NCBI GenBank assembly: GCA_016722945.1
Contig: JAEQMT010000057.1
Coordinates: 1-64,000, forward strand
DNA from: Desulfofustis sp. PB-SRB1
GTDB taxonomy: Bacteria; Desulfobacterota; Desulfobulbia; Desulfobulbales; Desulfocapsaceae
DNA: 64,000 bases
Direction: 5' to 3'
Notes under the pieces: generated by a model
Seen by the model: the letters and a program-made list of their open reading frames with translations, nothing else
Told to the model about the DNA's origin: nothing
Database searches by the model: none
Part shown: in pieces, positions 1 through 64,000 of the stretch
How the letters are laid out: the number at the start of each line of letters is the position of its first letter
How positions within the stretch are numbered: position 1 is the stretch's first letter
Program-made: the position numbers and the translations under genes

Positions 1-2
1 AA

Positions 3-656
3 GACAGAATCAATCTGGCTAAGTTTGTCGCCTTCATTCAGACTCGTGTCCCTTGGTTTCGTTCCGAAATTGACAAAATGGCAGCTGAACACATTACAAA
101 TGTTGGATTGGAGGAAGCAAAAAGAAACTTTGCTTCATCTCTTGAAACCATGGGGAAGATTATAGGATTCGAACCCAAAGTCCAAGATAACGATTATCAA
201 AAATTGATGTCCCCCAGGGGGTCAATATTTAGTCTTGCTCAAACTTTCGATGCCGCCAACAATTTTTATAAACAGTTATTGGGATTGAAGTGGAGGTTTC
301 TATTCTCTAGCACAAGTATAAAGTATGTCACATCAGATAACCCTATCTATTACTATTCCGAAAATGATCAAGTAACAACAATACAAGGGGACAGTATTAT
401 TGGTGAGAATATCGAAGTTACCATGCCTTTGTCAAAAAAAGTGGCATTGGTTGCAAAGAGAAAAAATATACAAGCTGGATATGGTGATGCAACCGGCACG
501 AGTATAAAATCAATAAACAAACGTACAGTATTGGGTGCCAAGGAAAATATCTACACTTCATTTAACGACGGAACGTTTATGAAATTTGTTCATAAATATA
601 AAGATAGCAGACCTTATATGGCTATGGTTCGGAGAAAAATGGCTCATCATAAGTGA
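3..656 (+). CDS. DUF4238 domain protein, 5' end outside window
   Basis: The frame is open from the window edge, so the true start lies upstream; the first ATG inside is at 78. Residues upstream of it (FVAFIQTRVPWFRSEIDK) resemble the region of DUF4238 proteins before the core. Further on, VTSDNPIYYYS followed by VTMPLSKKVALVA matches the family's pattern of a TSDNP motif and then a PLS-type strand. DUF4238 proteins are uncharacterised, single-domain, probably cytosolic and often found in variable genomic islands. The AT-rich composition agrees with an accessory gene. No function can be assigned from sequence. Confidence 0.6.
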   Translation, partial: DRINLAKFVAFIQTRVPWFRSEIDKMAAEHITNVGLEEAKRNFASSLETMGKIIGFEPKVQDNDYQKLMSPRGSIFSLAQTFDAANNFYKQLLGLKWRFLFSSTSIKYVTSDNPIYYYSENDQVTTIQGDSIIGENIEVTMPLSKKVALVAKRKNIQAGYGDATGTSIKSINKRTVLGAKENIYTSFNDGTFMKFVHKYKDSRPYMAMVRRKMAHHK

Positions 657-760
657 AATGTAACAAGGCTAATTCAGCCGAACCAAAAAGCCTCGCGGCT
701 GATTAGCAGTGTTTTATATTGACGAAGGATTATTCGTCATAAGAAACAAAAGGAGAAAAA

Positions 761-1285
761 GTGAAGTTTCAAATTATTTCCATTATCTTGTTAGTTTTTT
801 TGGCCGTATGGCCAATTAGGCTAGTCGCCGAGAAGCCTTGTGAAAATCTAGCAGATTGCGCGCTAGAAATGGATTCTGAGTCTGCCCAAATTAGTCGGTT
901 TGATTTGCTTATGTTGAAATATAATATCGAGCGAGCATATGATGTAGAAACGGGCCTTATTAAAAATCAGATCCATTTCGACCGAAACCAGAAGATGTTT
1001 CGAACAAGATATTATGTGCCCCCAGACTCATTTATCAATAATTTAGAAGCAAAACTTCAGTACGAATATTTTGAAGCGGCAATCAATGGCTTACGACTTG
1101 GCTTGATAGATGAAATTTTTGGTGGAAAGTACACTTCAGATGAATGGCGAGAAATAGGGGAAATGCTGGAAGTAAATTTTCTTACCGTAGAGGACAAAAT
1201 TTTTTACATAATTGGAAAGTTCGAAAATGGAGAACTCAGGTTAATTCGGCAAGAGCTAGAGGTGAACCTTCATCTTAAGTTCTAG
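761..1285 (+). CDS. Hypothetical secreted protein
   Basis: A 174-residue protein starting at GTG with a clear AGGAG ribosome site a few bases upstream. Residues 1-23 form a signal peptide or membrane anchor (MKFQIISIILLVFLAVW), so the product is likely exported. The rest is hydrophilic with two cysteines (CENLADC) just after the predicted cleavage site, which could form a disulfide. I do not recognise a family. It lies alone between a DUF4238 gene and a convergent toxin operon and shares the low GC of this zone, suggesting acquired DNA. Confidence 0.5.
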   Translation: MKFQIISIILLVFLAVWPIRLVAEKPCENLADCALEMDSESAQISRFDLLMLKYNIERAYDVETGLIKNQIHFDRNQKMFRTRYYVPPDSFINNLEAKLQYEYFEAAINGLRLGLIDEIFGGKYTSDEWREIGEMLEVNFLTVEDKIFYIIGKFENGELRLIRQELEVNLHLKF

Positions 1286-1324
1286 CATCTCAAATCGCGC
1301 GTGGGTGAACTTCTTGGTGTAATG

Positions 1325-1654
1325 CTATTCCGGCCTGTAGTTTCGCCACCAATCTTCCGGGTCATTCTCGCATTCAGCAAAACGCACCGGCGTTCTTTTC
1401 TTTGGTAGTCCAAGACGTTTTCGCCACTCGTGCCATACTTCGGCAAAAAAGAATCCTGGCGGGGCCGTCTCGATGGCCTCGATGAAGTCTTGCGTGGTGA
1501 AGTGCTTGTTCGCTAAATTCAGAAACCGTTGTTCTCCATACTGCATAACCAGGCGAAGATAGAAATTCTTGTCGGCAAGCACTTCCTCCACCGGCCAGCA
1601 CCAGGAAAGATTTCGAGCACTCTGCTTTATCTCGTTATCTTCACACCACCGCAT
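1325..1654 (-). CDS. Small protein downstream of AbiEii-like nucleotidyltransferase
   Basis: A 109-residue cytosolic protein rich in Trp and acidic residues, with no motif I can name. It starts 2 bases after the stop of the AbiEii-like gene and is the last gene of a four-gene minus-strand operon. Tight coupling suggests a partner of the nucleotidyltransferase, possibly an antitoxin or accessory factor, but this is inference from position only. Similar small proteins beginning with charged/Trp-rich segments are seen next to AbiEii-type genes in other genomes. Confidence 0.5.
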   Translation of the reverse strand: MRWCEDNEIKQSARNLSWCWPVEEVLADKNFYLRLVMQYGEQRFLNLANKHFTTQDFIEAIETAPPGFFFAEVWHEWRKRLGLPKKRTPVRFAECENDPEDWWRNYRPE

Positions 1655-1656
1655 GA

Positions 1657-2361
1657 TTATCTCTCTATTCCCCGATCCTTCTCCCGAATAGTCCCAATGG
1701 GATTACGGGCATCTTGTGCGGGTATTCTGGTGAGATCAACGGCACGAGATGCATCTTCCAACCGCTTGGCTACAGCTCCTGGAAGGCCCTTAACATCCCC
1801 GGTAAAGGATAATGCCTTCAAGGTTAATGAAGGGACGTAAGAGGTGCCGTAAATAGCCTGTGCCGTGGCAATACCAGTATACAGGCTCATTCCGCTCAAC
1901 AGGATCGCATCGATGTCATAATAATCTTTCTTGTCTGCACGTTGGTAAACCGTTGCACACTTCATACCCAACAAATCACGTATTGATGCAACTTTCAGAT
2001 CATTCCCCCTAACAACAGACGGTGAGGACACCTGGTTCAACTCAACTCCAAAAAAGGAAAAAGTAATATTCTTTCCCGTTATCTTCTCATTCACGGCAAC
2101 CGTGAGTGTTGATGATATGTTTTGCTCAATGGTGCCGTCTCTTAGCAACGGTATGCTTCGAAACAGCTCGATCGGAACAAACCGTTTGTATGAGAAAAAA
2201 TCAAAATCCACCGAGCTGCGGTGCCCCAGGCGCAAGGCTATCGCGGTGCCACCATACAAAACGAAGTTGGGTGGTATCTCAGATAACCGGTTCCAAATGG
2301 CCCGTTGTGCCGGCGGCAATATATCTAATTTAGGGCGAAGTGTTCCCATGTCTCGCTTCAT
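1657..2361 (-). CDS. AbiEii/AbiGii-type nucleotidyltransferase toxin
   Basis: A 234-residue DNA-polymerase-beta-fold nucleotidyltransferase. The motif YGGTAIALRLGHRSSVDFDF near residues 36-55 carries the GG[T/S] and the DxD-type acidic pair of the catalytic site. Members of the AbiEii family are the toxin of type IV-like abortive-infection systems and transfer nucleotides to targets such as tRNA. Usually they follow an AbiEi antitoxin; here the upstream genes are a small ribbon-helix-helix-like protein and an HEXXH metallopeptidase, and a 109-residue protein follows. Its start overlaps the preceding gene by 32 bases. An in-frame Met five codons in is an alternative start. Confidence 0.8.
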   Translation of the reverse strand: MKRDMGTLRPKLDILPPAQRAIWNRLSEIPPNFVLYGGTAIALRLGHRSSVDFDFFSYKRFVPIELFRSIPLLRDGTIEQNISSTLTVAVNEKITGKNITFSFFGVELNQVSSPSVVRGNDLKVASIRDLLGMKCATVYQRADKKDYYDIDAILLSGMSLYTGIATAQAIYGTSYVPSLTLKALSFTGDVKGLPGAVAKRLEDASRAVDLTRIPAQDARNPIGTIREKDRGIER

Positions 2362-2512
2362 CCATTAACCGGTTTAAAATCGAAGAATAGCTCTCTTTCT
2401 GGCTCCGCAACCATTCAAGGTTGTCCTTGGTCGGTTGAATGGTGATTCTTTCTTTCCTTCCGGTAGCGGGCCGGCCCGCACCTTTCCGCTTGCCCCCTCT
2501 GCCGGTTTTCAT
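2330..2512 (-). CDS. Small RHH-like DNA-binding protein with GGKRKGAGRP motif
   Basis: About 60 residues. The N-terminal stretch GGKRKGAGRPATGRK is the AT-hook-like basic motif common in small plasmid/phage repressors, followed by a predicted strand-helix-helix (RITIQPTKDNLEWLRSQ...SILNRLMDEA) fitting a ribbon-helix-helix fold. I chose the ATG at 2512 because it forms an ATGA overlap with the upstream metallopeptidase stop; the frame is open to 2542. It overlaps the AbiEii-like gene downstream. Likely role is autoregulation and/or antitoxin of this operon, by inference. Confidence 0.65.
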   Translation of the reverse strand: MKTGRGGKRKGAGRPATGRKERITIQPTKDNLEWLRSQKESYSSILNRLMDEARHGNTSP

Positions 2513-2886
2513 TCGTCCATTGCTCCTGATTTCCACATCCACTCGGACATGGCCAGATCATCCAGTACATTTACAAAGGTGTCACCATGCGCTTTCTCTC
2601 CAAATTGCTGATATGCTATGAAATGGGCGATTTCATGCAGAACCAGGTAGAGGTTTAACTTTCCTGTGTCCTCTCTTGGATACCGCAACATGCACCGTTC
2701 TTTTGAGTAAAGCCTGCAAATTGCCCGGCCCGATGTGCCGGTAAATCGAACCTCTTCGACCTCCTGTTCATCCAGGTAGTCAAAAACCACCTGTCTTGCC
2801 GCTTCCTCGGTAACTTTGATAGAGTGAAGCCTTTCCAAGAGGCCTGCATTTTTTGACCTCTTTATCACAGTTGGGTAGGTGAACAT
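2509..2886 (-). CDS. HEXXH metallopeptidase-like protein (SprT/ImmA-like)
   Basis: A 125-residue protein with LVLHEIAHFIAYQQFGEKAHGDTF near residues 81-104. HEIAH is a zinc-binding HEXXH, and the following H-G-x-x-F resembles the third ligand region of SprT-like proteases. A basic N-terminal half may bind nucleic acid or protein. It is the first gene of the four-gene operon that ends with an AbiEii-type toxin and a 109-residue protein. A protease beside a toxin could act in release of inhibition, as ImmA/IrrE proteins do for their repressors, but that is inference. Confidence 0.65.
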   Translation of the reverse strand: MFTYPTVIKRSKNAGLLERLHSIKVTEEAARQVVFDYLDEQEVEEVRFTGTSGRAICRLYSKERCMLRYPREDTGKLNLYLVLHEIAHFIAYQQFGEKAHGDTFVNVLDDLAMSEWMWKSGAMDE

Positions 2887-2908
2887 GGTATTTTCCTGTG
2901 CTTTTCTT

Positions 2909-2926
2909 GGTATAATACCTTATACC
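2909..2926 (-). promoter_or_regulatory. Inverted repeat upstream of metallopeptidase-AbiEii operon
   Basis: A perfect 7-bp inverted repeat, GGTATAA-TACC-TTATACC, lies 23-40 bases upstream of the first gene of the minus-strand operon. Position and symmetry fit an operator for the operon's own small RHH-like protein; the TATTAT within it could be the -10 element. This is based on symmetry only. Confidence 0.4.
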
Positions 2927-3282
2927 ACGCCCTTTGATTAAATGTAAGCACTTTTTCTATATGTATCTTCATCGGATGGGGCTGTCAGATAATTGTCAGA
3001 CCTGGTGGGTATGGTGGGGTGGGTGAAGGTTGGTTTCCGGGGAGCTGATCGGCGTCCCAGGTAAATCAGGGTATATCCCATACACCTTTTATCATGCTTG
3101 ATATTCGTTGTTCTTATGGGTTAGAGAGTAAAGCAAAAACCTATCGCCATGTCTCCTGAGCAAAGCCCAACAATGAGTATCATTAATTGGCACACAAATT
3201 GTTCTATTACTAACTCCAAAAATATGGGTATTATCTGGACTCAATCCGTTTAGATAATTACTTGTTATGTGCACAAAATAAT

Positions 3283-3672
3283 ATGAAAAACAAGCTAATC
3301 ATTACTGCTTTCATCCTATTCTACCTATTTCCAATTATCGGTTTCGCTGGAAATGATAACAGCTCTTTTGATTCTAGGCATACATTTTTGGCCGATTTGA
3401 GATTATTGAAAATTGGCTTTACGAGAGATCAAGTTGAAAAGGTAATGGAAAAATATCTAAAGGGAACCAATTGGCAACTTTTTGGAAATGAAGTCACCAT
3501 CCCAGGAACCCAAAGAGAAACATTTGAAGTTGATACCACAAAAAAAGATCAATTAACCCTTAAAAATTGCGATGTGTACAGACATTAAAATGATGGAAAA
3601 TTTGATTCAGATTGGGGGATCGTCTGTTATAAAAATGAAATCGTAGATTACATTGATTTTACTTCTGATTAA
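3283..3672 (+). pseudogene. Exported small protein gene interrupted by in-frame TAA
   Basis: An ORF opens at ATG 3283 with a signal peptide (MKNKLIITAFILFYLF..., cleavage after GFAG) and continues as a soluble protein to a TAA at 3586-3588. The same frame then continues without interruption to another TAA at 3670-3672 (NDGKFDSDWGIVCYKNEIVD...), and the second part reads as a natural C-terminal segment. I therefore interpret the first TAA as a nonsense mutation that shortens a roughly 129-residue protein to 101 residues. The family is unknown. A TTG at 3262 is an alternative, less likely, start. Confidence 0.5.
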
Positions 3673-3799
3673 AAATAATTAAGTAGATTATTAAACACAT
3701 AACAAAACACTCCAGTGGATTTGCTGAGGTCGGCGGTATTTGGAAGTTCAGAAGTGCTTGCTCGTGGCGGTATATTTCACCATTACAACTTCAGGTGTG

Positions 3800-4006
3800 T
3801 TAGATTTTCCCGCTCAAAATATCATCCATGAGGATTTCAAGCATTTCATCGCCTGAAAGGTCCTGCATCCAGAGCTTCTTAATCCTCGCCTTGGAGGTTG
3901 AACTGAGCCGCAACCCCTCGATTGCACAAGAGGCGTAGCTGCTCTCAAACAGCTCCTCGAGCTCTTCTTTCCGCCGGGCCGATACTCTTTTTTTTGGAGT
4001 GTCCAT
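3800..4006 (-). CDS. VbhA-like antitoxin (Fic inhibitory motif) candidate
   Basis: A 68-residue, highly charged helical protein. The segment SCAIEG in the middle matches the Fic inhibition motif [S/T]xxxE[G/N], and the layout (helix with motif, then a short C-terminal helix pair) resembles VbhA-type antitoxins. No Fic gene is visible in the window; the gene instead follows an AbiEi-like gene by 6 bases, where an AbiEii toxin would be expected. It may be an orphan antitoxin left after recombination. The motif is short, so a chance match is possible. Confidence 0.45.
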   Translation of the reverse strand: MDTPKKRVSARRKEELEELFESSYASCAIEGLRLSSTSKARIKKLWMQDLSGDEMLEILMDDILSGKI

Positions 4007-4012
4007 TGTTAC

Positions 4013-4693
4013 CTAAAATATACAGTCCGGATCCTCGTGATCATGAGGCATTCTGCGGGCCACCGTTATCTGATACTGCTTGTCGAATCGACCGCCCTTT
4101 ACCACCACCCGTTTGCCGCTGCCCAGATTAACCGCGGACAGATCAAGAGAATCCAGCAAAGGATGATTGTGGCGCTCCAGGAACCACAAAAACAACCGGT
4201 TGGTAACAACCTTGTTACATGCCTTCAGCAGTGTTGTGAACTGCTCATGGCCATGCTTGAACATCCCTTCAAAGTAAGGGTCAACAACCTGAAAATCAGT
4301 CTCGGTTCTCACGTGATCCAACATCTCAAACAAGCCCAGGGCCGGTGTTGCACAGGGCAGCATCCAGTCCCAATGACCAAAAGGCCTTCCGGTTACCAAC
4401 CCTTCCGGCACCTCAGTCAAAAACCGGATTCTCTTGATGGCAACGTTATACGATGAACACAGCTGATGCACCCAGGCGGGAAACGGCCGCAGTGCATATA
4501 CATGCATTTCCCTGCCAACCCCCAGCGGTATGTAGTGGGCGTGGCCGCCTAAATCAAGGGCGGTCCTGCCGCCAACGTGCATGTCATAGCCCAGTTCGTA
4601 TAGAGAGTATACCACGTGTTCCCACTTCAGCGGCGAGGTCAAAAAATGAGAAAAAATGGAGAAAAAATGGGACCAAATCTCGATCCTTGACAC
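4013..4693 (-). CDS. AbiEi-type IV antitoxin, N-terminal wHTH apparently lost
   Basis: A 226-residue protein whose bulk matches the AbiEi antitoxin core: HVGGRTALDLGGHAHYIPLG near residues 39-58 and a C-terminal LGSGKRVVVKGGRFDKQYQI segment. Typical AbiEi proteins start with a winged-helix domain of about 40 residues that binds the operon promoter; here the residues before LKWEHVVYSL are low-complexity (FFSIFSHFLTS) and coded by a repeat-like sequence. So the N-terminus looks replaced by an inserted repeat. No AbiEii toxin follows. It probably cannot autoregulate normally, and may be a decaying orphan. Confidence 0.65.
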   Translation of the reverse strand: MSRIEIWSHFFSIFSHFLTSPLKWEHVVYSLYELGYDMHVGGRTALDLGGHAHYIPLGVGREMHVYALRPFPAWVHQLCSSYNVAIKRIRFLTEVPEGLVTGRPFGHWDWMLPCATPALGLFEMLDHVRTETDFQVVDPYFEGMFKHGHEQFTTLLKACNKVVTNRLFLWFLERHNHPLLDSLDLSAVNLGSGKRVVVKGGRFDKQYQITVARRMPHDHEDPDCIF

Positions 4694-4809
4694 TGGTCAA
4701 AAAAGAGTTCACCGGCTCGCCCGATGGAACGGTACGACCTGTACGACAGGATAAATACAAGGGGTCTAGCAAGGGGTGTAGGGTCAAATTTTATCCTTGA
4801 CGTTTGTCA
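4670..4809. repeat. Two diverged copies of a REP-like motif at the broken AbiEi start
   Basis: Two direct copies of a roughly 30-base motif occur at about 4670-4701 (GGGACCAAATCTCGATCC then TTGACACTGGTCAA) and 4781-4809 (GGGTCAAATTTTATCC then TTGACGTTTGTCAA). The shared pattern is GG(G)..CAAAT..ATCCTTGAC..GTCAA. They lie exactly where the AbiEi gene loses its N-terminal region and where a decayed XRE gene ends. They resemble REP-type intergenic repeats associated with Y1 transposases, but no transposase is present. Confidence 0.45.
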
Positions 4810-5070
4810 ATATATTTTTTGGCCAGAAAGGCATCAATCAACTTTTTGACTACTTGTTTGTCTTCTTCCTGAATTTCTTAGAATTGCGGCAACAACTCTC
4901 TGTCTTCAAATTTTGCTTGTGCAACATTTGTCGTCGTCCCTTCGCTGAGATAGTCACCGGAAACGCCGAGAGCATCGCCCATTCTCTTTTGGGTGTCGGT
5001 CGCGGGTCGGGATATTCCCCGTTCATAGTGGCCGGTCATCATTTCGGCCATATCTCGGCGACCTACACAT
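4791..5070 (-). pseudogene. Remnant of an XRE-family repressor
   Basis: The minus-strand reading contains MAEMMTGHYERGISRPATDT and MGDALGVSGDYLSEGT, which match the second half of an XRE helix-turn-helix domain (YERG..P..dtl..ia.aLgVs.dyL). The frame then meets TAA at 4878-4880 where homologues usually have Gln, and continues to a second TAA at 4791 as a helical tail ending KKYIDKRQG. The N-terminal half of the HTH is absent, cut off near the 3' end of mazF. It is a 5'-truncated, stop-interrupted gene. Confidence 0.6.
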
Positions 5071-5115
5071 GGAAAACGTGGTTTGTCCCTTATTTTCCCA
5101 TTTATGACGATTGCC

Positions 5116-5454
5116 TTATGGGGTGATGCAGGCGTCCAGAATAGATAGCACTTCTGATAACAATTCATCATTTCCATGTTCGATGCGCTTAGCTCTGCGC
5201 GAACGGAAATCAACCGACTTCACTTGCTCAACCATTATGAAGCCTGAAAGTTTGCCGGCTTTTGAAAGCGGGACATGAAATGGGTAATTACGCTTTGTAT
5301 TTGTGACAGGACAGACGATTGCCATGCCGGTGCTTCGATTGAACAGATCTTTGCTTATCACGAACGCCGGCCGGCGGCCTTCCTGTTCATGACCCGATTG
5401 CGGATCAAACGAGAGGGTAATGATGTCCCCCTGCCTGGGAACATAGGCGGCCAC
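5116..5454 (-). CDS. mazF: MazF/PemK-family endoribonuclease toxin
   Basis: A 112-residue toxin of the MazF/PemK/ChpB family. The N-terminal YVPRQGDIITLSFDPQSGHEQEGRRPAFVIS has the family's GDI and RRPA(L/F)VIS strands, followed by PVTNTKRNYPFHVPL and the VEQVKSVDFRSR segment carrying the conserved catalytic region. MazF enzymes cleave single-stranded mRNA at short sequences. The start codon immediately follows the stop of the AbrB-like antitoxin gene (no gap), so the pair is co-translated. Length is normal and no key residue appears lost. Confidence 0.9.
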   Translation of the reverse strand: MAAYVPRQGDIITLSFDPQSGHEQEGRRPAFVISKDLFNRSTGMAIVCPVTNTKRNYPFHVPLSKAGKLSGFIMVEQVKSVDFRSRRAKRIEHGNDELLSEVLSILDACITP

Positions 5455-5703
5455 CTACCAAACCTCCTTGCCTACCGGTTTCCCCCAATCGAATTCATTC
5501 GAATCGTAGCCTTTGGGGATTCCCGAAACCAGATCCTCAAGGCTGTGACGATATCGAACGCTTTTTTTAGGTTTTACAATCAGAACACCATCTTGTACGC
5601 TGATATCGACTTCATCGCCTACATCGAGTTTTGCATCCATAAGAAGATGTTTCGCTATTCGGAGCCCCTGGCTGTTTCCCCATTTTTGTATTTTTGCAAG
5701 CAT
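5455..5703 (-). CDS. mazE: MazE/ChpR-like AbrB antitoxin
   Basis: An 82-residue protein with an N-terminal SpoVT/AbrB swapped-hairpin domain: KIQKWGNSQGLRIAKHLL then VGDEVDISVQDGVLIVKPKK (residues 4-47). The acidic, Trp-containing C-terminal tail (SNEFDWGKPVGKEVW) is the expected MazF-binding region. It is the first gene of the pair with mazF and presumably represses the operon at the palindrome described separately. The Start ATG at 5703 follows a GGGGG-rich leader (a GGGGGTACGTAG stretch) acting as ribosome site. Confidence 0.88.
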   Translation of the reverse strand: MLAKIQKWGNSQGLRIAKHLLMDAKLDVGDEVDISVQDGVLIVKPKKSVRYRHSLEDLVSGIPKGYDSNEFDWGKPVGKEVW

Positions 5704-5728
5704 CTACGTACCCCCTGAATGTTTAGCC

Positions 5729-5759
5729 AATGTATATACATTGCGGAAAGATATGTCAA
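5729..5759 (-). promoter_or_regulatory. mazEF promoter with palindromic operator
   Basis: On the minus strand TTGACA (5754-5759) and TATACA (5731-5736) are separated by exactly 17 bases, a near-consensus sigma-70 promoter. The -10 is embedded in the perfect 14-bp palindrome AATGTATATACATT (5729-5742), a likely MazE/MazEF operator. The ATG of mazE lies 25 bases downstream of the palindrome. Confidence 0.7.
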
Positions 5760-5974
5760 TGCCCGAGGATACACAGGAGGGATGCAGTGGGTCGCCCATT
5801 AAAAGGCCTCTCGTCAAGGAAAAGACTTCGCCATCCAAGAAAAAATAGATTTTTCTTACCAGAGCAATCGTGCCGGGTTTTATACGCGCTGATTGTCAGT
5901 ACTTTCCCGCACCCATTCACCCATCAGGATCAAGGCTGCGGTAGAACTGAGACGAGCGTAACAAAGAGGCCCTG

Positions 5975-6217
5975 ATGCCTAAACCGGTGGCGACGGTAGC
6001 GGCCACTCGCCACAACCGGGTGTGGCATGATGTCACCAATGCCGACCAGGAACGCATACAGATACGGTTTGCCGGGGGAAAAGAGGCTGAGTTCATCCAT
6101 TCCGACATTGCCGCCATCAGAAAGCCCAAGTGGTACCTGTTGGGCACCGATGGCGCCATTGTCGGCGAATGGCGGGACACCATCGTCTACCGGAGCGACC
6201 CCGACATCCATAATTAA
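5975..6217 (+). pseudogene. C-terminal fragment of a Gfo/Idh/MocA-type oxidoreductase
   Basis: An 80-residue frame whose middle, EAEFIHSDIAAIRKPKWYLLGTD followed by GAIVGEWRD, matches the C-terminal beta-sheet domain of Gfo/Idh/MocA NAD(P)-dependent sugar/cyclitol oxidoreductases. The N-terminal Rossmann domain (about 200 residues) is absent; upstream sequence to 5760 shows no continuation. The 3' end runs straight into a dispersed repeat. It is therefore a relic, not a functional dehydrogenase. Confidence 0.55.
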
Positions 6218-6309
6218 TTGAAATCACTGGATTCCCGCTACAGCCTGCCCTTGAGTGTTGTTATCGAGGGCGGAAATGACGGCAGCAAGAAATTTTAAGG
6301 TTTTACGAG
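6206..6309. repeat. 105-bp dispersed repeat, copy 1
   Basis: This stretch is about 90% identical to 9385-9490. Shared landmarks are ATCCATAATTA, ACTGGATTCCCGCT, the invariant block TGCCCTTGAGTGTTGTTATC, and GAATGACGGCAGCAAG ending in TTTTACGAG. The inner TTCCCGC ... GCGGGAA arms form an inverted repeat best preserved in copy 2. Both copies lie at the 3' edge of a decayed or TA gene. Confidence 0.75.
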
Positions 6310-6442
6310 CCCATCTTCCTTTGACCAGAGGAAAGTTGACAAACAGCGCACTTGACTACCCAAGAAGCCCAGGGCCCAGAGCCCCGAGAAAAAGCACATC
6401 GTACCCATATCCGGCATCAATGAGTTTGAGTGAGACCTCATC

Positions 6443-6949
6443 TTAGACAACCTGGTATTTCAAACGGATTGCATTTTCGTTTAACTTGCTTGTTTCCAGA
6501 AGCTTGAGATCAAGCCTGCCAAGAAAATCACCAAAGACCTGGGTGCCGTTACCAAATGCCACTGGTTGCAGGTCGATGATGATGAAATCGACCAGCCCTT
6601 CTCTAATAAAGGCGTTGACAATCGTCCGGCCGCCACCGATTATCACCTCATTCACTCCTTTGCTCTTGAGGATTTCCAGCGCCTCCGCCGGGCTCTTGGC
6701 GCCTTGCCAGGTGCTTTTTGAAAGATCAAGGTCTTGAGATGAGATGACGATCTTGTGTTCCGCGGTGAGCGCGGCGTCAGCACCAATCTCCTCAACCTGT
6801 TTCTGGGAGGTTCGACCAGCAATAAGGGAGTTTGTCTCATTTACCAGAGCGCACCAGTCCTCCCATGCTCCCTCTGGAAATGAAGGGATGCCGGCCTTAT
6901 CCGCAATAAAGCCATCGATTGAAACAGAAAGAAAAATAGTTTTCTTCAT
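6443..6949 (-). CDS. Dihydrofolate-reductase-fold protein (RibD C-terminal-like)
   Basis: A 168-residue single-domain protein of the RibD_C / DHFR-like superfamily. Markers are MKKTIFLSVSIDGFIADKAG at the N-terminus, GRTSQKQVEEIG, and VNEVIIGGGRTIVNAFIREGLVDFIII, which contains the GGG nucleotide-binding loop and the following acidic strand. Such proteins are NADPH-dependent reductases of unknown substrate, often called dihydrofolate reductase family protein. It stands alone between two repeats. Length is typical. No neighbour suggests a pathway, so the substrate remains open. Confidence 0.8.
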   Translation of the reverse strand: MKKTIFLSVSIDGFIADKAGIPSFPEGAWEDWCALVNETNSLIAGRTSQKQVEEIGADAALTAEHKIVISSQDLDLSKSTWQGAKSPAEALEILKSKGVNEVIIGGGRTIVNAFIREGLVDFIIIDLQPVAFGNGTQVFGDFLGRLDLKLLETSKLNENAIRLKYQVV

Positions 6950-6972
6950 AACGTCACCCTTGAATATGTTAT

Positions 6973-7103
6973 AGGGAGCCTTGCAAGATGGCCTTTACGC
7001 CCGATCTTATTGTTGCTCAAAAATTTTATCTTGGCACATGCCCGCATTAACATTTGCCTGGCGCCTTGTACTTTAATGATAATGCTCATTTTTCGAGGCG
7101 CCC
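6973..7103. repeat. Palindromic MITE-like element, copy A (diverged)
   Basis: Begins AGGGAGCCTTGCAAGATGGCC and ends TTTTTCGAGGCGCCC, aligning over its whole length to the type copy at 59272-59413 through landmarks GATCTTATTGTTGCTCAAAA, ATTTTATCTTGGCA and GCGCCTTGTACTTTAA. It is about 10 bp shorter than the type copy, and the right end is diverged. It sits between a DHFR-like gene and an ATPase gene that ends 53 bp further on. Confidence 0.7.
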
Positions 7104-7155
7104 ATTAAACACGGCCTCGCATGAACTCGTCGGCTCATCGATCGGTGGCACCCTT

Positions 7156-8304
7156 CTAGAAAAATTCACCATTCCACAGTTTGGCTGCAAAATCATGGGC
7201 CGGGATGATTTCGATATTGTCTTCCGTGCGGCGCATCTTGGGCTCGTTGCACACCACCAATCTTCGCTTTACGTTGGGATGATCAATAATCAGGCTTCTG
7301 AGCCCTTTAAGATGGCTTGCATGGATGGTACCGGTTGCTTTTGCCTCAATGGCAATTTCACAATCATTGATGATGAAATCTACCTCCGTACCGCCGGCAA
7401 GTCGCCAATAGTAAAGTTCCGCAAAGGCCTCGCGGTATTTGTTATAGGCGGATAGCTCATGGAAGCACCAGTTTTCAAATGCTTTGCCAAACAGTTCGGA
7501 ACCTGGAGCTAGGGGGCCTCGTTTGGCAAGAAAATTTACAACACCAACGTCCGCGAAGTAAAACTTTGAGGCTGCCGCAATACGCCGTTTGGGCCGTTTG
7601 CGGTAACTGGGCAGCCATCTGCCGAGCAAGGTGTCTTCTAATATCTGAAAATACTCCCTGACCGTCTGGCTCGACACTCCGCAGTCTCTGGCAATCGTGG
7701 AAAAGTTTACCGGTTCGGTGTCGGAGAGCGAGGCAAGACCAAGGAAGTTTGAAAATATCGGCAGGGTGCGCACCAGGCCTTCAGCGGCCACTTCTTCTTT
7801 CAGGTAATTTGAGACATAAGCATCGAGAAGCCGGTGCGGCTTGGTACTGAGATATACCCTGGGCAGATATCCTTGGTTTATAATCTTGCAGAGGTCAAAT
7901 TCTTGTCCCAGTTCAACCGATACAAAGCCGAACATCTCATAGCGTATCGCCCGGCCGCCCAGTAGATTGGCATGGCCCCTTCGTATTTTCCTGGCACTTG
8001 ATCCACACAGGGCGAAATGTATGTTGAGGTTTTCGTGAAGCCAGTGTACCTCATCGAGCAGGATTGGTAATTTTTGCACCTCGTCAATGACCACGAACGG
8101 GGTGCTATCGAGGCTGAGCAATTCCTGACGGAGACGCTCCGGGTTGTTGAGATAACGCCGATATTCTTCTGATTTTAATAAATCGACCCAGACTGCATCC
8201 GGATAGAGTTGCCGCAATAGTGTCGTCTTACCGGTTTGACGCGGACCCCACAAAAAGAAGGTCTCAGTGCCCGGCGGAGGCAGTTTCAGTTTTCTCTTAT
8301 GCAT
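7156..8304 (-). CDS. AAA_14 / DUF4143 ATPase
   Basis: A 382-residue protein with an N-terminal P-loop ATPase (Walker A GPRQTGKT at residues 20-27; Walker B-like FVVIDEVQKLP) and a C-terminal DUF4143 restriction-endonuclease-like half, including FYFADVGVVNFLA and the nuclease-like EVDFIINDCEIAIEAKATG near residues 312-330. These proteins are common in bacterial accessory regions; function is unresolved. The E-VDF-x-EAK residues of the PD-(D/E)XK-like core are intact. A palindrome lies just upstream, suggesting autoregulation. A degraded relative occurs at 22654-22938 and another paralogue at 39463-40659. Confidence 0.85.
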   Translation of the reverse strand: MHKRKLKLPPPGTETFFLWGPRQTGKTTLLRQLYPDAVWVDLLKSEEYRRYLNNPERLRQELLSLDSTPFVVIDEVQKLPILLDEVHWLHENLNIHFALCGSSARKIRRGHANLLGGRAIRYEMFGFVSVELGQEFDLCKIINQGYLPRVYLSTKPHRLLDAYVSNYLKEEVAAEGLVRTLPIFSNFLGLASLSDTEPVNFSTIARDCGVSSQTVREYFQILEDTLLGRWLPSYRKRPKRRIAAASKFYFADVGVVNFLAKRGPLAPGSELFGKAFENWCFHELSAYNKYREAFAELYYWRLAGGTEVDFIINDCEIAIEAKATGTIHASHLKGLRSLIIDHPNVKRRLVVCNEPKMRRTEDNIEIIPAHDFAAKLWNGEFF

Positions 8305-8344
8305 ATGAAAAGGTATGAAAAATTACAATGTAACTATAAAATAT

Positions 8345-8359
8345 CATGTAATTTACATG
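8345..8359 (-). promoter_or_regulatory. Perfect palindrome upstream of AAA/DUF4143 gene
   Basis: CATGTAATTTACATG is a perfect 15-base palindrome 41 bases upstream of the ATPase start, in an AT-rich leader. A half-site TCATGTAA recurs at 8433. A binding site for a repressor is the simplest reading; the regulator is unknown. Confidence 0.35.
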
Positions 8360-8456
8360 TTTCAATCTATTTCTTATCGTTTTTACCATCGAGTTTTATG
8401 TCGGGTATGCTTTACACGGTTGCGTGACCATGTCATGTAATGGCTATGATACTATA

Positions 8457-8528
8457 CGGGAACTTTGCAAGGTTGCCTTTTCACTTAATCTCATCGCTAC
8501 TCCCAAAATTTTATCCTGGCAACAAATG
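8457..8528. repeat. Palindromic MITE-like element, copy B (left half only)
   Basis: CGGGAACTTTGCAAGGTTGCC, then CTTAATCTCATCGCTACTCC and AAAATTTTATCCTGGCAA match the left half of the type element at 59272; the right half is missing. The truncation point lies about 40 bp before the promoter of the phd-vapC pair. Confidence 0.55.
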
Positions 8529-8569
8529 TAATCTACCAGTGCAAAACGGATCAGGGCAGTTGTTAACGA

Positions 8570-8598
8570 TTGACTTGGCTATATACTTGTTCTAGTAT
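8570..8598 (+). promoter_or_regulatory. Promoter of phd-vapC, probable leaderless transcript
   Basis: TTGACT (8570-8575) and TAGTAT (8593-8598) are spaced by 17 bases. The antitoxin ATG is at 8605, where transcription would start for this promoter, and no Shine-Dalgarno sequence precedes it. This implies a leaderless mRNA for the antitoxin. Confidence 0.55.
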
Positions 8599-8604
8599 GT
8601 GACC

Positions 8605-8859
8605 ATGATTGCGCTCAATGTCCATGAGGCGAAGGTTCGCCTATCATCTTTGCTTGCTGCCGTGCAGGAGGGTGAAACGGTGGTGATTTGTAAACGCAAC
8701 ATACCGGTCGCTGAGTTGCGCTTACTGCCTGTCGCACCCACGTCAAAACGCCCGATTGGGTTGGCGGTAGACGATTTTCCAGGTTTTGCCCTAGACAGTC
8801 GCTTTTTCGAGCCGTTGCCCGATGATGTTGTAGCTGGGTTTTACGGCCAGCAATCCTGA
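8605..8859 (+). CDS. Phd/YefM-family antitoxin
   Basis: An 84-residue antitoxin starting MIALNVHEAKVRLSSLLAAVQEGETV, the typical Phd/YefM N-terminal fold (beta strand, then helix with LSxLL), followed by ICKRNIPVAELRLLPV. The C-terminal tail DDFPGFALDSRFFEPLPDD is the toxin-binding extension that replaces the usual GLAKG-FxxP segment. A GTG at 8599 could add two residues but falls directly at the end of the -10 element, so I prefer the ATG. It is followed by a PIN toxin 4 bases downstream. Cytosolic, binds DNA as a dimer and neutralises VapC. Confidence 0.85.
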   Translation: MIALNVHEAKVRLSSLLAAVQEGETVVICKRNIPVAELRLLPVAPTSKRPIGLAVDDFPGFALDSRFFEPLPDDVVAGFYGQQS

Positions 8860-8863
8860 ACAC

Positions 8864-9250
8864 ATGGATGTGCTGCTTGATACGTGTACGTTTTTGTGGG
8901 TTATTTTTGATGCTCCAGAGCTCTCCGATACGGCCCGGAGACTCTTTCAGAAACCAGAAAATAAGGTGTTCCTGAGCGCCGCATCAAGCTGGGAACTTAC
9001 CATAAAGCAATCACTGGGACGGTTATCGCTTCCTGAATCAGCCGGCGCGTTCGTAACGTCACAGCGTGAGAAACACAACATAGAGACACTGGCCATAACC
9101 GAAGCGGCCACGTTTCACCTTGCTACCTTGCCATTGTATCATAAGGACCCATTTGATCGCATTATTGTATGCCAGGCGATCGAACATTCGCTGGTGATTC
9201 TCACTCCAGATCACCTGATTAGCCATTACCCGGTTCGGGTACTCTGGTAA
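8864..9250 (+). CDS. vapC: VapC-type PIN-domain toxin
   Basis: A 128-residue PIN-domain ribonuclease. MDVLLDTCTFLWVIFD carries the first catalytic Asp; the subgroup usually reads LLDTHTFLWW, so His is replaced by Cys here. SSWELTIKQSLGRL holds the conserved Glu, and HKDPFDRIIVCQAI holds the acidic pair near the C-terminus. All four acidic residues appear present, so activity is plausible. Family enzymes cleave tRNA or rRNA. It is paired with the Phd-type antitoxin immediately upstream, sharing its promoter. Confidence 0.88.
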   Translation: MDVLLDTCTFLWVIFDAPELSDTARRLFQKPENKVFLSAASSWELTIKQSLGRLSLPESAGAFVTSQREKHNIETLAITEAATFHLATLPLYHKDPFDRIIVCQAIEHSLVILTPDHLISHYPVRVLW

Positions 9251-9384
9251 TCAAGGAAGAAATGCTCCGACATCTTCCAGGACATTTTCCAGGGACATGA
9301 TATTTAATATAGCAAGGTGCGGTTGCGGCAATTGATGATGGAATCGTAAAAACCGTTATTACCGTTGTGGTGGAGCTGATCCTA

Positions 9385-9490
9385 TATCCATAATTATTTG
9401 AAATTACTGGGTTCCCGCTGTAGCCTGCCCTTGAGTGTTGTTATCGAGGGCGGGAATGACGGCAGCAAGCAATTTTGAGGTTTTTACGAG
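9385..9490. repeat. 105-bp dispersed repeat, copy 2
   Basis: Matches 6206-6309 closely, with the identical core TGCCCTTGAGTGTTGTTATC. Here the arms GGGTTCCCGC and GGGCGGGAATGAC are better matched than in copy 1, so this copy can form a hairpin. The region 9251-9385 upstream has no gene that I can support. Confidence 0.75.
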
Positions 9491-9602
9491 CTGACCATTG
9501 ATGACGCTTGAAAAAATGCGTGGGGGAAGATAGGGTGGTGCATACAATCATGGTTTGAAATGAGGGAGGTTTCACCGAGCAGCTATATATAACCGAGAGA
9601 AC

Positions 9603-9777
9603 ACGTTCAGGTTCCAGTGCGGATGAAAAGGGAATCCGGTGTAAAACCGGAACGGGCCCGCCGCTGTAATCTCTTGCCTTGTGTTAGCATAGGGAACTTT
9701 TTCGGCCACGTGAGCCACTGCGCATAGTGGGAAGGCCGCCGAAAAAGAGAGAAAGTCAGAAGACCTGCCTGAAACGT
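9603..9777 (+). promoter_or_regulatory. Cobalamin (AdoCbl) riboswitch aptamer
   Basis: Diagnostic aptamer segments occur in order: ACGTTCAGG (P1 5' strand), GGGAATCCGGTGTAAAACC, CGGGCCCGCCGCTGTAA, GAGCCACTG then TAGTGGGAAGGCCG (the B12-box region), AGTCAGAAGACCTGCC, and CCTGAAACGT closing P1. Cobalamin riboswitches turn genes off when B12 is bound. The downstream gene is a TonB-dependent receptor followed by corrinoid-binding proteins, consistent with this ligand. An extra small hairpin (AGTTCCC / GGGACTT) follows the aptamer before the terminator. Confidence 0.95.
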
Positions 9778-9831
9778 AATACTGAGTTCCCGTGGACAAG
9801 GGACTTGCTATTTCCGAGGTAATAAGGGCAC

Positions 9832-9862
9832 CCCCGGATCAATAACTGGTCCGGGGTTTTTT
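9832..9862 (+). terminator. Riboswitch-controlled intrinsic terminator
   Basis: CCCCGGA (9832-9838) pairs perfectly with TCCGGGG (9850-9856) and is followed by six T residues. It lies between the aptamer and the ATG of the receptor gene, so the riboswitch most likely acts by premature transcription termination, not by blocking translation. Confidence 0.9.
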
Positions 9863-9898
9863 CTTCCCCGGATGAATTTTCATGTGGAGGAAGAGACC

Positions 9899-11878
9899 AT
9901 GCCGAAGTATTACAACAGCCTGCTGTGCATTTCTCTACTTGCCGTCTGCACCCCGGCCGCGGCCCAGCAAGACGATGCACCCCCGACCATGATGGACGAA
10001 GTCGTGGTCACCGAGAGCCGCATCGAGGAGCGCAAGCGAGATGTCAGCGCCAACATCACCACCATCACCCGGGAAGATATCGAGCAATCCGCCAGCCGCG
10101 ATCTTGGTTCGCTCCTTGCCGAACGGGGACTCGGCCACGTCCAGAAATACCCGGGTAGTCTCACTTCCATCGGTGTTCGGGGGTTCAGAACCGATAGCCA
10201 CGGTAACGATCTGCAGGGCAAGGTGCTCATCCTGCTTGACGGGCGTCGGGCCGGAACGGGAAATGCCACCAAGATACTTACCGAAAATATTGAACGCGTC
10301 GAAGTCATCCGCGGACCCGGTTCGGTGCAGTACGGCTCCGCCGGCATCGGCGGGGTGATTAACGTGATCACCAGAAAAGGCACCGACAACTCCGCCTATG
10401 TCAGGGGGGGCGGCGGCTCGTTCGGGCGCTGGGAGGCTGCCGCCGGCGGCACCGCCCTGACCAAGGGCTTTGATTTTGCCGGTGCCCTGAGTTACCTGAC
10501 CTACGACGATTACGATACCGGCGGCGGCGACACCTTTGCCAATACCGGCATTGATGGCCAGTACGGGGTCAGCCTGCAGGGTGGCTACACTTTTTCCGAG
10601 CGCCATCGGCTCGGCCTGATCTTCACCGGTTTCGACGTCGACCACGCCGGTAGCCCGGGGTACCTCAGCGTCAATGACCTCGACGACTATTCCGACAAAA
10701 GCAACTATTCGCTGGACGCACGCTATACCGGGGCGACCGAGAGCGGCGCCTACCAGTGGATGGCGCGCTACTTCTTCGGTAAAGATAAAGACAAGTGGTA
10801 CAATCCCACCGCCTCCAACCCGGATTTCTGGGATACCGGCATTCCCTCGGAACGCACCACCGACCAGCAGGGCGCCCAGGCTCAGATCACCGGCCTTTTC
10901 GGCATGCATACTCTGACCGCTGGTTTCGACTGGGTGGACTACAAGGTGGAAAGTTCCTTTTCACCCCAGGACAGCACCTATCATAACCCGGCCCTTTTTC
11001 TGCTCGGCAAAGGTTCATATCTTAACGATAGTCTGATTGTCAGTTTCGGTATGCGCTACGACTGGTTCAAGGTAGAGGTGAAAGAACCGCGGGGAAGGGA
11101 GGAAGATCAGACCAATTGGGCTCCCAAAATCGGCATCGCCTGGCTGCCCATGGATAATCTGAAGCTCAGGGCGCAATACGCCCAGGGCTTCATGATGCCC
11201 TCCGCCGATCAGCTGGCCATCGACTCCACCGCCTTTGGCAGGCGAACCGTCGGTAACCCCAATCTTGATCCGGAAAGCAGTAACACTTACGAGGTCGGCG
11301 CCGATTATTTTCAGTCCGGTTTTGATGGCTCTTTGACCTACTTTCACACCGATTTCAAAGACAAGATTGTCACCGATTTCCTCTCAGACGGTAGCCAGAG
11401 CTGGATAAACAGCGGTGATGCCACCATCGCCGGCTTTGAAATCGAGCTCGGTTACGACCTCGGCGTACCGATGGGGTGGCAATGGGAGGTGCGGCCCTAT
11501 GTGAACGCTACCCTGTTGACCCAGCTCGAAGATGAGGAGACCGGGGAAGATCTGCTCTACATTCCCGACACCAGTCTTGCAACCGGTATCTCGGTGAGCA
11601 ACGGGATGGGCACCTTCGGCCGCTTCAACGTCGCCTATTACAGTTCTCAGGATGTCCAGGATTGGGAGTCGGGCGCCTTTCCCGCCCCGATCGTCAGCCT
11701 GGACGGCTTTACCGTGGCCGATCTGGTGGGCGCCTATAAATTTTATGAAAATCCCACATACGGCGCCTTCACCCTGCGCGGCGAGATCAACAATATTTTT
11801 GATGAGGAGTACTCGTACGTAAAAGGCTACCCGATGCCCGGCATCAACTTTTATCTCGGTCTGCGCTGGGATTTCTAG
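9899..11878 (+). CDS. TonB-dependent outer-membrane receptor (BtuB-like, corrinoid)
   Basis: About 659 residues. The ATG at 9899 has GGAGG 8 bases upstream and yields a signal peptide (MPKYYNSLLCISLLAV...AAA); the in-frame ATG at 9872 lies inside the terminator trail and is rejected. After cleavage comes a TonB box-like DEVVVTES, a plug domain with RGPGSVQYGSAGIGGVINVI, and a 22-strand-type barrel ending in an aromatic residue (LGLRWDF). Control by a cobalamin riboswitch and the following BtuF/CbiZ genes identify the substrate as cobalamin or another corrinoid. It takes energy from the ExbB-ExbD-TonB complex encoded downstream. Confidence 0.92.
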   Translation: MPKYYNSLLCISLLAVCTPAAAQQDDAPPTMMDEVVVTESRIEERKRDVSANITTITREDIEQSASRDLGSLLAERGLGHVQKYPGSLTSIGVRGFRTDSHGNDLQGKVLILLDGRRAGTGNATKILTENIERVEVIRGPGSVQYGSAGIGGVINVITRKGTDNSAYVRGGGGSFGRWEAAAGGTALTKGFDFAGALSYLTYDDYDTGGGDTFANTGIDGQYGVSLQGGYTFSERHRLGLIFTGFDVDHAGSPGYLSVNDLDDYSDKSNYSLDARYTGATESGAYQWMARYFFGKDKDKWYNPTASNPDFWDTGIPSERTTDQQGAQAQITGLFGMHTLTAGFDWVDYKVESSFSPQDSTYHNPALFLLGKGSYLNDSLIVSFGMRYDWFKVEVKEPRGREEDQTNWAPKIGIAWLPMDNLKLRAQYAQGFMMPSADQLAIDSTAFGRRTVGNPNLDPESSNTYEVGADYFQSGFDGSLTYFHTDFKDKIVTDFLSDGSQSWINSGDATIAGFEIELGYDLGVPMGWQWEVRPYVNATLLTQLEDEETGEDLLYIPDTSLATGISVSNGMGTFGRFNVAYYSSQDVQDWESGAFPAPIVSLDGFTVADLVGAYKFYENPTYGAFTLRGEINNIFDEEYSYVKGYPMPGINFYLGLRWDF

Positions 11879-12014
11879 GAGCGGTTTGGTGGCAGTTTCC
11901 ATTACCATCATGAAACTGAGGGTTCTGTTTCACGGCCTCACTTTTTGCTCCACACCCCATCACTGACGACGGGACTATGACTTACCTATCGGACGACACA
12001 GAGTGAGGCCGCCC

Positions 12015-14021
12015 ATGGTCATGAGAATTTTTCTTATAGTCAGTCTGCTTTTTTTGCCCGGAGCGATCTTCGGATCCGACTACCCACTTGCTTTTGTCGA
12101 CTCGAGCGATACTGAAATCATCATCGACAGTCGCCCGAAGCGGGTGGTTTCCCTGGTGCCGTCGATCACCGAGATGCTTCTTGCCATCGGTGCCGAAGAT
12201 ACCATTGTCGGCCGTACCTACCACTCGGTGTTGCCGCATCAGGTTGCCGCCAAGCCCGTAGTCGGCGGCTTTTTCAGGCCCGATCTAAGGCGAGCGGCCG
12301 CCTTTGAGCCCGACCTCGTGTTCTACTCAACCATTCAGCAACAGGTGGGCCACGCGTTCGCGGATGATGTAACCCTGATTAACCTGTCAGCCGATTCGAT
12401 AGCTGAGAGTTTCGAACATATCAGGTTGCTGGGCCGGATCTTTGATCGCCAGGCCCAGGCTGAGGCGCTGATTGCCGAACAGCAGCGGCTGCTTGATCTG
12501 ATCGAGGCCAAGACTGATCCGGTGCCTGCCGCCCAGCGGCCACGGGTTGTCCGGCTGATGGGCCGCGATTCGGTTATGGCTCCGGGGGATGACTCCTTTC
12601 AAAACGAATATATCAGGCGGGCCGGCGGCATCCCGCCCACGTTTGGCCTGAACGGTTCAGTGGGAGAAGTTGATCTGGCCGACTGGCAGGCATTCAACCC
12701 CCAGGTCATCTATGGGTGCGGCGGCGATAGAGATCTCCTGAGTGTGCTGGAGCAACCCGGTTGGAAGGATGTCGAGGCGGTGCGCAACCAGCGTATCATC
12801 TTTTTTCCCTGCGATCTTACCTGCCGAGTGGCCACTCACACCGGCCATTTCGTTGCCTGGCTGGCCGCAAGGCTTCACAAAGAGCGGTTCAGCGATGTTT
12901 CCCTGCAGTTGTATGCCGACCGTGTCGTCAGCCGGGAATTTTTCGAGCTGCCCTATGAGTATGTGGAGTCGGCCCGGCTGGTGGAGAGCGATATCAGGGA
13001 TTTTCGTAACAAGAGCGTACTGCTTGAGCTTGACCGGCCGATGACGGTGCTGTCCACCCTGGAGGGCTGGCGTGACAACATCCGTTTTGTCGGCAACCAC
13101 TATTTTCCGCCACCCGCCTGGGGGCTCGGTCACCGGCAGGGCCTGGATGGGCTCAGGAATCGCACCCTGGCGGCCCTGGGGCTGCCACCATCCGAAACGG
13201 CCCTGCTCTTCACCGGGGCTGACATGGACAACCTCGCCATTGTCAGCCATTCTTATCGTGATATGGAGATTACCGCGCTGGTGACCGCCGGGGTGCGCGG
13301 CAACGCCGTTCGCATGGCAATCGATGAGGGACTCTACTATGAACTGGGCGATGGTAGTGGCGACAACCAGTCCGGTACCATCAATATCATGATTGTAACC
13401 AATACCACCCTCTCGCCCCGGGCCATGAGCCGGGCCCTGATCAGTGCCACCGAGGCCAAAACGGCGGCCCTGCAGGATCTGGATATTCGTTCCAGCGCCA
13501 GTGGGATGGTCAATCCGGCCACCGGCACCGGCACCGATAATATCCTCGTAGTCCAGGGCAGCGGACCGGCCATCGATGCCACCGGCGGCCACACCAGGAT
13601 GGGTGAATTGATTGGTCGGGCCGTGTACGACGGCGTCCATGAGGCGGTTCTCAAACAAAACTGCCTGATCGCCCGGCGCCCCGTTTTTCAGCGTCTTGGC
13701 GAGCGCGGCATCAGCCTCCGGGAGATTGATGGTCAGTGCGGCTCAGATTCGACCGGCCAGGCAGGGCTCGAGCATCTGCTGCTTGAGCCACGCTATGAGT
13801 CGTTCATCAACAGTGCACTGGTCATCAGTGACGCCCATGAACGGGGATTGGTCGGGGATCTCTCATCATTTACCGACTGGTGCCAGGGGATTGCCGATGA
13901 AATCGCCGGCGAACCGGTGGTGTTTGCGCCGATAGACGATGATACCCTGCCCGAGACCATACGCCTGGCGTTGGGCGCCCTGACCAGCGGTCTGTGCGCA
14001 CACACTGCGATAAGCCGGTAA
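12015..14021 (+). CDS. BtuF-CbiZ fusion: corrinoid-binding protein with adenosylcobinamide amidohydrolase
   Basis: About 668 residues. A signal peptide (MVMRIFLIVSLLFLPGAIFG) leads to a periplasmic-binding-protein type III domain, residues about 35-290 (RVVSLVPSITEMLLAIGA; MAPGDDSFQNEYIRRAGG), typical of BtuF. A linker follows, then a CbiZ domain at about 395-570: TAGVRGNAVRM, GTINIMIVTNTTLSPRAMSRA, ATGTGTDNILVVQGSG. CbiZ hydrolyses the amide bond of adenosylcobinamide to cobyric acid for salvage. A further 100-residue C-terminal segment is not recognised. The ATG at 12015 has AGG upstream; a GTG at 12003 is possible. If exported, CbiZ would act in the periplasm, which is unusual. It follows the receptor under the B12 riboswitch. 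Confidence 0.85.
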   Translation: MVMRIFLIVSLLFLPGAIFGSDYPLAFVDSSDTEIIIDSRPKRVVSLVPSITEMLLAIGAEDTIVGRTYHSVLPHQVAAKPVVGGFFRPDLRRAAAFEPDLVFYSTIQQQVGHAFADDVTLINLSADSIAESFEHIRLLGRIFDRQAQAEALIAEQQRLLDLIEAKTDPVPAAQRPRVVRLMGRDSVMAPGDDSFQNEYIRRAGGIPPTFGLNGSVGEVDLADWQAFNPQVIYGCGGDRDLLSVLEQPGWKDVEAVRNQRIIFFPCDLTCRVATHTGHFVAWLAARLHKERFSDVSLQLYADRVVSREFFELPYEYVESARLVESDIRDFRNKSVLLELDRPMTVLSTLEGWRDNIRFVGNHYFPPPAWGLGHRQGLDGLRNRTLAALGLPPSETALLFTGADMDNLAIVSHSYRDMEITALVTAGVRGNAVRMAIDEGLYYELGDGSGDNQSGTINIMIVTNTTLSPRAMSRALISATEAKTAALQDLDIRSSASGMVNPATGTGTDNILVVQGSGPAIDATGGHTRMGELIGRAVYDGVHEAVLKQNCLIARRPVFQRLGERGISLREIDGQCGSDSTGQAGLEHLLLEPRYESFINSALVISDAHERGLVGDLSSFTDWCQGIADEIAGEPVVFAPIDDDTLPETIRLALGALTSGLCAHTAISR

Positions 14022-14031
14022 GACGGATCTT

Positions 14032-14859
14032 ATGCTACGCTACCTCATATTGCTCGTGTTCTTATTGGTGCCGGTCGACGCCTGGGCGACGGTCGCCCAG
14101 CGCATTGTCTCTCTGGGCCCGATCAACACCGAGAACGTGTTTCTGCTTGGCGCCGGTGACCGGCTGGTGGGCAACACCGTTTATTGCGTGAGGCCGAAGG
14201 AGGCTGCCGATATCGAGAAGGTCGGTACTGTCATGCAGGTTTCGGTTGAAAAAATCATCAGCCTGAAACCGGATATTGTCCTCACCTCCGGTCTTACCCA
14301 GCCGGATCAGCTGAAGATGCTCGAAGCCTCCGGCATTGAGCTATTGCACTTCAGGCAACCGGTTAGTTTTGCCCAGAGCTGTGAGCAGCTTCTGCTGCTC
14401 GGTGAAACCCTCGGCCTCAGGGGCCGCGCTGAGACGATCATCGCTGAGTTGGACAAGGAGATTGCCGCCATTCAGACCAGGCTTGCGGGGCTGCCCCGGC
14501 CCCGGGTACTGTTGCAGATTGGCGCCAATCCACTCTATGTGAGCGGTAACGACTCTTTTATGAGCGATTTTATCAGGCTGGGGGGTGGCACTAACCCCTT
14601 CGCTGAGCTTTCATCGGGAAGAATCAACTATGAGCGGGCCATCGCCGCCAACCCCGAGGTGATTGTTATTGCCATGATGGGTTCTGAGACGGGGATCGCC
14701 GCGGCCGAGAAAAAGAAGTGGGAGACGCTCACGGTCATCAAGGCGGTAGCGGACAACCGGGTGCACATGGTTGATCCTAATCTGGCCTGCAGCCCGTCGC
14801 CGGCAACTTTTGTCGAGGCATTGAAGATTATCGTCGGATTCATTCATCCGCAACTCTGA
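14032..14859 (+). CDS. Second BtuF-like substrate-binding protein
   Basis: A 275-residue periplasmic binding protein of the cobalamin/ferric-siderophore type. A signal peptide (MLRYLILLVFLLVPVDAWA) precedes QRIVSLGPINTENVFLLGAGDRLVGNTVYC and a C-terminal lobe with VSGNDSFMSDFIRLGGGTNPFAEL. The rigid inter-lobe helix of type III binding proteins is apparent. It starts 10 bases after the BtuF-CbiZ gene, in the same operon, but the BtuC permease and BtuD ATPase are missing here. It may pass ligand to a permease encoded elsewhere, and could differ in ligand from the first BtuF. Confidence 0.85.
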   Translation: MLRYLILLVFLLVPVDAWATVAQRIVSLGPINTENVFLLGAGDRLVGNTVYCVRPKEAADIEKVGTVMQVSVEKIISLKPDIVLTSGLTQPDQLKMLEASGIELLHFRQPVSFAQSCEQLLLLGETLGLRGRAETIIAELDKEIAAIQTRLAGLPRPRVLLQIGANPLYVSGNDSFMSDFIRLGGGTNPFAELSSGRINYERAIAANPEVIVIAMMGSETGIAAAEKKKWETLTVIKAVADNRVHMVDPNLACSPSPATFVEALKIIVGFIHPQL

Positions 14860-14868
14860 GCTGATAAG

Positions 14869-15498
14869 ATGGTACGCGTCTATGAATTTTTTCTGAGCGG
14901 CGGGCCGGTGATGTGGCCGCTGCTCGCCTGTTCGCTGGTGGTGGTGACCGTGATCATCGAGCGGGTACTGTTCTGGTATGGGCTCAATGCCCGGCGTGAT
15001 CGAAAATTGATGAATACAGTTCTCAGTCTGGCGGAGCAGGGTGAGTGGGAGCAGATTAAGATCCGCACCGAGGGCAACCGGGATTACGTGATCACCGTGC
15101 TGGTGGTGGGGATCCTGCATCGCGATTTCGACATGGGTGCGGCCATGGAGGCGGAGACTGAAATGGTGCTGCAGCGCATGAACCGGTTCATGCCGGTGCT
15201 TGATACGATGATTACGGTGGCCCCGCTGTTGGGCATTTTGGGCACGGTACTGGGGATCATCAGCTCGTTTAAGATGCTCGGTGCCGAAGGAATCGCCGAC
15301 CCGAAACTGGTCACGGCCGGTATTGCCCAGGCGCTGGTTACCACCGCCACCGGCCTGATTATCTCAATTTCGGCGGTCATCCCGTATAACTACTTCAACA
15401 CGAGAATAGACCGTGCCCTGCACGGCATCACCACCTATGCCACCAGCCTGGAGGTGGTCTATAAGAAACTGGTGAGAAGCGTCGAGTACAGACCATGA
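14869..15498 (+). CDS. exbB: ExbB/TolQ/MotA-family proton channel protein
   Basis: A 209-residue inner-membrane protein with three transmembrane segments (about residues 14-32, 110-132 and 150-175). The region MITVAPLLGILGTVLGIISSFKML and the segment GIAQALVTTATGLIISI are hallmarks of ExbB/TolQ/MotA. ExbB with ExbD forms the proton-motive-force motor that drives TonB. The gene overlaps exbD by 4 bases (ATGA), and the position directly behind receptor and binding proteins indicates a motor dedicated to corrinoid uptake. Confidence 0.93.
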   Translation: MVRVYEFFLSGGPVMWPLLACSLVVVTVIIERVLFWYGLNARRDRKLMNTVLSLAEQGEWEQIKIRTEGNRDYVITVLVVGILHRDFDMGAAMEAETEMVLQRMNRFMPVLDTMITVAPLLGILGTVLGIISSFKMLGAEGIADPKLVTAGIAQALVTTATGLIISISAVIPYNYFNTRIDRALHGITTYATSLEVVYKKLVRSVEYRP

Positions 15499-15905
15499 AA
15501 ATCGTGCGCCGTCACGGTAAACCGGTGCGCATCGAAATGTTGCCACTGATCGATATCGTCTTTCTGCTGCTTATTTTTTTCATTTACGCGATGCTCTCCA
15601 TGGCGGTTCACCGGGGGCTCGATCTTGACCTGCCGGAGTCCGCGGTTACCACGATCAGCGACCAGAGCACCTGGGCAATCTCCATCAAACGGCGTAACAC
15701 GGCCATCGATATCTACCTGGAAGAACAACGCATTCAACTGGATGATCTAACCAGGATCCTGGCCGACCAGCCGGACGAGCGGAAGGTGCAACCGGTTCTG
15801 CTGTTTGCCGACGAAGAGGTCTCCTATCAACAGCTTTTCACGGTTCTGGACGCACTGCAGCAGGCGGGCTATCGGGATATATCCCTGCAGGCCAATCAGC
15901 AATGA
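15495..15905 (+). CDS. exbD: ExbD/TolR-family protein
   Basis: A 136-residue bitopic inner-membrane protein. The N-terminal cytoplasmic tail leads into MLPLIDIVFLLLIFFIYAML, with the essential transmembrane Asp in LIDIVFLLLIFF as in ExbD/TolR. The periplasmic part binds peptidoglycan or TonB and ends with the typical VLDALQQAGYRDISLQ strand-helix. It overlaps exbB (ATGA) and tonB (ATGA) and is therefore translationally coupled to both. Confidence 0.93.
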   Translation: MKIVRRHGKPVRIEMLPLIDIVFLLLIFFIYAMLSMAVHRGLDLDLPESAVTTISDQSTWAISIKRRNTAIDIYLEEQRIQLDDLTRILADQPDERKVQPVLLFADEEVSYQQLFTVLDALQQAGYRDISLQANQQ

Positions 15906-16726
15906 TCGATACACGGCTCTCACTGGCCTTTGTTACCGCTCTGTTTGTTCATCTGGCCGTACTGGCGTTGCCGCTGCATACGCAGTTGCCGGAAGTGACC
16001 ATGCCAGGCGCGGCGGCCGTGTCGATCCGGGTGGGGGAAATCTTCCAGCGCCCTGAACAGGCGGTTGCCGATCAGAAGCCACAACCGGTTGCCGAGGCCG
16101 CCCCGGAGCCCGATCCAACACCGGTTGTGGAGACCATCACCATGGTGAAAGAGCAGGTGGCGACGGCTGCGGTGGCATCGTTCGAAGATGAACGGGCAAT
16201 GGTCGAACCGATAGAAAAGAGAGAACCGAAAGTTGTCGAAATAGTCCCTGAAATTGTCCAAATAGAAGCGACCCGGCATAAGAAGCTCACCCCGGTGACG
16301 CGCCTCGTTCAATCGGAAAAAAGTGATGGCACCGCTGAATCGTCACAACCTTTGACTACGCCCGCCAATCCGGCGTCCGCACAAAAAAGTGGTGATGGGC
16401 CATCGGCGGCGCCGGCACACAGTGAATCCGCATCATCTGAAGCCGCTGCCGTCAGCGAGGCTGTACCGCTCTACCAGGACAATCCAAAGCCGGTCTACCC
16501 ACCGCTTGCGCGCAAGAGGGGCTGGCAGGGCACCGTTTTGCTGGAGGTGCTGGTGGGCGCTGACGGTAATGTCGTTTCATGTGTGGTTCAACACAGCAGC
16601 GGCTATGAAGTGCTGGACAGGGCCGCGCTGCGGGCGGTGTGGCGCTGGAAGTTCTCGCCCGGCCGGGTGCACGGCGTGGCGCAGGCCATGCCCGTCACGG
16701 TTCCCGTTACATTCAACCTCGAGTGA
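15902..16726 (+). CDS. tonB: TonB energy transducer
   Basis: A 274-residue protein with a short cytoplasmic N-terminus, one membrane helix (about residues 7-24), a long Pro/Glu/Val-rich periplasmic spacer, and a C-terminal TonB domain from about residue 190 (NPKPVYPPLARKRGWQGTV; GYEVLDRAALRAVWRWKFSP). It links the ExbBD motor to the TonB box of the receptor. It is the last gene of the riboswitch operon; its spacer is longer than the E. coli one, as is common in Desulfobacterota. Confidence 0.93.
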   Translation: MIDTRLSLAFVTALFVHLAVLALPLHTQLPEVTMPGAAAVSIRVGEIFQRPEQAVADQKPQPVAEAAPEPDPTPVVETITMVKEQVATAAVASFEDERAMVEPIEKREPKVVEIVPEIVQIEATRHKKLTPVTRLVQSEKSDGTAESSQPLTTPANPASAQKSGDGPSAAPAHSESASSEAAAVSEAVPLYQDNPKPVYPPLARKRGWQGTVLLEVLVGADGNVVSCVVQHSSGYEVLDRAALRAVWRWKFSPGRVHGVAQAMPVTVPVTFNLE

Positions 16727-16909
16727 TGGAGTGGCATACATAAAACGATACAATGAGCAACCCGAGATCGTCTCCTGCGGCGCTGAGTCATATCGCGACG
16801 CTATTGATAGAGCTCAATCCGGCACAGTCTCTTGCCTTGTTGCCATAATAACGCTATGTATTTGACGGGGGATTAATTCATAACTTCGCTTTGCTGGAGC
16901 ATGGTTTCC

Positions 16910-17689
16910 ATGAATATACTCATCGCAATACAAGGATCATACGGTCAGAGAATTCTGGAGAATATAACAAAACGCTGCCCATCCGACTGGCAGATAGAGT
17001 CCGTCTTCATACCCGTGGATCTGCCCTATATTATTGACGAGCCGCGGGAGCACCTGCCTGAGTCGCTGCCGCGGGCGGATCTGCTAATCTTTTTAAGCGA
17101 GTCACAGAATGCTCCGCAATTGATTCCTGATCTCATCCCCATGACCGGGGCACAAGGGGTTATCGTCCCCATTGAGAACTCTGCATGGATGTCGTTGGGG
17201 CTCAAAGGACAGATCCGGGAAGCGCTTGACGGGATCGGTGTCGTCTCGGTGTTTCCAAAGAATTTCTGCACACTCACCGACAAGACGTATGGGTATGGCA
17301 ATCGGGCCGAGCCCTATGAGAGCACAATCATCTCAGAGTTCGCCACGCACTTTGGGCGCCCTGAATTTACAATCCATGTAAACAAGGAGACGGGCATTAT
17401 CGAGGATATCGAGGTGCTGCGCTGTTCTCCATGCGGCTCGACATATCACGGCGTGGAAAAGACCATCGGCAAACATGTTGATGAGGCGCTCCCCACAGCC
17501 GGACTCATCTGCATGCAGTTTCCCTGCCTCGCTTCAATGGCCATGGAGCAGATTGATAAGGGTTTCTACAACACATTGATGCATCTGTCAGGCCAGATAT
17601 TCAACGAGCGAATGCTGCCCCACCTTGAACCCTATCTGTCTGAGGAAGGTAAAGCCGCTGTGGCTGATCACGAGGAACGGGAACGGTAG
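16910..17689 (+). CDS. DUF166 domain protein
   Basis: About 259 residues. RCSPCGSTYHGVEKTIGKHVDEAL, with the CxxC pair, and MQFPCLASMAMEQ match the DUF166 family, which is found mainly in methanogens and Desulfobacterota and is sometimes annotated as thymidylate-synthase-like without proof. The three conserved cysteines suggest metal or cluster binding. An upstream ATG at 16901 is too close to the GGAG (3 bases), so I use ATG 16910; either is possible. It is a single gene with its own leader, 183 bases after tonB. Molecular function unknown. Confidence 0.7.
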   Translation: MNILIAIQGSYGQRILENITKRCPSDWQIESVFIPVDLPYIIDEPREHLPESLPRADLLIFLSESQNAPQLIPDLIPMTGAQGVIVPIENSAWMSLGLKGQIREALDGIGVVSVFPKNFCTLTDKTYGYGNRAEPYESTIISEFATHFGRPEFTIHVNKETGIIEDIEVLRCSPCGSTYHGVEKTIGKHVDEALPTAGLICMQFPCLASMAMEQIDKGFYNTLMHLSGQIFNERMLPHLEPYLSEEGKAAVADHEERER

Positions 17690-17808
17690 TTTCTCGGTAC
17701 GGCAGCAGCGGGGACGTGCGCCGTCAAAACCCGCGCATGGCCTTGCCTCGTATAGTTTTTCCCGAACCCCTCGGGGAGGTGATCAGGCAGACTTGCGTGG
17801 GTGTCAGG

Positions 17809-18474
17809 CTATGCGGCGCTCTGCTCCTCAACCTGCCGGTGCAATTCATTGACTAAATCGGCGGGAAGGTTCAGGCGCGCCGCCAGCATGGTCAGGTAGG
17901 CCTTCTCGGCTGCGGTGTCCGGGTCGATGGCCAGTAGGGAGGCCAGATATATCTCAGCCGCAACTTCGATGCTGTCGGCCCGGCTCACGAGAGCGTCCAT
18001 ATCTACCGGCCGGCCCATCTCGGCCACCAGCAGGGCCTGGTCGTCGGCATTGAGCCCCAATGCCTGGATGCGCTGAAAAATTGCCTGGCTTTCCTGGGCA
18101 TCCAATGTGCCGTCGGCACGGGCAGCCGCTATCATGGCTCGTACAAGGGTCAGACCCAGCGCATCCCGTCCGGCGGTGTCGTTTTCAGGCGGCAAAAAGG
18201 CGGTGCCCTCAACTTCCCGCGCCGGGGGAGCTTGCGGCAGCGACGATGATTCAATCGGTGGTGATTGCTGACCTGCGCTGTAACGCTGGTACGCGGCGTA
18301 GGCCAGTGCCCCCACGGCAGCGACTCCGCCCATTTTAAGTGTTTTCTTGCCCAGTTTGCGGCCTTCCTTGCTGGTCAGCATGCCGCTGGCCAGACCCCCC
18401 GCCAGACCACCGGCAAAGCCCCCGGCGGCGCCGCTACCAAGCAGTTGTCCGATAAGTCGGTTGAAATCTGCCAT
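17809..18474 (-). CDS. DUF533 / TerB-like inner-membrane protein (YebE family)
   Basis: A 221-residue protein. Residues 9-35 form a Gly/Ala-rich amphipathic or membrane segment (GSGAAGGFAGGLAGGLASGM), then a short helix LKMGGVAAVGALAYAAY, a variable linker, and a C-terminal TerB-like helical bundle with AAARADGTLDAQESQAIF and LTMLAARLNLPADLVNEL. This is the DUF533/YebE layout. Family role is unknown; E. coli YebE responds to envelope stress. It is monocistronic here, 31 bases downstream of msrA on the same strand, and might share its transcript. Confidence 0.88.
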   Translation of the reverse strand: MADFNRLIGQLLGSGAAGGFAGGLAGGLASGMLTSKEGRKLGKKTLKMGGVAAVGALAYAAYQRYSAGQQSPPIESSSLPQAPPAREVEGTAFLPPENDTAGRDALGLTLVRAMIAAARADGTLDAQESQAIFQRIQALGLNADDQALLVAEMGRPVDMDALVSRADSIEVAAEIYLASLLAIDPDTAAEKAYLTMLAARLNLPADLVNELHRQVEEQSAA

Positions 18475-18505
18475 GGTTATCTCTCCTCGTTTGATCTCTT
18501 TTGTT

Positions 18506-19273
18506 TTACCTGCGGACTATTGTACGCAGTCTGTCTTTCTGTTTGCTGCTTATACCCAGCACGTCCAGTTCCTTTAGCAACTGTTCCCTGGTACCGTATC
18601 CCCCGACGTAGCCGTTCAGGCGGCTCACCGCTGTGGAATTGACGAAGTCCTCATGGTCGGGATAGATCGCCGTCATTTCCGTTTTTAACCCAAAATCGGT
18701 TTTGAGCATGTATTTCTGATGATAGTCTTCCGCCATCGTAAAGGATTTCACCGGGATAATCTGCGTTTCAACTGGAGAGCCGAGGCGCTGCTCCAAGGCC
18801 GATTTTGATGCCTGGGCGGCGTCTCGCTGGGCGGTATTGTGGTAAAAAACAGCATGCAGGTATTGTCGGGAATAGGGTTGTGAGGTCGGATCATGATCCT
18901 CCCAGAATATCTTCAGCAATTGTTCGTAGGAGATTATTGCGGGATCGTAGTCCAGCTGCACTGTTTCCGTATGGTCTCCCATGCTCCGGTAGGTGGGAGA
19001 CGCTTTTGACCCGCCGGCATAACCAACCCTTGTTCTGATTACACCATCAACAATCCCGAACCGGGATTCAACACCCCAGAATCAGCCCAGGCCGAAGGAG
19101 GCCGTTTCGTAGCTCTCTGGTATAGTTTGGTCAATGGGAACCACTATAGACTTTGCGATTGCCGGCTTGCCTTCCGTCTCTGCTGAGTAGGCAAAGGTTG
19201 AGCCGACAATGGTGGCGAATGTGATCATGAGAAATAGTCCTGAAGTAGATGTTGTAATTTTTGTTTTTTGCAT
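18506..19273 (-). CDS. msrA: Secreted selenocysteine-containing peptide-methionine (S)-S-oxide reductase
   Basis: Reads as one 255-residue protein if TGA at 19082-19084 encodes selenocysteine (residue 64). Residues 1-30 are a signal peptide. The frame continues across TGA as FGLG-U-FWGVESRFG, exactly the MsrA catalytic GCFW with Sec for Cys, then RVGYAGGSKASPTYRSMGDH and LDYDP. No stop occurs in the 33 codons between TGA and the next ATG. The rest of the protein has no cysteine, as in known Sec-MsrA enzymes that lack a resolving Cys. A 7-bp hairpin lies 13 bases after the UGA. Reduces methionine-S-sulfoxide, here probably in the periplasm. An annotation starting at 18982 would lose the active site. 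Confidence 0.88.
19052..19068 (-). promoter_or_regulatory. Bacterial SECIS-like hairpin in msrA
   Basis: On the coding strand AATCCCG pairs perfectly with CGGGATT around a GTT loop (GGUUC if the closing C-G opens). The stem begins 13 bases after the UGA and the loop lies about 20 bases downstream, the window expected for SelB-dependent recoding; a G/U-containing apical loop is also the bacterial SECIS pattern. Confidence 0.75.
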
Positions 19274-19580
19274 CGCATCACCTTATGGTAACCGCAGTGC
19301 TTACGCCGTGGGGCGTAGAACAGGAACATGCACTGTCTTGTTCCTAAAATAATGAGTCGGCCCGCCATAAGATCAAGCATGTACCGAAAGAGTCTGACAC
19401 ATTCGCTGTAACCCCTTTTATCCGGCCGCTCTACAGAGAAAATCTTTAGAGATACATAATTGATAGAGTTACGCAGACCGGTTTGGCTCAGGTTTGCCGG
19501 TGAAAAGATAGCTGAAGTGGGGCTATTGGAGAGAGGTTCTGACAAGTACCGGGAAAGAGGCTGGCTCAATTACGATCAGA

Positions 19581-19625
19581 AATGGTGGCAGCTCAGATTC
19601 GCTCTGAACTGCCACCATTTTTTTA
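19581..19625. terminator. Strong hairpin after ppdK
   Basis: AATGGTGGCAG (19581-19591) pairs with CTGCCACCATT (19609-19619), extended inward by TCAGA/TCTGA around a TTCGC loop, and T residues follow on the plus strand. It abuts the ppdK stop codon at 19623 and would end ppdK transcripts and any plus-strand read-through. The 300 bases between this hairpin and msrA contain no gene I can support. Confidence 0.8.
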
Positions 19626-22361
19626 TTGGGCCTTAGCTTGTTCGGCAAGCGCCGCCCTGGCGGCGGCGAGTCTGGCCAGTGGCACCCGGAAGGGAGAGCA
19701 CGATACATAGTTGAGCCGCAACTCATGGCAGAGGGCAATCGATTTTGCCTCTCCCCCATGTTCCCCGCAGATTCCGAGCTTGATATCCGGCCTGGTGTTT
19801 CTTCCCTTGTCCACCGCAAGCCGCATCAGTTGCCCCACGCCATCGGTATCGATAGTCTCGAAAGGGTTCTCGGGAAGAATGTCATGAACCATGTATTCGA
19901 TCAGGAACCCGGACTCCGCATCATCTCGTGAAATTCCGTAGGTGGTCTGGGTCAGGTCATTGGTGCCGAAAGAGAAAAATTCGGCATACTCGGCCAGCTG
20001 ATCCGCGGTCAATGCAGCCCGAGGGATCTCGATCATGGTGCCGAACTTGTAATCGATCTTGATCCCCTGCTCCTTCATCACCTTGTTTGCCTCTTCCTCG
20101 AGCAGGGCCCGCTGAAACTTCAGTTCATTCACGTGGCTGGTGAGCGGTATCATAATCTCGGGCTTCACCTCCACCCCTTCCCGGGTCACCAGACACGCCG
20201 CTTCGATAATGGCCCGCACCTGCATCCGCGGCAGTTCCGGAAAATGGTTCCCCAGCCTCACCCCGCGCAGTCCCAGCATCGGGTTGTCCTCACGCAGCAC
20301 CTCTACACGATCCAGAACCTTCTCCTTGCCGCGAATCTGCTTGAGCAGATCATCTATCACATCGAGGGTGGGGGCATGTTGAAGCTGAATTTTCAAATCG
20401 GCTAACTCACGCACCAGCGACAGGTGATCCGGCAGGAATTCGTGCAGGGGTGGATCGATGAGCCGGACCACCACGGGCAGGCCGGCCATCACCCTGAACA
20501 GCCCGGTGAAATCTTCACGTTGCATGGGGAGCAATGATTGTATCGCTTCACTGCGCTGCGCCTCAAGTTCAGCGAGGATCATTTTCTGGACAAACGGTAG
20601 TCTCTCCGCCTCCATGAACATGTGCTCGGTTCGGCACAAGCCAATGCCTTCGGCGCCGTAGTCCCTCGCCCGTGAGGCATCAACCGGGTAGTCGGCATTG
20701 GCCCAGACACGGAGGGTGCGATATTCATCCGCCCAGGCCAGCAGTTTGAGCAGCCACGGATCCTTGATGTCCGGCTTCTTGGTCTCTATTTCACCCAGGA
20801 AAATTTCCCCGGTGGTCCCGTCAACGGAGATGAAATCCCCTTCTCTGATGTTCCTGTCACCGACGACGATGTGCCTTCTGGTCAGGTCGATATCCAATTC
20901 TTCAACCCCGACCACCGCGGGCGTGCCAAATTGTCGTGCAACCAGAGCGGCATGACTGGTTCTGCCGCCGCGACTGGTGACGATTCCCTGGGCGGCGAGC
21001 ATGCCGTGGACATCGTCCGGCCTGGTCTCCGGGCGCACCATGATCACTTTCCGGCCATCCTGCTTGCCCCAGTTTTCGGCAATGTCGGCGTCAAGCGCTA
21101 CCACGCCGACCGCCGCACCGGGAGACACATTCAGCCCCTTGGCAAGCAGCCTGTTCTGGGTGAGAGCCTCGCTGATTGCATCGCTTTCGAACTGCGGGTG
21201 AAAGAAAAAGTCGATCAGATCCGGGGTGATCCTCATCACCGCCTCTTCCCGGCTGATCAGCCCCTCCTCGGCCATCTCTATGGCAATCCGCACCGCGGCC
21301 TGCGAAGTTCGTTTCCCATCCCGAGTCTGGAGCATCCACAATTTGCCCTTTTCGATGGTAAACTCCACATCCTGCATTTCCCGATAGTGGTTTTCCAGAA
21401 GCACCGCGACCTTTTCAAACTCGGCATGAACCTCGGGCATCTCCTTTTTCAGCTCGGACAGATCCTTGGTTATCCGGATTCCGGCAACCACGTCTTCGCC
21501 CTGGGCATTGGTGAGATAGTCGCCCTCTATCCGCTTTTCCCCGGTGGTGCCGCTTCTGGTCAGGGCAACACCGGTACCACTGTCATCACCAAGGTTACCG
21601 TAAACCATGGTGACGATATTCACCGCCGTGCCGAGGTCGTGTGGAATTCCCGCGGCATTGCGGTAATCGATTGCCCGTTTCCCATTCCAGCTCATAAATA
21701 CGGCCTCGATGGCCATCTGCAGCTGGGCATAGGGTTCGGTGGGGAAATGATGATGGGTATGGAAGCGAAACACATTCTTGAACTCTTCGGTAATCTCCTT
21801 CCAGTGATCACCGGTGAGTTCCGTGTCGGAGCTTGCGCCCGCTTCCCGCCGGGTCCTGGTGATGATCTCCTCAAATTTTTCATCCGGAATGTGCATGACC
21901 ACGCTGCCAAACATCTGGATTAAGCGACGATAGAGGTCATAAGCTACCCGGGGATCACCGGTATTCTGGATGAGTCCTTCCACGGTTTCATCGTTCATGC
22001 CGATATTGAGCACCGTATCCATCATGCCGGGCATGGAGAACTTGGCGCCTGAACGGCAGGAGAGCAGCAGCGGGTTGCGGGGATCGCCAAAGATCTTGCC
22101 GGTCGCTTTTTCAATTTCTTCCAGCGAAGTCTGCAACTGCCCCCATAACCCATCGGGTAGCTGCTCACCCAGCGACAGATATTCGTTACACGCCTCGGTG
22201 GTGATAATGAAACCGTCCGGCACCGGGACCCCGATGCGCACCATCTCGGCGAGATTGGCGCCCTTGCCGCCCAGCAGGCCCCGCACATCCTCCCAGCTCC
22301 CCTGAACATATGCTTCAATTGCATCGAGCTCGGTAAATCGATATACCCATTTTCTGCTCAT
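19623..22361 (-). CDS. ppdK: Pyruvate, phosphate dikinase
   Basis: A 912-residue cytosolic enzyme, the usual family length. Order: N-terminal ATP-grasp nucleotide-binding domain (LLGGKGANLAEMVRIGVPVPDGF at 29-51), the swivelling phospho-His domain with GGRTSHAALVARQFGTP containing the catalytic His, and the C-terminal TIM barrel (GLCRTEHMF; FSFGTNDLTQTTYG). It interconverts pyruvate + ATP + Pi with PEP + AMP + PPi, supporting gluconeogenesis or PPi-linked glycolysis in anaerobes. Monocistronic with a strong terminator. The residues needed for phosphotransfer all appear intact. Confidence 0.97.
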   Translation of the reverse strand: MSRKWVYRFTELDAIEAYVQGSWEDVRGLLGGKGANLAEMVRIGVPVPDGFIITTEACNEYLSLGEQLPDGLWGQLQTSLEEIEKATGKIFGDPRNPLLLSCRSGAKFSMPGMMDTVLNIGMNDETVEGLIQNTGDPRVAYDLYRRLIQMFGSVVMHIPDEKFEEIITRTRREAGASSDTELTGDHWKEITEEFKNVFRFHTHHHFPTEPYAQLQMAIEAVFMSWNGKRAIDYRNAAGIPHDLGTAVNIVTMVYGNLGDDSGTGVALTRSGTTGEKRIEGDYLTNAQGEDVVAGIRITKDLSELKKEMPEVHAEFEKVAVLLENHYREMQDVEFTIEKGKLWMLQTRDGKRTSQAAVRIAIEMAEEGLISREEAVMRITPDLIDFFFHPQFESDAISEALTQNRLLAKGLNVSPGAAVGVVALDADIAENWGKQDGRKVIMVRPETRPDDVHGMLAAQGIVTSRGGRTSHAALVARQFGTPAVVGVEELDIDLTRRHIVVGDRNIREGDFISVDGTTGEIFLGEIETKKPDIKDPWLLKLLAWADEYRTLRVWANADYPVDASRARDYGAEGIGLCRTEHMFMEAERLPFVQKMILAELEAQRSEAIQSLLPMQREDFTGLFRVMAGLPVVVRLIDPPLHEFLPDHLSLVRELADLKIQLQHAPTLDVIDDLLKQIRGKEKVLDRVEVLREDNPMLGLRGVRLGNHFPELPRMQVRAIIEAACLVTREGVEVKPEIMIPLTSHVNELKFQRALLEEEANKVMKEQGIKIDYKFGTMIEIPRAALTADQLAEYAEFFSFGTNDLTQTTYGISRDDAESGFLIEYMVHDILPENPFETIDTDGVGQLMRLAVDKGRNTRPDIKLGICGEHGGEAKSIALCHELRLNYVSCSPFRVPLARLAAARAALAEQAKAQ

Positions 22362-22583
22362 GTACGCCTCTCGGTAAAGGTTTGGTCAACGCGACCACGA
22401 GAACCTGGCAACTAACAATATATTGAATTTATTCCACCCATCAGAACCGCGCAAAACAGACAAGTATAGTAAAATAGTGCCATTTATGCACGTTTCAAAC
22501 GGCACGGACTCGGGCACTTAGCCTCATGACTGGTGCACAGATGACCAGGGAATGGCCATCTCTGCCTGCGTGTCCCCTTGGCA

Positions 22584-22612
22584 ACCCTAAAATTTACCGT
22601 CAATTTTAGGGT
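22584..22612. repeat. Perfect 11-bp inverted repeat
   Basis: ACCCTAAAATT and AATTTTAGGGT flank a 7-base loop. There is no T-tract, so a terminator is unlikely; it lies between ppdK and a gene remnant. No other structure is evident in 22362-22650. Confidence 0.4.
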
Positions 22613-22653
22613 GATGTATGCAAGATAGAAAAGCAAATGTGCACAGCAGCATA

Positions 22654-22938
22654 ACAGGTGGGTCCGGGACTCTGATGTTTTGGGGCGCCTATGGGACTGA
22701 GGTGGAATTCGTATGGTGGTAAGGAGACAAGCTCATCGCCGTTGAGGTAAAAAGCGGTTCCCGGTTCCGTAAAGAACATATCAAAGGACTGAAAAAATTA
22801 ATGACCGCAAAAGATATACACGCCGCGTATCTCGTCTATTTAGGTGAAGAACACCTCATGATTGATGATGTCCACGTCGTTCCGGTCATGGATTTTCTGA
22901 CAAAGCTCCATCAAGGAGCCATAATTCGAATTGGATAG
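22654..22938 (+). pseudogene. C-terminal remnant of a DUF4143 ATPase with in-frame TAA
   Basis: The frame reads FWGAYGTEVEFVWW, then TAA at 22720-22722, then GDKLIAVEVKSGSRF and on to VPVMDFLTKLHQG before a TAG. This matches the end of DUF4143 proteins (EVDF...KLIAIEVKS, the PD-(D/E)XK-like core). The ATPase domain and most of DUF4143 are missing and an ochre codon splits the rest. The region 22939-23285 after it shows no convincing gene. Confidence 0.65.
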
Positions 22939-23285
22939 CGGTTTGTCGGGGGAGCAAGTCTACCCTTTTGCCGTTTGTAATGATGGGCGGCCCGGCTATG
23001 GTGTGGCGGTGTTCGGGGGTTGGGCTGATATGCTTGCTACGTGCGATTTTCAGGGCAGTGAGGCGATTTACCTCCGAAAGTCATGTCCGAAAACACGCTG
23101 TGTAGTGCCGACCTTTTGAGTTGGAACACCGAATATCAACGAGTTACATGACTACAACCGGTCGAATAGCGAAAGTCGGGATAGAGGCACGGAAGGCAAT
23201 GTTTGCTCGGCAAGCGCCTTTGACATGGGGGATGCCTGAAGTAAAGACGAAGACGGAGTGACGTGACGGCTACAGAAACCGGCCA

Positions 23286-24668
23286 TTACGTCCGGCGCGC
23301 AGCCTCAATGCGATCGGCTTCGATGTAGTGTTCCAGTAATCGACGAAAGCGAGGGGATGTCGTCCTTTTGTAGTGGGCCTCTGTAACACGGCCGTCGGCG
23401 TGAATGTCATAGAGAACTCGCCGCTGTGGTTTCGTGAGCGAATGAAAGATGTCAACCCACTCCGCCGCGCCGTTGTTCTCGTGAAGTCGGCGGTGGATGA
23501 TGTACTCGTTCGGCATTAGCGCAATCGTTTCGAACTCCTCTGGTGTGCGCCCGAACGCGGCTTCAAAGAACTCCAAACGCGGTGAGACCATCCCGCGCGT
23601 CGCCAACAAGATGCACTGTACGCCGCGGATGAGCTTTCGATTCCAGTTCGGCCCGACATGGCTGCGATTCCTGGCAGTGAGCGGAATGTACTTCATGGGA
23701 AATGAGTAGATCTGCGTGCCAAGCTCTTCGTTAAGTTCGCAGTTGATACGAAGGCGCTGATAAAAGTCAGACGGCGTATCGGTGTAGTTGTACAGCACGT
23801 AGTTCGAAAGGTTGAGCACTTCATGCTTTGCGGCAAGTCGAACCCGAGAGACATAGAGATCCCGCATGGATATGTGATCAAATGCGATGCGAAGCGGACG
23901 GATGGCGGTTGTCGCGAGCAATGCCATCTTCTTGTCCGTTAGTTTCCGCGCGTCGACGCCCTGGTTGAAATCGACGCGGCGCATGCGACCGTTAAGCGTT
24001 GCACCTCGCTCAAAGCCGAGATGCCGAATATCGCCGATGATCCGCTTGAACGAGCGTGATGCCAGAACGTTGTTGTCGAGTAGTATCAAGTCCTGTTTGG
24101 GGCCATAGACATCTTCGATGCCCTTGACCTGTCTGGGCAGTGGGCAGTAATGACGGAACGTTGGCTCGATTTTGTTGACAGCACAGAAACCACAGCGATT
24201 AGGGCAGCCCCTCGTGGCATAGGCGATGTAGGCGTCCCGCACCGGATACTCGTACTCGATTGATTCTAATATCTGGTAGTCGGGAATCAACCCATCGACG
24301 ACAACCGTGCTGTCCGAATCTAGTATCCCGGGGCGGTCGAGGAGTCCTGGGAGTACACGCACACCCGTGGCTTTCTCAATGTCAGATTGCAGAAGGGTCG
24401 CCATCACGCCGCCAACGATTAGATTTTCTGGCGAACGGACAGCCCTCAGATAGTATTTGACGGTCTGCATCGTGGCAGACCAGAAGAACGTGAACAGAGT
24501 ACTCACGTAGATCCGGTCCCAAGTAGTCTCACGGAAAGAAGCCACGCAGCCCTTGACGAAATGCACCTCGTCCCCCATCAGCTTGTGGTAGGATGAGAGC
24601 TTCATCAACCCAAGTGGCGGGTATTTGTTCTTATAGCCAGGCTCAACAAGCAGAACTCTTCTCATCAC
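23286..24668 (-). CDS. Radical SAM enzyme with B12-binding-like N-terminus, last gene of candidate defence operon
   Basis: A 460-residue protein. Residues 1-130 look like a cobalamin-binding-type Rossmann domain (RRVLLVEPGYKNKYPPLGLM; LIVGGVMATLL) but lack the DxHxxG of true B12 binders. The radical SAM cluster motif CPNRCGFC is at residues 155-162, followed by a half TIM barrel (LILLDNNVLASRSF; DFNQGVDARKL). A roughly 150-residue C-terminal part is unassigned. The gene begins 9 bases after a small Dnd-associated-like gene and ends the seven-gene operon. The reaction is unknown; modification of nucleic acid or a nucleotide is a reasonable guess given its neighbours. Confidence 0.75.
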   Translation of the reverse strand: MMRRVLLVEPGYKNKYPPLGLMKLSSYHKLMGDEVHFVKGCVASFRETTWDRIYVSTLFTFFWSATMQTVKYYLRAVRSPENLIVGGVMATLLQSDIEKATGVRVLPGLLDRPGILDSDSTVVVDGLIPDYQILESIEYEYPVRDAYIAYATRGCPNRCGFCAVNKIEPTFRHYCPLPRQVKGIEDVYGPKQDLILLDNNVLASRSFKRIIGDIRHLGFERGATLNGRMRRVDFNQGVDARKLTDKKMALLATTAIRPLRIAFDHISMRDLYVSRVRLAAKHEVLNLSNYVLYNYTDTPSDFYQRLRINCELNEELGTQIYSFPMKYIPLTARNRSHVGPNWNRKLIRGVQCILLATRGMVSPRLEFFEAAFGRTPEEFETIALMPNEYIIHRRLHENNGAAEWVDIFHSLTKPQRRVLYDIHADGRVTEAHYKRTTSPRFRRLLEHYIEADRIEAARRT

Positions 24669-24677
24669 GGACCGTCG

Positions 24678-25121
24678 CTATTCTCCCGCCTTCTCGTAGA
24701 CGTACGCCAACAGGACTTTCGGAAGGTCTCCCGAGCAGCTTGGGTCTAACCGCAACTCTTCGCCACGTTCGATCGTGTAGTCGGACAGAACGTCATCCAT
24801 CAGAATGTCCATGCCCGCATTCGCGTACTCCTCCATGATTGCTACGACCTTCTTGTCTTCAGCGATTGCCGAAAAGTCCATGTTGTTGGCGTCTATTAGC
24901 ATCGCGTAGAAGTTGGCGTATTCTTCCGGGGTGATCGTGCTTGACCAGAAACGGTCGTCGCCATCGCGTCCGAGGGGTTTGCGCTTACCTCTGCGATACC
25001 CCAGACATGCGCACAAGAAGAACATCTCGTGCATGTCCTTGACGGCAAAGTTCTTGAAGTCGTTATAGAGTCCCCTGTGATGCCTGTCCGTGCGGACACG
25101 TATGTCACCGGCCATGTTCAT
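24678..25121 (-). CDS. Small protein resembling a Dnd-system-associated family
   Basis: A 147-residue cytosolic protein. HEMFFLCACLGYRRGKRKPLG, then TPEEYANFYAMLIDAN and IMEEYANAGMDILMD recall the short 'dnd system-associated' proteins found beside DNA phosphorothioation and DndD-like genes; I make this link from memory of the pattern, with limited confidence. It follows the DndD-like ATPase by 2 bases and precedes the radical SAM gene by 9 bases, so the three are probably made together. It could be a structural partner of the ATPase. Confidence 0.6.
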   Translation of the reverse strand: MNMAGDIRVRTDRHHRGLYNDFKNFAVKDMHEMFFLCACLGYRRGKRKPLGRDGDDRFWSSTITPEEYANFYAMLIDANNMDFSAIAEDKKVVAIMEEYANAGMDILMDDVLSDYTIERGEELRLDPSCSGDLPKVLLAYVYEKAGE

Positions 25122-25123
25122 AT

Positions 25124-27166
25124 CTATTCTGCCTCCGCTTCTTCACGCAACAGGCCATCAGCCTGCTTGACGTCCAAACGTTCAACCTTGGTGCTGCCAG
25201 CGCCCTTCCCCCGTAGGACGTAGAAGTGCGTCCATTTGTCGGTGTTTCGCAACATCTGGGCTTCGAATCGGCCAAACTCAGTGTCTGTCGCGAGCAGAAT
25301 CCACTGCGTACACCAACCCGGAACACTTTCCAGCAGGTTTCGGCGATGCTCATGCGAGAGCCGGCCAAATGGTGTGTCCATAAACAACGGCATCTCCAGG
25401 ACGTCAGCGCCGGCCGCCGCTTTTGCCAGTGCTGCGATAAACGCGATAGACATAATCTGCCGCTGTCCTGCCGAGATGTTGGCAAGGAAGGGTTTTCCCC
25501 AGCGATCAAAGACTTGAATGCTGTAGTCTTGGTCCACGACAATATCTCGCAACGTTTTGTTGCCTTCGTCGTCCAGCAGCTGGCGGAAGTATTTCGTGGC
25601 ATTCGTGCCGATGAGGTCGCGGGTCTCTCCCGTGAATTCGCTATGGATTTCCTTAAACGCGTCATGGGCTGCTGTGGCAAGAGCCGCGCGTTTTGACATC
25701 TCGTCACGAATGCCTTGTTCGCGCTCAATATCCTTGCGCTGCTGTGTCAGGCGTCCCTTTTCCTCTTCAAGTACGACAAGTTCCTCTTTGATCTGCTCCT
25801 GCTCCTCTTCCAGCTTAATGATTTTGCGCTCAATTTGGTGCCGGTGTTTCTCCAGGTGGGCGGCGTCAGCTCTCTCAGAAGAACCGATCTTCTCCCTCAA
25901 GTCGTCGAGCTTCCGTCGAGTAACCTGTAGATCGTTCTTTGTGACAGCGAATTTCTGGAGTGTCGTCTCAGCTGCTACACCGATGTCTTCATAGTGTCCG
26001 CGAACCCCGCTGAGGTAGCGCCACAAGTTCAGCATGGAATCCTCGGTGAGGATGTCTGTCGTCTTGTCGCGCCACTGCAAGATGCTGCGATGTGCATCCG
26101 TCCCTGGTTCGATGTTCGTGCCGCAGATACACTTCTTCTCGGCGATTATCCGATCAATTAGATCTCTTCTGATCTCGGACGGGATCTCGTGGCGCTGCTT
26201 TCGCTTGTCAATGTGCCGGAATACCTTGTCGGCAGTCTTCCGCACGAGAAGCAAGGCTGTACGCCCCGTCCTGTTTTTCATCTCCTGGAGAAGTTCCTGG
26301 AGTTGCTCCTGAAGGTCGCCTTCTTTGTCCTCCAATGCAGACCGCTCGGCAAGCAAGTCACGAATCTCCCGGATCTTCTCCAACTCGACATCGACTTTCT
26401 TCTTCTCCTGAGTTGCATGTTGGAGCTCTTCGTCGATTGCAGAGGACCTGCCGTCAAGCTCTGTAACGCGTTCGTCGTTCTCTCGAAGCTGCTTGATGAC
26501 ACGGGCCAACTCTCCCGTCGCGCGAGTCTCCAGTTCACCGTCAAGGTACCGTCGAAGCCGGCCTGCTGCGCGCATCGCGGTCTCAAGCACGTCGATATCC
26601 AAGAGCCTCCGAACACCTACGGAAATCTCGCGTCGCTGCTCGCTGCTCGCACGCGTCAGACGTTCGATCTTCTCCCCATCAAAAAGGAAGTACTCTCGTA
26701 GACCACGGTCGAGAATGCCGCCGATCACCGAACTGATTTCACTGGGGTCTCTCGACGTTGTAGCATTCCCCACTTCATCTTGGGTCACGAGCCGAACACC
26801 GCTGTCTTCTTGGACCACGCTACCTTCATCGAGAAGACCCAAGAGTGACCGTTCGAGCTGGTATGAGAACTTCCCATGAGAAAAATTGAGCGACACACGC
26901 GATTCGACGGGTTTCTTGTCGCCCGCGCGGCTTTCCATGGCGGGATAGTTGACCAAGTACAATTCACGATCATCAACCTGTGCATCCTGCGAAAGCTGTT
27001 TCTCTCCATACAGGCAGAAGAGCAACGCGCGATAGATGCCGGTCTTGCCCCGGCCGTTCTCGCCAAAGACCACCGTAACGTTGCCGTCTTCGCCGTGGGC
27101 AAAACTGAGGGTGTGTTTTCCCCGGAACTGGCGGAAGTTGTCCAGAGTCATTTCGTGGAGGATCAT
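25124..27166 (-). CDS. DndD-like SMC/Rad50-type ATPase
   Basis: A 680-residue ATPase. Walker A GENGRGKT is at residues 35-42; the characteristic YFLFDGEKIERL of DndD/RloC-type proteins follows near 160. A long coiled coil (about 200-500) is interrupted in the middle by KKCICGTNI, a shortened zinc-hook-like CxC. The C-terminal half has the signature NISAGQRQIMSIA and Walker B LPLFMDTPFGRLS. DndD ATPases act in DNA phosphorothioation and related DNA-sensing systems; no DndA, B, C or E is present here. Overlaps the 57-residue gene upstream by 4 bases (ATGA). Confidence 0.85.
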   Translation of the reverse strand: MILHEMTLDNFRQFRGKHTLSFAHGEDGNVTVVFGENGRGKTGIYRALLFCLYGEKQLSQDAQVDDRELYLVNYPAMESRAGDKKPVESRVSLNFSHGKFSYQLERSLLGLLDEGSVVQEDSGVRLVTQDEVGNATTSRDPSEISSVIGGILDRGLREYFLFDGEKIERLTRASSEQRREISVGVRRLLDIDVLETAMRAAGRLRRYLDGELETRATGELARVIKQLRENDERVTELDGRSSAIDEELQHATQEKKKVDVELEKIREIRDLLAERSALEDKEGDLQEQLQELLQEMKNRTGRTALLLVRKTADKVFRHIDKRKQRHEIPSEIRRDLIDRIIAEKKCICGTNIEPGTDAHRSILQWRDKTTDILTEDSMLNLWRYLSGVRGHYEDIGVAAETTLQKFAVTKNDLQVTRRKLDDLREKIGSSERADAAHLEKHRHQIERKIIKLEEEQEQIKEELVVLEEEKGRLTQQRKDIEREQGIRDEMSKRAALATAAHDAFKEIHSEFTGETRDLIGTNATKYFRQLLDDEGNKTLRDIVVDQDYSIQVFDRWGKPFLANISAGQRQIMSIAFIAALAKAAAGADVLEMPLFMDTPFGRLSHEHRRNLLESVPGWCTQWILLATDTEFGRFEAQMLRNTDKWTHFYVLRGKGAGSTKVERLDVKQADGLLREEAEAE

Positions 27167-27336
27167 TGTGAGTCCTCCTTGTCTTTGATGACTCGCCTTA
27201 CGACGCCCTTCAGTTCCTCTGCGACCGAGGACTCCGGCATTGTTTCGGCAAGCTCCAGTGCTCGGGTCGCCAACGTCTGAACGTCTTCAGGATACTGGCG
27301 CAGTTTCTTACGTATAAGTTCGTGTTTCTCTGCCAT
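27163..27336 (-). CDS. 57-residue protein of the DndD-like operon
   Basis: A short gene that is easy to miss: ATG at 27336, 2 bases after the helicase stop, ending in ATGA overlap with the DndD-like ATPase. The product is charged and helical (HELIRKKLRQYPEDVQTLA; SVAEELKGVVRRVIKDK). No family is recognised. Overlap on both sides argues that it is real and stoichiometric with its neighbours, possibly a subunit or linker of the ATPase-helicase complex. Confidence 0.7.
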   Translation of the reverse strand: MAEKHELIRKKLRQYPEDVQTLATRALELAETMPESSVAEELKGVVRRVIKDKEDSQ

Positions 27337-27338
27337 AC

Positions 27339-29471
27339 TCAGCTCCTATCCTTGATTTCGACTGATTCCATAACCTGGTGATAGATATCCCACGGCTTTA
27401 GATCGAGAAGATGAAGCATTTCGAAAGCGTCGAGGATGTCGCGAAGTGTCGCGCGCGCCTCAAACTCATTCGAGGCGCTGGCAGCAAATTCGGCGAATCT
27501 GGGCATCTCGCGTCTGAGAAGGCTAAGGTCGGCCTCCCGACGGAGATGCGCATGTTCAGTGGTGGGCACAACGACAAAATCCAAAACATCCGCGTGGGTC
27601 TTGCCCTTTGCCTTTCGGAGAATACGGCCCCTGCGCTGAACAAACTCCTTTGGATTGGTTGTGCTCGCAAGGAAGAACGCCGTCTTGGTGGCAGGTATAT
27701 CGACGCCCTCGTCCAGGCAGTGGATCGCGACCAGCACCTGAATGTCCCCATCGGCGAACTGGCAGAGCACCTTCTGTCTGTTATCCAAGGTAACTGTGTG
27801 AACGAACTCGTGGCAGCGGAGCCCCAGTGAGGCCACTGCGGAAAGAACGGCGCTGTGTGTCCCTGGTGCACAGTAGACGAGAACATGCTTCAATTCAGTG
27901 CCAGAAACCTCGCTGCCCCTCATCAGCGCACGCAGTTTGTTCAGAAGAAGTGGTAGCTTGTTTTCGGCGGCAGAAACAAGCTGAGCCCGGCGCAAGAGGA
28001 GCTTCTTGAGGCGCTCTTCAAGGCCGGGCTCACGCTCAAAGTCACGGCAAGACAACGCGGCGATACTCCTCGACAGATCCTCGTATGCATCCATTTCCCG
28101 GTTGGTAAAGTGCGTCAGTATCGGCAAATACCGGTATGGCGTCAGAGCTGTTCCTATGGCTTGGTCCAACGGGTATTCGAAGCAGATACCGCTAAAGAAA
28201 GACAAGAGCGCATTGGTCCCTTCTTCGTCATACCAGCGACGTGGCGTGGCTGAGAGGCCGAGGCGCATGTCCACAAAAGGAACGAGTGCATTTCGCAGGC
28301 GCGGTGCGCCAAGTCCATGCACTTCGTCAGCAATCACTAGGGTAGTTTCCGGAGACAAACCGGCGACTGCCTTCGCGAAGCGGTCCGTGGAAGCCGTCTG
28401 ATGGACGGCAAGAATGCACATGCTCGGCAGGGCTCCAAGCCGGAAATCCTGCTTCTTTGACCGGACTTCTTTTGGCCAGTCTGGGTGATTTCCACTGCAC
28501 AATATCGGAAAGAATCCGAACTCTTCGCAATGCTGCCGCCACTGCTCCAGAAGATGAAGATATGGAACAAGCACAATCACTGCGATGCGTTCAAGCGCCA
28601 CACTTCTGTCCATGGCAGCGGCAAGAGCCGTGAATGTCTTTCCCGTGCCGGTGGCCATCTCAAAGATACCTCGGCAGTTCTGCGTCTTCCAAGCAGTGAT
28701 CGCTTCTTGCTGGTATGGACGCAGGCGAATGCCCTGCTCTGGCTGAGACGTTTCGACGGATGGGGTTGAAACTGGATTGTGGCATGAGGAATACGGACGT
28801 GAGCCCGTTCGCAAGCGGACGATCTGATCACGTATGGCAGCGGGAAGCGGAAGGACCTGGAACTGGGTGTTGCCATGCAACCACAATTTCGCCAAGCGAG
28901 CACGATGCTGCTCTACATAGGGACGTTGTCCATCGTTCCAAGAAGTAAAGACAGAGAACGCTTCGCCATTCAATGAGCCCTTCGCCGAGTCGTTGAAGGA
29001 GCCGTGGATTGCCACAACATCATCGCTTGAATCAGCAAATACGCCCACTTTGTCGTGATAGTCGCCGCCCGTCCTAAAGTCACGCGGTATAGCAAAGCGA
29101 AACTCCAGAATGCCGTCTGCCACCATCCACGCGAGCACATCCAGGGTATCGCGCGACAGAGCTCGCGGGAGATCGGAAACCTGTTCACGAAGGACGTCCC
29201 GAAGCGCTGCATCCCGCTTCGCCGCGTCTCCGACTTGAAGCGCATCCCAGTCATTTCTTTCCATGATTGGCGAGGTCACTATGCGGGCACTGCCACTGTT
29301 GCCAACCAACGACACGATGCCGGCACAAGCGGTCCTCAACCAGCCTGATGTGAAGAATCCAACTCCTCTCCAGTATTCCTGCGATTGCGCGAGCAAGGGT
29401 GCTATTAGGTCAAGCACGAGGTCACACTCTGCGCTGTCGTATACCGGCATGAGATTCAGATCTCTAAGCAT
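27339..29471 (-). CDS. PLD-nuclease-like / SF2 helicase fusion
   Basis: A 710-residue protein. Residues 1-200 are a phospholipase-D-like domain with YHDKVGVF (139-146) and IHGSFNDS (155-162), the single H-x-K...GS-x-N motif pattern of helicase-linked PLD nucleases. Residues about 245-650 are an SF2 helicase: Walker A ATGTGKT (273-279), ADEVHG (DExH), LGLSATP, and QRRGRILRKAKG as motif VI. A helical C-terminal tail follows. Such fusions occur in phage-defence islands and phosphorothioation-dependent restriction. It overlaps the preceding gene by 8 bases and probably acts with the DndD-like ATPase on DNA. Confidence 0.88.
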   Translation of the reverse strand: MLRDLNLMPVYDSAECDLVLDLIAPLLAQSQEYWRGVGFFTSGWLRTACAGIVSLVGNSGSARIVTSPIMERNDWDALQVGDAAKRDAALRDVLREQVSDLPRALSRDTLDVLAWMVADGILEFRFAIPRDFRTGGDYHDKVGVFADSSDDVVAIHGSFNDSAKGSLNGEAFSVFTSWNDGQRPYVEQHRARLAKLWLHGNTQFQVLPLPAAIRDQIVRLRTGSRPYSSCHNPVSTPSVETSQPEQGIRLRPYQQEAITAWKTQNCRGIFEMATGTGKTFTALAAAMDRSVALERIAVIVLVPYLHLLEQWRQHCEEFGFFPILCSGNHPDWPKEVRSKKQDFRLGALPSMCILAVHQTASTDRFAKAVAGLSPETTLVIADEVHGLGAPRLRNALVPFVDMRLGLSATPRRWYDEEGTNALLSFFSGICFEYPLDQAIGTALTPYRYLPILTHFTNREMDAYEDLSRSIAALSCRDFEREPGLEERLKKLLLRRAQLVSAAENKLPLLLNKLRALMRGSEVSGTELKHVLVYCAPGTHSAVLSAVASLGLRCHEFVHTVTLDNRQKVLCQFADGDIQVLVAIHCLDEGVDIPATKTAFFLASTTNPKEFVQRRGRILRKAKGKTHADVLDFVVVPTTEHAHLRREADLSLLRREMPRFAEFAASASNEFEARATLRDILDAFEMLHLLDLKPWDIYHQVMESVEIKDRS

Positions 29472-32250
29472 TTACGAGCAGCTCCTTTAGTGCGATTTCG
29501 CCATTTTGAATCACCACTTTGTTCCCTGGACTCAACATTGTTGGCGTCAATCGCTTCTTGATAATGCCGGACTGAACAAGGGCATCTTCGAAAGCGGAAC
29601 GGTTCGCGGCTCCGCCCCATTCAGCGTCCAGCAGCAATGCGACTAGGTCCTGTAAGGTGTGGAGCTCTAAATCGTTTTCCCGGGGCAGATACACTTCCCG
29701 AGAGTTACCGAGGACGAGAAAGCGTTCGCCCTTTGTCAGTAGGTCCGCGATGAGTGGGCGAGACCAGTGAAGACCCGACGGAAGAGCGGGCAACGAAGCC
29801 ATCTCCAGCAGATGAGAAATGCGTGCGAAATGCCGGCCCGCCTTTCTGGCTGCGTTGAAAGCTTTGGCGGCTTGACACTCAAGTTCTCCTTGTTTCACTT
29901 GATTCCAGCCAAGGGCGTCCATATGGACAACGCAACCCGGATGGTACAGACAGACATCGGGTTCCCGCACAACGGAGTAAATCTGTTGCTCTTTGTATCC
30001 GAGCCGCTTCACGAGCTGTTCTTCAAGCGTCTCGTATGTACATGGCGCATGAGCGACGCGCACGAAATCAAGAACACGCATGCGGATGGTTTGCCTGCCG
30101 CTCTCCTCCTTTTCAGAGCGACAGGCTATGCGTGGATACCTAGTGAGAGAGAAGGCATCGGGTGCGAAAGCCTGAAGGATCGAGTACAGCATCACGGATC
30201 CATCAATGCTCGCGGCCAGGCACGTGACCCGTTTGTCGCAGTAAACCTTATCGACCGAGCAGTGGCCTTCTTGCACCAAGAGTTGCTCGGTATGCTGAAC
30301 GATCGTTTGAAGGAAAGATTCATCCAGTTCGAAGTTATCGAGATGGATATAGCCCCATCCGGCCGTACGGATGACGTTTGTGATGCGCTGACTGAGTTGG
30401 CCGAACTGGTAGTCCTTCAAGAACAGCCGATTGACGGCAAAATCTCGGAATTCGTCTTGAGAAACAGGACCGCCGGCATCCCGTAGGAAAGTCTCCAGTG
30501 CAAGCAACATAGGAAGGCGCTCTGTGAACCCCTCTCTTCTGTAGACACATGGCAGCCGTGGATAAACCAAATCAGGGTGCGCTGACCGACGAAGGCAGGA
30601 GTAGAGCGCAACATCTGAAGGAAACCCGGCCCTCGTGCAGCGACTATGGAAGCGAAGAAATGCACCGTTGACGGACACGAAGGGGACTTCATCGTCGAGC
30701 ATTTCCAGAAGCCATTCCTCAACATCGTGGATCAGGCTCAGAGGCACTACGATATTGTCATGGTGCACGAATGTGCCGAGATCCCAAAGGAGGAGATGCT
30801 TAGCCCGATCGAGCGTCGCGTGCGTGTTATTGTCGGTGAAGCCTGAACGCCACTTGCGGATCTCGGAAGCAACCTCAGAGAAGTGGGCGGGGCGCCCCAT
30901 TTGCTGAAGCACGGTTTCCGTCATCTGTACGATGTTGCCGAAGCGCAGCTTCCAGAGGTCGGCGGAATAGACGCGGTCTTCTTCTGTCTTCATCGAGCAC
31001 TTTGCTGCCTTGAGGACGGCATTCAGCGCTGGATCGGAGAGGGCTTGAGGTGTTTGGGGCGCGCCGTAGCTGTGGCTCTTGGCAAGCAGCGCGGATTTCA
31101 GTGCTGCGCGGCTGATACTCCACAGGCGGTCAGAGTGCCGTTCGTTGGCCTTGTCGAGCGCAGTGTGTTCGAGGATGTCGGCTAGGCGACGAGTATTCTC
31201 TCCACAATCTTTGTGACTAACGACACCATCCTGGTTAAGCTGGAGACCAGCCCCTTCCCACTCAGAAAGTGTTGCCATAAATTCAACAAGACCGTATGCA
31301 AACCGCATCTGTTCGGACTGCTCTCCTTTGCAGAGGAGTTCCCTGGTCAGCGTCTTGATCTCCAGCATCCCGCCATAGTGCTGGACTAGATGAGCCGCTT
31401 TTTCGATGAGCGGGCGCAGACGTTGTTGCTGATGTGGGGCCATCGCGCGTTCTTCAACGGCCTTGTCCATCTGGCGTGCTCGCTCACGAGTAACGCCTCC
31501 CACTTGCTCACCGACCAGGTCCAAAGTCATTGGGGCGAAACCGAGCATGCCCTTGCGAAGAAGGAAGGCACGTTCTTGCCGTTTGGAGCGGGCCAAGCTG
31601 TGAACCCAGCGTCGCAACCACACTGCGGGTTGCGCAGTGTCGGCGAGAAAGTCATCGGTGTCCGACGAAGAATGCTGTGGAACCGAACTGCCCAAGAGGC
31701 AAGGCGCGGAAACCAATTCGGAGGGGTCGAAGAGCCCCGAATTGTCTGCGAGGCTCGCCGCGTAGGTTTGGAGATGACTCTGGATGCTCTGTATTTCTCT
31801 GACCGTCTTGCGCCCACAATTACGACACTTGAGCATTGGGCCATCTTCCAGCAGCATAAAAGCCTTGAGCGTGGTGACCTGCATGTCCTCCAAGACATGA
31901 TTTGCGCGAACACTCAGCACGGCCCTGATTGCATCAAGAACTTCACTGGGGGTATTGTCGAAAGAGGGAGTCGGGCGCTGGTTATCCGGCGTTGAACTGG
32001 CATGAGGTCCCCGGAGGGTCGCCTGAAACGCTTCGATTTCTGCGCTGGTCTTCTTTCCGCAACTCCATGCGCCGGCAAGTTGGTCATGGGTTAAATGGAG
32101 AAGCGAATCACAGTCTTCGACACCGAGAGCCGTCAGAACATTACGAGCCCGAACGGAAAGACCATCGAAAAGATGGTCCGGGTCGATAGGTTCGCAACGG
32201 TCTTGCTTTCGAGCAACCTCGCGCCGTTTTCTATTGCTGCGACGTGTCAT
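29464..32250 (-). CDS. Large protein with two alpha-CTD-like HhH domains and a sigma-4-like HTH
   Basis: About 928 residues, starting at ATG 32250 (ATGA overlap with the HTH gene; an ATG at 32310 is also open). Two helix-hairpin-helix repeats like the RNA polymerase alpha C-terminal domain occur at about 30-76 (LSVRARNVLTALGVEDCDSL) and 111-157 (LSVRANHVLEDMQVTTLKAF, with a CRNCG insert). A sigma-70 region-4-like HTH follows at about 225-268 (LDLVGEQVGGVTRERARQMD). Further helical modules (QMGRPAHFSEVASEIRKW; GGPVSQDEFRDFA) resemble HARE/HB1-type winged helices. No enzymatic motif is seen. It may be the DNA- or promoter-recognition subunit of the operon's system, by inference. Confidence 0.7.
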   Translation of the reverse strand: MTRRSNRKRREVARKQDRCEPIDPDHLFDGLSVRARNVLTALGVEDCDSLLHLTHDQLAGAWSCGKKTSAEIEAFQATLRGPHASSTPDNQRPTPSFDNTPSEVLDAIRAVLSVRANHVLEDMQVTTLKAFMLLEDGPMLKCRNCGRKTVREIQSIQSHLQTYAASLADNSGLFDPSELVSAPCLLGSSVPQHSSSDTDDFLADTAQPAVWLRRWVHSLARSKRQERAFLLRKGMLGFAPMTLDLVGEQVGGVTRERARQMDKAVEERAMAPHQQQRLRPLIEKAAHLVQHYGGMLEIKTLTRELLCKGEQSEQMRFAYGLVEFMATLSEWEGAGLQLNQDGVVSHKDCGENTRRLADILEHTALDKANERHSDRLWSISRAALKSALLAKSHSYGAPQTPQALSDPALNAVLKAAKCSMKTEEDRVYSADLWKLRFGNIVQMTETVLQQMGRPAHFSEVASEIRKWRSGFTDNNTHATLDRAKHLLLWDLGTFVHHDNIVVPLSLIHDVEEWLLEMLDDEVPFVSVNGAFLRFHSRCTRAGFPSDVALYSCLRRSAHPDLVYPRLPCVYRREGFTERLPMLLALETFLRDAGGPVSQDEFRDFAVNRLFLKDYQFGQLSQRITNVIRTAGWGYIHLDNFELDESFLQTIVQHTEQLLVQEGHCSVDKVYCDKRVTCLAASIDGSVMLYSILQAFAPDAFSLTRYPRIACRSEKEESGRQTIRMRVLDFVRVAHAPCTYETLEEQLVKRLGYKEQQIYSVVREPDVCLYHPGCVVHMDALGWNQVKQGELECQAAKAFNAARKAGRHFARISHLLEMASLPALPSGLHWSRPLIADLLTKGERFLVLGNSREVYLPRENDLELHTLQDLVALLLDAEWGGAANRSAFEDALVQSGIIKKRLTPTMLSPGNKVVIQNGEIALKELLVNA

Positions 32251-32456
32251 TCTGGCGACCTGCCACTGTCGTTCACTGGCGAGAGGCCGGCTTTTCCGGC
32301 TTCGACCCATTCGTCAATTTGGTTCTTCTTGAACTTCCACAGTCGGCCGACCTTGTGGGCCGGCATGTTTTTGCGCTCAATCCACTTGCGGTGATAAGTC
32401 ATCGCTTTGTTACCCTCTCCTGACTTTTCCAGAGGTTTTTCCCTAGCAGGCCTCAA
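32247..32456 (-). CDS. Excisionase-type HTH_17 protein, first gene of candidate defence operon
   Basis: A 69-residue protein with KWIERKNMPAHKVGRLWKFK then KNQIDEWVEAGKAG, the MerR/excisionase-like HTH_17 fold seen in small proteins that head restriction and defence operons. The first helices are degenerate (EGNKAMTYHR), and the start is uncertain: TTG at 32456 or ATG at 32402. It overlaps the large HhH/sigma-like gene by 4 bases, so it is likely the operon's regulator and not a phage excisionase; no integrase is nearby. Confidence 0.65.
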   Translation of the reverse strand: MRPAREKPLEKSGEGNKAMTYHRKWIERKNMPAHKVGRLWKFKKNQIDEWVEAGKAGLSPVNDSGRSPE

Positions 32457-32623
32457 ACACTGTGAACCTACCTTGTACCAACCGCCGTTTCAAGAAATTT
32501 GACCTTTCCCAACGGTGCTCCCCAGCACATTCAAGGGAAATGGATGCTTCTTACCACTACTTCTGCCAATTTTGACACACGCATCCATTAGCGGACATTG
32601 CCCTTTTATACTGAAGTTCCTCG

Positions 32624-32649
32624 ATTAATAAGTAATTTTCCCTATTAAT
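32624..32649 (-). promoter_or_regulatory. Inverted repeat upstream of the seven-gene operon
   Basis: ATTAATA and TATTAAT are separated by 12 bases, in an AT-rich leader about 170 bases before the HTH gene. It could be an operator for that gene. The remaining leader (32457-32843) contains no gene I can support. Confidence 0.25.
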
Positions 32650-32843
32650 TACATGAATATAGCCATCACATCAAGTGCACGGTTTTTTCTACACCTGGAT
32701 TTTCTTTACCAACTCAAAAGCCCTGAGTTGATACTCCGATGGGTACGTATCTATGGTGAAGGTATCGGTGTCTAGATCATCTTTTTTTCGACACGTGTTT
32801 CGCACTGTAAGCGGCGATCTCAAAGTGTAGTTGAACCGGCGGC

Positions 32844-32872
32844 TTGACCAACTAAAGATGACCAACTATAGT
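32844..32872 (+). promoter_or_regulatory. Promoter of phd-vapC pair
   Basis: TTGACC (32844-32849) and TATAGT (32867-32872) with a 17-base spacer. A GACCAACTA motif repeats within it (32846-32854 and 32860-32868), a possible antitoxin binding site. GGAGG follows at 32883 before the ATG at 32894. Confidence 0.65.
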
Positions 32873-32893
32873 GCAACAAAAAGGAGGTGTCTG

Positions 32894-33121
32894 ATGATTC
32901 AGCTAAATATAGCGGATGCAAAGGCGAATTTTTCTAAGCTTGTCGATAAAGCGTTATTGGGTGAAGAGGTCATTATTGCCCGGGACAACAAACCACTGGT
33001 TAAGCTGGTTCCCATCGAAGTTGTGCAAAAAGTCAGAAAGCCGGGATCCGGCAAAGGCCTGGTGCTGAAAATGTCCGATGATTTTGATATGCCTATTGAT
33101 GACATGAAGGAATATATGTGA
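32894..33121 (+). CDS. Phd/YefM-family antitoxin
   Basis: A 75-residue protein: MIQLNIADAKANFSKLVDKALLGEEVIIAR is a clear Phd/YefM N-terminus (AKxxFSKLV), and GLVLKMSDDFDMPIDDMKEYM is the acidic toxin-binding tail. The ATG at 32894 has GGAGGTG 5-10 bases upstream; earlier in-frame codons precede the promoter and are rejected. It overlaps the toxin gene by 4 bases. It binds DNA as a dimer and blocks the PIN toxin. Different lineage from the Phd protein near 8.6 kb, with a normal leader. Confidence 0.9.
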   Translation: MIQLNIADAKANFSKLVDKALLGEEVIIARDNKPLVKLVPIEVVQKVRKPGSGKGLVLKMSDDFDMPIDDMKEYM

Positions 33122-33507
33122 AGCGGTATTTACTTGATACCCACACTTTTATCTGGTGGATTGAAGATTCGCCGCGATTGTCGGATAGTGTAAGAGAGAT
33201 CATCGGTGACTCAGAAAATGAGTGCTGGTTCAGCCTGGTATCAGCGTGGGAGATGGCAATAAAAATCTCTCTTGAGAGGCTGAAACTGGCAATTCCTTTA
33301 AAACGGTATATTCCTGAGCACAGTGCCGCGAACAACTTTAACGTGCTGGCTATAGACTTTCGCCATATCACAAAAGTCGCACACCTTCCTTTCCAGCACA
33401 GAGACCCTTTTGATCGGTTGCTCATTGCTCAGGCCATGACTGAGAAAATGGTCATACTCTCCGCCGACCCAGCACTGGATGGATATGCAATAGAAAGAGT
33501 GTGGTAA
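33118..33507 (+). CDS. vapC: VapC-type PIN-domain toxin
   Basis: A 129-residue PIN ribonuclease starting at GTG inside the antitoxin stop region. YLLDTHTFIWWIED is the canonical motif of this subgroup; SAWEMAIKISLERL gives the conserved Glu, and HRDPFDRLLIAQAM the C-terminal acidic pair. All catalytic residues are intact. Shares overall layout with the toxin at 8864 but is not a recent duplicate (many substitutions). Translationally coupled to the Phd-type antitoxin. Confidence 0.92.
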   Translation: MKRYLLDTHTFIWWIEDSPRLSDSVREIIGDSENECWFSLVSAWEMAIKISLERLKLAIPLKRYIPEHSAANNFNVLAIDFRHITKVAHLPFQHRDPFDRLLIAQAMTEKMVILSADPALDGYAIERVW

Positions 33508-33663
33508 GTTTGGCGGGTATCCTTCACCGCCAAACTGTTCTCGGCGTGAAGTTCGGGCATCAGCATCTGGTGGAACTATTCTACCCGGGAAGAAATTTTT
33601 CACGGCTCTGGTTGTCTATCTGATGGATGAGTGCGTTCATAGACCAACCGAATTTACGGGTCA

Positions 33664-33745
33664 TGCGATTTGTTTTTTCAGGAAAAGTCCGAGGCATGAG
33701 AAAGCAGGGGAAATAGGCAGAAAATAGTTACCTGATTTCTCATCT
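33664..33745 (+). pseudogene. Decayed copy of the 3' end of the RelE-like gene
   Basis: TGCGATTTGTTTTTTCAGGA, AAGTCCGAGGCATGAGAAAG and CAGGGGAAATAGGCAG closely match 35500-35560 at the end of the RelE-like toxin gene (RFVFSG-VRGMRKQGK, then stop). Only this tail survives; the toxin core is gone. It marks an old duplication in this TA cluster. Confidence 0.65.
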
Positions 33746-33775
33746 GAGTTTCATGGCATATCGTTCTGTTCTTAT

Positions 33776-33916
33776 GAGAACCTTGCAAAATGGCTTTTTC
33801 GTCCAATCTTAGCGTTGCACGAAAAATGTTATCCTGGCAATATCAATCATATGCCTGCGGCAGCATAATCCGCGTGCCTCGATCTTGCACGATAATTATC
33901 TTCTTCAAGGTTCCCT
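33776..33916. repeat. Palindromic MITE-like element, copy C
   Basis: Starts GAGAACCTTGCAAAATGGCT and ends TTCTTCAAGGTTCCCT, with CCAATCTTAGCGTTGC, TGTTATCCTGGCAATATCAA and GATCTTGCACGATAATTATC in between; about 80-85% identical to the type copy at 59272 by eye. It lies in the 650-base gap between two TA modules; the rest of that gap (33917-34150) has no gene I can support. Confidence 0.8.
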
Positions 33917-34160
33917 GAAGTCTGCTTGGAAGTATCTAGTTCATTAGTGTTTTCGCTATCCACTGATCCGCGCCTATCGCTCTGCTGCCTCATGGATTGC
34001 GGCAGGGTTGATGGCTTCCATTTCGCTGCGTGATAGCGGCCCTCGTCGGAATAGACTGTGCATTAGAAAATTCTGCCGGCACATCCAGATGGTTCTTGAT
34101 TTTGCTGAGAAAGGACGGTATGTTGGTGCAGCCATAAAGTAGATTCATGGAGGCATATGT

Positions 34161-34415
34161 ATGAGTCAAATCACGATACGGCAGATTCCGGATAATATCG
34201 ATAACCGAATTCGCCAGCTCTCAAGGGAGCACAAGCGAAGTCTCAACAAGACCATTATTGCATTGCTTGAAGAAGCACTTGGGATTTCTGAAAACCCTCG
34301 GAGAAAAAGAGATCTTTCACAACTCGCTGGGACATGGGACGACGAGTATTGCGCGGAGTTTGAGAGAAATATCGCTCATTTTGATACTATCGATCCAGAG
34401 ATCTGGAAAGTATGA
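34161..34415 (+). CDS. FitA-type ribbon-helix-helix antitoxin
   Basis: An 84-residue antitoxin. SQITIRQIPDNIDNRIRQLS followed by REHKRSLNKTIIALLEEAL is a ribbon-helix-helix domain of the FitA/VapB class; the C-terminal part (LAGTWDDEYCAEFERNIAHF) is the toxin-binding tail. ATG 34161 is preceded by GGAGG (34148) at 8 bases. It overlaps the PIN toxin gene by 4 bases. A decayed copy of its coding sequence lies at about 35605-35665. Confidence 0.85.
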   Translation: MSQITIRQIPDNIDNRIRQLSREHKRSLNKTIIALLEEALGISENPRRKRDLSQLAGTWDDEYCAEFERNIAHFDTIDPEIWKV

Positions 34416-34801
34416 ACATCTGCATCGATACAAATATCTATTCAGCCTTCAAAAAAGGAGATAAACAGATCACGGAATTGCTGGAAACCTGCGACCGGAT
34501 TTTTATACCAGCGGTTGTGCTTGGGGAACTTTATGCTGGGTTCTATCTGGGCTCCAGGCTCAAAGAAAACCTCAGGGAACTGGAACTTTTTCTAACCCAG
34601 CCTGATGTCACGATCATTAATTCGGACAGAGATATTGCAGATAACTACGGTCATCTGTTCAGTAATCTTAAAGAACAAGGTACGCCGATCCCGACCAATG
34701 ATGTATGGATTGCCGCCGCTGCCATGAAAGTTGGCGCGAAGCTGGCAACATTCGACTCCCACTTCAATGCTGTACAGGGAGTCGTAAAAGTCGTTCTGTG
34801 A
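34412..34801 (+). CDS. PIN-domain toxin (VapC/FitB type)
   Basis: A 129-residue PIN protein: MNICIDTNIYSAFKKGD (first Asp), FIPAVVLGELYAGFYLG (conserved Glu), and IPTNDVWIAAAAMKVGAKLATFDSHF (C-terminal Asp residues). This is the tRNA/rRNA-cleaving VapC/FitB architecture. The gene starts within the stop of the RHH antitoxin, so the two are coupled. Nothing appears missing. Confidence 0.9.
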   Translation: MNICIDTNIYSAFKKGDKQITELLETCDRIFIPAVVLGELYAGFYLGSRLKENLRELELFLTQPDVTIINSDRDIADNYGHLFSNLKEQGTPIPTNDVWIAAAAMKVGAKLATFDSHFNAVQGVVKVVL

Positions 34802-35050
34802 GTATAATCAATTGGTTATTGCCGTTGAATGTATCGGGATTGGCTGATTTCCCCTTAGCCAATTATCTATTTCATAGAGCCTCTTGCAAAAGTCTGATTT
34901 TACCGAAACTCAAGAGTTTTGCAGTTTTAACAGTTGATCGGCAAAAAGTGATATGACACCAAACATAAGGTGAGACATCACCTTCTTTACACCTCTTACC
35001 ATCACATTCCGGCCGCCAAATTTTCCCTTCAAACGACCGCTCGATTTAGA

Positions 35051-35551
35051 ATGAAGTCAATATTTGTCAGTAGAAGAGTTGAGACCAGCATCAAAGAACT
35101 CAGGAAAACCGGCAAAACGGGAATAAATCTGGCCGACAAAGCAGAGAAGGTCATCGACATCCTTGCCTCTGGAGCCGCTCAGAATTCGAGTGCCATGATC
35201 GGTACTACCACCAAATATGGGGAAAAGCGGATACAGAAATGTCAGAAATATGATTTAGGGTGCGGCTACCGGCTCGTTACGGTGCACCAGGGTGAAACAC
35301 TCTTTATTCCATTTTTGGGAACCCATGATAACTGCCAGCGGTGGTTGGCTAATAATCACCTCAACAATCTTGCCGCGGGATCAGGGAGAAGCATCTCGAT
35401 ACCCGATATGAATCAAATGGAAAAAAGTTCCCAAGAGAGTGCGTGTGATACTTATAGCGCGGATGATAACCAATTTGACTACTTAACGGACGAGGACCTG
35501 CGGTTTGTTTTTTCAGGAATAGTCCGAGGTATGAGAAAGCAGGGGAAATAG
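35051..35551 (+). CDS. RelE/ParE-superfamily toxin with C-terminal extension
   Basis: From ATG 35051 about 166 residues. Residues 1-100 resemble RelE/HigB-like mRNA interferases (SRRVETSIKELRKTGKTG; LGCGYRLVTVHQGETLFIPF; GTHDNCQRWLANN). A Ser/Asp-rich extension of about 60 residues ends RFVFSGIVRGMRKQGK and might act as a linked antitoxin or as a tether. The frame is open to 34970, but that region lacks a ribosome site. No separate antitoxin gene follows. A copy of the last 17 codons lies 1.8 kb upstream. Confidence 0.6.
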   Translation: MKSIFVSRRVETSIKELRKTGKTGINLADKAEKVIDILASGAAQNSSAMIGTTTKYGEKRIQKCQKYDLGCGYRLVTVHQGETLFIPFLGTHDNCQRWLANNHLNNLAAGSGRSISIPDMNQMEKSSQESACDTYSADDNQFDYLTDEDLRFVFSGIVRGMRKQGK

Positions 35552-35599
35552 GCAGGAAATTGTTTCCTCATAGTTTGGATAAACCCATATGGTATGACA

Positions 35600-35665
35600 A
35601 TCGACAATCGAATTCTCGCCAACGCCAACTCTCAAGGGAACCATTAAGCCTCAAAGAGAAGGGTT
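35600..35665 (+). pseudogene. Decayed fragment of the FitA-like antitoxin gene
   Basis: CAATCGAATTC, CCAACTCTCAAGGGA and AAGCCTCAA repeat, with small indels, the 34198-34245 stretch of the RHH antitoxin (codons for DNRIRQLSREHKRSLN). No reading frame survives. Together with the decayed RelE tail it shows a local duplication of the antitoxin-toxin segment. Confidence 0.45.
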
Positions 35666-35679
35666 TTCCGATCTGATTA

Positions 35680-36084
35680 TCACTGTCCTTTGTACAATGT
35701 AATGGGAATTACCTTGTGAAAATTATGGAAATCTCTGTCCGTGGTGAAAATTGGAGCATTAACTCGATGGGCCACCGCACAAATAAGAAAGTCGATATGG
35801 GAGCCCTGGATTCCTTTCTTTCGACAGGTGTTACTGAACTCGGCGGCACGCACGTAATCTGAATCCGCTATTGCGGTGTTCTCAAAATAGGATAGTTTTT
35901 CTCTTATCTTCTCAAACTTTTTCACGTCACTGTAGCCGGACAGAATTTCCTGCCTGATCGGGCCGATAATAAGCGCCCGCTGATCTTCAATAAGGGAGAT
36001 TAATTGCCGTATTTCTCCTTCGTACTTTTCATTGCCGGACCGAAATGCGTAAGACCAGATTGGGGTGTCGATAAGGACTTTCAA
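35680..36084 (-). CDS. vapC: VapC-type PIN-domain toxin
   Basis: A 134-residue PIN protein: MKVLIDTPIWSYAFRSGN with the first Asp, IGPIRQEILSGYSD with the conserved Glu, and SHIDFLICAVAHRVNAPIFTTDRDF with the acidic C-terminal residues. It belongs to the group with DT(S/P)xW start. It overlaps the stop of the upstream antitoxin gene by 4 bases. All catalytic acids are visible, so it is probably active. Confidence 0.9.
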   Translation of the reverse strand: MKVLIDTPIWSYAFRSGNEKYEGEIRQLISLIEDQRALIIGPIRQEILSGYSDVKKFEKIREKLSYFENTAIADSDYVRAAEFSNTCRKKGIQGSHIDFLICAVAHRVNAPIFTTDRDFHNFHKVIPITLYKGQ

Positions 36085-36278
36085 CGGCTCCTTCCCGATT
36101 TGTAGTCATAGTCCGGGTCTGGATCCATTTTTCCGAAAAGAGTTGTTATTTCGAGTTGTTTTCTTCGATTGACAAACTCCTTGAGAGCAAGATTTACGGT
36201 GTCTTTCTTGGTTTTTAACCCACCGATTTTGAGAGCCTCATGTAACAGGCTATCATCAATTGCTAAATTAGTTGCCAT
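36081..36278 (-). CDS. vapB: VapB-type antitoxin
   Basis: A 65-residue protein: ATNLAIDDSLLHEALKIGGL then KTKKDTVNLALKEFVNRRKQ is a ribbon-helix-helix of the MetJ/VapB class (DUF2191-like), with a C-terminal FGKMDPDPDYDYKSGRSR that wraps the toxin. It starts at an ATG with AAGGGTG upstream and a strong promoter 25-53 bases away. It is first in the pair and likely autoregulates. Confidence 0.9.
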   Translation of the reverse strand: MATNLAIDDSLLHEALKIGGLKTKKDTVNLALKEFVNRRKQLEITTLFGKMDPDPDYDYKSGRSR

Positions 36279-36302
36279 AATACACCCTTGATTATTTTAC
36301 AC

Positions 36303-36331
36303 ATAGTATTACACATTTAATTGTGTGTCAA
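36303..36331 (-). promoter_or_regulatory. vapBC promoter and inverted repeat
   Basis: On the minus strand TTGACA (36326-36331) and TACTAT (36303-36308) have a 17-base spacer. The spacer holds ACACA/TGTGT half-sites (ACACAATTAAATGTGT), a likely VapBC operator. Confidence 0.65.
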
Positions 36332-36396
36332 TGGTTGAAAATATGTAGGTATATCCCTTGCATACCGACGTGGCTCATGGTATTGCCACCACTTCC

Positions 36397-38184
36397 CTAC
36401 ACGTTGATGCCAAAAAGAAAAATAATCGCTATTCCGGCTGCCAGGCTTGCGATCCGTGGTGCGATTGACACGGCAGAGAGCAGACTTTTGCTGACCAGCC
36501 AGAGTCCCAGGCTGATTTTGGCACCTGCCGCCAGCGCCGGCAGTGTGTGTGAGGCGGGCTGGAGGAGGGCCGGATTGGCGACAAAGGCAAGGGGAACCAG
36601 ATAAAGTCCCAGGCCAATACGCATGGACAGGGTCGCCACCGGCAGCCATGGCGCTTGCGCCATGCCCGCCGCGATAAACACGGTGCCGCAGACGGGCGGG
36701 GTGATGGTTGACAGCAGGGCATACCAGAACACAAAGAGATGGGACTGCAAGGGGGAGAGGCCCATGGTCTGCAATACCGGTCCGGCAACCGAGACGCAGA
36801 TGATGTAGGCCGCGGTGGTGGGCACCTCCATGCCCAGAATCAGGCAGGCAAGCGCGGTGAGAAGCAGGGCCACCCATAGTTTTCCGCCGGAAAGGCCAAG
36901 GATGACCGAGGTTACCTTTACCCCGAGGCCGGTCATGTGCAACACTCCGATAATGATACCGGCGCAGATGATGATGGAGGCGATCATGCCAATCTGTTGC
37001 GCCGCTGAGATAATGCCACTGCCCAGTCTCCTGGCAAACCGTGACATTGAGAACGTATAGTGTTCATCGGTAAGCAGCAGGGCGGTGGCGGCAAAAATGG
37101 CGATACCGGCAGCAAATTGAGGCGTATACGAGGTGAAAAAGAGAATCAGCAGTAAGAGCGAAAAAGGAATCAGGAAAAAGGGCGAAAGACGCAGCACCCT
37201 GGCCGTGGTGGGGATATCTTCATCGGCCATTTTCTTGAGGCCGTGTCGTCTTGCATACATATCGACACCCACCCAGGCCGTGAAAAAGAAAAGCAAAGCC
37301 GGCAGCAGCGCCGCCTCGACGATGGTGAGATAGGGCGCCCGCAGCAGTTCCATCATGACAAAGGCTCCCGCCCCCATCAGAGGCGGCATGATCTGCCCGC
37401 CGCTTGATGCCACCGCCTCAACCGCCGCCGCGAATACGGGACGATAGCCCAGTCTTTTCATGGTCGGCAGAGTAATTGCCCCGGTGGAGGCGACATTTGC
37501 CGAGGCGGAACCAGATATCGAGCCGAAAAATGCCGATGAAAGCACCGAGACCTTGGCGGCGCCGGCCCGGTATCTGCCGGCCAGCCGGGTCGCCAGGGAC
37601 ATGAACGAGGTGCCGCCGTCACCGGCGCCGATCATCGCCCCAAGGATGACGAACACCGCCACCACATTCACCGATACCCCGGTGAGCGATCCCCAGATAC
37701 CGCCCTCGGCAATGACCATGGTGCCGAGAATGGAACCGACCGGTATGCCGGGATGGCCGAATTCGCCAGGCAGATATTGACCGAAAAAGGCGTAGCTCAG
37801 GGCAATCAGGGCAACCGCCGGAAGCGCCGCTTTCACCGCCCGTCGTGCCATTTCCAGAACGACGGCAATGAGGATGACGGCGAGTAGATACTGCTGAACT
37901 CCCTCAATAAATCCATACTGATCGCCCAGTTCATTGTGATACATGGCGATGTAGAGGCAACAGATTATGCCGGCGGCGCCAAGAAGTGCTCCCGCTATGC
38001 GTGCGGCCGGCGAGCCCCCGCTCTGGTCAAAAAAAACCCAGGGCAGGGCAAGGGCGAGGTGAATGGGCCTGCTGACAAGATTGGGGATGAGGCCGGAAAA
38101 GATCAGATAGAGATGGAAGCTGACAGAGGCGGCCGCCAGCAGCAAGCGCACCCATCGCCAGATGGTTCCAGATTCTCCACTCAC
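36397..38184 (-). CDS. TRAP transporter fused permease (4TM/12TM, TAXI type)
   Basis: A 595-residue inner-membrane protein with about 16 hydrophobic segments: a DctQ-like four-helix N-terminal part (residues 1-130) fused to a DctM-like large subunit. SAFFGSISGSASANVASTGA and SSGGQIMPPLMGAGAFVMME, then LGMEVPTTAAYIICV and TITPPVCGTVFIAAG, are the family's duplicated hairpin motifs. It uses ion gradients to import carboxylate-type substrates delivered by a binding protein. It is encoded 22 bases after the TAXI-family binding protein. Substrate unknown. Confidence 0.93.
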   Translation of the reverse strand: MSGESGTIWRWVRLLLAAASVSFHLYLIFSGLIPNLVSRPIHLALALPWVFFDQSGGSPAARIAGALLGAAGIICCLYIAMYHNELGDQYGFIEGVQQYLLAVILIAVVLEMARRAVKAALPAVALIALSYAFFGQYLPGEFGHPGIPVGSILGTMVIAEGGIWGSLTGVSVNVVAVFVILGAMIGAGDGGTSFMSLATRLAGRYRAGAAKVSVLSSAFFGSISGSASANVASTGAITLPTMKRLGYRPVFAAAVEAVASSGGQIMPPLMGAGAFVMMELLRAPYLTIVEAALLPALLFFFTAWVGVDMYARRHGLKKMADEDIPTTARVLRLSPFFLIPFSLLLLILFFTSYTPQFAAGIAIFAATALLLTDEHYTFSMSRFARRLGSGIISAAQQIGMIASIIICAGIIIGVLHMTGLGVKVTSVILGLSGGKLWVALLLTALACLILGMEVPTTAAYIICVSVAGPVLQTMGLSPLQSHLFVFWYALLSTITPPVCGTVFIAAGMAQAPWLPVATLSMRIGLGLYLVPLAFVANPALLQPASHTLPALAAGAKISLGLWLVSKSLLSAVSIAPRIASLAAGIAIIFLFGINV

Positions 38185-38206
38185 TCCGGCCTCTCATCCC
38201 ACCTGG

Positions 38207-39229
38207 TTATTGCAGTGCTTGGGGGATGGAAATACCGGCTTCCTGGTAATATTTCAGGGCGCCGGGATGCAGGGGGGCGCCAAGGGTGGCCAGCCCATCT
38301 GGACTTACCCCACCCCACCAGGGATTGTCCTGGGCCATCTCCGCCTTCTGCTCCCAGAAGGTTTTGGTCAACTGATAGGCGGTGTCCTCATCAACTGAGG
38401 AGAGCGTATAGGTTCCCACCGGCAGAGAGGTGGTGGTGATATCAGTGTCCACGCCGGGGTAAGTGCCGGCCGGAATGACCAGCTTGGTCCGCTTGGTCAG
38501 GGCCACCTGCTCGGGGCTCATGTCAAGCAGTTTAATCGAAACGCCGGCGGCTGCTTCCAATACGTTTGGTGCCGGATATGAGCCGGAGGTGGCAAAGCCG
38601 TCTATCTGGCCGTTTTTCAGCGCCGGCACGGCGGCGGCCAGCTCAACATCGATGAGATCCACCGTCTCGGCCAGGCCGAAAAGCTCCATGTACTTGGCGG
38701 CCTCGCTGGCACCGAAACTGCCTTTGCCGGTGAGCAGCTTTTTGCCGGCGAGATCAGCAAAGGAATTGATCTCTCTGTCACTGCGCACGACAAAATGCAT
38801 GGTCAGCGAAGGAATGACGAAGAGCGAGCGGATCTCCTGATAATTTGGGCTGGCGTCGGAAAACATTTTTTCCCCGGAACGAGCAAGGCCGATCAGCGAG
38901 GGAGGGGAGGTGAATACGTAGTTGCCGCTCCGTTTGGCCGCCTCTTTGACGTTTTGCACCGAGCCCTGGCTTTCTTCCACCGTTACGATAATAGCGCCGT
39001 CCGAGCCCTTTTTCATGGCCTCGGCAACCTGCACGGCCATCTGATAGTATGACGATGTCGATTTTGCCGACTTGTAGGTGACCCGGGTTTCAGCCGCGGC
39101 ATCGCGTGACGGGGCGACCGCCAGAACACCTACCGCCAAACCCCAGAGCAGCAGGGTGGACAGCAGACGTGGCCGTTTGCCGTAGTTTTTCCTTACGGGC
39201 AGAGCAGCCCCGATCGATTGTTTTTTCAT
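38207..39229 (-). CDS. TAXI-family TRAP solute-binding protein
   Basis: About 340 residues from ATG 39229, which has AAGGAGAAC just upstream (an upstream in-frame ATG at 39304 is rejected). A signal peptide with hydrophobic core LLSTLLLWGLAVGVLAVA and cleavage after AAAE precedes TYKSAKSTSSYYQMAVQVAEAM and the TAXI landmarks GKKLLTGKGSFGASEAAKYM and FATSGSYPAPNV. It binds substrate in the periplasm and hands it to the fused permease. First gene of the two-gene operon. Confidence 0.9.
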   Translation of the reverse strand: MKKQSIGAALPVRKNYGKRPRLLSTLLLWGLAVGVLAVAPSRDAAAETRVTYKSAKSTSSYYQMAVQVAEAMKKGSDGAIIVTVEESQGSVQNVKEAAKRSGNYVFTSPPSLIGLARSGEKMFSDASPNYQEIRSLFVIPSLTMHFVVRSDREINSFADLAGKKLLTGKGSFGASEAAKYMELFGLAETVDLIDVELAAAVPALKNGQIDGFATSGSYPAPNVLEAAAGVSIKLLDMSPEQVALTKRTKLVIPAGTYPGVDTDITTTSLPVGTYTLSSVDEDTAYQLTKTFWEQKAEMAQDNPWWGGVSPDGLATLGAPLHPGALKYYQEAGISIPQALQ

Positions 39230-39462
39230 AACGTTCTCCTTGTTAGAAATTGATATATGGACAACAGTGCATGACTCCACCACAACACTCAATCGGTAAC
39301 TCATATTGCAAGTACGTCAAGCAGACTGGTCTCATCAACTTTTGTCAATACAGAGATATCTTTTGGTGTTGAACAGAACCACAGGACAGACCGGTTGGTG
39401 CTAACTTTTTGTAGAAAGGGTTGGTGTGAGCATGCCCTAAAGTGATAGGAAGACCCAGAGTT

Positions 39463-40659
39463 TTAAGTCAGGTATCCCAGCAGGAACAGGGGAAGCCTTC
39501 CTTTTTCAGGCACGGGGTTGTGCATGAACACGATTTTGCGATCAATCTTCACCCCTTTAAATTGCTGTCGGCCCTTACTGGGACCGCCGATTTCAACGGC
39601 AAGTTTCGTGGTGGCCTCCTCAATCAGGTAGTCCGGTGTTTTGGCGCCCCGAGTGCTCTTTAAATACTGAAACCGGATATCGGCCTGCTTCATGGCCTCC
39701 ACGAAGTAATCCTCGCGTAACCCGCCCACGGCGTCTTCAAAATCCCGGTAAATTAGTCGGTTTGGTGGGGTCATGAGGACCTTCGGCTCGCGCAGGACAT
39801 TGGTACCCGCCGGAAAGACCTGGTGCAGGAGAAACGCCTTCTCGAGATAATCGACGTATTGCTGCGCCTTGTATTTCGTGATGCCGAGGTTTTTGGACAA
39901 ACTCGAGTAGTTGATGCCGTCAACCGCGGAACGTCCGACAAATCGGAGCATGCGCCGGATCGTCTCCAGTTCATCAACAACCAGGCGAACCACCGAAGGG
40001 ATGTCACGAGTGATGACTTTTTCAAGAATGCGCTCAAGAAAATAAAACGGTTCAGGCTCGTCGATTGAGAATGGAAGTATGCCCCCTTTCAGATAGTCGT
40101 CAAAGAATCGTCCCGCACGGAGGTGGTCCTGCGTCCACTGACCTTCGATTATGTGCACTAATTCAAGATGAGGGAGGGAGATATCTTGAGTGAACGTCAG
40201 GTATTCTCGAAAAGAGAAGCCATGAAGATTTATCAGCCGCACACGGCGAGAGAGATCGTGGGAGGAAGCCTGCATGGCAATCGCCACGGAACTTGAAAAC
40301 AGGATGCGTACATCGGTAAAGTCATAAAGGCGTTTCAGCAGGGCGGTGGGATCCGGGAGGAAGTGGATTTCATCCAGAAGGAATGTCCGAAAACCATAAT
40401 GCTGGTTTAGTTTCTGGATAAGCCCCCAGGGGTCATCATCCTGGTCGAGAGTATCCGCCGACAGGTAAAACGCATCGTCATATTCGAATGCGTACTGACG
40501 GAGCAACACAGTCTTGCCGGTCCCTCGGGCACCAACGATTCCAGTGAAATGCTTTGCTTGGTCACCGAGCAATTGTGCGAACAGAAAGCGCTTGCGTGTG
40601 TATTTCCGGCTTTCTCGTTTAGCCAGGTCATGTAGCTCCAGCAGTCGATTGATGCTCAT
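39463..40659 (-). CDS. AAA_14 / DUF4143 ATPase
   Basis: A 398-residue protein with Walker A GARGTGKT (43-50), a Walker B-like FLLDEIHFLPD, sensor-like LFSSSVAIAM, a winged-helix region (YSSLSKNLGITKYKAQQYVD) and a C-terminal DUF4143 part. The end carries TPDYLIEEATTKLAVEIGGPSKGR, a variant of the nuclease-like core in which E-VDF...E-K is reduced to PDY...E-G. It differs strongly from the ATPase at 7156. A near-perfect inverted repeat sits upstream. Biological role unknown. Confidence 0.8.
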   Translation of the reverse strand: MSINRLLELHDLAKRESRKYTRKRFLFAQLLGDQAKHFTGIVGARGTGKTVLLRQYAFEYDDAFYLSADTLDQDDDPWGLIQKLNQHYGFRTFLLDEIHFLPDPTALLKRLYDFTDVRILFSSSVAIAMQASSHDLSRRVRLINLHGFSFREYLTFTQDISLPHLELVHIIEGQWTQDHLRAGRFFDDYLKGGILPFSIDEPEPFYFLERILEKVITRDIPSVVRLVVDELETIRRMLRFVGRSAVDGINYSSLSKNLGITKYKAQQYVDYLEKAFLLHQVFPAGTNVLREPKVLMTPPNRLIYRDFEDAVGGLREDYFVEAMKQADIRFQYLKSTRGAKTPDYLIEEATTKLAVEIGGPSKGRQQFKGVKIDRKIVFMHNPVPEKGRLPLFLLGYLT

Positions 40660-40683
40660 AGAATATCACCTTTCGGCTGATTA

Positions 40684-40714
40684 TTAGACGAAATGATATA
40701 CATTTTGTCTAATA
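40684..40714 (-). promoter_or_regulatory. Inverted repeat upstream of second ATPase gene
   Basis: ATTAGACGAAAT (40684-40695) and ATTTTGTCTAAT (40703-40714) match at 11 of 12 positions around a 7-base spacer, 25 bases upstream of the start codon. It covers the expected promoter, so a repressor site is likely. Confidence 0.45.
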
Positions 40715-40785
40715 TTTTTACAAAATGTGTGATTTTCGACAATTGCCGGTGCTTGACTACATTGCGGCTGGTGCTGCCGCGACGG

Positions 40786-42051
40786 CTAGCTTCGGTCGTG
40801 GGGGAAGTCCTCCACCATGCGGGTGATGCGGTAATAGTTGGCAAAGACGGTGCGGATGACCGCCACGTAGTTTGACTGGGCGCGGCTGAGATTTGAAACC
40901 GCGTCCAGCAAGTCGAGCTGACTCTGCAGTCCCTCCTTGTATTTGAGTTCGGTGATGCGCAGGTTCTCCTCGGCGGCGCCGATGTCTTCGCGGGCGACGG
41001 CGACGTTGGCTAGGCTCACCTCATAATCGACGAAGAGGTTGCGCAACTCGGTGGTCAGATCATCCTGCAGTTCGATGAGCTGATAGTTTACCGTGCGCAC
41101 CTCAATCTTGGCCTTGGCCAGTTCCGCTTCATTGCTGAATCCACTGAATAGGTTATAGGTGATAATCAACTCCGCCCGCAGTTCCTCGTTGGTGAATTCT
41201 CCCACTCCGTTGAGATAGGCATCGCTGTAGGTGCGGTAGCCCGCCGCCACGTCAAGTTCCGGATAGTAGGCCCCCCGGGCTTCCTTGATGGACAGCTCAG
41301 CGATGGTGCCGAGTTTTTCCAGTGCCTTGATTTCGCTGCGTGAAGCCAGCATGCGGGATTCGTAGTCGCTTTTGCCGGTGATGGCAGGTTCGCCTGAAAA
41401 ATCGTTAAAATCAAGCTCGGCCAGGCTGATGGTGGCGCCGATGGTGCGAGAGAGTAGGTTGATCGCCTTGCGCAGATCGGCCTGCCGGGCCTGCAGGGCG
41501 AGCCGGGCATTGGCCGCGTCGACCCTGAATCTGAGTACCGTATTCTTATCAACCAGGCCGACCTCGAACCGGTTTTCGCTGTCCTCATACAAAGAGGTGA
41601 GAGTTGTCAGGGTGTCTTCGGCGACCTCGGTCTGCGCCCGTTGGTTGTAGACATCCAGATAGCGCAGGGCCACCGCCAGCTGAATGTCCTGGACCAGCGC
41701 CTGCATCCGCAGATCTTCGATGTCCTGGCGCTGCCTGGCGGCGTCCAGGGCGGCGGTGTCGGCAAAGCCGTCGAACAGATTCCAGTTGATCAGGCCGAGA
41801 AAGGCTGAATTCTCCCGGCGTTCGGTTTCGCTATCATCGTCGAGGGCGTAGGCGTTATAGGAAAGATCAACGGTGGGATAGAAGGGGCTGCGGGCAATTC
41901 GGACATCCTGCCTGCTCTTGTCAATTTCGGTGGCAAATTCTTTGACAACGGCGCGGTTGGCCAGCGCCATCTCCTGCATCTGTGTGAGGTTCAGGGCCGT
42001 TGCCGGGACAGGTACGGTAATGAGCAGCACAATCAGACTAGCGAGCTTCAT
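40786..42051 (-). CDS. TolC-family outer-membrane efflux protein
   Basis: About 421 residues from ATG 42051, preceded by AAAGGAAAG. Signal peptide MKLASLIVLLITVPVPATA, then two OEP repeats, each with paired helices and strands (LTQMQEMALANRAVVKEFAT; LIITYNLFSGFSNEAELAKA). TolC proteins form trimeric channels through the outer membrane for tripartite pumps. Its start overlaps the RND permease by 14 bases, and the gene is last in the MFP-RND-TolC order. The length is typical. Confidence 0.9.
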   Translation of the reverse strand: MKLASLIVLLITVPVPATALNLTQMQEMALANRAVVKEFATEIDKSRQDVRIARSPFYPTVDLSYNAYALDDDSETERRENSAFLGLINWNLFDGFADTAALDAARQRQDIEDLRMQALVQDIQLAVALRYLDVYNQRAQTEVAEDTLTTLTSLYEDSENRFEVGLVDKNTVLRFRVDAANARLALQARQADLRKAINLLSRTIGATISLAELDFNDFSGEPAITGKSDYESRMLASRSEIKALEKLGTIAELSIKEARGAYYPELDVAAGYRTYSDAYLNGVGEFTNEELRAELIITYNLFSGFSNEAELAKAKIEVRTVNYQLIELQDDLTTELRNLFVDYEVSLANVAVAREDIGAAEENLRITELKYKEGLQSQLDLLDAVSNLSRAQSNYVAVIRTVFANYYRITRMVEDFPHDRS

Positions 42052-45000
42052 GGGTTCTTTCCTTTTCAAAGCCGATAACGAAGGCGAGCAGGGCGGGGAT
42101 GACAAAAAGGGTAAAAAGCGCCGACACCGCCAGTCCACCCAGCAAAATGGAGCCGAGCCCACGATACAGCTCGGAGCCGGAGCCGGTGGAGATGACCAGG
42201 GGGCTGAGCGCTAAAATGGAAGTAGTGGTACTCATGAAGATGGGCCGGATACGGGTACGCACCGCCTCGGAGATGGCCTTGACCCCCTTCAGGCCCTGAT
42301 AGCGCACGTTGTTCAGCGATTGATGGACAATGAGGATGGCGTTGTTCACCACCGTGCCGATAAGGATGATAAAGCCGAGCATGGCAAGGATATCAAACCC
42401 CTGTGGCATGATCAGCTGGTTAACCGTGACCAGGCCGATAAAACCGCCGGCCGCCGCCATGGGAACGCTGAACAAAATGATGAAAGGATAGAAAAAATTC
42501 TCGAACAACGCCGCCATCAGCAGATAGGTGATGAGCAGGGCAAGCAGCAGGTTCCACTGGAGGGCGGCCGCGGTCTCCACCAGTTTGTCGGCATTGCCGC
42601 CGATGGTGATTTCCACATTCGGCAGCTGGCCGGCGCCCTGCATGGCGCCGATAATATCGTCGGTGATGATGGTGGTGGCGGTCTGCAGCGGTACCTCGTC
42701 AGGCGGGGTCACCTGCAGGGTGATGGTACGCTTGCGCTCCAAATGGTTGATCTGCGGCATGCCCTCACTGTAGACCAGTTCGGCTACATCGCCCACCTTG
42801 ATGAGATTCCCGAACCGATTGGCGATGGGGGCGCTGAGAATGTCTTCCGGGGTGGCGAAGCGCTCGTCACTGCCCTTTAAAATCAGATCGATCTGCTTTA
42901 TTCCCTCCGGCCGGTACTCGTCGATCTTGCGCCCATCCAGCAGGATGTCTACGTAGATGCCCAGATCACGCTCGGTCAGCCCGTTGGCGGCAAGCCGCTC
43001 CTTGTTGGGGACGATACGGATTTCCGGATAACTCGTTTCCATGGAGGGTACCGGCCGCACCTGCGAGCCGGGAATGGCTTGGGAGATGGCACCGAATAAC
43101 TGGCGGGCGGCGCCGACAATTGGCTCGATGGCACTGCTTGCAATATTTACCTCGACGGTGCGGCCCTGGCCGATGCCCTGTTCGAAAATGCCCGCCTGGA
43201 TGGATACCCCGAAGAAGCCGGGAATGGAGTTCATGATCCGGGTGAACAGGGGCATCATCTCTCTTGCCCTCGTTTCATGGATAGAGATGCCGCCAAACAG
43301 GGTGAAGCGATCGGCACCCACGTAGAACATGTTTTTTATCTGGGGAACCCCATCCTTACCATCTTCTTGGAAATAGGGCTCGGCCTGCTCGTAGACGGAA
43401 AAGCCGATCTCCTTGAGCTTATCGGTGGAATAGCCGGGCGGCGGGATGAGGATGTTTAAGATGAGATTGCGGTTGCCCTGGGGCAGGTACTCGGCCGGCG
43501 GCATAAGCTGATAAATGACGCTCACCGAAAAAAGGGTCAGCACAGCAACGGTGAACAACCGGGTGAAAACGTTGCGCAAACAGAGCCCCGAGATTGCCAT
43601 AATAGCCTTGGCCACCACCGGCCCGATGAACGATTTCTGCCAGCGGCTCGGTTTCTTTTTTGATGCACTGCCGTAGAGCAGGTTGATGGTGGTGGGGATG
43701 ACGGTGATGGAGACCAGAAAACTGATCATGATGGCAAAGGTAATGGCAATAGCGATATCGCGAAAGAGCTGGCCCGCCTCTTCCTGCATGAACACCACCG
43801 GTAAAAAGACTGCCACCGTGGTGGCGGTGGAGGCAAAGATCGCTCCCCACACCTCTTTGGTGCCGTCCTGGGCCGCCTGATAGGCGGTTTTGCCCATCTT
43901 GCGGTGCCGATCGATGTTTTCCAGCACCACGATGGAGTTGTCCACCAGCATGCCCACCGCAAAGGAAATACCGGCCAGACTCACCACATTGAGGCTGCGG
44001 TTGCTCACGTAAAGGAAAATAAAGGTGCCGATCACCGAAATGGGGATGGCCAGCGCCGTGGTAAGCGTCGAGCGTAGCGAGCGCAGAAAGGTGAGCAATA
44101 CGACAATGGCCAGCACCCCGCCGATGGCCACATTCTGTTTGACCAGCCAGATTGCGCGGTTGATGTAGGGCCGCTGGTCGTAGGCGATATCGATAAAAAG
44201 TCCCTGATCCTTGAGAATCGTCTGGTTGAGCCGGTTCACCTCGGCCTCCACCAGATCCGTCATACGCAGCACGTTGGTGCCGGGCTCCTTGCGCACCCCG
44301 ATCACGATGATCTGCTCGCCGTTAAGCAGCACGGCCCCGGTCTCTTTGGCAAAACCGGGCGCTACCGTGACGATGTCGCGCAGGTAGACGCGTTCCAGGC
44401 CGTCTTCGTAGACCACCACATCAAGGGCCTGCTCGGGCGATTGAAACTGGCCAATGGTGCGCACCCGGTAATTTTTCCGGCCGATACCGAACACCCCCGC
44501 CGAGATGGTGGTATTGGCGTTGGTGATGGCGGCGGCGATCTGGTCGATGGTGATGTTGTAACGGGCCATGCGGTAGACGTCGAGGTCCACGTGCAGCTCG
44601 TTTTCGGTGCCGCCGAAGACAAACAGTGAGCCCACCCCCTCAACGCGCTCGAGAAATTGCCGGACATTATCTTCGAAAAAGGTGAGATACTGGTTGATAT
44701 GGGTTTGGTTGTCGGCCATGGTGCGCAGCATCATCCAGATAACCGGTGAGCTGTTTGCCCCGGCCGCCTCTATTTTCGGGCGATCGACATTCTCTGGATA
44801 ATCGGAAACCTCATTGAGCTTGTTGGAGACCCTGAGCAGGGCATCGTCGAGATCGGTGCCGAGTACAAATGAAAGGGTGATTTCTCCCTGATTATTGTAG
44901 CTTGCGCTCTCCATTTTGGTGAGGCCCTGCAGCCCTTTGAGCGCCTCTTCCTGCTTTTCGACAATCTCCTTTTCAATCTCATACGGGGTGGCACCGCCCC

Positions 45001-45151
45001 AGCTGGTCTGTACCGTTATCTGCGGGGTTTCCACATCGGGGGTGAGTTGGACGGGGAGGCTCTGCAGGCTGATAAGCCCGAAGGTAACCAGCAAAATAAC
45101 GGCAACGGCAACGGAGACCGGCTTATCCAGCGCATAGCGGACGATATCCAT
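42038..45151 (-). CDS. RND-family multidrug efflux permease (AcrB/MexF-like)
   Basis: About 1037 residues from ATG 45151 (MDIVRYALDKPVSVAVAVIL); longer forms start inside the upstream gene and are rejected. Twelve transmembrane helices and two large periplasmic loops are evident; GMLVDNSIVVLENIDRHRKM is the proton-relay helix 4 with its Asp, and LIGTVVNNAILIVHQSL is the matching repeat (helix 10). It exports substrates using the proton motive force, with the adaptor protein and TolC channel of the same operon. Substrate not predictable. Confidence 0.95.
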   Translation of the reverse strand: MDIVRYALDKPVSVAVAVILLVTFGLISLQSLPVQLTPDVETPQITVQTSWGGATPYEIEKEIVEKQEEALKGLQGLTKMESASYNNQGEITLSFVLGTDLDDALLRVSNKLNEVSDYPENVDRPKIEAAGANSSPVIWMMLRTMADNQTHINQYLTFFEDNVRQFLERVEGVGSLFVFGGTENELHVDLDVYRMARYNITIDQIAAAITNANTTISAGVFGIGRKNYRVRTIGQFQSPEQALDVVVYEDGLERVYLRDIVTVAPGFAKETGAVLLNGEQIIVIGVRKEPGTNVLRMTDLVEAEVNRLNQTILKDQGLFIDIAYDQRPYINRAIWLVKQNVAIGGVLAIVVLLTFLRSLRSTLTTALAIPISVIGTFIFLYVSNRSLNVVSLAGISFAVGMLVDNSIVVLENIDRHRKMGKTAYQAAQDGTKEVWGAIFASTATTVAVFLPVVFMQEEAGQLFRDIAIAITFAIMISFLVSITVIPTTINLLYGSASKKKPSRWQKSFIGPVVAKAIMAISGLCLRNVFTRLFTVAVLTLFSVSVIYQLMPPAEYLPQGNRNLILNILIPPPGYSTDKLKEIGFSVYEQAEPYFQEDGKDGVPQIKNMFYVGADRFTLFGGISIHETRAREMMPLFTRIMNSIPGFFGVSIQAGIFEQGIGQGRTVEVNIASSAIEPIVGAARQLFGAISQAIPGSQVRPVPSMETSYPEIRIVPNKERLAANGLTERDLGIYVDILLDGRKIDEYRPEGIKQIDLILKGSDERFATPEDILSAPIANRFGNLIKVGDVAELVYSEGMPQINHLERKRTITLQVTPPDEVPLQTATTIITDDIIGAMQGAGQLPNVEITIGGNADKLVETAAALQWNLLLALLITYLLMAALFENFFYPFIILFSVPMAAAGGFIGLVTVNQLIMPQGFDILAMLGFIILIGTVVNNAILIVHQSLNNVRYQGLKGVKAISEAVRTRIRPIFMSTTTSILALSPLVISTGSGSELYRGLGSILLGGLAVSALFTLFVIPALLAFVIGFEKERTHEAR

Positions 45152-45152
45152 G

Positions 45153-46217
45153 CTATTCTCCCGCCACCACCACCGGCTGGTCGGGTCGCAACCGCTCGTT
45201 GCCCTCCACCACCACCTGCATGCCGGGCACGATATAGGGGTTGTCGACCCCGATACGCTCACCAAGATAGGCCACCACGTTGACCGGCAGGATCTTGGCG
45301 GCGCCATCTTCGACGGTATAGATGAAATCCTCGCCCTGAAATTTGATCAGTGCCGCCCGGCTGAGAATGGACAGGGTTTTCTTGTCGCTGCTGGGGATAG
45401 TTACGGTGGCCGACATGTTCTCGGCAATGATGGGGGGCGGTTCGATGGCAATCTTGGCGCTTACGTTTTTGGTTTTGATGTCGGCGATTGGTTCGATATC
45501 GAGGAGGGTGCCCGTCACTTCGGTGCCGAATGCGGTCAGCGTCACCGGTATGGGCTGGCCCATGTCAAGGTAGCGCAGGGTGGTTTCGGCCACCGGCACC
45601 TTGATAACCAGATCGTCCAGGGCGCCCAGGGTGAGGATGGCGGCGCCGGGCTGCACCCAGCTGCCGACGTCGACATCCTTACTCAAGACCAGTCCGTCAA
45701 AGGGCGCCGCAATAAGGCTTCGTTTCTTCTGAATGAGCAGTTTTTGTAGGGAGTTTTTCAGGGCCTCTCTTTCTTTTCTGGCGTCATCGAAGGTGTAGAG
45801 GGCATCATCATGCTCTTTTTCACTTACCCCAGACTGATTAAAGAGGCTTTCGAGCCGCCGATAGTTCTTTTCGGTGTTGGCGATACGTAGTTCCACCTGC
45901 TCGATCCGTGAGCGTTGCAGGGCAATCTCCTGCTCAAGAATCTCTGTGTTGAGCCGCACCAGCTCGTCGCCCGTCTTTACCCGGTCGCCTTGATTGACGG
46001 CAATACTTGCCACCAGGCCGGCTACCTCGGTGGAGATCCGACTGGTGCGATCAAAGGCGAGTACGCCGAGCACCGAGCGGGTACTGGCCACTTCCTCCTG
46101 GGTGACGGTGGCCAGCTTCACCCGCGCCGGCGGCGGACCCTGGGCGGCCAGCTGCTGAGATGAACAGGTCACCACCAATAAAAACAGGGTGACGCCATAA
46201 ACTACATGTTTGAACAT
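45153..46217 (-). CDS. RND efflux periplasmic adaptor (MFP, HlyD/AcrA-like)
   Basis: A 354-residue lipoprotein-like adaptor. The signal segment MFKHVVYGVTLFLLVVTCSS with LVVTC resembles a lipobox, so it is probably anchored to the inner membrane. Order: beta-barrel/lipoyl strands (AGLVASIAVNQGDRVKTGDEL), a coiled-coil hairpin (about 90-155), the second lipoyl half (IAAPFDGLVLSKDVDVGSWV), and the membrane-proximal domain. It ends 1 base before the RND gene starts. It links the pump to TolC. Confidence 0.92.
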   Translation of the reverse strand: MFKHVVYGVTLFLLVVTCSSQQLAAQGPPPARVKLATVTQEEVASTRSVLGVLAFDRTSRISTEVAGLVASIAVNQGDRVKTGDELVRLNTEILEQEIALQRSRIEQVELRIANTEKNYRRLESLFNQSGVSEKEHDDALYTFDDARKEREALKNSLQKLLIQKKRSLIAAPFDGLVLSKDVDVGSWVQPGAAILTLGALDDLVIKVPVAETTLRYLDMGQPIPVTLTAFGTEVTGTLLDIEPIADIKTKNVSAKIAIEPPPIIAENMSATVTIPSSDKKTLSILSRAALIKFQGEDFIYTVEDGAAKILPVNVVAYLGERIGVDNPYIVPGMQVVVEGNERLRPDQPVVVAGE

Positions 46218-46476
46218 GGGATTACTCCGGGCAGAGAGGCGTGGGAAAACAATGGTTTTTTGAGATGCATGTCACAAATCGACAGATTACTGAGGCAGTC
46301 ATCGTTGTCAATGGTTTTCGCCTGCCCAACCAGTCCTCATGGTTTGAACCCCTGTGCGCCAATTCCCCTGATTGGCCTGAATTGACGAGTCAAGTGAGGC
46401 TCATATTTTTTCCACGAGGTATGAAAAAGTGCTTTGACGCCTTGCGTGCCAGGGCTTACAACTGTTTATCTGTTTA

Positions 46477-47397
46477 TTGAACGTTATATCAGATCCAAAT
46501 CCCAACTACATTAACCCTTTTGAAAACCAATTTATGGCACCGACAGAAGAGCAACGAAACGGCAATCCAGTCTGTTATGTGGACGGAGAGTTCGTCCCCG
46601 CCGATCAGGCCACCCTGCCCCTGAGTGACCTGGCAATACTGCGTGGCTACGCGGTATTTGACTTTCTCAGAACCTATAACCGAAGGCCTTTTCATCTGCT
46701 TGATCATATCGAGCGGATGCGAAATTCAGCCCGGGTAATCGGACTTACGTGTCCCTGGCCCAGCGAAGAAATTGAATCCATCGTCTACCAGGTGCTGGAT
46801 TACAACGAGTTTGTGGAATGCAACCTTCGTTTGCTGGTTACCGGCGGCGACAGTGAGGATTCCATAAGCCCTGGAGATAATCCTCGTCTTATCGTGCTGG
46901 CTTCGGCGCTGAACCCCTATCCGCGGGACTGGTATGAAAATGGCGTGGCGGTCATCACCGCCCCGTCCGGCCGCGACATTGCCGCGGCAAAATCGATTGA
47001 TTACATCAAGGCGATAATAACCCTGCGTGATGCCAGAGCGGCCGGCGCGGTGGAATCGGTGTATGTGGATGGCAACGATTGCGTACTGGAGGGTACCACC
47101 TCAAATATTTTCGTGGTGGCCGGCGGCATGCTCATGACACCTGATGAATCGATCTTGCCGGGTATCACCCGCAAGGTCGTTCTCGATCTGGCGGGGGCGG
47201 AGTTTTCGCCGCTGCTTACTACCATTACCCGTCATCAGCTGTTGGGTGCCGAGGAGGTGTTTTTAACCTCATCCAACAAAGAGGTGTTGCCGGTGGTAAC
47301 GGTGGATGGCGCTAAGATAAACAAGGGGGTGCCGGGACCGATTACCAGAAAGATCATCGAGCTGTTTGGCTCATACACCCAGAATTACGGGGCGTGA
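46477..47397 (+). CDS. Class IV PLP-dependent aminotransferase (branched-chain/D-amino-acid type)
   Basis: A 306-residue aminotransferase of fold type IV. The catalytic region is KSIDYIKAIITLRDARAAGA, with the PLP lysine expected at YIK; DCVLEGTTSNIFVVAGG and LPGITRKVVLDLA are the phosphate-binding and substrate loops of IlvE/D-AAT/PabC proteins. It lacks the full RxxPFRR-type signature that would settle between IlvE, Dat or PabC. The start may be TTG 46477 or ATG 46534; no strong ribosome site decides. Monocistronic. Confidence 0.85.
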   Translation: MNVISDPNPNYINPFENQFMAPTEEQRNGNPVCYVDGEFVPADQATLPLSDLAILRGYAVFDFLRTYNRRPFHLLDHIERMRNSARVIGLTCPWPSEEIESIVYQVLDYNEFVECNLRLLVTGGDSEDSISPGDNPRLIVLASALNPYPRDWYENGVAVITAPSGRDIAAAKSIDYIKAIITLRDARAAGAVESVYVDGNDCVLEGTTSNIFVVAGGMLMTPDESILPGITRKVVLDLAGAEFSPLLTTITRHQLLGAEEVFLTSSNKEVLPVVTVDGAKINKGVPGPITRKIIELFGSYTQNYGA

Positions 47398-47406
47398 TCT
47401 GACTTT

Positions 47407-47549
47407 AGGGAGCCTTGAAAAATGGCCTTTTCGGTCAATCTGCGCGTTGCTCAAAAAATGTTATCCTGACAATGTCAGCCCGGTCAGCGGCACCATATTC
47501 CTGGTGCCTTGATATTTAACGAAAATCCTCATTCTTCAAGGTTTCCTTC
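47407..47549. repeat. Palindromic MITE-like element, copy D
   Basis: Starts AGGGAGCCTTGAAAAATGGCC and ends TTCTTCAAGGTTTCCTTC. Interior landmarks CAATCTGCGCGTTGCTC, TGTTATCCTGACAAT and GGTGCCTTGATATTTAACG align with the type copy. It fills almost the whole 150-base gap between convergent genes. The left end is 10 bases after the aminotransferase stop. Confidence 0.8.
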
Positions 47550-47553
47550 AGGG

Positions 47554-48330
47554 TCAGGTAGTGGGATGGGTGAACGGCTTACGGAATCGTCTGCCCGCCG
47601 CCTGCTGGGCGGCCCGTTTGCGGGTGAATTCCTCTGAATAGATAAAGTTGACCGACTTACTGCCCGGCGCCTTGTGCGCCCATGCCCACCAGTCGTTTTT
47701 TATGGTGAAATCGCTGTAATCGGGGTGCTGCATCACCAGCAGTTCAAAAACCAGCTCGATGTGCGGCTGATTCAGTTCATCCTCGCCCATGGTGAGCATT
47801 GAGATCCCGTCCGTTTTACGCTTACCCTCGGCACGTTTGCTGGCATAGGTCCATTGCAGATCATCAAAGAGGATCCAGCCGCCGGGTTTGAGCAGTTTGT
47901 CCACCAGAAAAAAGGCGGCGCCATCGACGTTGAAATGTTTGGCCCCGTCGATAAAGCAGAAATCATAGAGCGGTTCGCACCGACCATCGGCTGTCCGTGC
48001 CTCGATCTGTTTCTTGAGAAACCAGGTGTAGCTGGTGTGCTCACGATGCACCGAAACGTAGTCGGCAAGGCCGGTTTTGGCCAGTAACTCCTCGATGCGC
48101 GGCTCCTTGTGCCAGTTCAATCCTTCCAGCAGATCGACACAGTCAAGATGGCCGGCGCCTGTTTCGTGAAGGGCGGCGGCCATGTAACAGCTCGAGGCGC
48201 CGTGGGCAAATCCCAGTTCAAGGCAGCGCTCCGGCCGCTGAGCACGGATAAAGTGATAGAGATCATCAGCCAGTTCGGGCAGGATGTAGGGAACGGAAGC
48301 GATGTGCTGTTTAATGTCGTTGAATTCCAT
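47554..48330 (-). CDS. Class I SAM-dependent methyltransferase (Methyltransf_24-like)
   Basis: A 258-residue enzyme. The SAM-binding motif is CLELGFAHGASSCYMAAAL (about residues 36-54), followed by HLDCVDLLEG (acidic residue for ribose), FCFIDGAKHFNVDGAAFFLV and GGWILFDDLQW. This is the CmcI/Methyltransf_24 layout used for O- or N-methylation of small molecules and sugars. It is followed by no partner; the YkgJ-like gene lies 33 bases upstream on the same strand. Substrate unknown. Confidence 0.85.
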   Translation of the reverse strand: MEFNDIKQHIASVPYILPELADDLYHFIRAQRPERCLELGFAHGASSCYMAAALHETGAGHLDCVDLLEGLNWHKEPRIEELLAKTGLADYVSVHREHTSYTWFLKKQIEARTADGRCEPLYDFCFIDGAKHFNVDGAAFFLVDKLLKPGGWILFDDLQWTYASKRAEGKRKTDGISMLTMGEDELNQPHIELVFELLVMQHPDYSDFTIKNDWWAWAHKAPGSKSVNFIYSEEFTRKRAAQQAAGRRFRKPFTHPTT

Positions 48331-48363
48331 GGGATTGGATGATGTGGTGGTGATGCAGGCGAA

Positions 48364-49092
48364 TCAATCGCCCGGATCGCGGCTGATCATGTTCTCGATG
48401 GTGCGCCCCTCAACCGTGGCGGCCATGATCGTCGTCAACAGGGGCTGTACCACTGCATACTCCTGCTCATCCAGCAGAAAACCGGGCACCGGTCGGCATT
48501 TCCGGCCATGGGTGCGTGCCGCTTCATAGCTTTGATGGGAACCGAGCGCGGCAAAAAGCGGATCGCTTCGTCTGCCGGCCTCAGCCAGCAGCATCCGCGA
48601 CAATTCACCCCACCGGCCGGGGCGGCTGAGATGCTCAATAATCTGCTGGGTTGCGGTGGCGGCGGCGTAGTAGCCGGACGGGGCGGCAGCCGGCTGGGTT
48701 GCATCATGGACAATGGTTGACATCAGGCAGCGGCAGCCAAACGGGCGCACCTCGTAGAGAGGGCAGAGGTCGTTGTCAAGCAAACGGCAGGGTGAGTCGA
48801 ACCGTCCGCCACCGGGATCGATGTCACGACCGGCCAGACAGGCGGCGGCAAATTCGTTGGTGGTCAGATGAAGACTTACCGGTGGTAAGGGGTGACTGAG
48901 CAATTCCACCAGCCATTGCCTCCGGTCTTGTTTTTCGATATAGTCGATGATTATCCGCGCCTCCACCTCGGTAAGATAGACATCGCTGGTGCAGCAGTGG
49001 GCGCAGCCTGGCCCGCAGACCGGGGTGAAACGCGACGCCCAGGTGTCGAATATGTCGTATATGGCGCTGATTGCTCGCTTTGCCGGCTCCAT
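48364..49092 (-). CDS. YkgJ-family cysteine cluster protein
   Basis: A 242-residue protein with CGPGCAHCC at residues 27-35, LAGRDIDPGG, and CRLLDNDLCPLYEVRPFGCRC near residue 102-121. These spaced cysteines are the metal- or cluster-binding pattern of the YkgJ/CxxCxxCC family, of unknown activity and present widely in Desulfobacterota. A Cys at the C-terminal part (RKCRPVPG) may add a ligand. It precedes the methyltransferase gene by 33 bases and diverges from rluA. Confidence 0.75.
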   Translation of the reverse strand: MEPAKRAISAIYDIFDTWASRFTPVCGPGCAHCCTSDVYLTEVEARIIIDYIEKQDRRQWLVELLSHPLPPVSLHLTTNEFAAACLAGRDIDPGGGRFDSPCRLLDNDLCPLYEVRPFGCRCLMSTIVHDATQPAAAPSGYYAAATATQQIIEHLSRPGRWGELSRMLLAEAGRRSDPLFAALGSHQSYEAARTHGRKCRPVPGFLLDEQEYAVVQPLLTTIMAATVEGRTIENMISRDPGD

Positions 49093-49122
49093 CGTCGTGA
49101 TCTATGTTACCACGGTATAGAT

Positions 49123-49866
49123 ATGCGTATTCCCATACTGTTTGAGGATAATCATCTTATCGCCGTCAACAAACCGGCCGGCCTGCTGAGCCAGGGCGAT
49201 TATCGGCGGGAGCCCTCTGTCATCTCCATGGTACGCGACTACATCAAGCAGCGCGATCAGAAGCCGGGCAAGGTCTACTGCACCCTTGCCCACCGGCTGG
49301 ATCGGCCGGTTTCAGGAGTCTTGCTGATGGCCAAGACCTCCAAGGCGGCATCGAGGCTTGCGGCCTCATTTCGTAACCGCCTGACCACAAAAAGTTATCT
49401 GGCCCTCGTTAGCCTGAAAACGAACGATACCGGCGCAACTTCCACCACATGGCGTGAATATTGCCACTTGGTGTGGCGCCAGGGAGATTGCACGAGAGTA
49501 GTCACCGCGGCTGACCGCGCAGAAGGCAAAGAGGCCCGACTGCGTCTCAAAACGCTCTATGCTGATGACCAGGTTGCCCTCCACCTGGTGGAACTGATCA
49601 CCGGCCGCAAGCATCAGATTCGCGCCCAGCTTGCCCATCTCGGTATGCCGGTGGTGGGCGATGTTCACTATGGCGGACCTTCGACCATCCAGGAAGATGG
49701 TATCCATCTGCACGGTTGGCAGCTAACCGTTCCCCACCCGGTAAAGGGAGCACCGCTGCACCTGAGAGTCGATCCGCCGGTTTCTTTTTTTGCCCCATTT
49801 GATAATGACGGGATCGATGCCGTGCATCAAATCCTGCGTGATGATGAATTGCGTGGCCCCGAGTAG
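49123..49866 (+). CDS. RluA-family pseudouridine synthase
   Basis: About 247 residues from ATG 49123, the start of the RluA fold (MRIPILFEDNHLIAVNKPAG). The catalytic Asp lies in LAHRLDRPVSGVLLMAKTSKA (HRLDR), and ITGRKHQIRAQLAHLG is the conserved C-terminal motif. The N-terminal S4 domain of large RluA members is absent, so it is a small single-domain type that modifies tRNA or rRNA uridines. Upstream in-frame extension overlaps a gene on the other strand and is rejected. Confidence 0.93.
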   Translation: MRIPILFEDNHLIAVNKPAGLLSQGDYRREPSVISMVRDYIKQRDQKPGKVYCTLAHRLDRPVSGVLLMAKTSKAASRLAASFRNRLTTKSYLALVSLKTNDTGATSTTWREYCHLVWRQGDCTRVVTAADRAEGKEARLRLKTLYADDQVALHLVELITGRKHQIRAQLAHLGMPVVGDVHYGGPSTIQEDGIHLHGWQLTVPHPVKGAPLHLRVDPPVSFFAPFDNDGIDAVHQILRDDELRGPE

Positions 49867-49892
49867 GCTGAAACGAAGCAGCAATAAGGTCG

Positions 49893-51080
49893 TCAGGGGA
49901 CAATGGAGGCGGCCAGTTCCTCATAAAAGTGGGCCAGTTTGGCCCGGTATGCACTGAGCGAGTAGCGCTCACTGACGAGTTTTTGGGCCGCCTCCCCAAG
50001 GCGTGCCCGTAGGTGCGGCTGGTCAATGAGGGTGGCGATACCGTTTGCCATGGCCTCCGGCGTTGGTTCACACAACCAGGCAACATCTGTGCTCAGGACC
50101 TGGGTATGGGTGGGTAGGTCGGTGGCCAGCACGGCAACCCCGGAGCCGAGATAAGAGTAAATTTTCATGGGGGTGTTGGACCCCTTGATGCGCGGAGAAA
50201 TGAGAATGTCGGCCTGCCTGAGAAAGTAGCCCAGGAGGGTCACATCGCGTCTTCCCACAAAAAATACCTGCTCAGCCACTCCCTGCCGGCTCGCCAATGC
50301 CTGATAACGGCTGATATGTTCGTCGCTGCCGCCGATAACTACCAGGCCAGCGCTGGGGTACCTATCTTTAAGTTCGCCCATGGCGTCCAGCAGCAGATCG
50401 ATCCCCTGATATGTTTCCAGATTTCCAACATAGAGCAGCAACGGGCCGGAGATGCCAAGCATTGTCCGCAGATCTTCATTGCCGTTACCATCTGCGTTAT
50501 GCAGATCGATGTCCTCCAGGCAGGCAACCGGTGCCGCCGGGTTTATGGAGCGGGCATGATCGGCTATTTCATCGCACATGGCGACAACCCCGCTGGCCGA
50601 TCTGATGGCACGACCTTCGATTCGCGTAAAGACCGGTTTGAGCGGCCGTAAAAACCCCATTTTATCCACCAGCTGAGCGGACATCACCGAATCCATATCA
50701 TAGACAAAGGGAATCAGGAATTTCCTGCTGAGCCTCGCCGCCATAAACACCGCTTCCTCCACGGCATGAATGAAATGGTAGTGATTGGTCTGGATCAACT
50801 GTTTGGCACGCCTATAGAGCCACAGGTCGCAGACCAGTTTTTTAAGAGAAAAACCGGGCCCGATATTATTGATCAGATCCAGCCTCCGTGAGCGAAACAG
50901 GCGGACCCCGTCAATCTCGATGTCGGCTCCTTCATGATATACCAGCAGGTCCACCCGGTAGCCCAGGCGTGCCAGTTCGCCGGCCAGCAGTTTTACGGCA
51001 ATGGGAGTACCGCGATCCTGGTAGAAGGGTTGCGGGGCAATCATCAGGATTGCCTTGGCGGCGGCGGAATCGGTATGCAT
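49893..51080 (-). CDS. Family 4 glycosyltransferase (GT-B)
   Basis: A 395-residue GT-B enzyme. The N-terminal acceptor domain starts with ILMIAPQPFYQDRGTPIAVKLL and contains FVYDMDSVMSAQLV; the C-terminal donor domain has LLYVGNLETYQGIDLLLDAM, VIGGSD and a nucleotide-sugar-binding SPRIKGSNTPMKIYSYLGSG. Likely acts in envelope or lipopolysaccharide glycan synthesis on the inner face of the membrane. It lies 14 bases after glpD, in one operon with glpD and a PHP-like protein. Donor and acceptor are not predictable. Confidence 0.88.
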   Translation of the reverse strand: MHTDSAAAKAILMIAPQPFYQDRGTPIAVKLLAGELARLGYRVDLLVYHEGADIEIDGVRLFRSRRLDLINNIGPGFSLKKLVCDLWLYRRAKQLIQTNHYHFIHAVEEAVFMAARLSRKFLIPFVYDMDSVMSAQLVDKMGFLRPLKPVFTRIEGRAIRSASGVVAMCDEIADHARSINPAAPVACLEDIDLHNADGNGNEDLRTMLGISGPLLLYVGNLETYQGIDLLLDAMGELKDRYPSAGLVVIGGSDEHISRYQALASRQGVAEQVFFVGRRDVTLLGYFLRQADILISPRIKGSNTPMKIYSYLGSGVAVLATDLPTHTQVLSTDVAWLCEPTPEAMANGIATLIDQPHLRARLGEAAQKLVSERYSLSAYRAKLAHFYEELAASIVP

Positions 51081-51094
51081 GAAATCAACCCGAA

Positions 51095-52783
51095 CTAATG
51101 GTGATCGCCCCTTGTCAAGGGTTCATAAAGCCGATACACGGCCTTGATTTCACCTTCGGTGGTTGCATCATCCCAGCTCAACTGTTTCGCCATGATGGCG
51201 GCTGCCGCTTCCAGCGCCGAGGCGGACGGACACGAGGCGGAGCCCATGGGAGAGCGGCGAAGAACCACATCGGTAAGATGCACCGCCTGTTCATGCTCAA
51301 TAAAATAGACAATCTCCGCGCCGGTAAGCGGGGTGTCGGGGCATACCCACCGGCTCAGCTGTTCGGGCGCGGCATAGAGCACGCGCATCACCTGTCGCCA
51401 GCGCTCGCCATAGCGTTGCTCAAGGTGGCACCGGATGGAATTGTAGTGCTCAGCGCCGATTTTCCTGACGAGGATGGCATGATCAAGCAGCGGCAACCGC
51501 TGGTAGTGATATGAGCCGGGCCTTTCAGGCGCCTCTCCTACAACCTTTTGCAGCATGGCTACCACCTTTTCAGCGACCACCGGGGCGGTGGTATATTTCA
51601 CCCCGTTGATGGATAAGAGCCCGTGCACCCCGTCACGGGCGCCGTGGTCGATGATCTGGGACTCTTTGGCGAGCTGGACGGTGTCATCTTCCTGGGCGCT
51701 TGGATCTTCGCGGCACGGTAGAATACCCCAGTGGTAAAAACTGATATCGTCGTAGGTGAGTGCCGCTGCCGGATAGATATTGTTGATCTCGGCGATCATC
51801 TTTTCCAGCTCGTCTCTGGTGGGTTTGCCATCCTCGCCGGCTGCCAGCTGCCGGTAGTCGGTGCCGATCATGGTAAAATGCTGACGCCACGGCACGAAAA
51901 AAAAGAGCCGGGCGCCGCGTTTGATTACCGCATCGGAATCATTATAGGGGCGGGCGCCTTCCAGCCCCACCGCATACTTGTCAAACAGTGGTCGGTGTAC
52001 CACCAGATTCATGGCGCGTGCCCAGCTCCCCGAGCTGATGGCAGCGATACCACTTTGATCTTGCAGCCACCGGTCGGCCCATGGGCCGGCCGCATTGACA
52101 ATGGCCCTGGTGGCCAGGGTGGAGGTCTTATGGGTGCGCCGGTCGTAAATAATCAACCCGGTAACCCGGTCGCCGGTTTTTTCCAGGGCAACGGCTTCGG
52201 TGTAATTCAGAGTCGCTGCCCCGTAGCTTCGCGCCTCCAGAACGTATTCCAGAAGCAGGCGCTCGGTGTTGACGGCCAGCGCATCGTGCCACAATGCCGC
52301 CCCGTTGATAGTGGGATTTTCTAGGCCGGGGATCGCGGCGATACACTCTTCTTCGGACAATGCCCCGCCGGTCGGCAATCGGTTGGCCGGGGGCAATCCC
52401 CGATTACGATCAGCGGCGATACGATCGTAGAGCCAGAAGGCGAAACGCATTGTTTCTCTTCCTTTGATGCCGTGTCCGCTGGTGGGCATCAGGCAGGCCA
52501 GCGGTGTTACCAGGTGCGGTGCAAAACGCATCATCGCCCGGCGCGAGCGGATGGAGTCGCGCATACGGGTGAAATTGAGATGCTGCAGGTAGCGGATGCC
52601 GCCGTGAATAATTTTCAGGCTGTTGGCCGAGGTGGCGGCGCCGAAGTCGTCTTTTTCCACCAGGGCCACCCGATACCCGGCCCGCGTTGCCTGATGGCTC
52701 ACCAGAGCGCCATGGATACCGGCGCCGATGACCGCCACATCAAATGGGCGAGTGTCGAAGGTATGAGGGGTTTTGTCTGTCAT
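51095..52783 (-). CDS. glpD: FAD-dependent glycerol-3-phosphate dehydrogenase
   Basis: About 562 residues from ATG 52783 (a TTG at 52807, overlapping the previous stop, is possible). FAD-binding VAVIGAGIHGALVSHQATRAGY is near the N-terminus, and SANSLKIIHGGIRYLQHLN, GPWADRWLQDQSG and the C-terminal helical domain match GlpD/GlpA. It oxidises glycerol-3-phosphate to dihydroxyacetone phosphate and feeds electrons to quinone. It sits between a PHP-like protein and a glycosyltransferase; C-terminal domain divergence suggests a subgroup of GlpD. No [2Fe-2S] domain is present. Confidence 0.85.
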   Translation of the reverse strand: MTDKTPHTFDTRPFDVAVIGAGIHGALVSHQATRAGYRVALVEKDDFGAATSANSLKIIHGGIRYLQHLNFTRMRDSIRSRRAMMRFAPHLVTPLACLMPTSGHGIKGRETMRFAFWLYDRIAADRNRGLPPANRLPTGGALSEEECIAAIPGLENPTINGAALWHDALAVNTERLLLEYVLEARSYGAATLNYTEAVALEKTGDRVTGLIIYDRRTHKTSTLATRAIVNAAGPWADRWLQDQSGIAAISSGSWARAMNLVVHRPLFDKYAVGLEGARPYNDSDAVIKRGARLFFFVPWRQHFTMIGTDYRQLAAGEDGKPTRDELEKMIAEINNIYPAAALTYDDISFYHWGILPCREDPSAQEDDTVQLAKESQIIDHGARDGVHGLLSINGVKYTTAPVVAEKVVAMLQKVVGEAPERPGSYHYQRLPLLDHAILVRKIGAEHYNSIRCHLEQRYGERWRQVMRVLYAAPEQLSRWVCPDTPLTGAEIVYFIEHEQAVHLTDVVLRRSPMGSASCPSASALEAAAAIMAKQLSWDDATTEGEIKAVYRLYEPLTRGDHH

Positions 52784-52803
52784 CGCTGGTGTTTCGTATC
52801 TGC

Positions 52804-53640
52804 TCAATTCGACGGCGAACCTGCCCCTTTTTTATTGGAGCGCTGCAGGCGCAGGCTCAGTTGGCGGCGAATAAAGCCAAGCGGGCGTTGCCGGGTACCA
52901 TAGTCAAAGACCTTGATTGCGGGCTCGCTCAGTACCTCTAACAGTGAAACAGCCGGCCGGCTCAAGTCGAGTTCAGCATCGATTATCGTACCGAACGAGC
53001 CCAGTCGTGACTCTTCGCCGGCAAGGGGCAGGGGGTCGGTGCCGGATAAGATGGCGATGCGACGTGACCGGGCCGCGGCAAAGAGCGTGGGGGTTGGCAA
53101 GAATCCGGGGCGGTTGCCGCTGTCACCCAGAAAAAATCCGGTGGGCTTCGCGGTCTTGAGATAATCGGTGATGATCCTTGCCCGTGTTCCCATCCATTTG
53201 CCCGCCCCCCACGGTATCATGGCTACTGCCCCATCACCTCTGATCGCATCAATGGTGTGGGGTAAGGCAGCGTTATCGGCAATATGATTCCGGTTTGCCA
53301 GGCTCAATACCTCGATGCGCTCCGCCGTCACCACCTGCTGGCCGGCGACGATGACAACGGACTGGCCCGGGTAGTCGGCATGCTTTAAATGAAGACTTAA
53401 CCCGTCATCTTTGATCTCTACCCTATTGAGGCCAGTACCTCTTGCTGATACCCCAAGAAGTCGTTCAAGATCACCAAGGGTGTGGCTGCCGGCGGTAGCA
53501 GCCAGCAGCAGCACCCCCGGGCTCGCCGGATCGATGCCGCGTGTTCTCTTTTCTTGGAAAAAATGTGCAAAAGCCCCCGTCAACGCCTGTTCCAGCCGGT
53601 AGCTCTGGTAAAGGTGACAATGGGCATCAAATAGTATCAT
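52804..53640 (-). CDS. PHP/TatD-like putative metal hydrolase
   Basis: A 278-residue protein starting MILFDAHCHLYQSY; D-x-HCH is the first metal-binding motif of amidohydrolase, TatD and PHP folds. The C-terminal FFLGDSGNRPGFL and IAILSGTDPLPLAGEE suggest further strands of a TIM-like barrel and an acidic ligand. I cannot assign a family beyond this. It overlaps the glpD upstream extension and begins the operon, so it may act on a glycerol- or sugar-phosphate compound. Function inferred only weakly. Confidence 0.6.
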   Translation of the reverse strand: MILFDAHCHLYQSYRLEQALTGAFAHFFQEKRTRGIDPASPGVLLLAATAGSHTLGDLERLLGVSARGTGLNRVEIKDDGLSLHLKHADYPGQSVVIVAGQQVVTAERIEVLSLANRNHIADNAALPHTIDAIRGDGAVAMIPWGAGKWMGTRARIITDYLKTAKPTGFFLGDSGNRPGFLPTPTLFAAARSRRIAILSGTDPLPLAGEESRLGSFGTIIDAELDLSRPAVSLLEVLSEPAIKVFDYGTRQRPLGFIRRQLSLRLQRSNKKGAGSPSN

Positions 53641-54027
53641 GGAAGGCTCAGGTAACGCTCAGAATGTCAGGTGGAGCGGCAACTCTAATGAAAGAGGGAA
53701 TCATGTCAAGACGAAACATGGTGGGGTTATGGAAACCATCTCCTCATCCGCCATGAAACTGACTCAATCTTCCGGTTTGCCCTGCTGGATTGTAGGGGAA
53801 AACGGGGTAAAAGAGTTGTGGAATACTGATCGTGATTTTTCTCGATTTCCCGATTTGAAGGTCCGTAATCCCCTTCTTTCACAATCCACAAAGCGTTAGA
53901 TGTAGATGTGGCAGCGCCGGGTGGAAATAGCTGCTTGATTGGCGGGGGGCTGAGCTTATTGTAGGTGGTGTCGGAATAAGCCGGCTTTGAGTTTGGAGTA
54001 TATCAGTTCAGCTTACAGGAGACAGCT

Positions 54028-54528
54028 ATGGCAACAGTCAGTTTGCGCGGAAATCCAGTCGATGTAGCGGGTGAGTTGCCCGCGGTGGGGGCGGCGGCGC
54101 CCGCATTTTCTTTGACGAAAACCGATTTGGGCGACACTACTTTGAGTGACTATGCGGGAAAGAATGTGGTTCTCAATATCTTTCCCTCCATCGATACACC
54201 AACCTGCGCCACCTCCGTGCGCACCTTCAACCAGCATGCGGCCGGTCGCGACAACACCGTGGTATTGTGTATTTCAGCCGATCTGCCGTTTGCCCACAAG
54301 CGGTTCTGCGAGGTTGAATCCATCGAAAATGTGGTGCCCCTTTCCACCTTTCGGGCCCCCACCTTTGCCGATGATTATGGCGTCCGGCTGGCATCGGGGC
54401 CGCTTACCGGCCTGACCGCACGGGCGGTGGTGGTTGTCGATGCGAATGGAACGGTTGCCCACACCGAACTGGTACCTGAGATAGGCCAGGAGCCCGACTA
54501 TGATGCGGCCCTGGTAGCCTTGAAATAG
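54028..54528 (+). CDS. tpx: Thiol peroxidase
   Basis: A 166-residue atypical two-Cys peroxiredoxin. The peroxidatic cysteine is C60 in [17 protein letters not shown], and C94 in [11 protein letters not shown] is the resolving cysteine, spacing as in Tpx. It reduces lipid and hydrogen peroxides in the cytosol or periplasm using thioredoxin. AGGAGA precedes the ATG. Monocistronic with a hairpin terminator shared with mce. The 387 bases upstream (53641-54027) hold no gene I can support. Confidence 0.96.
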
Positions 54529-54548
54529 CTGCCTTCGCCGCAGAGAGA

Positions 54549-54583
54549 AATTAAGCCCGGCATCGTCGGCGCCGGGCTTAATT
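54549..54583. terminator. Bidirectional terminator between tpx and mce
   Basis: AATTAAGCCCGGC (54549-54561) and GCCGGGCTTAATT (54571-54583) pair over 13 bp around a 9-base loop; A/T-rich flanks give weak U-tracts in both directions. It separates two convergent genes. Confidence 0.8.
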
Positions 54584-54608
54584 GGGCGGCACAGGTAAAC
54601 CGATCAGA

Positions 54609-55031
54609 TCAGGGTGTAGTGCCGTCGCCTCGTTCGCATAACTCCACCAGAATGCCGCCGGTAGCCTTAGGGTGGATGAAAATGATGCGTGCCCCGCCGG
54701 CGCCCTTGCGCGGCTCCTGGTCAATCAGGGCAATGTCTTTTTCCTTGAGCTCGGCCAGGGCGGCATCGATATCATCGACCCGAAAGGCGATGTGCTGAAA
54801 CCCCGGCCCCCGTTTTTCGATGAATTTGGCCACCGGCCCGTCCGGATCGGTGGACTCAAGTAGTTCAACCTCACTTTCACCCACCGGCAGAAAGGCGGTC
54901 TTCACCTTTTGCTCGGCAACTATCTCTTCCGCTTCATAGGTGAGGCCCAGGGCCTCAGTCCAGAACTTGGCGCCTGAGCTCATGTCCGGGACGGCGATAC
55001 CGATGTGGTCGATTTTGGTAAGTTTCATCAT
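54609..55031 (-). CDS. mce: Methylmalonyl-CoA epimerase
   Basis: A 140-residue vicinal-oxygen-chelate protein. LTKIDHIGIAVPDMSSGAKFW has the first metal His, VELLESTDPDGPVAKFIEKR and GPGFQHIAFRVDDIDAAL add the second His, and GILVELCERG the Glu ligand. It interconverts (R)- and (S)-methylmalonyl-CoA. Last gene of the carboxyltransferase cluster. With the carboxylase, decarboxylase pump and succinyl-CoA synthetase in the window, it forms part of propionate/succinate conversion. Confidence 0.95.
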   Translation of the reverse strand: MMKLTKIDHIGIAVPDMSSGAKFWTEALGLTYEAEEIVAEQKVKTAFLPVGESEVELLESTDPDGPVAKFIEKRGPGFQHIAFRVDDIDAALAELKEKDIALIDQEPRKGAGGARIIFIHPKATGGILVELCERGDGTTP

Positions 55032-55119
55032 CTTTCTCCGGTAATGGTAGCATGGTTACGGTTCTTTTTTTATCGGCATTGGTTAATCCCGCCTTCCCCA
55101 GCCGCTGTTGGCCACGTTC

Positions 55120-56283
55120 TCACCGTCCAAATAAAGAAAGTAACACTCCGGCCGAGACGGCGGAGCCGATTACCCCGGCCACGTTTGGCCCCATGGCATG
55201 CATTAGTAGGAAGTTGGTGGGATCTTCCTTGCTGCCCACCACCTGTGATACCCGCGCCGCCATGGGAACCGCCGAAACTCCGGCCGAGCCGATAAGCGGG
55301 TTGATGGGGGTGCGCAGAATAAGGTTCATTAATTTGGCAAGCAGTACCCCCGAGGCGGTGCCGATGGCAAAGGCGGTGATGCCAAGCCCCAGAATAACCA
55401 GGGTTTCGGTGCGCAGAAACTGCTCGGCGGTGGCGGTGGCGCCGATGGTGACGCCCAGGAAAATGGTAATGATATTGATAAGTGCGTTCTTTGCGGTGTC
55501 TTCGAGCCGGGCCACAACCCCGCACTCCCTGAATAGATTGCCCAGCATGAGCATGCCCACCAAGGTGGCGGCGGCGGGCACGATCAGTGAGACGATGATG
55601 GTAACCATAATCGGGAAGATGATCTTTTCCCGCTTGCTCACCGGCCGCAACTGCGCCATCTTGATTTTTCTCTCGTTCTCATTGGTCAGCAGTTTCATGA
55701 TGGGCGGCTGGATTATCGGTACCAGCGCCATATACGAATAGGCGGCGATGGCGATGGCACCCAGCAGATGGGGGGCGAGTTTGGCCGAGAGAAAAATGGC
55801 GGTGGGCCCGTCGGCGCCGCCGATAATGCCAATGGAGGCGGCTTCCTGGGCGGAGAACAGCCCGGATAGGATGGCACCGATAAAGGTGATAAAGATGCCG
55901 AACTGGGCGGCGGCGCCCAGCAGCAATGATCTCGGGTTGGCGATCAGCGGACCGAAATCGGTCATGGCGCCCACCCCCAGAAAGATCAGCGGCGGAAAAA
56001 TTCCCAGATGATCGCCCTGAAAGAGATAGTAGAGCAGACCGCCAGGCTCCACCGTGTGGATGGCGGTTTCGCTGATTTCCATGATCGGCGGCGCCATCAG
56101 ACCGGCAAACGGCAGGTTGGTGAGCAGCACGCCAAAGGCGATGGGCACCAGCAGTAGCGGTTCAAACCCTTTGACGATAGCCAGATAGAGCAACACCATG
56201 GAAATAGCGATCATCGCCAGCTCGCCCATGCCAAGACCGAAAAAGCCGGAGCCGGCAAGGAAATCAAGAATCGGGGTAAGCAT
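55120..56283 (-). CDS. Na+-translocating decarboxylase beta subunit (OadB/MmdB/GcdB)
   Basis: A 387-residue inner-membrane protein with about 11 hydrophobic helices. [21 protein letters not shown] contains the conserved GGADGP with the essential Asp for Na+ coupling, and VMLML-type helices plus [12 protein letters not shown] (region IIIa) match the beta subunit of biotin-dependent Na+ pumps. It decarboxylates carboxybiotin and exports Na+. It lies 8 bases after the biotin-carrier gene and belongs with the mmdA-like subunit upstream. Confidence 0.95.
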
Positions 56284-56291
56284 GGTGCCCT

Positions 56292-56666
56292 CTAGCTGAT
56301 GGTCAGCAGCACATCGCCCGCGTTCACGGCGCTGCCGGTGCTCACCGCAATCTCGGTGATGGTGCCGTCGGTGGGGGCCACCACCTCGTTGGCCATCTTC
56401 ATTGCCTCCAGGATAAGCAATTTCTGTCCTGTTTTGACACTGTCACCCGGCTGCACCATGATGTCGATCACCGTGCCGGGCATCTGTGCCGTCACCGCGC
56501 CATCACCTGCCGGTACACTCTTTGGGGCTTGCCGGGGAGCGGCAGGAGCGGTTGGCGCCGGCGTCTGGGCCGGCACTGGTGGTGCCACTGGGGCCGATTG
56601 GGTGCCTATTTCCTCTATTGCCACGGTGTACGCGGTGTCGTTTACCATCACGCGAAATGTTCTCAT
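56292..56666 (-). CDS. Biotin carboxyl carrier protein (gamma/C subunit)
   Basis: A 124-residue protein: an N-terminal strand segment ([20 protein letters not shown]), a Pro/Ala linker (residues 25-52) and a C-terminal biotinyl domain with [17 protein letters not shown]. The Lys in AMKM is the biotinylation site. It shuttles CO2 between the carboxyltransferase subunit and the membrane beta subunit. Spacing to neighbours is 8-10 bases, so the operon is tight. Confidence 0.95.
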
Positions 56667-56676
56667 TATCTTTCCT

Positions 56677-57072
56677 CTACAGGCGGTTGTGAATCTGTTC
56701 GATCATCCCGGCCCGGTACCAGACCGGACTGGCGTCCTGGTATGGGGTGATGTTCTTTACGATAAAGGTGTGCGGCGGGCGATCCAGCATAACGGCGAGT
56801 GCGGCGGTGATTGCCGCCACCAGCTCGGTCTCATCTGTTGCCGGGGCCGGCTTTTGCTCAGGCTCTTCGGTATTGGCTACCGCGGGCGAACTGAGCCGGG
56901 CTTCAATGAGGCCCATAGCGGTGATGAGCAGATGTAAGAGGATCAGGGCGCAGAAGGTGATCCCCATACCCAGCATGGTAGTGAACAGACCGGCACTGAT
57001 TCGCTGGGACAAACTCAACGAATCAATAGTGGCGGGATCGCTGAAGATTTTCAGCAGCTCGGTAAACTCCAT
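56677..57072 (-). CDS. OadG-family small membrane subunit
   Basis: A 131-residue protein with one transmembrane helix near residues 28-52 (SAGLFTTMLGMGITFCALIL; LLHLLITAMGL), an acidic/Pro-rich loop and a basic end. This is the OadG/MmdD pattern of the subunit that assembles and anchors the decarboxylase. It lies between mmdA-like and biotin-carrier genes, as in methylmalonyl-CoA and oxaloacetate decarboxylases. Confidence 0.8.
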   Translation of the reverse strand: MEFTELLKIFSDPATIDSLSLSQRISAGLFTTMLGMGITFCALILLHLLITAMGLIEARLSSPAVANTEEPEQKPAPATDETELVAAITAALAVMLDRPPHTFIVKNITPYQDASPVWYRAGMIEQIHNRL

Positions 57073-57087
57073 CGTGACGCTCCCCTG

Positions 57088-58629
57088 TTACAGCGGCATG
57101 TTGCCATGTTTTTTCGCCGGCCGCTTCTCTCGTTTACCGGCCAGCATGTTAAAGCCGTCGATGATGCGCTGACGGGTGGTGCCGGGCTCGATGACGTCAT
57201 CCACAAAGCCGCGTTCGGCCGCCTTGTACGGGGTGGCGAATTCGGCTTCATAGGAGGCAAGCAGTTCCGCTTTGGTCTGTGCCTTATCCTCGGCCTGGGA
57301 AAGTTCTTTGCGAAAGATGATATTGACGGCACCCTCTGAGCCCATGACGGCGATTTCAGCAGTGGGCCAGGCCAGCACTATATCGGCCCCCAGTGATTTT
57401 GAGCACATGGCGACATACGCGCCGCCGTATGCCTTGCGGGTGATCACCGTGATCTTGGCGACGTTGGCCTCGCTGTAGGCATAGAGGATTTTGGCGCCAT
57501 GTCGAATAATGCCGCCATATTCCTGGGCGGTGCCGGGCAGAAAGCCGGGCACGTCCACAAAGGTGAGCAGCGGTACGTTGAAGGCGTTACAGCTCCTGAT
57601 AAAGCGGGCCGCCTTGTCGCCGGCATTCATATCCAGGCATCCGGCCATGACGGTGGGTTGATTGGCGACGATGCCCACCGACTTGCCGTTGATCCGGGCA
57701 AACCCGCAGATCAGGTTGGTGGCGAAGTAGGGCTGGTATTCAAGAAATTTGCCCTCGTCGATGATCGGCACGATAATGTCGTGCATGTCATAGGGTTTGT
57801 TGGCGGTGTCGGGAATGATGGTGTCAAATTCCGTGATCTGGCGGTTCAGATCATCGTGGCAGTTATGGGTGGGCGGCTCTTCCATGTTGTTGGCGGGCAG
57901 ATAACTCAACAGCTCGCGAATCTTGGCAAGGCATTCTTCGTCTGAGCCGGCAATAAAATGGGCGTTACCGCTGACCCGGTTGTGGGTCATGGCGCCGCCC
58001 AGATCTTCGGCGGAAACCTCCTCGCCGGTCACCGTTTTGATGACCTGCGGCCCGGTGATGAACATCTGCGAACTTTTGTCGACCATGAACACAAAATCGG
58101 TTAGTGCCGGTGAATAGACGGCGCCGCCGGCACACGGCCCCATGATTGCCGAAATCTGGGGAATAACCCCTGAATAGACGGCGTTGCGAAAGAATAGTTC
58201 ACCATAGCCGGAGAGCGCATCCACCGCCTCCTGGATGCGGGCGCCGCCGGAATCGTTGAGCCCGATGATGGGAGCGCCAACCTTGACCGCATTGTCCATC
58301 GCTTTTACCACCTTTTTGGCGTGCATTTCGCCAAGGGCACCGCCGGTGACGGTGAAATCCTGCGAGAAGGCGAAGACCAGGCGGCCGTCTACCCGGCCAT
58401 AGCCGGTGACCACCGACTCACCCTCCATGTCGAGCTTGTCGAGGCCGAAATTAGTGCTGCGACATTTGACGAAACAGTCCAGTTCCACAAAGGAGTGTTG
58501 GTCAAAGAGCAGTTGCAGTCGCTCACGGGCGGTGAGCTTGCCTTTTTCGTGTTGCTTGGCAATGCGCTCGGAACCGCCGCCCAATGCCAGCTTTTGCTTT
58601 TTCTCACGCAAATGTTTGATGGTATCCAT
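57088..58629 (-). CDS. mmdA: Methylmalonyl-CoA carboxyltransferase/decarboxylase alpha subunit
   Basis: A 513-residue carboxyltransferase of the acyl-CoA carboxylase beta type. Crotonase-like N- and C-terminal halves hold the acyl-CoA and biotin sites: [40 protein letters not shown], and [20 protein letters not shown]. With the biotin carrier, OadG and beta subunit genes just downstream it forms a Na+-pumping methylmalonyl-CoA decarboxylase, or a transcarboxylase. Length is normal. Called mmdA from context; propionyl-CoA carboxylase beta is the alternative. Confidence 0.9.
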
Positions 58630-58685
58630 AGATCCTTCTTGCGATGTACCGATAAGCCGGGTTACGGGCGCCTGCGCCCTGGGTA

Positions 58686-58967
58686 TTATGCGTACAGACC
58701 ATAAACCGTTTCGGGGCCGAGCAGGGTATCGATCTCCATCTGCACGGCGTGGCGCTGGTCATTGCTGAAGCAGTTGTTCCAGTCCCGCATCGATCGCCAG
58801 GTGCTGATGGCCAGCCGGTGATCGGGACGATCCAACCGCCTGAGTGTTTGTCCTGAGATGTAGCCGGACTGGGTAAGACAGAGTGGTCGCATGCGCCCGG
58901 GTAACGGTGCAAGTCCCGCAACTTTACCGGCGGAAACTTCGCGGGTGATACAGATTTTGACGCTCAT
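58686..58967 (-). CDS. Antibiotic-biosynthesis-monooxygenase-fold protein
   Basis: About 93 residues from ATG 58967. [20 protein letters not shown] and [13 protein letters not shown], then [11 protein letters not shown], match the dimeric ferredoxin-like ABM fold (heme-degrading or quinol-type monooxygenase, or regulatory dimer). It lies 56 bases upstream of mmdA on the same strand, so it may be the first gene of that operon, where such small proteins are seen in Desulfobacterota. Activity unknown. Confidence 0.75.
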
Positions 58968-59271
58968 GATGCTCCGTATGGTGAAAAGTGGGCCGGGAAC
59001 AGCCAAAGAACAGCGTTATCATCTCTTTATTTTATTGTCCCTGTCATGTCAATAAAAAAATGATTTATGGTAATGAATGTGTAGATAATCTGCTGGAATA
59101 TGTCCAGCGCTTATTTTTAACGTATTGATTTGCAATATTTTTTCAGAAACTTCGGCTTGCCTCATCAATAGGAGTTGTTATGTCCGTCTGAATAAGAACA
59201 GTGTTCTGATTTTTCCTGGCGATAGAATGAATAATTTCTGTTATGGTTGATGATGTTGGGAAGCCCTCTCC

Positions 59272-59413
59272 AGGGAACCTTGCAAAATGGCCTTTTCGCC
59301 CAATCTTATCGTTGCTCAAAAATTTTATCCTGGCAATATCAACCATATGCCCGCGGTAAAATTTTCCACGCGCCTTGATCTTGAACGAAAATTATCATTT
59401 TCTAAGGTTCCCT
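59272..59413. repeat. Palindromic MITE-like element, type copy E
   Basis: A 142-bp element with perfect 10-bp terminal inverted repeats, AGGGAACCTT and AAGGTTCCCT. The two halves continue to match inward: AAAATG...TTTTCG...AAAATTTTA occurs in the left half and in the reverse complement of the right half, so the element is one long imperfect palindrome. The right end lies 34 bases before the glycosyltransferase start. The remainder of the gap (58968-59271) has no gene that I can support. Confidence 0.85.
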
Positions 59414-59447
59414 CCAGTTTTTACGTTCTAAGGTGGAAAAAAGGTCA

Positions 59448-60434
59448 ATGAAGGTCGTGTTTTTCGTGGGCGATGAAGGGATCGGTCGGGGCGAATTCTA
59501 TCTTGATCTGGCCGAGGCGTTGAACGAATTGATCCAGTTGACGGTAGTATTGCCCGCCACTCATCGCTCGTTATCCCGGTTGCCCGACTCGCTGCCGGTG
59601 CTGCCCTACCACGCTGTCAACACCAGGCGTAATCCGTTGCTCTTACTGGAGGTTGCACGGCTTATCAGGGGGTGCCGAGCCGACCTTGTCCACACCCACT
59701 TCGACATGGCCACCGAGGTGTTTTTCCTGCTTAATCGATTTCTCAAGCTGCCGCACATAGCGACCAAACATAATCCGCGCAAAGGCAGGATATACCGTCG
59801 CTGTAAAGATGTGATCGCGGTTTCCAGCACGGTTGCCGCCACCATCACCGGTCCGCGCGTCCATCTTATTGAAAATGGGATCAAGCCGGTTGCCGTTACC
59901 AGGAGTCGGCCGGAGCGCTTTACCATGGTTGCGGTGGGGCGACTGGAACGGGTTAAAGGGTTTGATCTGCTTATCCAGGCGGTTGCCGCCCTGCCCTTTG
60001 ACTTCAGCCTCAAGATAGTGGGGGCGGGAGATGAAGAAGGGCCGCTGGCTGAGCTGATTGAGAAGCTTCGTCTTACCGAAAAAGTGAGTCTCTGTGGGTT
60101 TCGTGATGATGTGCCCCAGATACTGAGCAGTTCTCATCTGCAGGTGATCAGCTCACGCAGCGAAGGGTTCAGTATTGCCGGTCTGGAGGGTATCTGCTAT
60201 GCACCAGTGGTTCTTTCCACCCCGGTGGGCATGATGGGTGAATACTTCAAGCCTGAATTCCTCTGCTCAGCCGAGCAGCTTGGCGAAGCAATCGATAAGA
60301 TACATACCGACTATGATGCGTATGAGACCGCCTTTGGTTGCATGCGTGACGCCCTGGTGGATCAGTTTCATCTCGATAGATGCGCCCGCCGCCACGTAGA
60401 CTGTTACCGGGAAGTATTAGAGCACCGGGTTTAG
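59448..60434 (+). CDS. Family 4 glycosyltransferase
   Basis: About 328 residues from ATG 59448 (AAAAAAGG upstream; GTG 59433 possible). GT-B fold: MKVVFFVGDEGIGRGEFYLD, LVHTHFDMATEVFFL, then donor-domain MVAVGRLERVKGFDLLIQAV and SSRSEGFSIAGLEGICYAPV with the E-x7-E-type motif. It probably adds a sugar in lipopolysaccharide or exopolysaccharide synthesis. The following gene, 19 bases on, is another glycosyltransferase, so both likely share a pathway. Confidence 0.9.
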   Translation: MKVVFFVGDEGIGRGEFYLDLAEALNELIQLTVVLPATHRSLSRLPDSLPVLPYHAVNTRRNPLLLLEVARLIRGCRADLVHTHFDMATEVFFLLNRFLKLPHIATKHNPRKGRIYRRCKDVIAVSSTVAATITGPRVHLIENGIKPVAVTRSRPERFTMVAVGRLERVKGFDLLIQAVAALPFDFSLKIVGAGDEEGPLAELIEKLRLTEKVSLCGFRDDVPQILSSSHLQVISSRSEGFSIAGLEGICYAPVVLSTPVGMMGEYFKPEFLCSAEQLGEAIDKIHTDYDAYETAFGCMRDALVDQFHLDRCARRHVDCYREVLEHRV

Positions 60435-60453
60435 CGAAACACTTTTTTTCAAC

Positions 60454-61476
60454 GTGAAAACTCAACGCCATAGTATCGCCGTTATCGGCAGAAAGAAGTA
60501 TCTGCAATGGGACAGCCAGGTTGCCATGGCCGCCGGCCAGCTGGGCCACCGGGTGCTGCACCTGCAGACCAACGGCCGGCCACCGGCAATTCAATGTGGG
60601 CGCGGTGTGCTCAAAGCGCTGCCGTTTTGTAAACGGCGTACCGCTGAACGTATCAGTGACGGCTGGCATGCCCGGTGGATGGCGCGCCGACTGTCCGGCG
60701 CCACACCGGATATTATCATTCTGGCAGGTGCCATGTTCATCACCGAACCCTATTATCTGATGCTGAATCGGTTCAAGGTGGAGCATCCCGGCACCATCAT
60801 CGTCGGCTGGGTCGGTGATCGATTCAACGACACCACCGCACACCGCTTCAGGCAGTCGGTGCTCGATCTGGCCTGTTATACCGACAGCTCCTTCGCGGGG
60901 GCCTTTGTCCAGGGACTTACCACCCGCTATCTGCCATTGGCGGCTAGTCCCATCTTTTTTAGCGCCATTGATTACCCGGAAAAAAGTATCGAATGTATCT
61001 TTGTCGGCTCATCCAGTCCGCATCGTGAAGCGATGCTGGCGGCTGTGCGGACGCCGGTTACAGTGTATGGCAACGGCTGGCGCCGCCTTAAAAAAAACGC
61101 ACCCGCCAATATTGCGGTACATGATCGAAAGATATCTCCCGAACGTACCAGGCGTTTGTACGAACAGGCCAAGATATGCCTTAACTTCAGAAACGAAAAA
61201 AGCGTGGTACATGGGGTCAATCAGCGCAGTTTCGAACCGTTTTTGGGTTCATGTCTGGTGGTGCATGAGCAGGTAGCTGATCTTGCCAGCTGCTTCGAGA
61301 TAGGCCGGGAGATTGTCAGTTTTTCCACCAGTGAAGAGCTTAACCACCACCTCGCCGCGCTTCGCGCCGATCACGCCGTCAGACGTCAGGTGGCAGAGGC
61401 CGGTCGCCGGCGGGTACTCAGTGAACACACCTTTACCCACCGGCTGCACGATCTGATTTCTGAACTGACCGGTTGA
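60454..61476 (+). CDS. CgeB-like glycosyltransferase
   Basis: A 340-residue protein starting at GTG 60454. SIAVIGRKKYLQWDSQVAMA and GHRVLHLQTNGR begin a Rossmann-like domain; CIFVGSSSPHREAMLAAVR, VTVYGNGWRRLKK and RRLYEQAKICLNFRNEKSV with the later FEPFLGSCLVVHEQVADLA match the CgeB/GT-B C-terminal domain used for glycosylating proteins or glycans. It is co-directional with the upstream glycosyltransferase. Substrate unknown; it converges on sucD. Confidence 0.8.
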   Translation: MKTQRHSIAVIGRKKYLQWDSQVAMAAGQLGHRVLHLQTNGRPPAIQCGRGVLKALPFCKRRTAERISDGWHARWMARRLSGATPDIIILAGAMFITEPYYLMLNRFKVEHPGTIIVGWVGDRFNDTTAHRFRQSVLDLACYTDSSFAGAFVQGLTTRYLPLAASPIFFSAIDYPEKSIECIFVGSSSPHREAMLAAVRTPVTVYGNGWRRLKKNAPANIAVHDRKISPERTRRLYEQAKICLNFRNEKSVVHGVNQRSFEPFLGSCLVVHEQVADLASCFEIGREIVSFSTSEELNHHLAALRADHAVRRQVAEAGRRRVLSEHTFTHRLHDLISELTG

Positions 61477-61504
61477 GCGATCCCCGCAAATCGGTGGATT
61501 GCTA

Positions 61505-62395
61505 TCAGCGCGATAGCTTCGCCCCGTCATATACCTCGCGGCAGAGTGCACCCAGGCCGCCTAAATCGCGGCAGACGTGGATGGAGGCCTGCTCCATGGC
61601 GGCAAGTTTGGCCTCGGCGGTACCCGAACCGCCACTGATAATGGCGCCGGCATGCCCCATGCGCCGTCCCGGCGGGGCGGTGAGGCCGGCAATAAAGCCG
61701 ATCACCGGTTTATCCATATGGTGGGCAATCCATTCGGCTGCTTCCTCTTCGGCGCTGCCGCCAATCTCTCCCACCATGACCACGGCCTGAGTCTCGGGGT
61801 CTTCGTTGAAGGCATGCAAACAGTCGAGAAAACCGGTTCCGTTGACCGGATCGCCACCGATACCCACGCAGGTGGATTGCCCCAACCCCTGCTGGGTGAG
61901 TTGATGGACGACCTCGTAGGTGAGGGTGCCGGAGCGTGAGACTACCCCGAACGGGCCGCCGGGCAGATGGATATGGCCGGGCATGATCCCTATTTTACAG
62001 CGGCCCGGACTGATAATTCCCGGACAGTTTGGGCCGATCAGGCGGCATGAGGTGGCGGCGAGAAATTGTTTGACCCGAAGCATGTCCATAATCGGCACGC
62101 CCTCGGTGATGCAAACGATGAGCTCGATACCCGCATCGACCGCCTCGACTATCGCCTCGGCGGCAAAGGGAGGCGGCACAAAGATAAGAGAGGCGTTCGC
62201 CCCGGTGGCGCCGGCGGCCTCTTTGACGGAGTTGAATACCGGCACCTCATCCATCTTCTGGCCGCCTTTGCCGGGCGTTACTCCGGCCACCACGGTGGTG
62301 CCGTAAGCAATGCACTGGCGAGTATGGAATTGCCCTTCTTTGCCGGTAATGCCCTGAACGAGTACCCTGGTTGTGTCGTCAGCGAAGATTGTCAT
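61505..62395 (-). CDS. sucD: Succinyl-CoA synthetase alpha subunit
   Basis: A 296-residue protein with the CoA-binding Rossmann domain ([18 protein letters not shown] at residues 15-32; [13 protein letters not shown]), and the phosphohistidine loop in [20 protein letters not shown] (GHAGAI). It forms succinyl-CoA from succinate with ATP or GTP, or the reverse reaction, with the SucC subunit encoded upstream. It is separated from sucC by a glycerophosphodiesterase-like gene, which is unusual, with 84 bases between. Confidence 0.97.
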
Positions 62396-62479
62396 CTGGT
62401 GTCACCATGATTCAGTATTGATGGCGTCGTAGAACTTCCCTCTGGGGCTGGCGGGATCGTTTTGACGTTGTGGGGTTCA

Positions 62480-63562
62480 TTATTGAGGTGTTGGCAGGTT
62501 ATCATAATTGGCACCTGGGGTGTTGAGGCGGCGCAGGATGTCCTCGATTTCAGAACCGCCCGGTTCAGCGCCCGGTTCAGGTGCGGATGCGTTCGGATCA
62601 AGAGCCTGTCGGACAATCCGATCATAAGCGGTAAGAATAGCTGCCGGAGTAAGCTCGGTGGCCAGATCATTGACGATGGTCTTGATGATCGTTTTAGGCC
62701 GCGGCGCCTCACCCAGCATGGCGTCGGCGTCAAGGGCGAGGACGCCGACGCCCAGCAGCTGGCTATCCTCCAGATAGGTTGACCATCGGTACGAGCTTGT
62801 GCTGCTGGAAAGTGTTGTGGCGGACAAGCCAAGCATGTCCACGTAAGAGGACAGAGCTTTGAGTCCATGCCTGGTTACCATCCAGTCAAAATTATACCCA
62901 CCCCACCCCGTCGGTTCCCGTACCATGACCTGGGAGCCGTCGTTGGCGCCGATGAGCTGGACAATGGCGACAATCTCCGGTGGATAGGCTGACTGTTTGC
63001 TCAATTCAGTGACTGAATCGGCATCATAGCTGCCGACAATCAACCTTCTTCTATTTTCCGGATAGCTGAATGAAGAGAGTTCGGCCATTGCCACAGGAAC
63101 CAGTTCTCGTCCGAATGGACGATGCTGCCAGCCGTTTTTCAACTCGATAAAAAGCGTGACGGGCTCACCCGTCTCCTGCTCAAAAAGCGCCACCACAGAA
63201 AGTACTTCGCGTAGATACGGGGGACGCAGGCCGGTTGGCCAGGTGTATGCATCAAGTTCAGTGCTCGTATAATTGCCTGCAAACGATGCTTCCAATTGAT
63301 TGCCCGTATCCGCGTGAGCATCTGATAAAGAGTGATCAGCGGCGATGAACTGCTCATCGAGGACGTAGAGGACTTCATCCTTGCTCATGACCACCGGTAC
63401 ATGAATAGCACGGCCGCCCTGCTCCAGGGCACGGGTATATGCCGGCAGGCTGAACGGCGGCAGAGCAGAGGGGTCGCCCGAGTTGATGATGAGCGGCGCT
63501 GCACCAAGGGGGCCGGCCCCGGCCAGCATAGCGAGCACGATAGCAACAATCATCCGGATCAT
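62480..63562 (-). CDS. GDPD-like secreted protein with degenerate active site
   Basis: About 360 residues. A signal peptide (MIRMIVAIVLAMLAGAGPLG) is followed by a TIM-barrel related to glycerophosphodiester phosphodiesterases: LPPFSLPAYTRALEQGGRAI, MSKDEVLYVLDEQFI, and VTLFIELKNGWQHRPFG keep family strands. But the catalytic HRG is NSG, ENT is changed, the E-x-D metal pair is HVP, and the HD motif is LD. So it is probably not a GDPD. Fold remains; role may be binding. It lies between sucC (10 bases) and sucD. The start ATG 63562 avoids overlap with sucC. Confidence 0.65.
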   Translation of the reverse strand: MIRMIVAIVLAMLAGAGPLGAAPLIINSGDPSALPPFSLPAYTRALEQGGRAIHVPVVMSKDEVLYVLDEQFIAADHSLSDAHADTGNQLEASFAGNYTSTELDAYTWPTGLRPPYLREVLSVVALFEQETGEPVTLFIELKNGWQHRPFGRELVPVAMAELSSFSYPENRRRLIVGSYDADSVTELSKQSAYPPEIVAIVQLIGANDGSQVMVREPTGWGGYNFDWMVTRHGLKALSSYVDMLGLSATTLSSSTSSYRWSTYLEDSQLLGVGVLALDADAMLGEAPRPKTIIKTIVNDLATELTPAAILTAYDRIVRQALDPNASAPEPGAEPGGSEIEDILRRLNTPGANYDNLPTPQ

Positions 63563-63572
63563 GGCCGGCGAT

Positions 63573-64000
63573 CTAGGCGATTTCGGCCACCTTCCGGGCG
63601 GCGTCGCCGATATCTTCGGCATTGATCAGGTTCAATCCCGAATCGGCCAGGATACGCCTTCCCTCTTCTACGTTGGTTCCCTCCATGCGCACCACCACCG
63701 GCACCGACAAGCCTACCGCGGTGGCGGCCTGCACCACCCCGCGGGCCAATTCGTCGCAGCGCAGGATGCCGCCGAAGATATTGATCAGGATTCCTTTGAC
63801 GTGCGGATCATCGAGAATGATGCGAAATCCCTGTTCCACCCTGGCGGCGCTGGCGCCGCCGCCCACATCAAGAAAATTGGCGGGCTCGGCGCCCGCCTGT
63901 TTGATGATATCCATGGTGGCCATGGCGAGCCCCGCTCCGTTTACCATGTTGCCGATGTTTCCCGAAAGCTTGATATAGTTGAGATCAAACTCCGCTGCTT
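63573..64000 (-). CDS. sucC: Succinyl-CoA synthetase beta subunit, C-terminal part
   Basis: The C-terminal 142 codons; the start lies beyond the window. [40 protein letters not shown] and [18 protein letters not shown] are the SucC C-terminal domain that holds the specificity loop and contacts the alpha subunit. The frame continues upstream to the edge without interruption. It is the partner of sucD in this cluster. Confidence 0.96.

Follow-up and report, generated by a model that had tools for sequence, protein, structure and literature searches.

The TGA-interrupted msrA gene of Desulfofustis sp. PB-SRB1 very probably encodes an exported selenoprotein methionine sulfoxide reductase

The window, i.e., the whole 64,000-nucleotide stretch of Desulfofustis sp. 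PB-SRB1 DNA analyzed here, carries an msrA gene that is interrupted by a TGA at its catalytic codon. As judged from its sequence, we consider it very probable that this gene encodes a working methionine-S-sulfoxide reductase that contains selenocysteine, is exported, and belongs to the 1-Cys/Sec, helical-domain type represented by CoMsrA of Clostridium (Alkaliphilus) oremlandii. The selenoprotein reading had been put forward in an earlier note on this DNA, and it is supported by the sel genes of the genome, the agreement of a downstream hairpin with a published SECIS model, the alignment with other Sec-MsrA proteins, and the fact that no Cys orthologue of this type was seen in the phylum. Largely as expected, the gene belongs to an already known kind of Sec-MsrA, and export is its distinguishing point.

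A single TGA interrupts a 255-residue MsrA frame

Plain ORF calling splits msrA into a 63-aa fragment (19082-19273) and a 158-aa fragment (18506-18982). When the TGA was read as selenocysteine (U), a protein of 255 aa was obtained that is free of Cys and has its one U at position 64, within FGLGUFWG. Thus, the protein lacks a resolving Cys and conforms to the 1-Cys/Sec type. The particulars of the earlier note held in each case: the TGA (19084-19082) stands at the catalytic Cys of GCFW with both sides in frame, 33 stop-free codons separate it from the next ATG (residue 98), the downstream fragment has 158 residues, and there is no Cys in the rest of the protein. Other TGA-interrupted frames within the 64-kb window showed no recognized motif. 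Reading through the TGA restores the gene and reveals a whole clade of such interrupted msrA genes. The features of the locus are listed in Table 1.

TABLE 1 Features of the msrA locus in the window
Feature	Position	Strand	Description
msrA selenoprotein gene	18506..19273	-	ATG at 19273 to TAA at 18506-18508, one in-frame TGA, 255 aa; PMSR and MsrA_helical, 51 homologues with the same TGA
UGA selenocysteine codon	19082..19084	-	Residue 64, catalytic position of GUFWG; aligned to CoMsrA residue 16 (Sec/Cys)
Bacterial SECIS hairpin (candidate)	19052..19068	-	Stem of 7 bp; loop (GUU) 20 nt past the UGA
Shine-Dalgarno AAGGTGA	19278..19284	-	4 nt before ATG; AGGTGA match at 4-nt spacing
Predicted export signal	19181..19273	-	Residues 1-31: KTK and hydrophobic GLFLMITFATIVG; probable cleavage site behind YSA; by inspection and hydropathy
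MsrA catalytic domain	18695..19108	-	Residues 56-193; PF01625 over 58-193, CoMsrA alignment from residue 56
C-terminal helical domain (CoMsrA-type Sec-MsrA)	18518..18652	-	Residues 208-252; PF20939, ungapped alignment to 7c13/4u66

The window protein matches CoMsrA in both domains

In domain searches run with C in place of U, PF01625 (PMSR) scored 146.7 bits against a cut-off of 23.7, TIGR00401 scored 127.1 against 108.1, and PF20939 (MsrA_helical), a domain that was described from selenoprotein MsrA (Pfam), scored 27.2 bits against 23.7. The best matches among solved structures were all CoMsrA (PDB 7c13, 4u66, and 4lwj; E about 2e-49), and they covered both domains in an ungapped alignment of 198 residues at 39% identity. 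Both proteins have Sec at the catalytic position (predicted in the window protein), no Cys, and the PF01625 and PF20939 domains, and Sec64, Trp66, Tyr95, Glu103, His185, and Tyr188 of the window protein match active-site residues of CoMsrA, Glu103 corresponding to the essential proton donor Glu55. They differ at the N terminus, since CoMsrA, a protein of 209 residues, has its Sec at position 16, whereas the window protein carries a predicted export signal. CoMsrA cannot do without its helical domain, is 20-fold more active with Sec than with Cys, and is reduced by glutaredoxin, not by thioredoxin (PMC4333827, PMC4479559).

In a tree of 73 MsrA sequences, all 39 Sec genes, including that of CoMsrA, fell on one side together with three haloarchaeal Cys genes, apart from the ordinary Cys MsrA (support 100/99), although the haloarchaeal and CoMsrA branches are long and their exact places are unsure. 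The three haloarchaeal genes are L025, L026, and L027. Since a search for selA in the Halorubrum genome gave nothing convincing (20 bits), they may have been transferred and then have exchanged Sec for Cys.

Sec-MsrA is an accepted prokaryotic selenoprotein (PMC13188914). It was listed in 2006 for the deltaproteobacterium Syntrophobacter fumaroxidans (PMC1794560), the same enzyme in the same larger bacterial group, compared here as listed, and it also appears in marine metagenomes (PMC2398784); the main texts of these two papers do not mention a signal peptide.

The N terminus of the window protein is of an export type

The earlier note had placed the enzyme outside the cytosol. In line with this, the ATG is preceded by a Shine-Dalgarno sequence and lies three codons after a stop, the N-terminal hydropathy reaches a maximum of 2.4 over 12 residues, and inspection pointed to an AxA-type cleavage site, YSA-E. 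Relatives likewise carry export-type N-termini. The seven other genes of the window's family (L105-L109, L112, and L136) have basic-hydrophobic N-termini that differ in sequence, and elsewhere in the phylum inspection pointed to Tat-like RR motifs, in some cases together with a lipobox (L146, L148, L154, L158, and L173-L175), and to lipoprotein-like signals (L149, L162, and L163); all of these assignments were made by inspection and hydropathy. Most likely, the window MsrA is sent out of the cytoplasm, a conclusion that is well supported by these sequence features, although export itself is not proven.

The note had further called the enzyme notable because it is secreted, which proved half right. 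A literature search, with most subscription journals outside its reach, found no description of an exported Sec-MsrA, but exported N-termini are common in the subfamily, and the window gene is therefore typical of its clade. Since CoMsrA, with Sec at residue 16, leaves no room for a signal ahead of its catalytic domain, export does not characterize the family as a whole. Apart from the window gene, a single MsrA was found in the genome, a Cys-type MsrAB (G000:C45:82983), which shares the MsrA fold and an export-type N-terminus with the window protein but differs in its catalytic Cys (GGCFWCM), its fused MsrB, and its distant position in the tree. As both MsrA proteins have export-type N-termini, no cytosolic MsrA was found in this genome.

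Could the protein be a real selenoprotein that stays in the cytosol, its hydrophobic N-terminus being not made, owing to a start nearer the domain, or not used? About half of the relatives possess a strong start 20 to 40 codons before the Sec codon, and three genes (L110, L111, and L183) have this inner start only. In the window gene, however, there is no ATG in that interval, and the sole nearer candidate, GTG44, lacks a Shine-Dalgarno sequence, whereas ATG1 has AAGGTGA at 4 nt; moreover, export-type N-termini occur in the other genes of the window's family. We thus regard a cytosolic enzyme as improbable and an exported one as the preferred reading.

Many relatives carry two in-frame starts

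An in-frame ATG that lies 20 to 40 codons before the Sec codon, just ahead of the catalytic domain, and is preceded by 4 or more nt matching a Shine-Dalgarno sequence was present in 28 of the 52 genes, a count that ignores kinship and for which the interval and threshold were set after the pattern had been seen in the first 38 genes, the 14 later ones being pooled in. Matches of at least 6 nt precede 14 of 40 inner ATGs versus 1 of 145 in-frame ATGs downstream. Of the 28 genes, 23 also have an upstream in-frame start followed by a hydrophobic stretch, versus 0.6 expected from shuffled upstream DNA, and two more carry a Tat-like signal below the hydropathy threshold. The two-start loci are L108, L112, L144, L145, L147, L149-L153, L155, L156, L161-L163, L167, L168, L171, L172, L176, L181, L182, and L184; the window gene does not show the pattern and has the exported start only.

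From the sequence, it is plausible, if unproven, that one such relative gene gives rise to exported and cytosolic isoforms. A broader proposal, to which we give slightly less than even credence, is that Desulfobacterota Sec-MsrA is dual-targeted: two in-frame ribosome-binding sites in many members would yield two Sec-containing isoforms, one cytosolic and the other exported (by a Sec, Tat, or lipoprotein signal), with window-like lineages keeping the exported start only and a few the cytosolic one only. Alternative N-terminal forms with different predicted localization are known in Salmonella (PMC11005335). With the two-start pattern, the idea that a single bacterial gene supplies two compartments becomes open to testing.

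A conserved hairpin follows the UGA codon

As noticed earlier, a perfectly paired hairpin, AAUCCCG-GUU-CGGGAUU (19068-19052), starts 13 nt after the UGA. The published bacterial SECIS model describes a loop of 3 to 9 nt with an early G, a stem of 4 to 16 bp, a UGA-to-loop distance of 16 to 37 nt, and an energy of at most -7.5 kcal/mol (PMC13188914). The window hairpin (GUU loop, 7 bp, 20 nt) agrees with the loop, stem, G-U, and spacing rules, and its energy of -7.5 kcal/mol is exactly at the limit (z of -1.7 for the hairpin alone). When 45 nt from the UGA on were folded, an alternative helix with CUGGGGU won at -10.7, and the SECIS hairpin is not the minimum-energy fold. This alternative was set aside as a functional structure: it depends on bases immediately following the UGA, and L144, L153, and L024 carry changes in its GGGG strand but keep the core of the SECIS stem.

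Nearly all genes have, at one and the same distance, a core of CCC(G/A)GUU(C/U)GGG with variable outer pairs, and the codon choice is narrow (TTC for Phe in 33 of 37 genes and GGG for Gly in 36 of 37). In a recoding test on 37 genes, in which synonymous codons were redrawn from each gene's own codon usage, 220 of 259 pairs were observed, whereas the 2000 draws gave 150.8 ± 6.5 and never more than 174, and the covariation score of 38 sequences was 0.256 against 0.091 ± 0.019 by shuffling (reached by 0 of 500 shuffles), with 24 doubly changed cells as compared with 7.5 and three pairs showing changes on both sides, both statistics being inflated to some extent by the relatedness of the sequences. 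The covariation signal was abolished by sliding the partner strand, and RNAalifold found the same helix on its own. An Rfam search of the msrA locus gave no match, which is unsurprising, given that bacterial SECIS elements do not form a single family.

Homologues share the TGA at the catalytic codon

All 51 homologues of the window type (50 from Desulfobacterota and 1 from Planctomycetota) have the same TGA at the catalytic codon. A survey of 258 genomes of the class yielded nine further homologues in eight genomes at 50 to 60% identity, each with exactly one internal stop, a TGA (one of the nine is cut off by a contig end); other MsrA among the class matches listed had far lower scores, were of Cys types, and mostly matched over the catalytic domain only. 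Sampling 395 genomes of the phylum added 27 genes at 42 to 53% identity, all with the TGA and one with two, and three further class searches gave 14 additional Sec-MsrA genes. The frames read, including that on the Planctomycetota contig L024, all have U at the catalytic G-U-F-W codon, one of them reading G-U-F-U, and this U is shared with CoMsrA. A scan of named genomes returned mostly ordinary Cys MsrA, together with the Planctomycetota Sec gene (L024) and the haloarchaeal Cys versions (L025-L027).

These data bear on whether msrA is a pseudogene with a nonsense mutation, or a gene with a sequencing error, at the catalytic codon. A change from TGC or TGT to TGA needs one step only, and the second MsrA of the genome, the exported Cys-type MsrAB, could make the Sec copy dispensable. 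Against this, the TGA is common to the 51 homologues, which come from many families and show about 42 to 61% protein identity, the sequence is conserved on both sides of the codon, and the RNA helix behind it is kept by synonymous sites. No Cys member of this type was seen in the phylum, the TGA being present in 52 of 52 genes. Because the TGA is shared by homologues, the pseudogene reading is in effect refuted.

The gene with the G-U-F-U motif (L157, in G606) has a second TGA two codons past that for Sec, where the other genes keep TGG for the conserved Trp; a sequencing error, decay, or a second Sec are possible explanations.

The genome encodes the selenocysteine machinery

All four genes for Sec synthesis and insertion that the earlier note had named are present: selA (C19, 611 bits), selB (C6, 372 bits, full length), selC, i.e., tRNA-Sec with the anticodon UCA (C43, 71 bits), and selD (362 bits). 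The last has an in-frame TGA of its own (motif TCGUAAKI), an indication from the genome itself of active UGA recoding. selD is located at G000:C1:254885-255808 (L020), with a VKOR-like frame nearby on the opposite strand. Among the 37 Sec-MsrA genomes tested, selA exceeded the cut-off in 35, the exceptions (G157 and G599) being incomplete assemblies. In the window's family, selA exceeded the cut-off in 70 of 93 genomes and Sec-MsrA occurred in only 7; Sec-MsrA is therefore patchy. UGA readthrough occurs in bacteria and sets a precedent for a non-Sec reading, but it is hardly conceivable that this organism reads the codon as another residue, be it Trp or a product of near-cognate readthrough, given that the TGA stands for the catalytic Cys and not for Trp, that the Sec machinery is complete, and that selD also has a UGA at its Sec site.

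Proposed mechanism

Because the machinery, the codon, and the hairpin are conserved, we infer that SelB and Sec-tRNA(UCA) would decode the UGA at 19084-19082 as Sec, aided by the downstream hairpin. The N-terminal signal would carry the protein over the inner membrane. Outside, by homology with CoMsrA, Sec64 would attack the sulfoxide of oxidized methionine with the help of Glu103; as the protein has no resolving Cys, the regeneration of Sec64 would require either a separate thiol or selenol partner or the formation of a dimer between molecules, as shown for CoMsrA. If exported, the enzyme would place a potent selenol repair activity in the cell envelope of bacteria that are probably anaerobic, and it raises the question of how a Sec enzyme devoid of Cys is reduced outside the cytosol, given that its sole characterized relative depends on glutaredoxin.

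Gene neighborhoods

In the window, msrA is accompanied by genes for DUF166, DUF533, and pyruvate phosphate dikinase. These neighbors are not shared beside Sec-MsrA in the relatives read, and the gene neighborhood was therefore rejected as a clue to the reductant. At L134, L135, and L142, Sec-MsrA adjoins a conserved OmpR-type response regulator and/or HAMP histidine kinase (75 to 84% identical), and in two of the three an exported Cys MsrAB lies between Sec-MsrA and the two-component system. This arrangement, which the window locus does not have, is possibly a unit for methionine repair in the envelope that is under regulation, similar to HprSR-MsrPQ of E. coli. On the plus strand of the window, at about 14869-16726, an ExbB-family gene (14869-15498, PF01618) is followed by ExbD-like and TonB-like frames, an order that resembles a TonB-dependent uptake locus.
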